From IMG/VR virus record IMGVR_UViG_3300025155_000165, positions 1 through 20,120 of that record: a stretch of DNA of 20,120 bases; one strand, given 5' to 3'. This stretch comes from a virus. A program made the position numbers and the translations under genes. This document shows positions 1 through 20,120 of this stretch, in pieces. The notes under the pieces are model-generated. The model worked only from the letters and a program-made list of their open reading frames with translations. It made no database searches and was not told where the DNA came from. Position 1 is the stretch's first letter, and every line of letters starts with the position of its first letter.

Positions 1-3000
1 TCTCGGCGTAAGCCGCCGAAGCCTTGACCTGTTCCTCAGACAGCCGCATCTGCTCAATCTGGTAAGCCCTCTGAAGCTTGTTCTGCTCCTCCTCCAGCTT
101 CTTACGCTCCTCGAAGAACTGCATCTGTACTTTCAGGGCTTCCTGAGAGAAACGTAACTGCTCCTGCTGTTGCTGTCTCTGTACCCGGAAGCGTTCGTCC
201 TCCAGATCCCACAACTCTCTCTGGCGCTCACGCTGTTTATCGATTTGCTCCCCCTCGATGTCGTGCATGATGGTCTCTCGGCCCATCTGACGCTCGGCCA
301 TCCGGCGATCTCTACCCGTAAGGAACCTGGCCTGTTCGCCAAAGTCCTCCACTTTCCAGCCCCACTGCATGGCCCGAGTGCGATCCTGGGTCTGCCAGTC
401 CTCCATGGACCAGCCCCGCTGCATCTGGGACTGCTGCACGTTGAGACCCATATTCTGTTGGAAGAAACGGTTGCCCATCTCCATCTGTTGGGATTGCTGG
501 CCGAAGTTCCACTGCTGTTGGGCCCAATTCATATTCATGAAGGCGTCCTGGACACCCCAGAAGCCGCCTCCCTGTGACTGGAAGTTTGCCACCCCAGGAA
601 CGTTGAAGCCGAACTTGCCTGTATTGAACCCGAACGGAGAGCCCGTCTGTGGGTTGACAATCCCCGAATACTGGTCAATCCCTACGCCGGTGTTGAAGGC
701 CCGAGAGAGAGCCAACTGCTGTAACTGAATGCCTGCCTGGGCCTGCTGTGCTTTTCTGGCCTCCTGTGCCTGCCATTCCTGCCCTGCAAACTTGCCGCCC
801 TCGATCATCTCCATGATCAGGTCCTGGTTGATGTTGGCGTTACCTCTCCAGTCAGCACCCCAAATGCGGTTTGCCATAGATTGAGATGTGAGCCCTGGCA
901 TTGCAAGAGAGCTCATACCCCATGGCATTCCTGTTACAGTCTGGGTATACTGTCCCCATGGATTAGTCCCTTCCCGGATATCCGTCATGCCCATGTAGGC
1001 AGTGGTCATTTGTGTGCCGCCAATCCCCGGCATGGTCAATGGTAGTTGGGCCATCTGTTCTGGGTTCTGGGTCATGTAGGCTGCAAACTGCAAGGGATTA
1101 CCAGAAGTGACACCTTGAAGCTGTTGGAATGTTCCTTGTGGAAGTTGGGTGAAAGCCTGTGATAACAGATCGGCCTGTCGGGTTGGCATACCACCCCTGC
1201 CTGCAAGGAGGCCGCCCATCTGGGTTGCCCACTGCTGTTGGGACTGGAGCTGGTTGATCTGGCCCATATTCCAGCCTGCATACTGGCTTAGATCAATTGT
1301 TCCCGGAGCCATCCCCAGACCCAGGAAGCCACCCTGGAGTTGCTGGAATGCCTGATATCTCTGTTGATCCTGCATGAGCTGTTGTTGCTGGAGTTGCAGG
1401 TTAGCTGTCGTAGGCTGGCCCTGGAACGCCCCCACCGGAGGGGCTTGCCAGGGGATCCCCATGGTCCGCAGGCCAGCACCCACGTTATAGCGTTGTTGCA
1501 TGAGCCCGAACATCTCTGGGGCGACGCCTGCCAACTGTTGGTAGTATGCCTCCTCTGTGGCCTGTTCTCTAAAGCGGGGAGCGGATGCACCAAGTACGCC
1601 ATACCTTTGAGCGCCTTCCATAAGCAGGGCGGCCTCACCTTCCTCACGCCCACCTTCCTCGGTCCATCTCTGAATGAATTGTCCGGCGATCCTTCTTTGC
1701 TCTCGTTGTGTTCTCCAGGGAGCCGCCCCCATCTGTTGAGCGGCCTGTATCCAGGGAGCTTGCATGGAGACTGCCCCTGCCAGAAACTCGAACTGGCCGC
1801 CAGGCTCCATCCCCAACTGCAAGCCGTATCTTCCGGCCATGATCTCTGCCCCGATTACACCCTCTGCCGGAGCCTGATACCTAGGAGCCTCAGCCGTCCC
1901 ATAACGGGCCATCCATTGGGCCACCTGGTTGCGATCGTAACCCATCCCCTGGAGGACTTCCTGTAAGGACTGCTCTGGGGCAGCTTCCCTGGCCTCCCGA
2001 ATTCTCTGGATCTGGGCTGTGATATCCTGGGCCTCCGGGGTAGACCTCCAGGCTGCTCTTTGGGTGTCAGTAGGAGATGCGAAGAAGTTCGAGAGTGGAC
2101 CAACGATCCCTGCCGCCCAAGAACTTCCCGGTAGGGTCCACCGTCCTCCCGTCAACGGATTGACCCGAGATCTCTGATCCATTGTTGCCTGAAGCTCTTC
2201 TGGAGTAAACCCCCCGGTAAATAGCCTGGAGGCCATCCCTACCCCGGTGATCTCGGGTTGAGCCATGCCGCCCAACATGCTCATGGCTGTCATACCAACG
2301 GGAGCTGCTATTGCGCCTGCGGCACCCAGGGCAACGGCAGCACCTGGAATGGGGATCATACCTCCCATCCATAAACCAGCGCCTCCACCAGCCAGGGCAG
2401 CCTGGAGTAGATTGACGCCCCCTTGAAGCCCTGGCCTTTGGGCAATCTGCGCCTGTGCTGCTCTAAAACCGGCAAATCCAGCCCCGCCATACATGGTCTG
2501 TGCTTGCTGGAGCTGCTGTTCAGGTCCCCAATAAGGCATCCCGCCGCCCATGGCCTGGCCTACTGTCTGGGAGATCATGGCCTGTTGCTCCTGGAAGGGA
2601 GCATAGCCCATCTGAGCGCCACCAGTGGTGATATCCCAGATGCTCCGTAGATACATTAGGCCAAAGCCACCCATGGTCGCCCGAGCCAGCCTGCCGTAAC
2701 CCCGCAGCTCGTCTCCACCGCCTCCCCAACCAGCCGGAGTCGGTCTACCCATCCCAGTCGCCATGGCTCCAACCCTGGCTCTGGCGTAAGCCTGCTGTGA
2801 TGTCTCGTATCTCTCGAGCGCCGTGGCCTGTTCTTCCTTTCCAATACCCATGCCACGGATAGACTCGAATTCTCCTGGAGTAATCAGCCCTGCGGCACCC
2901 TCGGTGGGTAGGCCAAACATCTTGCGCACACCGATAGCCCGGCCCATAAGCTGGGCCTCTGTCTTACCCAACGTTTCCAGCTTTGCCAGCATCCTGTTCG

Positions 3001-6000
3001 GGTCTAGTTCCAGGCCACGCTCAATAGCTTCGTTGAACTCGGTATGCCTGCCCTTGAGGTCTCCCAGGGACTTGACCTGCATGTCCATGGCCTTGGTGGT
3101 TTGTTCCATAAGGCCCAACCAGCGATTAGCCAGGTCTACACCCTGAGTGGTGAGAGGTTGCTCGCCTGCCCTGCCAGCCTTGGTTGCAGAGACGATCTGC
3201 TGTAGAGACTGGAAGCCGGTGAACGTCTCACCGAGGCGAGTGCCTAGTTGAGCACCTCCTGGAATGTTCAACTCTTCCTGGTAACGGGCGGCCTCGGAGC
3301 CTCCTGCGGCCATGGCCTGAACTGCCATTCCCGGAAGACCGGTATCGCCAAGGTCTCTCATTTGAGGAGTGATTGCCTGAGCAAACTTCTGGAACCACCC
3401 AAACTGCTGTAGGGCTCCCTGTAATCTTGGGATGCTCTGTACGCCTCTCCTGAAGTTGATCCCTAGCTGCTGTGCTCTCATGGGGGCTTGGGCAATAGCC
3501 TCCTGTGGAGCCATCCCTGCAATCGCTTCTCGCTGCTCTCCGGTAAACATCTGGGAGAGCATTTGAGGCAACTCCTGGAAGGTCTCCCTGAGTGTACCGC
3601 CCTGAAGTTCACCACCTTCTGTGAACTCCCCAAAATACTTGCCGAACATGGCCTCGGTTGTCTGCCATACAGCCTGCGCCTGTACGGGACTGTACTTCGT
3701 CCTGCGCCCAAAGATCGTGCCCCGACCTCCCCCCGACCCCACCTGTTTTAGAAATGTGTTAGCGAAGTATTGGGCGATCTCGGCCATGTCTGCCTGGCCT
3801 GCCATCTGCCGCCCAACCTGGGAAAATGTCTGTCTCTGTGGCTCCTCTTCCGGCTCTTGCATAGCCTCTGCAACCGGTGTTCCTCCAGTCGGTCCTCCTG
3901 GCCCTCCGGGTGCTCCGGGTTGCGGAACAGGCTGTCCCTGCCTGGGTGCGCCACCTGCCATTCCTGGAATGGGAATGCCCTGTGCCTTCATGTAGCGGCT
4001 CATAAACTGCTCGACTACTTGGGGACTAGTCTGCTCTGGCCCAAGGGTGACCAGGTTACCCATACCCTGCTGGAAGATCTTCTCGCCTACGTTGAATAGG
4101 GCCTTCCTGCGCTCTGCCCCGCCGAACTTAGTTGGATCTGCCCGGATAGCCCCAAACTCTTCTGAGAAGAACCTCTCGGTCACATCTCTATGGACGGGTA
4201 GGATCTTGGCTCCCTGTGCCTTGTGAGTAAGGCGGTAGATACCCATCTGACCGGCATACTCCTCCGGCCTGGTCGTTCCGGTCTTCAAGTCCATGATCGA
4301 GCGTTCGCCGGTCTCGGGGTCTGTGTAAATAAAGTCGGTCTGCCCGGTAACCAGCCCTTCCTTGGTGACTCGCCGCTCGACATCCGAGACGCCTTGCGGT
4401 TGGGCCTGCTGTAAGTAATAAGCCAATGCCTGGTGTGCTCTGGTGCCCTCGATCCTGGGCTCCTGTGCTCCTGTACCAGTGTACCCTTCCGGATAGGACA
4501 GTTCCGAGGCAGTCAAGATACCGATATCCCTGGGATCAAGCTTCTGCCCGGCTGCCTGTTTACGGGCAATCTCTCCGGTCTTGAACTGGCGAATGGGATC
4601 CATCATTTCTAAGACCCGAGCGTAGGGCGTCTCGAACTGTTCCTGAACCTGCTGTGAAGCTCCTACGAGAGCTGTTAGATCTTCTCTCGTCTGGATGGGC
4701 ATGGGCTCGCCTGTGACCGGATGGGCTACTCTTAGAGGGCCTTCTTCTGAAAACCCGGCCAGTCCACCCCAGGTCTTGCGGTAATCACGGACCATTGGTA
4801 GATTGCCAATACCTCTCTGTTCGGCAGAGAGCAGAACTTCCCCAACTCCTTCGACAGTCTTATAGCGTTGCTCTCCCTTGAGGTGTCTGGAGAAATCGAA
4901 CAAGGTAGAGAGCGGCCTGAGCTCCTGCTCCAGTTGCTCGTAAGGAACACGCTCGCCGCCCATCAGAATGCCACCTCTACGAGCGAAACCGGCCATGACA
5001 CCTGCTCGTTTGGTAGGATCTTTGGCTGTGCGTTCAAAGCCTGCGGCCAAAGCCGACATTCCTGCGACTGATCTTGTCCCGATCAGTCCTTGCTCCTCGA
5101 GCCCGGTCATTGCTCGAGCCATAGCCGTGGACCTGGCAGCCGGTGTTCCTTGTACTGCCCTGGCCCCTGTAATAGCCTCAGAGATTTGCGTCCGTCTCTC
5201 CCGGAGCACATCTTCCCCCGCACCTTCCGGGACCTGCATGAGCATACTGGAAACCCAATCGGCAGGCATTTCAGACGTACCAATACCAGCACCGATCCGG
5301 CGCACCAGGGCGCTTACGTCCTCCTCCATTGGGTTCCACATCTGGGTCGAGTAGGAGAACTGGCTCCCTCCAGCCATATTGACACCCCACCGAGCTTCAT
5401 AAGCCCCTGTGTCCTGGAGCTCGGCCTGGAAGCCAGATGTACCCATGATGTTTTCGAAGAAGTTCTGGAATTTATTCTCGAAGTCTAGCCTGGATTGGTA
5501 GCGAGCTTGGCCTATATCCACCATCTCGGTTGCCAATCTCTCGGGTACACCCAGGAAGGAAGCCGCCACAGCCGGACGCCTTCGGAATATGTTATAGGCC
5601 GATCCCATCCCTTTGGTTTTTGTTTCATTCCAGAGCATCCCCTCTGCCTGAAACTCCTGTGTTCCTAGCTGCGCCCGTTTCGCAAATAGACCTTCCCGAA
5701 TATCCTCTATCTCCCCACCGATCTGTTGTTGCAGCAGACGCTCTCCAGATGGCCCCATCATCCGGGCAATGGACGCTTGCATGTTCTGGCCCCAGGGGTT
5801 CATCGAGGCTGCTTGCGCCCCAAAGAGAGCATTGAAGGTCTTTTGCTGTTGGGCCGGCCTCAGGTTCTCCGTTATCTGCCGAAGCCACCCGCTATATTCT
5901 TCGTTGTCTCCTGTCTCTCCGTAGAACCTCTTCCATCCTCCAGATACTCCCTTTCCTGTCCTGATGGCGAGCGGAAGAAGGGTATATGGGTCAAGGTCGA

Positions 6001-9000
6001 TATCACCCAGGTTGGCACCATATATCGAGGACGTGATCAAATCCGGCAGCATCAGCCCGGATCTCTTCATGGCATCTATAATTCTCGGGCCGGTGCGCTT
6101 CATCCTTTCCTTTGGATCTGTAACCCAGGGCTGCTCCGTTGTGATGGATACAGGGTGTATCGAGCCTGGCATTCCTTCAGTACCAATGTTGGGAGCCGGG
6201 TACCTGGTCATGATCCCGGTCGCTCCCTCCATGATCCTTTGATACCTTCTCCACTCGAGGGGGTTTCGTGTCCCGCCCTGCAATAGATAATTACGTCTAA
6301 GTCCTTCAGGCGTCATCACCACCTGGCCCGGAGGTACGGTGGATGTGCCTGCCGCCCGGCTGAAGATGCCGCCCCTTTGCTTGCGGAGCTGGTCTGTGTC
6401 TGTATACTCTCCCTGGAATGACTGAATATTTCTACGCAGGAGCTCATCTGGAATTTCCAGCTCTGCACTTTCCAATAAGCCTCCCATAAACCTGTTGAAC
6501 TTAGTAGCCACCTGCGCCTGTGTCTGAAACTCCATCCCCCCCTCTTCTGTAATCTCAGAGAGCAAGCTCTCGAGCTCTCTATATTGTCCTCCACCAGCCA
6601 TAGCAACTTTGTTCAGCGGGTCCCAATAGATCGGCTCCGGGCCCTCTTGCCTCCCTGTAGCCTCTCTCATGACATTCTCGTAGATGCTCATGAGCTGAGT
6701 TTGACCATAAGGTTCCCCCGCAGTCTCGAGCCTCTGAACCTCTCCCAGTACACCCTCTCGAATTGTCCTTGCTATATCCTTATCTATCGTGGCAAACCGG
6801 CGTAATTCCTGTGGATGGCCCCACTGAGTAGCTTGCCACGCTCGAGTTACGTCTTGAAGGGCAACTCTGGCAGGATTATCGGGAAATAGATTGGCCTCAC
6901 GCTCCTGCATCCATCTGGCTACACCTCCTTGGCCTTGTGCGAGCATCGCCTGAAGGTGCTCGCCCTGAGTGGATCCGACGCCTGCGGCCTCCTGCACTAT
7001 AGTCTTCAGTTGCGTGGAGTACAGAGATTGGGTCGTCATCCAGGACGTATAGAGATTAGTGTCCCTATCGAAGGTGACATTCTTATTGAAGGTCCTCAAA
7101 TACTGTTTGATGTTACTCTGGCCCATCCCCTGTGATTTCAAGTGTTCGACAAGCCCTTCTTTGGCAAGCCGGTAAGTCTCGGGATCATACTGCTCGATAG
7201 GCTGGCGGCCCTTCTCGATAATGCCTGCGCCAAATTTCTGGATCAGCTCCTCCTGGTTCGGGTAGGCTCTCAGGGCATTCGTGACCTGCATGAGCATCTC
7301 GGTACCAGTCTGCGCTCTACCGGATAACTTTCCAACATCCTCCAGGCTGAGAGGAATATTCCCCCTTCGCATTGTGGTCAATGCCTGGAGGACATCTTTA
7401 TCTCCTCGAAAGAGTGTTCCTAGAAACTCATGAGGTCGCTCCATACCCTGAAGGGCAGGTAGCATAAGGGCCTCGATATTCCTGGCGTTTTGCAGGATAT
7501 CGTACTCTCGCATTCCTGTAGCTGTCTGGACAGCCTGCTCGACGCCAACGAGCGATGGGTTCATCTGCCCTTTTGCACTTTGCCCCTTGAATGCCCCCGT
7601 GGTGGCAACCACCTTCATGAGCTCCACGATTGGGTCTTCCCCTGCGCCAAAACTGATCTGCTGGAAGCCTTTCTGGGTCAGGCGTTTCAGCCAGGGCTCG
7701 AGCTGCTCCTGGGTCAAGCCTTCCCGCCATGCCTCGGGCAAGACTGCCTGATAGCCATATATCTGCTCGTACTGGTTTCCAGCCGTATAGGAAAGCCTCT
7801 GGCCTTCAGGGACACCTGTTGTGTAGACCACTCGCTTGCCAGGATCGAGCCTCTTTCCCAACACGCTTGGATCCATCTGGAACTTGGACTCGGCAAAAGT
7901 CTGAAGGTTCTTGGCCTTCACTTCCTGCTGCTCTCTGGCAAACCGGCCTGCCATAAGCATTCCCCCTTGCTCGGTTATATACTCCCTGAGGCCCGGTGGA
8001 AGCTGGGCCTGCATAGCTCCAGATCCCCACGGCAGCTCGCCAATGGAAGTAACCGTTCTCATAGGAATGCCCTGGTAGGGTTGTTCTCCCGACCTTAGAG
8101 TGATAGACGCCTGCCTGAGAAACTCTTGCGGGATCATCGAGAGACGTTGCTGGCCCTCCTGTTCATAGAGCATCATGGGAGTAGCCATTTCCCTGCGCCC
8201 GGCTATGTAGGTTTGCTTATAGGGTTTAGGGGTGAAGACATCTACAGCCGTCTCCCCGCCCCTCTGTGTCAATTCCCCGGAAGCCCAAGGGGTAACGTAC
8301 ACCGCTCCGGTTGTTGTGGAAGGCTCGTGGACGTAACCACCAAACAGCCTAGACCAGATGGAGGAGGGCGAGAGACCCCTAAGGTTGGCCTGCTCTTGTA
8401 GAGCTCCTACTGACTGTTCAAGTGTCCTCGAATAGCGAGCTCGCTGTTGCTCGGGTGTCTCCCCGGCCACTAAGCCAGGCTCCACAATAGGCACGTTGTA
8501 AGTGCCTGCCTGGTGACGAATAGCCTGCGGGTTGGCAACTTCCGTTGGAGAGACATACAGGTTCGAGGCTGGAATGCGCCCTGGAATGTTCTGGCCCTCG
8601 GGTGTCTGGAACGACCCACCCCACGGATGGGCCTGCGTATTGATCCTCCTAAAGAAGTCCATAACGGTATCACGCATGGTGAACCGTTCTGGCGTCTGTC
8701 CTTTTTGCTCTACCCACGAGCCAAAAGCCCCTGAAACCCTCCTGGCAAAGGATTGGATACCGGTGTAGAAAGGTGTCTCTGAGACCCCTTCTCCGATCCC
8801 TGCCACACCAGCCGACCTGAGATCCCCACGCATGAAGTTGTAGCCCTCACCCGTCCGGATCATCAAGGTCTCGTTGGGAGCACCTCTAACTCTCCCGAAC
8901 CAGGCTTGCCCCTCGGCCTGTGGATGAGCGATCTTCACCTCGAACTCATTAGGGACGCTCTCCCAACCGGATTGCTTGTATATTTGAGCCGGGTTGACCT

Positions 9001-9130
9001 GAACGTTCTGCTCGTAACCCTGCCAGCCCAAAGTGCGAAGCTCCCGCAGGAGCAAGTCCCTCAATTCCTGGGGGGACTGGAAGGCGGCGGTCTCTTGTGG
9101 TCTGGAGATGTCGAAGTTCTGGAAGGGCAT
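1..9130 (-). CDS. Giant tape measure-like tail protein with an internal RecB-type nuclease domain (3' end outside window)
   Basis: One frame is open from ATG 9130 to the window edge: 3,043 codons and no stop seen on reading it through. It starts one base after the stop of the frameshifted tail chaperone, the usual place of the tape measure gene, which sets tail length and helps DNA entry. Layout: residues 1-1540 unrecognised; about 1540-1650 a PD-(D/E)XK nuclease with G1562-T-x-x-H1566, G1596-x-x-D1599, D1614-x-K1616-TG and Q1628-x-x-x-Y1632; about 1715-1765 a Pro/Gly linker with an acidic tail; about 2241-2290 an Ala/Gly-rich hydrophobic stretch able to cross a membrane; about 2550-2900 rich in Gln, Met, Gly and Trp; 2906-2941 two 18-residue GWxxED repeats; about 2950-3043 a charged Gln/Glu/Arg coiled coil. 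No strong Shine-Dalgarno is seen (AAGAG), so start by translational coupling is likely. The tape measure role rests on position and composition; the nuclease on motifs. The C-terminus is missing. Confidence 0.85.
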   Translation of the reverse strand, partial: MPFQNFDISRPQETAAFQSPQELRDLLLRELRTLGWQGYEQNVQVNPAQIYKQSGWESVPNEFEVKIAHPQAEGQAWFGRVRGAPNETLMIRTGEGYNFMRGDLRSAGVAGIGEGVSETPFYTGIQSFARRVSGAFGSWVEQKGQTPERFTMRDTVMDFFRRINTQAHPWGGSFQTPEGQNIPGRIPASNLYVSPTEVANPQAIRHQAGTYNVPIVEPGLVAGETPEQQRARYSRTLEQSVGALQEQANLRGLSPSSIWSRLFGGYVHEPSTTTGAVYVTPWASGELTQRGGETAVDVFTPKPYKQTYIAGRREMATPMMLYEQEGQQRLSMIPQEFLRQASITLRSGEQPYQGIPMRTVTSIGELPWGSGAMQAQLPPGLREYITEQGGMLMAGRFAREQQEVKAKNLQTFAESKFQMDPSVLGKRLDPGKRVVYTTGVPEGQRLSYTAGNQYEQIYGYQAVLPEAWREGLTQEQLEPWLKRLTQKGFQQISFGAGEDPIVELMKVVATTGAFKGQSAKGQMNPSLVGVEQAVQTATGMREYDILQNARNIEALMLPALQGMERPHEFLGTLFRGDKDVLQALTTMRRGNIPLSLEDVGKLSGRAQTGTEMLMQVTNALRAYPNQEELIQKFGAGIIEKGRQPIEQYDPETYRLAKEGLVEHLKSQGMGQSNIKQYLRTFNKNVTFDRDTNLYTSWMTTQSLYSTQLKTIVQEAAGVGSTQGEHLQAMLAQGQGGVARWMQEREANLFPDNPARVALQDVTRAWQATQWGHPQELRRFATIDKDIARTIREGVLGEVQRLETAGEPYGQTQLMSIYENVMREATGRQEGPEPIYWDPLNKVAMAGGGQYRELESLLSEITEEGGMEFQTQAQVATKFNRFMGGLLESAELEIPDELLRRNIQSFQGEYTDTDQLRKQRGGIFSRAAGTSTVPPGQVVMTPEGLRRNYLLQGGTRNPLEWRRYQRIMEGATGIMTRYPAPNIGTEGMPGSIHPVSITTEQPWVTDPKERMKRTGPRIIDAMKRSGLMLPDLITSSIYGANLGDIDLDPYTLLPLAIRTGKGVSGGWKRFYGETGDNEEYSGWLRQITENLRPAQQQKTFNALFGAQAASMNPWGQNMQASIARMMGPSGERLLQQQIGGEIEDIREGLFAKRAQLGTQEFQAEGMLWNETKTKGMGSAYNIFRRRPAVAASFLGVPERLATEMVDIGQARYQSRLDFENKFQNFFENIMGTSGFQAELQDTGAYEARWGVNMAGGSQFSYSTQMWNPMEEDVSALVRRIGAGIGTSEMPADWVSSMLMQVPEGAGEDVLRERRTQISEAITGARAVQGTPAARSTAMARAMTGLEEQGLIGTRSVAGMSALAAGFERTAKDPTKRAGVMAGFARRGGILMGGERVPYEQLEQELRPLSTLFDFSRHLKGEQRYKTVEGVGEVLLSAEQRGIGNLPMVRDYRKTWGGLAGFSEEGPLRVAHPVTGEPMPIQTREDLTALVGASQQVQEQFETPYARVLEMMDPIRQFKTGEIARKQAAGQKLDPRDIGILTASELSYPEGYTGTGAQEPRIEGTRAHQALAYYLQQAQPQGVSDVERRVTKEGLVTGQTDFIYTDPETGERSIMDLKTGTTRPEEYAGQMGIYRLTHKAQGAKILPVHRDVTERFFSEEFGAIRADPTKFGGAERRKALFNVGEKIFQQGMGNLVTLGPEQTSPQVVEQFMSRYMKAQGIPIPGMAGGAPRQGQPVPQPGAPGGPGGPTGGTPVAEAMQEPEEEPQRQTFSQVGRQMAGQADMAEIAQYFANTFLKQVGSGGGRGTIFGRRTKYSPVQAQAVWQTTEAMFGKYFGEFTEGGELQGGTLRETFQELPQMLSQMFTGEQREAIAGMAPQEAIAQAPMRAQQLGINFRRGVQSIPRLQGALQQFGWFQKFAQAITPQMRDLGDTGLPGMAVQAMAAGGSEAARYQEELNIPGGAQLGTRLGETFTGFQSLQQIVSATKAGRAGEQPLTTQGVDLANRWLGLMEQTTKAMDMQVKSLGDLKGRHTEFNEAIERGLELDPNRMLAKLETLGKTEAQLMGRAIGVRKMFGLPTEGAAGLITPGEFESIRGMGIGKEEQATALERYETSQQAYARARVGAMATGMGRPTPAGWGGGGDELRGYGRLARATMGGFGLMYLRSIWDITTGGAQMGYAPFQEQQAMISQTVGQAMGGGMPYWGPEQQLQQAQTMYGGAGFAGFRAAQAQIAQRPGLQGGVNLLQAALAGGGAGLWMGGMIPIPGAAVALGAAGAIAAPVGMTAMSMLGGMAQPEITGVGMASRLFTGGFTPEELQATMDQRSRVNPLTGGRWTLPGSSWAAGIVGPLSNFFASPTDTQRAAWRSTPEAQDITAQIQRIREAREAAPEQSLQEVLQGMGYDRNQVAQWMARYGTAEAPRYQAPAEGVIGAEIMAGRYGLQLGMEPGGQFEFLAGAVSMQAPWIQAAQQMGAAPWRTQREQRRIAGQFIQRWTEEGGREEGEAALLMEGAQRYGVLGASAPRFREQATEEAYYQQLAGVAPEMFGLMQQRYNVGAGLRTMGIPWQAPPVGAFQGQPTTANLQLQQQQLMQDQQRYQAFQQLQGGFLGLGMAPGTIDLSQYAGWNMGQINQLQSQQQWATQMGGLLAGRGGMPTRQADLLSQAFTQLPQGTFQQLQGVTSGNPLQFAAYMTQNPEQMAQLPLTMPGIGGTQMTTAYMGMTDIREGTNPWGQYTQTVTGMPWGMSSLAMPGLTSQSMANRIWGADWRGNANINQDLIMEMIEGGKFAGQEWQAQEARKAQQAQAGIQLQQLALSRAFNTGVGIDQYSGIVNPQTGSPFGFNTGKFGFNVPGVANFQSQGGGFWGVQDAFMNMNWAQQQWNFGQQSQQMEMGNRFFQQNMGLNVQQSQMQRGWSMEDWQTQDRTRAMQWGWKVEDFGEQARFLTGRDRRMAERQMGRETIMHDIEGEQIDKQRERQRELWDLEDERFRVQRQQQQEQLRFSQEALKVQMQFFEERKKLEEEQNKLQRAYQIEQMRLSEEQVKASAAYAE
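4180..4520 (-). other. PD-(D/E)XK (RecB/Cas4-like, PDDEXK_1 type) nuclease domain inside the giant tail protein
   Basis: This stretch encodes about residues 1537-1650 of the giant protein. The motif order and spacing match RecB/Cas4-like exonucleases: GTRAH (H1566, first metal ligand), then GQTDF (D1599), then a strand ending MDLKTG (D1614, K1616), then a helix with QMGIY (Q1628, Y1632). Fifteen residues separate the two aspartates, in the normal range. The four motifs and all catalytic residues are intact, so an active metal-dependent nuclease is expected. No Cys cluster for an iron-sulfur site of the Cas4/AddB type is seen nearby. The domain borders are approximate. A degenerate, structural-only use cannot be excluded from sequence. 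Confidence 0.8.
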
Positions 9131-9131
9131 G

Positions 9132-9413
9132 TCAGACTCTTTTGTCTTGCTGTTTCTGGATGGCGGTAAAGATGTTGCGGATATCGGCGCACCGCTTCAT
9201 TTCCATCATCAGGATATAGGGCTGGTCCAGAAAACCTCCTCCAAAGGGTAGCGCCCTAAACTCCTCCCTTTGCTCCAGGTAGATAAGCGCCTGGGGCTTC
9301 TCCGGGATAATGGCACTTAGCCCTAGCCTGATCTCATTCTGTGCACCGAAGTAATTCATCAGGGTCTCTTCCAGCTCATGCAGGAGCTTCTCTAATTCAT
9401 ACTCCCCAAAGGG
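9132..9413 (-). CDS. Tail assembly chaperone, -1 frame extension (gpT-like part of a gpG-gpGT system)
   Basis: This frame has no ATG or ribosome-binding site of its own at the proper place; it is joined to the upstream chaperone by a -1 slip at 9413-9407. The slip would give a 238-residue fusion: 147 residues from the upstream frame, then 91 from this one. The encoded part has a Leu/Glu-rich helix followed by a segment with PFGGG and LDQPY, and an Arg/Lys/Gln-rich C-terminus. In lambda-like phages, the short G and long GT products coat the tape measure protein and recruit tail tube subunits, and are absent from the virion. The stop TGA at 9134-9132 lies one base before the ATG of the giant tail gene. 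A TTG at 9422 could be called as a start, but the slip explains the frame better. Confidence 0.8.
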   Translation of the reverse strand, partial: PFGEYELEKLLHELEETLMNYFGAQNEIRLGLSAIIPEKPQALIYLEQREEFRALPFGGGFLDQPYILMMEMKRCADIRNIFTAIQKQQDKRV

Positions 9414-9847
9414 CCTGCCCAACTCAGGTTCACCTCCAGGACTTTCTCGTGAATCTCGTCGGCCACGTCATCCGGAAGCGATCCCCAGGCTATCTTGAAC
9501 TGGTTATCGGTCATATCCAGTTCGACATGCCCATTAGTGGACTTGAACCTGAAAAGCTGGTTTCCGTCTATGTCCAGGATATTGGACCCGATCAGGGAGA
9601 GCTGCACTTCGATACGCTTGAGTTCCTCGATCGACCAACTTTGCTGAAGACGGAGCTCTTGCGAGAGAGCTGAACGCTGGTTGACGATCTGGGTGACCTC
9701 CGAATGAATGAGCGACCGGCGCTCCTTCTGAGCCTGAGTAGCCTGCCGAATGGTGATCTTGGTAGGTCCACCCTCGTTGTCGTAGGCTAAGTCTGTACGT
9801 TCCAGGACAAAATCTTTCTCAATGGGTGCGATTAGTTTTAGCGGCAT
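9392..9847 (-). CDS. Tail assembly chaperone (gpG-like), 151 residues
   Basis: The start is ATG 9847, preceded by AAGGAG with six bases between. Starts further upstream in this frame would run into the preceding gene and lack a ribosome-binding site. The protein is mixed alpha/beta: a beta-rich N-terminus, a charged helical middle (Gln, Arg, Glu) and an acidic C-terminal half. It has no catalytic motif. I assign it by position (after the tail tube gene, before the tape measure) and by the slippery site close to its 3' end, which is the hallmark of the lambda G/GT pair. It would act in the cytoplasm during tail assembly together with the frameshifted product. Sequence similarity alone does not identify it. 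Confidence 0.75.
   Translation of the reverse strand: MPLKLIAPIEKDFVLERTDLAYDNEGGPTKITIRQATQAQKERRSLIHSEVTQIVNQRSALSQELRLQQSWSIEELKRIEVQLSLIGSNILDIDGNQLFRFKSTNGHVELDMTDNQFKIAWGSLPDDVADEIHEKVLEVNLSWAGPLGSMN
9407..9413 (-). other. Programmed -1 ribosomal frameshift site, CCCTTTG
   Basis: Read on the minus strand, the heptamer is C CCT TTG in the frame of the upstream chaperone, so it has the X XXY YYZ form (CCC, TTT, G). After a -1 slip the codons are CCC TTT GGG GAG, exactly the frame of the downstream chaperone part. The zero-frame TAG stop is 13 bases beyond the site (9394-9392). A downstream stimulating structure was not established. Confidence 0.75.
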
Positions 9848-9857
9848 TTCATACTCC

Positions 9858-10130
9858 TTACGCCTTCTCGATCCAATGCCATGTTCCGGGTTCCTTCTTC
9901 TCGGAATAAAGGATACTGGTACACCAGGCAATCCCTTTCTCAAAGCCAAACGGGAGGTGTTCATTGTGATAATGGTCGTTCTGCCCGTCTGTGAAGACTT
10001 GCAGATTACACATTCCATTCTCCGGCGGTTGCCCATCGGCAGTCCTCCAAACCTTTACAACGATAGCCGGACGGTGTTCTGTTTCGTCCAGCGCATAGTG
10101 AACAATACGGCCTTCGGTCAATCCTTCCAT
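9858..10130 (-). CDS. Conserved phage protein of unknown function, 90 residues
   Basis: I choose ATG 10130 because GGAGG lies eight bases upstream; a TTG 15 bases earlier (10145) is less likely. The protein opens with a segment reading GRIVHY, then RPAIVVKVW, NLQVFTDG and a Trp-rich end with PGTWHW. This pattern recalls a small family of uncharacterised phage proteins found among structural and morphogenesis genes; the recall is from memory and not a search. It looks like a compact beta-barrel with no membrane segment. It starts one base after the stop of the small membrane protein gene and is followed ten bases later by the chaperone gene, so it is translated within the tail operon. Its role is not known. 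Confidence 0.8.
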   Translation of the reverse strand: MEGLTEGRIVHYALDETEHRPAIVVKVWRTADGQPPENGMCNLQVFTDGQNDHYHNEHLPFGFEKGIAWCTSILYSEKKEPGTWHWIEKA

Positions 10131-10131
10131 T

Positions 10132-10293
10132 TCAGCATCCTCCAAGAAAGAAGCACCAGATCTTATAGGTCAGATACGGAACTAAGAGCGACTCCGCTAT
10201 GACGAACATCAGGATCAGGATAACCAGGATAACCTGCTCCTGGTTGAGTTTTTGGGTCAAATCAATTCTCCGATAAATTTCCCAATTTTTCAT
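10132..10293 (-). CDS. Small single-pass membrane protein, 53 residues
   Basis: An open frame from ATG 10293 to TGA 10134-10132 fills most of the gap between the tail tube gene and the 90-residue gene. About 20 polar residues at the N-terminus (MKNWEIYRR) are followed by a strongly hydrophobic run at about residues 21-35 (VILVILILMFVIAES), then a second hydrophobic part ending in KIWCFFLGGC. The stop is one base from the next gene's ATG, and that gene's GGAGG lies inside this frame's last codons, as in coupled phage genes. Against it: no clear Shine-Dalgarno precedes the ATG, which follows the tube-gene hairpin closely. Function unknown; a holin-like or tail-associated role would be guesswork. 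Confidence 0.55.
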   Translation of the reverse strand: MKNWEIYRRIDLTQKLNQEQVILVILILMFVIAESLLVPYLTYKIWCFFLGGC

Positions 10294-10307
10294 GATGATG
10301 GCAAAGG

Positions 10308-10332
10308 GGGAGGTCTCTCTGAGAGACCTCCC
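10308..10332 (-). terminator. Strong stem-loop after the tail tube gene (partial terminator or RNA-stabilising hairpin)
   Basis: GGGAGGTCTCTC, one base, then GAGAGACCTCCC: a perfect 12-base dyad whose RNA would form about ten pairs with a five-base loop. On the minus strand it is followed only by CCTTTG and not a T run, so full termination is unlikely. It lies 14 bases after the tail tube stop. It may lower read-through or protect the 3' end of the highly needed tube mRNA. Confidence 0.65.
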
Positions 10333-10346
10333 GTTAGACTATGGGA

Positions 10347-11441
10347 TTATGGGCTAGGCCAGTTGTAGTCGGGCCACTGGTTGCGGAGCTCTACCGTACA
10401 GTATTCTCCAGCAACGTCCAGGGCCTGCCCGGTGAAGTTCATCAGAACGGCGTCATTCCCGGCCAGGGTGATCCCACCCTGGAGGGCGAGCATAACTTCT
10501 GTCCCCGTAAAGATAATCTCGTAAGGCTGAGACTCACCCGGCATGTTGGCCGGGGAGAGCGTCCGGAAGGTGATTGGAGTGGTAAAAGGCACCGAGCTCC
10601 ATTCCGTTCCAGACAGGCTCCCGGTCAAGATCTGCCGGTAGAGGCCGGGGTTCTTCCACTTTACGGTCAAGGCCACCTGAAGACCTCGGGTGATGATGGT
10701 CACGTCCTCCAGGAATGGAGAGCCGTAGACCTTCTCCTGCCGGATGTCCAGGTTCTGGTTGTTCATAGTGAACTGAGCCTGAACGACCGGTAGTGTACCG
10801 AAGCTTGGGGTGTTGATATACCCACCCGGCGTGGAGCCGATTGGGATCGAAGGGAAGTCCTCGAAGTCGCCGCCAGCTGCGTTCCAGCCGCCCGTCGAGC
10901 CGGAGGTCGAATACCAGTCAGGATCCTCCTCCAGTTCGAACAGCCGACCGATCGCATCTACTCGAGCGGCCACGAGGCCCATGTTCGGTAAAGTCAGGCC
11001 AAAATTGATGAGCTTGCAGTCCTTGTAGATCTCACCTAAGACGTAATCGCCAACATCACCACTGGTCGGGATTGCTTTCCTGAAGCCCATCCAGGGCACG
11101 AGGCCCGGATTAGAGGGATCCAGTTTGAAAACGTGGTTGTACACGCCTCCCGATCCGGAAGTGGTGTCGCAGAAGCCGAAAGCGCCTTTCAGCAAGTAGC
11201 CGATCGAGGCCTCCAACCGGGGATGGATGGTCAGGCCACCGCCCACCATGACCCCTGCTTTATAGGGGATGGTGGGAAGCGGACGGCCACCCACTTCCGG
11301 TGGGCCGAGCCTCTGGTCGTCAAGGATAGCCAGGTCACCAAGCGTTGCCTTATGCCTGAACCACGAGCCAGCAGGAACGTCGATCTCTTTACCGGCCTGC
11401 GGTCCAAAGCCCAAAATACCTGCTTGGGCAACAATCGCCAT
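10347..11441 (-). CDS. Major tail tube protein, 364 residues
   Basis: Start ATG 11441 has AGGAGA six bases upstream. The protein is rich in Gly, Pro, Thr and Ser and in predicted beta strands, with few charged clusters, as in polymerising tube proteins. It fits the large tail-tube type seen in phages with a two-domain tube subunit: the N-terminal half (about 1-200) with GVYNHVFKLDP and MGFRKAIP segments, and a C-terminal half (about 215-364) with NNQNLDIRQEK and FTGQALD. Position between the neck genes and the chaperones supports the call. Subunits would stack as rings around the tape measure to form the tail. Motif evidence is modest; gene order carries most of the weight. Confidence 0.75.
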   Translation of the reverse strand: MAIVAQAGILGFGPQAGKEIDVPAGSWFRHKATLGDLAILDDQRLGPPEVGGRPLPTIPYKAGVMVGGGLTIHPRLEASIGYLLKGAFGFCDTTSGSGGVYNHVFKLDPSNPGLVPWMGFRKAIPTSGDVGDYVLGEIYKDCKLINFGLTLPNMGLVAARVDAIGRLFELEEDPDWYSTSGSTGGWNAAGGDFEDFPSIPIGSTPGGYINTPSFGTLPVVQAQFTMNNQNLDIRQEKVYGSPFLEDVTIITRGLQVALTVKWKNPGLYRQILTGSLSGTEWSSVPFTTPITFRTLSPANMPGESQPYEIIFTGTEVMLALQGGITLAGNDAVLMNFTGQALDVAGEYCTVELRNQWPDYNWPSP

Positions 11442-11456
11442 GGTGTTTCTCCTATG

Positions 11457-11996
11457 TCACGGTCGATGAGTGAGGGCTTGCCAGGCCACCTCACCTCTCC
11501 AGATGTACTGCGCTGGAGGGCCTCCACCTTCGAAGAAGGTAGAGTGGGGAACCCAGAGGTAGTAGGCTCGTTCGCCCCATTCATCCACTAAATCAGCAAC
11601 ATTCGTTTGTTCGATGTGATAAGTCGCTCTCCCCAGGAAGTTATGAGCGTGCCTGGCCGCTACGTCCTGCTTGAAACTCTTCAGGATGTAGTAGCAACCA
11701 AGGCTTACCCTACCACGACGCCACCAGTAGTGGCCGCCGCCGATCTCGCCAGCAGGAAGGTTTAGCCCTAGATCCTCCATTTGGGCGGCAGTCACCCTGC
11801 CGTCCCGATAGTCAGGATCGTTGGGATTGCCTGCGCTCACCCATGCGAAGTTGACCGGGTTGAGCGGGTTATCCTGAAAGCGGTATGCCTGAACTTCCCC
11901 GGCCCTGGAAGGGTCGCTCGAGGAGACCTTACTGATCAGCTCCTGCGAGAGCTTCTCGACCAGGCGGGTAACGATCAGGTCTGAGATCTGGCTCAC
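11457..11996 (-). CDS. Neck or tail terminator protein, 179 residues
   Basis: The start is GTG 11996, sharing GTGA with the stop of the preceding adaptor gene; AAAGGTGG just upstream can serve as ribosome-binding site. The N-terminus is a helix (ISDLIVTRLVEKLSQEL), followed by a beta-rich part with many Trp and Tyr residues (GGHYWWRRGR, RAYYLWVPH). No enzyme motif is seen. Lying between the adaptor and the tail tube genes, it should be a head-tail joining part: either the head-closure/neck protein or the tail terminator that caps the tube. Only two genes fill this interval, so one of the usual connector roles may be merged or absent. Sequence alone does not decide. Confidence 0.65.
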   Translation of the reverse strand: MSQISDLIVTRLVEKLSQELISKVSSSDPSRAGEVQAYRFQDNPLNPVNFAWVSAGNPNDPDYRDGRVTAAQMEDLGLNLPAGEIGGGHYWWRRGRVSLGCYYILKSFKQDVAARHAHNFLGRATYHIEQTNVADLVDEWGERAYYLWVPHSTFFEGGGPPAQYIWRGEVAWQALTHRP

Positions 11997-12634
11997 TGGC
12001 CCACCTTTACGTAAGGCGGCATCATCTTCATCTCCTGGTAAAACAGGTGCCGGTAGACCTCTGCCTGCACTTTCAAGGGATTGTGCTCCGGTGTGCCACT
12101 ATCGACCCGAATGTTGAACTGCCGGATGTTAGCCGAGTTCGAGCTCTTGGCGAGCAGACATTGGGAGGCAGCGTACAGCTGCATACCGATAGAAGCAGCC
12201 AGGGGCACCTCGATCACGAAGGTGAGGTCCGTTTCCGAGGCCGGTTTGTTCCAGTAGGCGAAGTAGTAGATCTTCAGTTCATCTCCCTCATCGAGAGGGG
12301 CAGACAGGCTCAAGTATCCCTGTGGATACTCGCTCCAATCATTGTCGTCCTGCGCTATAGAACGCACAGTTAGAGGGGCCAAGGTCGCCTTGGGGATGAA
12401 CCTCCCCGTCTCTACTACCTGGATGGACTGGACGGAGTACAGGTTGCTCGGGAGAGCGAACGAGTCCCCGTCCGATCCGGAGGTGAGTGTCACCATGGAG
12501 AACTTGGGGATATACGGCATCACGGCCTCGTGAGCTCCGCAGACACCATCCCAGACCAGTTCCTCGCCATAGATCGCCCCATCCGGATCGTCCAGCAGGC
12601 GTAGCACTTTCAGGGAGAATTCACTGTAGTTCAT
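11993..12634 (-). CDS. Head-tail adaptor protein, 213 residues
   Basis: The start ATG 12634 overlaps the capsid gene's stop by one base (TAATG), and the stop overlaps the next gene by four bases, so translation is tightly coupled. The protein begins with a helix carrying LLDDPDG, has a middle with beta strands (FALPSNLYSVQSIQVVE, LKIYYFAYW), and a helical C-terminal half (ASIGMQLYAASQCLLAK, then Gln/Arg/Met-rich). This mix of helical bundle plus small beta sheet, the FALPSNL-type segment and the position directly after the major capsid gene fit adaptor proteins that dock under the portal. Assignment is by fold pattern and gene order. Confidence 0.65.
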   Translation of the reverse strand: MNYSEFSLKVLRLLDDPDGAIYGEELVWDGVCGAHEAVMPYIPKFSMVTLTSGSDGDSFALPSNLYSVQSIQVVETGRFIPKATLAPLTVRSIAQDDNDWSEYPQGYLSLSAPLDEGDELKIYYFAYWNKPASETDLTFVIEVPLAASIGMQLYAASQCLLAKSSNSANIRQFNIRVDSGTPEHNPLKVQAEVYRHLFYQEMKMMPPYVKVGQ

Positions 12635-14010
12635 TACTGTACGACCGTTGGGCCCTTTACCCGAGTGGAGCCAGCAGAGAACACGACCTCGAAGATCTCA
12701 GGCCGGTAAGGTTGATAGCCCATGTACTGGTCGAACGAGAACCGGAAGATGGCCTTGAAGTCATCGATCGGGTCCAGTTCGTAGAACTGAGGCTGCTGAG
12801 CCACGCCAGCCACGATTGCCTGAGGCCCACCCACAAAGATCGTGGCGTGGATATTTCGGGCTTTCGTAACATAGGCGTAGACACCGCCGCCCAGGTCTGT
12901 TGCAAAGTCAACCAGGACAGGCTGGTCCAGAACCAGGCGAGAGTTGATAGCATCGACCGCAACGATCCGGCGATTGGTCAGCTTGCCTTCGTTGAAGTTC
13001 ACCCCATTCGTCACGCCATAGGCGTTGGTCACAGTGGCGTGGAGGGTGATGACATCGTTCACCTCAAAGTCACCGATTGAGCCCGAGGTGACGCTGCCGA
13101 GCTGGAGGTAGTGGGTGATCCCAGACGAGTCCTGGCCGGTCAGGTATGTACCATCAACCTTCACGCCAGTAGCCGGAGCCGGGGAGCCATCGCCAGCCGT
13201 GACAGCCGCCGAGACGGTTGCCCGAGCGATGACCGCACCACAGTTCCACAGGTTGCACTTGGGGGTCTGGACGTAGCGAACGTTCTTGTACGCACCGACC
13301 TCGTAGCGCATCCGGGCCCGGTCTTGCATGTATTCCTGCATGGTGATCCAGTCATCCGCACCCTGGATGTCATAAATGACGCCGGGGGAGGTGTAGGCCA
13401 CGATGGAGCCTTCGGCACCCGTAGGACCAAGAGCTTCAGCGATGCCACGGTTCGCCATGCCGAGCCAGATATCTGCGCCCACGTCGGGATCGTACTTATC
13501 CCCGGTGGTCAAGGTGTTGAAGTTGGTTGCACTCCCCATATAGAGGGAGTAGCCCGTATTCTGAGCGCCCTGGATAAGGGCGTTACGGGCCAGGAGGTCA
13601 TTCATATCGACTTCGGCTTGCCCTAAGGCTCCCCGAGCGATCCTCCGCAAGCCTGCCTGACGGTTCTTCTTCCAGTAGGTAATGTACTCGTCATACTTAT
13701 GGAAGGCAATCTTGCCGCCGTTGTGCTGGAACTCGATCTCGATGTTCCGAGAGTCGATGTGCATACTTGGCATCCAAATCTGCCGGGCCGCCAGCGGGGT
13801 CGTATCCGCATGGGGGTCCAAAAGTTGCGAGACTACCATCTTGGCAGCCCGAACGTCGAGCAGGGAGCGGGTGAAGGTCAATACCGGACGAAAGACCGAT
13901 CGCAGCCTCCACATATCGATGAGGTCTGGATCGAGCCACGTTCTTTGGTTCTTATCCATAACCGAGAACGGCTCGTCGCTATAATAGGTATCGAAATCAC
14001 CTACGGCCAT
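12634..14010 (-). CDS. Major capsid protein, 458 residues
   Basis: Start ATG 14010 has AGGAGA seven bases upstream, a strong site fitting high expression. The protein directly follows the scaffold gene, as is usual. It looks like an HK97-fold shell protein: residues 85-115 (IEIEFQHNGGK, FHKYDEYITYW) resemble an extended arm and spine helix, 200-250 an axial-domain core, and the C-terminal 380-450 a beta strand region ending in a conserved-looking EVVFSAGSTRVKG. Residues about 268-370 are a Thr/Val/Gly-rich beta segment that may be an inserted surface domain. It could belong to the N4-gp56-like capsid group, but I am not sure. No protease gene lies in the cluster, so maturation without cleavage is possible. 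Confidence 0.8.
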   Translation of the reverse strand: MAVGDFDTYYSDEPFSVMDKNQRTWLDPDLIDMWRLRSVFRPVLTFTRSLLDVRAAKMVVSQLLDPHADTTPLAARQIWMPSMHIDSRNIEIEFQHNGGKIAFHKYDEYITYWKKNRQAGLRRIARGALGQAEVDMNDLLARNALIQGAQNTGYSLYMGSATNFNTLTTGDKYDPDVGADIWLGMANRGIAEALGPTGAEGSIVAYTSPGVIYDIQGADDWITMQEYMQDRARMRYEVGAYKNVRYVQTPKCNLWNCGAVIARATVSAAVTAGDGSPAPATGVKVDGTYLTGQDSSGITHYLQLGSVTSGSIGDFEVNDVITLHATVTNAYGVTNGVNFNEGKLTNRRIVAVDAINSRLVLDQPVLVDFATDLGGGVYAYVTKARNIHATIFVGGPQAIVAGVAQQPQFYELDPIDDFKAIFRFSFDQYMGYQPYRPEIFEVVFSAGSTRVKGPTVVQ

Positions 14011-14028
14011 ATCAAATTCTCCTAAAGG

Positions 14029-14709
14029 TCAATTGAGGGCAATCCACTCTTCCATAACCTTGTCGTACTTTGCCCTGCCTTCTGGAGTTTGGGTCCCTCC
14101 CAGGGCAACCAGTTCGTTATAGACCTCATCTATGGAGCGTTTCTTGCCTGGGTCACGGCTGTTATCGTCACCCACCGGGCCTGGCCCTTCACCCTCAAGG
14201 GCGTCCTTGACTCGCTGCTTACCGCTTTTCTCCAACGACTTGCGGAACTTCTCGAATTTCTCTCGAAGCTCATCCACGTTGGTTCCGGCAGGCAGGAGAC
14301 TATCAGCCTCGAAGGAGGCCAAGTCCGAGAACTCGCTCAGGATCAGGTTGTAACGATCACGCTCGAGAGTGCGGCTTGCCTCTTGTTCCTGAACAGACTT
14401 CACTTGTGAAGTCAAATCTACGTTCTGTCTCTGGAGCTCGGAATACTTTCCTGTTATTTCCTTGTGGGTCTGCTTCTCGGTCTCGTGATCATCGACTAGG
14501 GCATCGAACTTGACCTGGAGCTCATCGAGCTCCTTCTTGGTCCTTTGCTGAAGTCTTTGGAGACCCTTATAAGCAGCTTCCCAATCCGTCCCCGGTTTCT
14601 TGACGGGATCGGCGTTTTGATCGCCGTTGCCGGGGGCGTCTCCGGGTGTACCTGTTCCACCCGTACCGCTATCCGGGTCCGTATCGAACAAAAACATTGG
14701 CCTAAACAT
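14029..14709 (-). CDS. Capsid scaffold protein, 226 residues
   Basis: Start ATG 14709 is preceded by AGGAG five bases upstream, which lies within the portal gene's stop region. A second ATG four codons on (14697) is possible. The sequence is typical of scaffolds: a Gly/Pro/Asp/Thr-rich disordered N-terminus (residues 10-40), a long charged heptad-like coiled coil (about 45-125, rich in Leu, Gln, Lys, Glu), a Lys/Arg-rich helix (about 145-170), and an acidic tail (EEWIALN at the end). It sits between portal and major capsid genes. It would fill the procapsid, guide shell assembly and then leave. No protease motif is present. Confidence 0.85.
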   Translation of the reverse strand: MFRPMFLFDTDPDSGTGGTGTPGDAPGNGDQNADPVKKPGTDWEAAYKGLQRLQQRTKKELDELQVKFDALVDDHETEKQTHKEITGKYSELQRQNVDLTSQVKSVQEQEASRTLERDRYNLILSEFSDLASFEADSLLPAGTNVDELREKFEKFRKSLEKSGKQRVKDALEGEGPGPVGDDNSRDPGKKRSIDEVYNELVALGGTQTPEGRAKYDKVMEEWIALN

Positions 14710-14711
14710 GA

Positions 14712-16307
14712 TTACTCCTGATTTGCTTCTCTAGCCGGGGTGCCCTTTTGGGCCTCCTGGCTCGATCCTGGAATACCTCGCTCTTTGGCCTGACCCTCCG
14801 GCTGCGGAGGCGTCAGTAGTTTCTGGAGCTCTTTCAGATCCTTGAGGATCTTGTCCCTTTCCTCCGAGGGGTTATCCACGCCCAGGGTGTCCAGCAACCT
14901 TTCGATGGAGCCTAACTTACCGGCCATGAGGGTTGCGGCTTCCTGGACCAGGAGTTCCCGGTCTCTCGGTAGGACAGGTGCCCATTCGTGCCTGATGGGG
15001 TAGAGCAGGTGTTCAGGTTTTACGGCTACATTCTTGATATCCAGTACGTCTGGCGGGGTCATGAGCAGCATCTTGACTGCCATGCGGGTGAGCAGGTTCA
15101 GGCCGGTAGACCAGAAGATCCGCTCGCTGTCGGTGTGTGAAACCAAAGAGATCATGCGAGTCACTAAAGTAGCCGCCGATCTCTGAGATCCTTCGTCTTC
15201 CCCATCGGCAATCCCCGGAACGGAAACCAGGCGTCTATAGATTGCCAGGAGAGCCTCCCCAAGCTTCTGCATGGGATCGGAGGCCCGGTTGGTGCCGACC
15301 TCTTCCAGGTCAGGCTCTTTCTCGTTGCCGGTGATGTAGGGGTTGGAGTGCAGGTTGATAGCATAAAGCCCAGGGGCGATCTGCTGGACCGTGGGCGTCC
15401 CGGAGACGTTCTTCATCTTCATGTAGCGGTGAGCGTCCGTGGTAACCGCATCGCCGTAGTCTGCCAGGCGCAAGTTCATTTCTCGGATGACCCCCTGGAC
15501 GTTCTCTATAAAGGTCTCCCCGTAGAAGCCATAAACCCGAATGTGGGGAATATAGACCTGTGGAACGAAGCCGTATCTATTCTCTCGGGTCAACCACTGT
15601 TCGTTGCGGCGAGCCGGCTCCCCATTGATAGTTACTTCGATCCCGTCATCCGTAGTATGCTCGATCATCCAGGGCTGGATGTTCTCATCCAGGAGCACAC
15701 CATGTTCGGCTGCCTCCCGGTGGTTGATGGCCCGGATGATCCAGGTCTCTCGCATACGCCAGAAATCAGCCCCGTCCGGGATACCGATAAAGGATTTAGG
15801 ATGAATGCTCTCAATGCGAAGGGGGATCGTTCTTAGAGGATCCTTGGGGGTGTAGACCAACCGGAAGATGTTGCCGCCGTAGAGCTGGCTTTGGGCTCCA
15901 TTTTGCCACTGGATAGCCCTGCCGTTGGACTCTGACCACAAGCGGTAGAGAATGTCCTCTAAATCCTTGGCCGATTTGATCTGTCCTTCGTTGGTGGTAT
16001 CGGGAGGATTGACTTTCGGGTAGACCAGTGGGCGTTCATCATGGCGCACCTGTCCAAAAAGGTAATAGGTGTGCTGTTCTACTGTCCTGGGGAGCGGGTT
16101 GTACTTGACCGGATAGAGCTCGATCTCTTTCCCTTGTCGCTCGACCGTCTCGTCTAGGGCCTCACCTGAATACCAGCTCTCCAGTCGGGTATAACGAGAC
16201 ATATTCCGGTTGTACTCAGAATAGGGAAAGTTCTCCAGATCCTGGAGACTGAATTCTGGTCTTGGCCGAACCAGATTTTCAAAAAACTCTTGAATTTGAG
16301 GTAGCAA
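14712..16307 (-). CDS. Portal protein, about 531 residues
   Basis: The protein matches SPP1 gp6-like portals in length and layout: N-terminal segment with SRYTRLESWYSGE, a wing region with NPLPRTVEQHTYYLFGQ, a stem and clip in the middle, a long crown-type helix near residues 380-420, and a Lys/Glu/Gln-rich disordered C-terminus with PPQPEGQAK. Twelve subunits form the ring through which DNA is packed. The start is uncertain: TTG 16307 is the first usable codon after an in-frame TGA; no ATG or GTG lies in between, and the next ATG is 35 codons on. GGATGGGG a few bases upstream is a weak ribosome-binding site and lies partly in a leader hairpin. The gene heads the structural transcription unit. 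Confidence 0.85.
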   Translation of the reverse strand: MLPQIQEFFENLVRPRPEFSLQDLENFPYSEYNRNMSRYTRLESWYSGEALDETVERQGKEIELYPVKYNPLPRTVEQHTYYLFGQVRHDERPLVYPKVNPPDTTNEGQIKSAKDLEDILYRLWSESNGRAIQWQNGAQSQLYGGNIFRLVYTPKDPLRTIPLRIESIHPKSFIGIPDGADFWRMRETWIIRAINHREAAEHGVLLDENIQPWMIEHTTDDGIEVTINGEPARRNEQWLTRENRYGFVPQVYIPHIRVYGFYGETFIENVQGVIREMNLRLADYGDAVTTDAHRYMKMKNVSGTPTVQQIAPGLYAINLHSNPYITGNEKEPDLEEVGTNRASDPMQKLGEALLAIYRRLVSVPGIADGEDEGSQRSAATLVTRMISLVSHTDSERIFWSTGLNLLTRMAVKMLLMTPPDVLDIKNVAVKPEHLLYPIRHEWAPVLPRDRELLVQEAATLMAGKLGSIERLLDTLGVDNPSEERDKILKDLKELQKLLTPPQPEGQAKERGIPGSSQEAQKGTPAREANQE

Positions 16308-16314
16308 ATCGCCC

Positions 16315-16366
16315 CATCCGAAAGCAAGATATTCACAATGTGGCGTTCATGGGCTACTTTCGGATG
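16315..16366 (-). promoter_or_regulatory. Inverted repeat in the portal gene leader, overlapping its ribosome-binding site
   Basis: CATCCGAAAG (minus strand 16366-16357) pairs perfectly over ten bases with CTTTCGGATG (16324-16315), with 32 bases between. The second arm runs into the GGATGGGG that could bind the ribosome for the TTG start at 16307. A folded leader would partly hide this site, so it could control portal translation. Whether it folds in the cell is not shown by sequence. Confidence 0.5.
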
Positions 16367-16385
16367 AAGTACATTTCCCCCCGGT

Positions 16386-16403
16386 TAGCTCATGCAGGAG
16401 CTA
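16386..16403. promoter_or_regulatory. Dyad at the predicted transcription start of the structural operon (possible operator)
   Basis: TAGCTC and GAGCTA are separated by six bases (ATGCAG), a perfect six-base dyad. It begins next to the predicted start of transcription near 16405. It could bind a repressor, for example the LexA-type protein encoded at 19541-19305, or form a small hairpin at the 5' end of the mRNA. Confidence 0.4.
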
Positions 16404-16411
16404 GTGTATAC

Positions 16412-16439
16412 ATTTTACAACGTTTTTTGGGGCTGTCAA
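16412..16439 (-). promoter_or_regulatory. Sigma70-type promoter of the portal-to-tail operon
   Basis: On the minus strand TTGACA (16439-16434, full consensus) is followed after 16 bases by TAAAAT (16417-16412, five of six). Transcription should begin near 16405, leaving a leader of about 100 bases before the portal start. It is the only strong promoter seen between terminase and portal, so it probably drives the structural genes separately from the upstream operon. Confidence 0.7.
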
Positions 16440-16482
16440 TCCTCAAACAATCCCTTATGTCTGCGATAGTGGGTATGAAGGG

Positions 16483-16492
16483 CCCGATCGGG
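16483..16492. repeat. Palindrome CCCGATCGGG downstream of the terminase gene
   Basis: A perfect ten-base palindrome lies 17 bases beyond the terminase stop and about 44 bases upstream of the -35 box of the structural promoter. No T run follows on either strand, so it is not a terminator. It may be an upstream operator or chance. Confidence 0.3.
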
Positions 16493-16508
16493 GAGCCTAA
16501 GAGAGCGA

Positions 16509-18182
16509 TCAAGCACGTAGGGTTGATCGTATACTTCGCTCCTCTCCAGCCAGGCGTACCATTCGGTCAGCATCTGGATCAAGAAGCTCAAGATCCTGAT
16601 CAGCCTTCTGCGAGCTCTGGTCTTCAGGATCGAAATAAAAGAGTTGCCTCGCTGCGAAAGCAGACATACAGAACATCGAAACGATGTCCTGAGTAAGTTT
16701 AGCTTTTGCAACGCCAGTGTCTTTAGCGGGATCATAATTAGTCAATTGGCTCCTTATTCCTCTAACCATCCTGGGCCAGCTCATCAAGCTTGCCTCCAAG
16801 TATAACCGGCATGCAATCAAGTAAGCGGACTTCTTTCCGGAAGAGAAGTCCATCGGCATGATGTAGAGATTAGTAACCTTGGACACATCGACCCCACCAA
16901 GCCACTCATCTCTGCGGGTGTCCTCGAACCTCTTTCCTTGCAAGAACAGGTTCAGAAGCTCGTTAGTGTTCTTCTGAGGACCGGTAGCATCCACTCCGGT
17001 AAAGGCCGGATCATAGGCGGCCATGAAGGTCAAGAGCTGCCGGATGAAAGGTGTAATCGATTTGTTTCCGGCTCCCCACCAGAAAGCGGCCATAGACATC
17101 TTATTTTTGGGGAAGTCGGTCACGTCCCAAACCCCCAGAACGGGGGCATTGCGATTGGGGGCATTATCGATCCCAGGATCACCTAGCAGGATATAGTTAT
17201 GGCCTTCCCCTCTAGGAATTCTATAATAGACGATCCCCGCCCCTGGGGATTTGGATATCTCGAAGCCTGGATAGCCTTTCTGGACGCCCTCGATGATATG
17301 CCCGTCGAAGTTCTCGTCTTCGCAGGCAGCAACCTTGATCGTTGAAAAGTAAAGTCCCTTGCCTTGCGGCCTGGTGCCCTCGATATGCTGTTCGTGTTCG
17401 TCTTCAGGGATGTCTTTCAGCCACAATTGGAGCTGCTTAGGCGTGACGTTCTTATTGGCCCTGGAAGAGACCGTAATCGAGAGATAGTCTTCAGGATTGT
17501 CTTGAGAGAGATCATAGCGATACCACAGCTCGGGATCATCCCAGGAGTTGGAGGTCATACTCATCCGGGCCAGGCGCTCTCTGCCGTTGATGGTGCCACG
17601 CATACGGGTACCCAGGTTGGTAATCGTGCCGCTCAGGTCATCCAGTTTTCCGGCCTCATCGATATTTACCCAATCGCCTTCCCAGGAAAGGATGTTATTG
17701 CCATTCTTCTCGGCTGACATAAACTCCATGGTGGTGACCATGAGGTAGCTGCCGACGTAGAAGCGGAACTCGATATTTGGATAGGGACTTTTGGGGGCGT
17801 TCCAGATCAGGTCTCCGAGGCGGGTATCCCGGCCCAACTCATCCTTGATGAACTTATACATGATCTCCGACTGCCAGGCAACCGGAGCCGCATTCATGAA
17901 TTTGAAGTCCTTGGTAGTCAGGCAGAAGGGGATCGCACCAGCCCCGACGCCCTTGGTCTTTCCGGAGCCGAAGCCACCAATAACCACGATACGCTGTTGA
18001 GTGGCCTTACAGACCATGACTTGCCACTTCCCCCAATCCTCGAAGTTATCATCCAGGCGAAAACCATGGTCTTGGCCGGGTTTGCGGGTGAAATAGTCGA
18101 GGATGAGATTAGGATCCTCCACCCCCCTCCTCAAGATCTCAATCTCATCCTCGGTGAGCCGAGCGATCGTTTTACGGGGCAT
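16509..18182 (-). CDS. terL: Terminase large subunit, 557 residues
   Basis: This is the packaging motor. The ATPase part has a Walker A GGFGSGKT (residues 69-76), a Walker B ending in D175-E176 (WVNIDEA), and a coupling-type SMTSNSW motif (208-214). The nuclease part, of RNase H fold, shows three likely metal-binding aspartates: D335 (LLGDPG), D398 (TGVDATG) and D499 (LTQDIVSMF). Length is usual for the family, and both parts look intact. The start ATG 18182 directly follows the stop of a 47-residue gene (TAAATG), with only a weak AAGAAG upstream, so translation is probably coupled. No typical small terminase gene was recognised upstream. Confidence 0.93.
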   Translation of the reverse strand: MPRKTIARLTEDEIEILRRGVEDPNLILDYFTRKPGQDHGFRLDDNFEDWGKWQVMVCKATQQRIVVIGGFGSGKTKGVGAGAIPFCLTTKDFKFMNAAPVAWQSEIMYKFIKDELGRDTRLGDLIWNAPKSPYPNIEFRFYVGSYLMVTTMEFMSAEKNGNNILSWEGDWVNIDEAGKLDDLSGTITNLGTRMRGTINGRERLARMSMTSNSWDDPELWYRYDLSQDNPEDYLSITVSSRANKNVTPKQLQLWLKDIPEDEHEQHIEGTRPQGKGLYFSTIKVAACEDENFDGHIIEGVQKGYPGFEISKSPGAGIVYYRIPRGEGHNYILLGDPGIDNAPNRNAPVLGVWDVTDFPKNKMSMAAFWWGAGNKSITPFIRQLLTFMAAYDPAFTGVDATGPQKNTNELLNLFLQGKRFEDTRRDEWLGGVDVSKVTNLYIMPMDFSSGKKSAYLIACRLYLEASLMSWPRMVRGIRSQLTNYDPAKDTGVAKAKLTQDIVSMFCMSAFAARQLFYFDPEDQSSQKADQDLELLDPDADRMVRLAGEERSIRSTLRA

Positions 18183-18326
18183 TTAGGCTTCTTTGACGTT
18201 TATCTTGAGAGCCGCCAAATGAGCGGCAGCTTTCCCGACCGTTGGATGGAGTCTAAAGCGCAACCACTTACCTGCCCTTTTGACTTGGATCTCTTTCTTA
18301 TTGGAGGGGTTTAGACGGTACGGCAT
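18183..18326 (-). CDS. Small basic protein directly before terminase, 47 residues
   Basis: ATG 18326 has AGGA five bases upstream and the frame ends in TAA directly touching the terminase ATG. The start of the frame overlaps the end of the preceding gene by 29 bases. The protein is rich in Lys and Arg (KKEIQVKRAGKWLRFRLH) and ends in an Ala-rich helix (GKAAAHLAALK). I do not recognise a family. Its position suggests a helper of terminase or a DNA-binding peptide, but it is shorter than known small terminase subunits. The good ribosome-binding site and tight packing favour a real gene. Confidence 0.6.
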   Translation of the reverse strand: MPYRLNPSNKKEIQVKRAGKWLRFRLHPTVGKAAAHLAALKINVKEA

Positions 18327-18549
18327 AGGGATCCTCGCTTTCCTGCTCTAAATTATCCTCGACAACCAGCCGGACACGATTTAGAGGGATCGTCAGGCGC
18401 AAATTACCCATCTGATCAGCGACCAGGGTGATAACTTCTACTGCCGAAACAGGCAAGTAGGCCCCGTCTATAGTTACTGCCGTGGGGTGGAGAAAGCCTT
18501 TTTCTTTGCCGTAGTAAACGGCGATATCCTTTACTTTCCTGGTGTCCAC
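18298..18549 (-). CDS. Hypothetical protein, 83 residues
   Basis: The start is GTG 18549, with GGAGG six bases upstream; the frame overlaps the end of the previous gene by 19 bases. The protein looks beta-rich, with VAVYYGKEKG-like and AVEVITLVADQ, LRLTIPLNRVRLVVED segments, and an acidic, Pro-containing tail. No cysteine pairs, membrane segment or catalytic motif are seen. I do not recognise the family. It could be a small DNA- or RNA-binding protein, but that is not shown. It lies in the leftward operon of small genes that leads to terminase. Confidence 0.65.
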   Translation of the reverse strand: MDTRKVKDIAVYYGKEKGFLHPTAVTIDGAYLPVSAVEVITLVADQMGNLRLTIPLNRVRLVVEDNLEQESEDPYAVPSKPLQ

Positions 18550-18725
18550 TCACGGCCTCCGGTGGTCACTCTGCAATGAGGTATCCGGTCTCTGCCGCAT
18601 ATTCGGGACCATCTACCGTTCGAGGCATAGCACCAGCGCCGGTACCACTCTTTCACCGTGGCAATCTCTTTCTCGGTCGGATTGACGATTTCCAATCTCT
18701 TGGGCAAGCACAAAGATTTTATCAT
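18531..18725 (-). CDS. Hypothetical small protein, 64 residues
   Basis: ATG 18725 follows the stop of the DUF5659-like gene after one base, and GAGGGA upstream can serve as ribosome-binding site. The protein is basic and Trp/Arg-rich. It has four Cys (one near the start, three in the middle as WCYASN, RICGRD, PHCRV) and a single His next to the last Cys, which could bind a metal, but the spacing does not match a zinc finger I know. The middle part (KEWYRRWCYASNGRWSR) looks helical and positively charged. Role unknown; nucleic acid binding is only a guess. Confidence 0.6.
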   Translation of the reverse strand: MIKSLCLPKRLEIVNPTEKEIATVKEWYRRWCYASNGRWSRICGRDRIPHCRVTTGGREWTPGK

Positions 18726-18726
18726 T

Positions 18727-19014
18727 TCAGTAGTCCCTCACGGCAGAATGAAAGGAGTCGAGTGCCCTATAGACCTTCCGAACGTCATCGATAGGGATCG
18801 ACTTGTTGAGTTTCCAGGCTTCTCGGATATCGTGGGTCTCACCTGGATCAAAATAGAAAAATGTCTTCCCGGAGCCCCGATGATAGGTGTAATCGCATCC
18901 ATGAGCTATCAGGATTGTTACGAGGGTTTTGTCGGTGAGAGGGATCCTATCACTCTCGTTGATCTCTTTTACTTCCTGGCTATTTGTTTTGTCATCAGAA
19001 GCTGGTGGAGTCAT
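18727..19014 (-). CDS. DUF5659-like small protein, 95 residues
   Basis: ATG 19014 has GGAGA six bases upstream, inside the previous gene's end, which it overlaps by 20 bases. After a polar, disordered N-terminus (about 25 residues), the pattern is a short helix (KTLVTILIAHG), a strand pair around KTFFYFDPGE, a helix and a C-terminal helix (RKVYRALDSFHSAV). The FFYFD strand followed by a helix with a late Leu/Phe/Ala face fits the small DUF5659 proteins common in phages and mobile elements. Their function is unknown. Assignment is by pattern only. Confidence 0.65.
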   Translation of the reverse strand: MTPPASDDKTNSQEVKEINESDRIPLTDKTLVTILIAHGCDYTYHRGSGKTFFYFDPGETHDIREAWKLNKSIPIDDVRKVYRALDSFHSAVRDY

Positions 19015-19201
19015 AGAGGTTCTCCGCAGTGTATCCTACAAAGGCTATGGATCCATCCACTTTTTGAATGACGCTATAGGTTGTCGAACCCAAAAGGACA
19101 TATCCTGGACGCCCCCCTGGTTTTTCCTCTCCAATCCAGATGGCGTGAAGTTTCTCCCACATGGATGGATTGGACTCTTGAGTAATTTCTTCATTCGGCA
19201 T
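18995..19201 (-). CDS. Hypothetical small protein, 68 residues
   Basis: I choose ATG 19201 because AAAGGAGC lies seven bases upstream; the frame is open further back to about 19330, but that part is AT-rich, overlaps the winged helix gene and lacks a good site. The protein has an acidic N-terminus (PNEEITQES), a Trp-containing middle (WEKLHAIWIGEEKPGG) and a beta-rich end (YVLLGSTTYSVIQKVDGSIAFVGY). It looks like a small soluble protein. I do not recognise a family. It is the second gene of the operon begun at 19541. Confidence 0.65.
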   Translation of the reverse strand: MPNEEITQESNPSMWEKLHAIWIGEEKPGGRPGYVLLGSTTYSVIQKVDGSIAFVGYTAENLYDSTSF

Positions 19202-19264
19202 TGACAAAGCTCCTTTCAGCAATCCCAGGCTACGTTCGAGGTAGTATGAAGTTGAAAACAGGGT

Positions 19265-19304
19265 GTTACAAAAGGAAAAACGCAAAAAGAGTGATTTCGT
19301 TACA
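19265..19304. repeat. Two GTTACA direct repeats between the winged helix gene and the next gene
   Basis: GTTACA occurs at 19265-19270 and 19299-19304, 34 bases apart, about three helix turns. The first is part of the small dyad TGTTACA. The stretch is AT-rich and free of genes. The repeats might be half-sites for the adjacent winged helix protein, but no strong promoter is seen here, and six-base repeats are easily chance. Confidence 0.2.
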
Positions 19305-19541
19305 CTAAAAAGACCAGCCTTTTGCTCCAACGACGATGATATTGCGAATACCCTGGAAGCGAATTTTGTCGAAATCCTGTAGCTGGTACAGGTAATAGTT
19401 CACCATACTGGTCGAGGAGATCTGACACTTCCTCATGATCTCCCGAATGGTGGGTGAGTTTCCGTCGTTCTCGCTCTTGTGGAGAACGACATACTCAAAG
19501 ACCACCATCGCTCGCTCCCCAAGCACCTTTTTTCTAGGCAT
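19305..19541 (-). CDS. LexA-type winged helix DNA-binding protein, 78 residues
   Basis: Start ATG 19541 has AGAGGA about eight bases upstream and is the first gene after a strong promoter. The whole protein corresponds to the N-terminal DNA-binding domain of LexA: helix 1 (ERAMVVFEYVVLHK), then NDGNSPTIREIMRKCQISSTSMVNYYLYQL (residues about 26-54), in which SPTIREI leads into helix 2 and SSTSMVNYYL is the recognition helix, then a beta wing (IRFQGIRNIIVVG). The Ser-Lys protease domain for self-cleavage is missing; the length excludes it. It should bind DNA as a regulator, perhaps of its own promoter or of the structural operon. Targets are not known. Regulation by RecA-driven cleavage is not expected. 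Confidence 0.85.
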   Translation of the reverse strand: MPRKKVLGERAMVVFEYVVLHKSENDGNSPTIREIMRKCQISSTSMVNYYLYQLQDFDKIRFQGIRNIIVVGAKGWSF

Positions 19542-19568
19542 TCTTCATTCCTCTCTAGTTGTAAATCT

Positions 19569-19597
19569 ATTATAGAACAGAAATGCTAACTTTTCAA
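19569..19597 (-). promoter_or_regulatory. Sigma70-type promoter of the leftward small-gene and terminase operon
   Basis: On the minus strand TTGAAA (19597-19592) is followed after exactly 17 bases by a perfect TATAAT (19574-19569). The expected start of transcription is near 19562, about 20 bases before the ATG of the winged helix gene, whose ribosome-binding site fits in that space. This is the best promoter in the window and the main evidence for a bacterial host. Confidence 0.8.
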
Positions 19598-19694
19598 CAG
19601 GAAAAGGCATAAAAATCCCATAGAGAGAAAGAGTACGAATATACAAGGGGAAGGATGCCGGAAAAGAGTGAAAATTTTTCTGGGGTGACCTATT

Positions 19695-19748
19695 AGATAT
19701 ATATAGTGGGAGTAGTCGTGAACCTACCCCCTATATAGATCTTTTTTT
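19695..19748 (+). terminator. Terminator-like hairpin reading rightward
   Basis: A long AT-rich stem (AGATATATATAG with CTATATAGATCT, one mismatch) capped by GGG/CCC and GTAG/CTAC pairs with small bulges and an eight-base loop (19716-19723) is followed by seven T (19742-19748). The form is that of a rho-independent terminator for plus-strand transcripts. All recognised genes here are on the minus strand, so what it ends is unclear: perhaps a short unseen transcript or antisense traffic. Confidence 0.6.
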
Positions 19749-19772
19749 CTCAACCGCCGCACACTCTTTGTA

Positions 19773-19838
19773 GGGGTGGTAGGCGGGGTGGGGGGAGGGG
19801 GTGGGGGGGGGAGGGGCCTGGAGAGGGGGCCAGCCCCC
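19773..19838 (+). repeat. G-rich tract with many G runs, ending in a GGGGG/CCCCC hairpin
   Basis: Between 19773 and 19829 nearly every base is G, in more than four runs of three to nine, which meets the usual form of G-quadruplex sequences. At 19825-19838 GGGGG-CCAG-CCCCC can form a hairpin. The stretch is low in complexity and may also be prone to sequencing error. Confidence 0.6.
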
Positions 19839-19890
19839 ATATCCCTACGGTCTAGTACCTCCACTGAGAGAGAAAGACGGGCTTATGTTT

Positions 19891-20044
19891 CTGGCCGTTC
19901 GTGTTCCCGTTGTAAGCACGAACAGTAACTGCAACGAGGCCAGTGAGTTGCAGAGCCGCAAGGCATAGAACGCCCCATGTAGGACCTACGTATGGACGCC
20001 TAGCGAACGTCCTTATAGGTCACGAAAGGCTATGTAATACCTAC
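19891..20044. ncRNA. Possible structured, pseudoknotted noncoding RNA
   Basis: No convincing gene lies here, but inverted repeats are dense. CTGGCC (19891-19896) pairs with GGCCAG (19938-19943); GTTCGTG (19897-19903) with CACGAAC (19917-19923); CTGCAAC (19929-19935) with GTTGCAG (19947-19953), whose loop holds the GGCCAG arm, giving a pseudoknot. A GCC-GCAA-GGC tetraloop hairpin (19955-19964), GGACG/CGTCC (19994-19998 with 20008-20012) and long-range CATAG/CTATG (19964-19968 with 20030-20034) and GTAGG/CCTAC (19979-19983 with 20040-20044) follow. No match to tRNA, tmRNA or RNase P is seen. The transcribed strand is not settled; one G-U pair in an alternative helix slightly favours plus. It may extend past 20044 to the window end. 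Confidence 0.4.
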
Positions 20045-20120
20045 AATTGCCCGTAAAAGCTTCTTGCTATCTGCCCTGAGTTCACAGGTCTACAGTTGGG
20101 CGCACATATTCTTTATTAGC

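Follow-up and report, generated by a model that had tools for sequence, protein, structure and literature searches.

What would a DNA nuclease be doing in the middle of a phage tail protein? Annotations commonly treat tape measure proteins (TMPs) as rulers, at most with the ability to cut peptidoglycan. The question is raised by a viral record of 20,120 bases, IMGVR_UViG_3300025155_000165, which was analyzed over its whole length and is referred to below as the window. The original prediction, made from this DNA, described a RecB/Cas4-type nuclease built into a giant tape measure-like protein. All window features described here are encoded on the minus strand.

The giant frame very likely encodes a tape measure protein

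The main genes of the window were found in the order terminase, portal, a scaffold-like gene, major capsid protein (MCP), adaptor, neck, tail tube, chaperone pair, and giant protein. The terminase large subunit (TerL; 16509-18182), portal protein (14712-16307), MCP (12634-14010), and tail tube-like protein (10347-11441) match phrog_2, phrog_64, phrog_1357, and phrog_290, respectively, and the adaptor-like protein (11993-12634) and neck-region protein (11457-11996) are conserved in the phage family. The gpG-like first chaperone frame (9392-10036) and the gpGT-like second frame (9132-9422) overlap in a -1 relation. The slippery heptamer C CCT TTG (9407-9413) lies in this overlap, in register near the end of the first frame, and is identical in the relative G004. 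A gpG/gpGT gene pair precedes the TMP genes of siphophages.

The giant frame (2-9130) is the long gene immediately 3' of this chaperone pair with its -1 slippery site. Counted from its first ATG, it is 3,043 codons long and has no stop codon, as it is cut by the end of the record. Because it lies directly downstream of a gpG/gpGT-type pair, the giant protein is very probably a TMP. Six relatives that have the giant gene also have orthologues of the terminase, portal, capsid, adaptor, neck, tube, and first chaperone frame, and this synteny, together with the chaperone pair upstream, bears out the placement of the nuclease in a tape measure-like protein. No TMP family profile in Pfam or PHROGs matched the giant protein, so the assignment stands on position, length, and neighbours. 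TMPs are frequently too divergent for profile matches, and the missing match weakens the assignment only a little.

Several further features were identified in the protein. Residues 1716-1785 (3776-3985), after the nuclease, form a Pro/Gly-rich linker. Hydropathy analysis found one hydrophobic stretch, residues 2258-2276 (2303-2359), which may be a membrane segment; many relatives have none above the threshold. The C-terminal segment (2-574) is rich in Gln and charged residues and is conserved in all TMPs of the family, with 44-61% identity.

Searches with TerL, MCP, and TMP found no relative among named phages, and a host search with the TMP tail and MCP, which covered 84,980 species by a single genome per species, found none either. 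Matches between the N-terminal part and Arthrobacter TMPs (E 0.7 or worse; Arthrobacter TMP of ~775 aa) were dropped as chance.

A RecB/PDDEXK_1-type nuclease domain is very likely present in the middle of the protein

Residues 1540-1670 (~4121-4513) contain the complete motif set GxxxH ... GxxD ... DxK ... QxxxY in the correct order and spacing. The motifs are GTRAH (residues 1562-1566, with H1566; 4433-4447), GQTDF (residues 1596-1600, with D1599; 4331-4345), the D-x-K motif DLK (D1614 and K1616; 4283-4291) within MDLKTG (residues 1613-1618), and the QxxxY motif QMGIY (residues 1628-1632, with Q1628 and Y1632; 4235-4249). The original prediction had named these four motifs and six residues, and all were found in frame 2-9130 exactly where it had placed them. 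It had also described the frame as open for more than 1,500 codons on each side of the domain. This holds for the upstream side, where ~1,540 codons precede the domain, but downstream ~1,410 follow before the record ends.

We then compared the segment with known families. A profile search, which had been proposed as a check, matched PF12705 (PDDEXK_1) with 25.8 bits, over the curated cut-off of 22 (E 1.2e-5). When the whole protein was scanned against PHROGs, the matches were exonucleases only (phrog_466, E 4e-4). A Pfam scan of the whole protein found no nuclease match, presumably because the signal was diluted over 3,043 residues. When the middle segments of 14 TMPs were compared with Pfam, PDDEXK_1 was the sole family to reach E 0.1 or better, and three segments matched it. 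The motif set, written as a loose regular expression, matched 6 of 3,000 shuffles of the window protein. Searches of 203 named phages gave weak matches (E 0.8 or worse), not significant alone, in genes mostly annotated as exonuclease. In the PDB, two UvrD/Rep-type helicase chains were weakly matched (E 1.6) near their C-terminal ends, and viral contigs searched with the nuclease segments returned known family members only, or nothing. The segment was also modelled with AlphaFold, at low confidence (mean pLDDT of 51 with 3 sequences and 42 with 8); the order of elements in the second model is consistent with a PD-(D/E)XK core, and Foldseek searches with these low-confidence models matched no nuclease.

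Taken from motifs and profiles, a RecB/PDDEXK_1-type nuclease domain inside the TMP can be assigned with high confidence, and the domain is probably catalytically active. The RecB side of the original RecB/Cas4 description was thus retained, while the Cas4 side was not: the window protein has no cysteine in its 3,043 residues and therefore could not hold the four-cysteine Fe-S cluster of Cas4 in the strict sense. The cysteine count in the other nine nuclease-bearing TMPs ranges from 0 to 4. RecB or AddB proper was also ruled out, as no helicase family was found in the window TMP with Pfam or PHROGs.

The nuclease is an optional module in a family of related TMPs

To gather relatives, we searched with the capsid protein and the TMP C-terminus. 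The resulting set comprises 19 distinct TMP frames including the window, 2,392-3,841 residues long with some cut by contig ends; the near-copies L041, L053, and L056 were left out. The PD-(D/E)XK motif set was found in 10 of the 19, at the same place (residues ~1480-1770). The nuclease described in the window is not a one-off insertion.

The nuclease exists in at least two divergent versions. The first, GxxxH...G..D...DxK...QxxxY, occurs in the window, L038, and L036 (also G004), all of which keep the six motif residues. The second, GxxxE...PD...(D/E)xK, occurs in L045 (also G006), L047 (also G005), L046, L042, L037, L034, and L055. Free loss of the motif residues in related phages would have spoken against the domain; instead, D...(D/E)xK is intact in all ten carriers, in TMPs that are mostly 12-25% identical in the nuclease region. 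Three of the ten carrier segments (window, L038, and L045) pass the PF12705 cut-off, and the other seven were called by eye from their motifs and with family profiles for which the same sequences had served as input. The profile made for the second version scored the window and L038 above shuffles, but not L036. The latter was recognized from its motifs and because it aligns with the window along almost the entire TMP.

The remaining nine TMPs have no clear nuclease. Eight of them have no clear domain at this place, and the ninth, L057 (3809-10984, plus strand), has SF2 helicase-like motifs (GWGKT, DEFQ, TGGTL, GLGID, QRAMR) in mid-protein, at residues ~830-1150. It matches PF00271 at E 0.019, below the cut-off. 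A divergent nuclease may have been overlooked among the non-carriers, for example in L052. Residues ~1590-1800 of this TMP and its copy L053 read GTIMEARLG...TEDF...FEELK and look like a divergent or decaying nuclease; the profile score fell inside the shuffles and the segment was counted as none.

In a tree of the C-terminal segments, the carriers are mixed with non-carriers instead of clustering together, indicating that the module was gained or lost more than once. The carrier L037, for instance, groups with the non-carriers L052 and L054 (support 100/99), and close relatives differ in the presence of the nuclease. The related records searched, many of them fragmentary, yielded no PF12705 gene standing on its own.

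Two relatives of ~80-83 kb, G017 (L060 to L064) and G024 (L070 to L074), have end repeats. Their first 40 bases recur ~3 kb (G017) and 0.13 kb (G024) before the record end, and because of these repeats both are probably complete genomes. G017, of ~80 kb, encodes a DnaB-like helicase, an endolysin, and a 478-residue protein (L063, 15133-16569, minus strand) that matches phrog_32703 over its full length and DNA methyltransferase families N-terminally.

The N-terminal half carries a signature of a two-barrel RNA polymerase

The N-terminal half, whose signature the original prediction had passed over, is probably not just tape. Residues 1 to ~1450 (4781-9130) contain an R-x-P (R976 and P978; 6197-6205) followed by DIDLD (D1043, D1045, and D1047; 5990-6004), which reads as the DxDxD metal-binding signature of a two-barrel RNA polymerase. 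In cellular beta-prime subunits, an R-x-P is likewise found upstream of DxDGD. We found DxDxD at residues 957-1296 in 18 of the 19 TMPs, where shuffling expects 0.61 of 18; these 18 are related sequences and not independent events, and are mostly 12-23% identical to the window in that segment. When the 18 were aligned, R-x-P and D-x-D-x-D were the sole invariant residues around the motif, spaced 48-67 residues apart, and a G precedes DxDxD in 17 of them.

The distribution of the signature differs from that of the nuclease. DxDxD is kept in all eight TMPs that have neither nuclease nor helicase motifs, and L057, the sole TMP with helicase-like motifs, is also the sole one lacking DxDxD here. 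The two features are separable. Profile comparisons of the N-terminal half with gp96 of Thermus phage P23-45, the PDB, Pfam, and PHROGs gave no link to an RNA polymerase, so the reading as a virion RNA polymerase (vRNAP) depends on the signature. No invariant lysine column for the second barrel was seen in the TMP alignment, which is poor there. A pattern scan of the ORFs of G017 and G024 found no second gene with a clear DxDxD polymerase signature. We infer from the signature that the N-terminal half likely holds a vRNAP, so that the nuclease would sit between the vRNAP and the tape part.

Possible delivery and target of the nuclease

A TMP is ejected together with the genome and has a part in moving it across the envelope; that of lambda has been captured at the inner membrane in the course of injection (PMC10770324; PMC13190303). 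By analogy, the nuclease likely enters the cell, most plausibly delivered together with the genome. Leaving the target aside, we consider it reasonably probable that a vRNAP-nuclease-TMP fusion is delivered in this way. The siphophage TMP would then double as an enzyme carrier with the layout vRNAP, nuclease, linker, and tape measure. From known TMP biology, it would be expected to lie threaded inside the tail tube, to leave together with the genome, and to help build the entry channel. The vRNAP and nuclease would reach the cell tethered at the entry pore, ahead of phage gene expression, and RNA synthesis and DNA cutting would begin at the pore during genome entry. On balance, and with somewhat less assurance, we favour a description of the TMP as a multi-enzyme entry machine composed of a two-barrel vRNAP, an exchangeable DNA-processing module, a flexible linker, and a tape and pore part. 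The exchangeable module would comprise two or more PD-(D/E)XK versions and, in one case, a helicase-like version.

The least certain step is what the nuclease would cut. As an optional cargo of the TMP, it may make an early cut in DNA other than that of the phage, be it the host chromosome, a plasmid, rival DNA, or DNA bound in a defence complex. We tentatively favour host or foreign DNA as the target because the module is optional and comes in more than one version, a patchy pattern more to be expected of an arms-race accessory than of an obligate step.

The nuclease could instead act on the genome of the phage itself, trimming or resecting the leading end beside the vRNAP at the entry pore, which would help the vRNAP to load or make the ends fit for recombination or circularization. 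This use is favoured by kinship to phage exonucleases, a class often used in recombination and the one matched in PHROGs, and by the neighbour in the chain, a probable polymerase acting on incoming DNA. The helicase-like motifs that replace the nuclease in L057 would also suit work on DNA ends. However, nearly half of the TMPs (9 of 19) have no clear nuclease and the related records hold no stand-alone gene, so that end processing would either be dispensable or fall to another factor. We regard this use as rather unlikely, though it competes with the first.

The module could also be a relic that has lost its catalytic activity, or serve as a structural spacer, giving the TMP no more than extra length or a fold. 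It has been gained and lost across the family, and TMPs tolerate insertions and deletions, as seen in TM4 (PMC1796659). Against this, D...(D/E)xK has persisted in every one of the ten carriers, strongly divergent as they are, and the window, L038, and L036 keep all six motif residues, which makes a dead module improbable. A motif set arising by chance, or a chimeric assembly, is very improbable: while the whole-protein Pfam scan was empty, single E-values are modest, and the structure models are of low confidence, the motif set is rare in shuffles, PDDEXK_1 stood alone among the Pfam matches of the 14 middle segments, and the module recurs at one position in contigs that were assembled separately, which argues against a chimera. 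An intein or homing element as the source of the nuclease, suggested by its position in mid-frame and its presence in some relatives and absence in others, was discarded as scarcely credible, since all ten carriers lack an HN-C/S/T junction and any cysteine at residues 1300-2000, and PDDEXK_1/RecB is, to our knowledge, not a usual type of homing nuclease. Whatever probability these readings leave falls to other uses of the domain.

Comparison with known systems

The closest precedent is Thermus phage P23-45, a siphophage of ~84 kb in which an intracellular enzyme likewise rides on the TMP. Its TMP of 5,002 residues, gp96, has a functional N-terminal RNA polymerase that was found by its DxDxD motif and demonstrated by assay and crystal structure; according to the authors, gp96 has no profile similarity to known RNA polymerases apart from the DFDGD motif (PMC10770324). 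Like the window protein, gp96 is a giant TMP with R-x-P...DxDxD in its N-terminal part. The two differ in several respects. In gp96, RNP lies 38 residues before DFDGD, compared with 48-67 in the family described here. The activity and structure of gp96 have been proved, whereas the family described here shows the signature. gp96 has a metallopeptidase domain and its paper does not mention nucleases (PMC10770324), while the window TMP has a nuclease domain. Between P23-45 and the window, the structural genes have at best a very distant relationship (TerL E 0.04, tube E 0.009).

Some crAss-like phages have a PDDEXK domain in a giant protein of the transcription block, where a PD-(D/E)XK domain is associated with a DxDxD RNA polymerase (PMC7886860). 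A similar association is proposed here for the window TMP. The giant crAss-like proteins are not described as TMPs. Motif 3 of the TM4 Tmp is a peptidoglycan hydrolase domain inside a mycobacteriophage TMP. It resembles the nuclease in being a dispensable enzymatic domain found in some relatives only, and differs in acting on the cell wall and not on DNA (PMC1796659). Phage recombination exonucleases (phrog_466, phrog_1870, PF12705) share the motif set and profile with the window domain, but they are separate proteins that, as far as known, lie outside the virion. Polyvalent proteins are similarly large, multi-domain, and delivered with phage or plasmid DNA in host conflicts; the terms tape measure, RecB, and REase are absent from the text that describes them (PMC5512222).

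A literature search, with most subscription journals and all preprints outside its scope, turned up no earlier description of a nuclease domain within a TMP. Enzymes on TMPs are already known from P23-45 gp96 and TM4, and the new element here would be the fusion of vRNAP, nuclease, and TMP.

Implications

The family consists of uncultivated siphophages, yet its domains could be expressed on their own. If the proposed reading is true, the vRNAP of P23-45 would no longer be a single oddity of a hot-spring phage but a pattern shared with another phage group whose relationship to it is very distant at best. The PDDEXK domains reported for giant transcription proteins of some crAss-like phages (PMC7886860) suggest that nuclease and RNA polymerase activities may belong together. 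With a nuclease and probably an RNA polymerase inside the TMP, the tail tube would bring in enzymes that work within the cell ahead of all phage gene expression.
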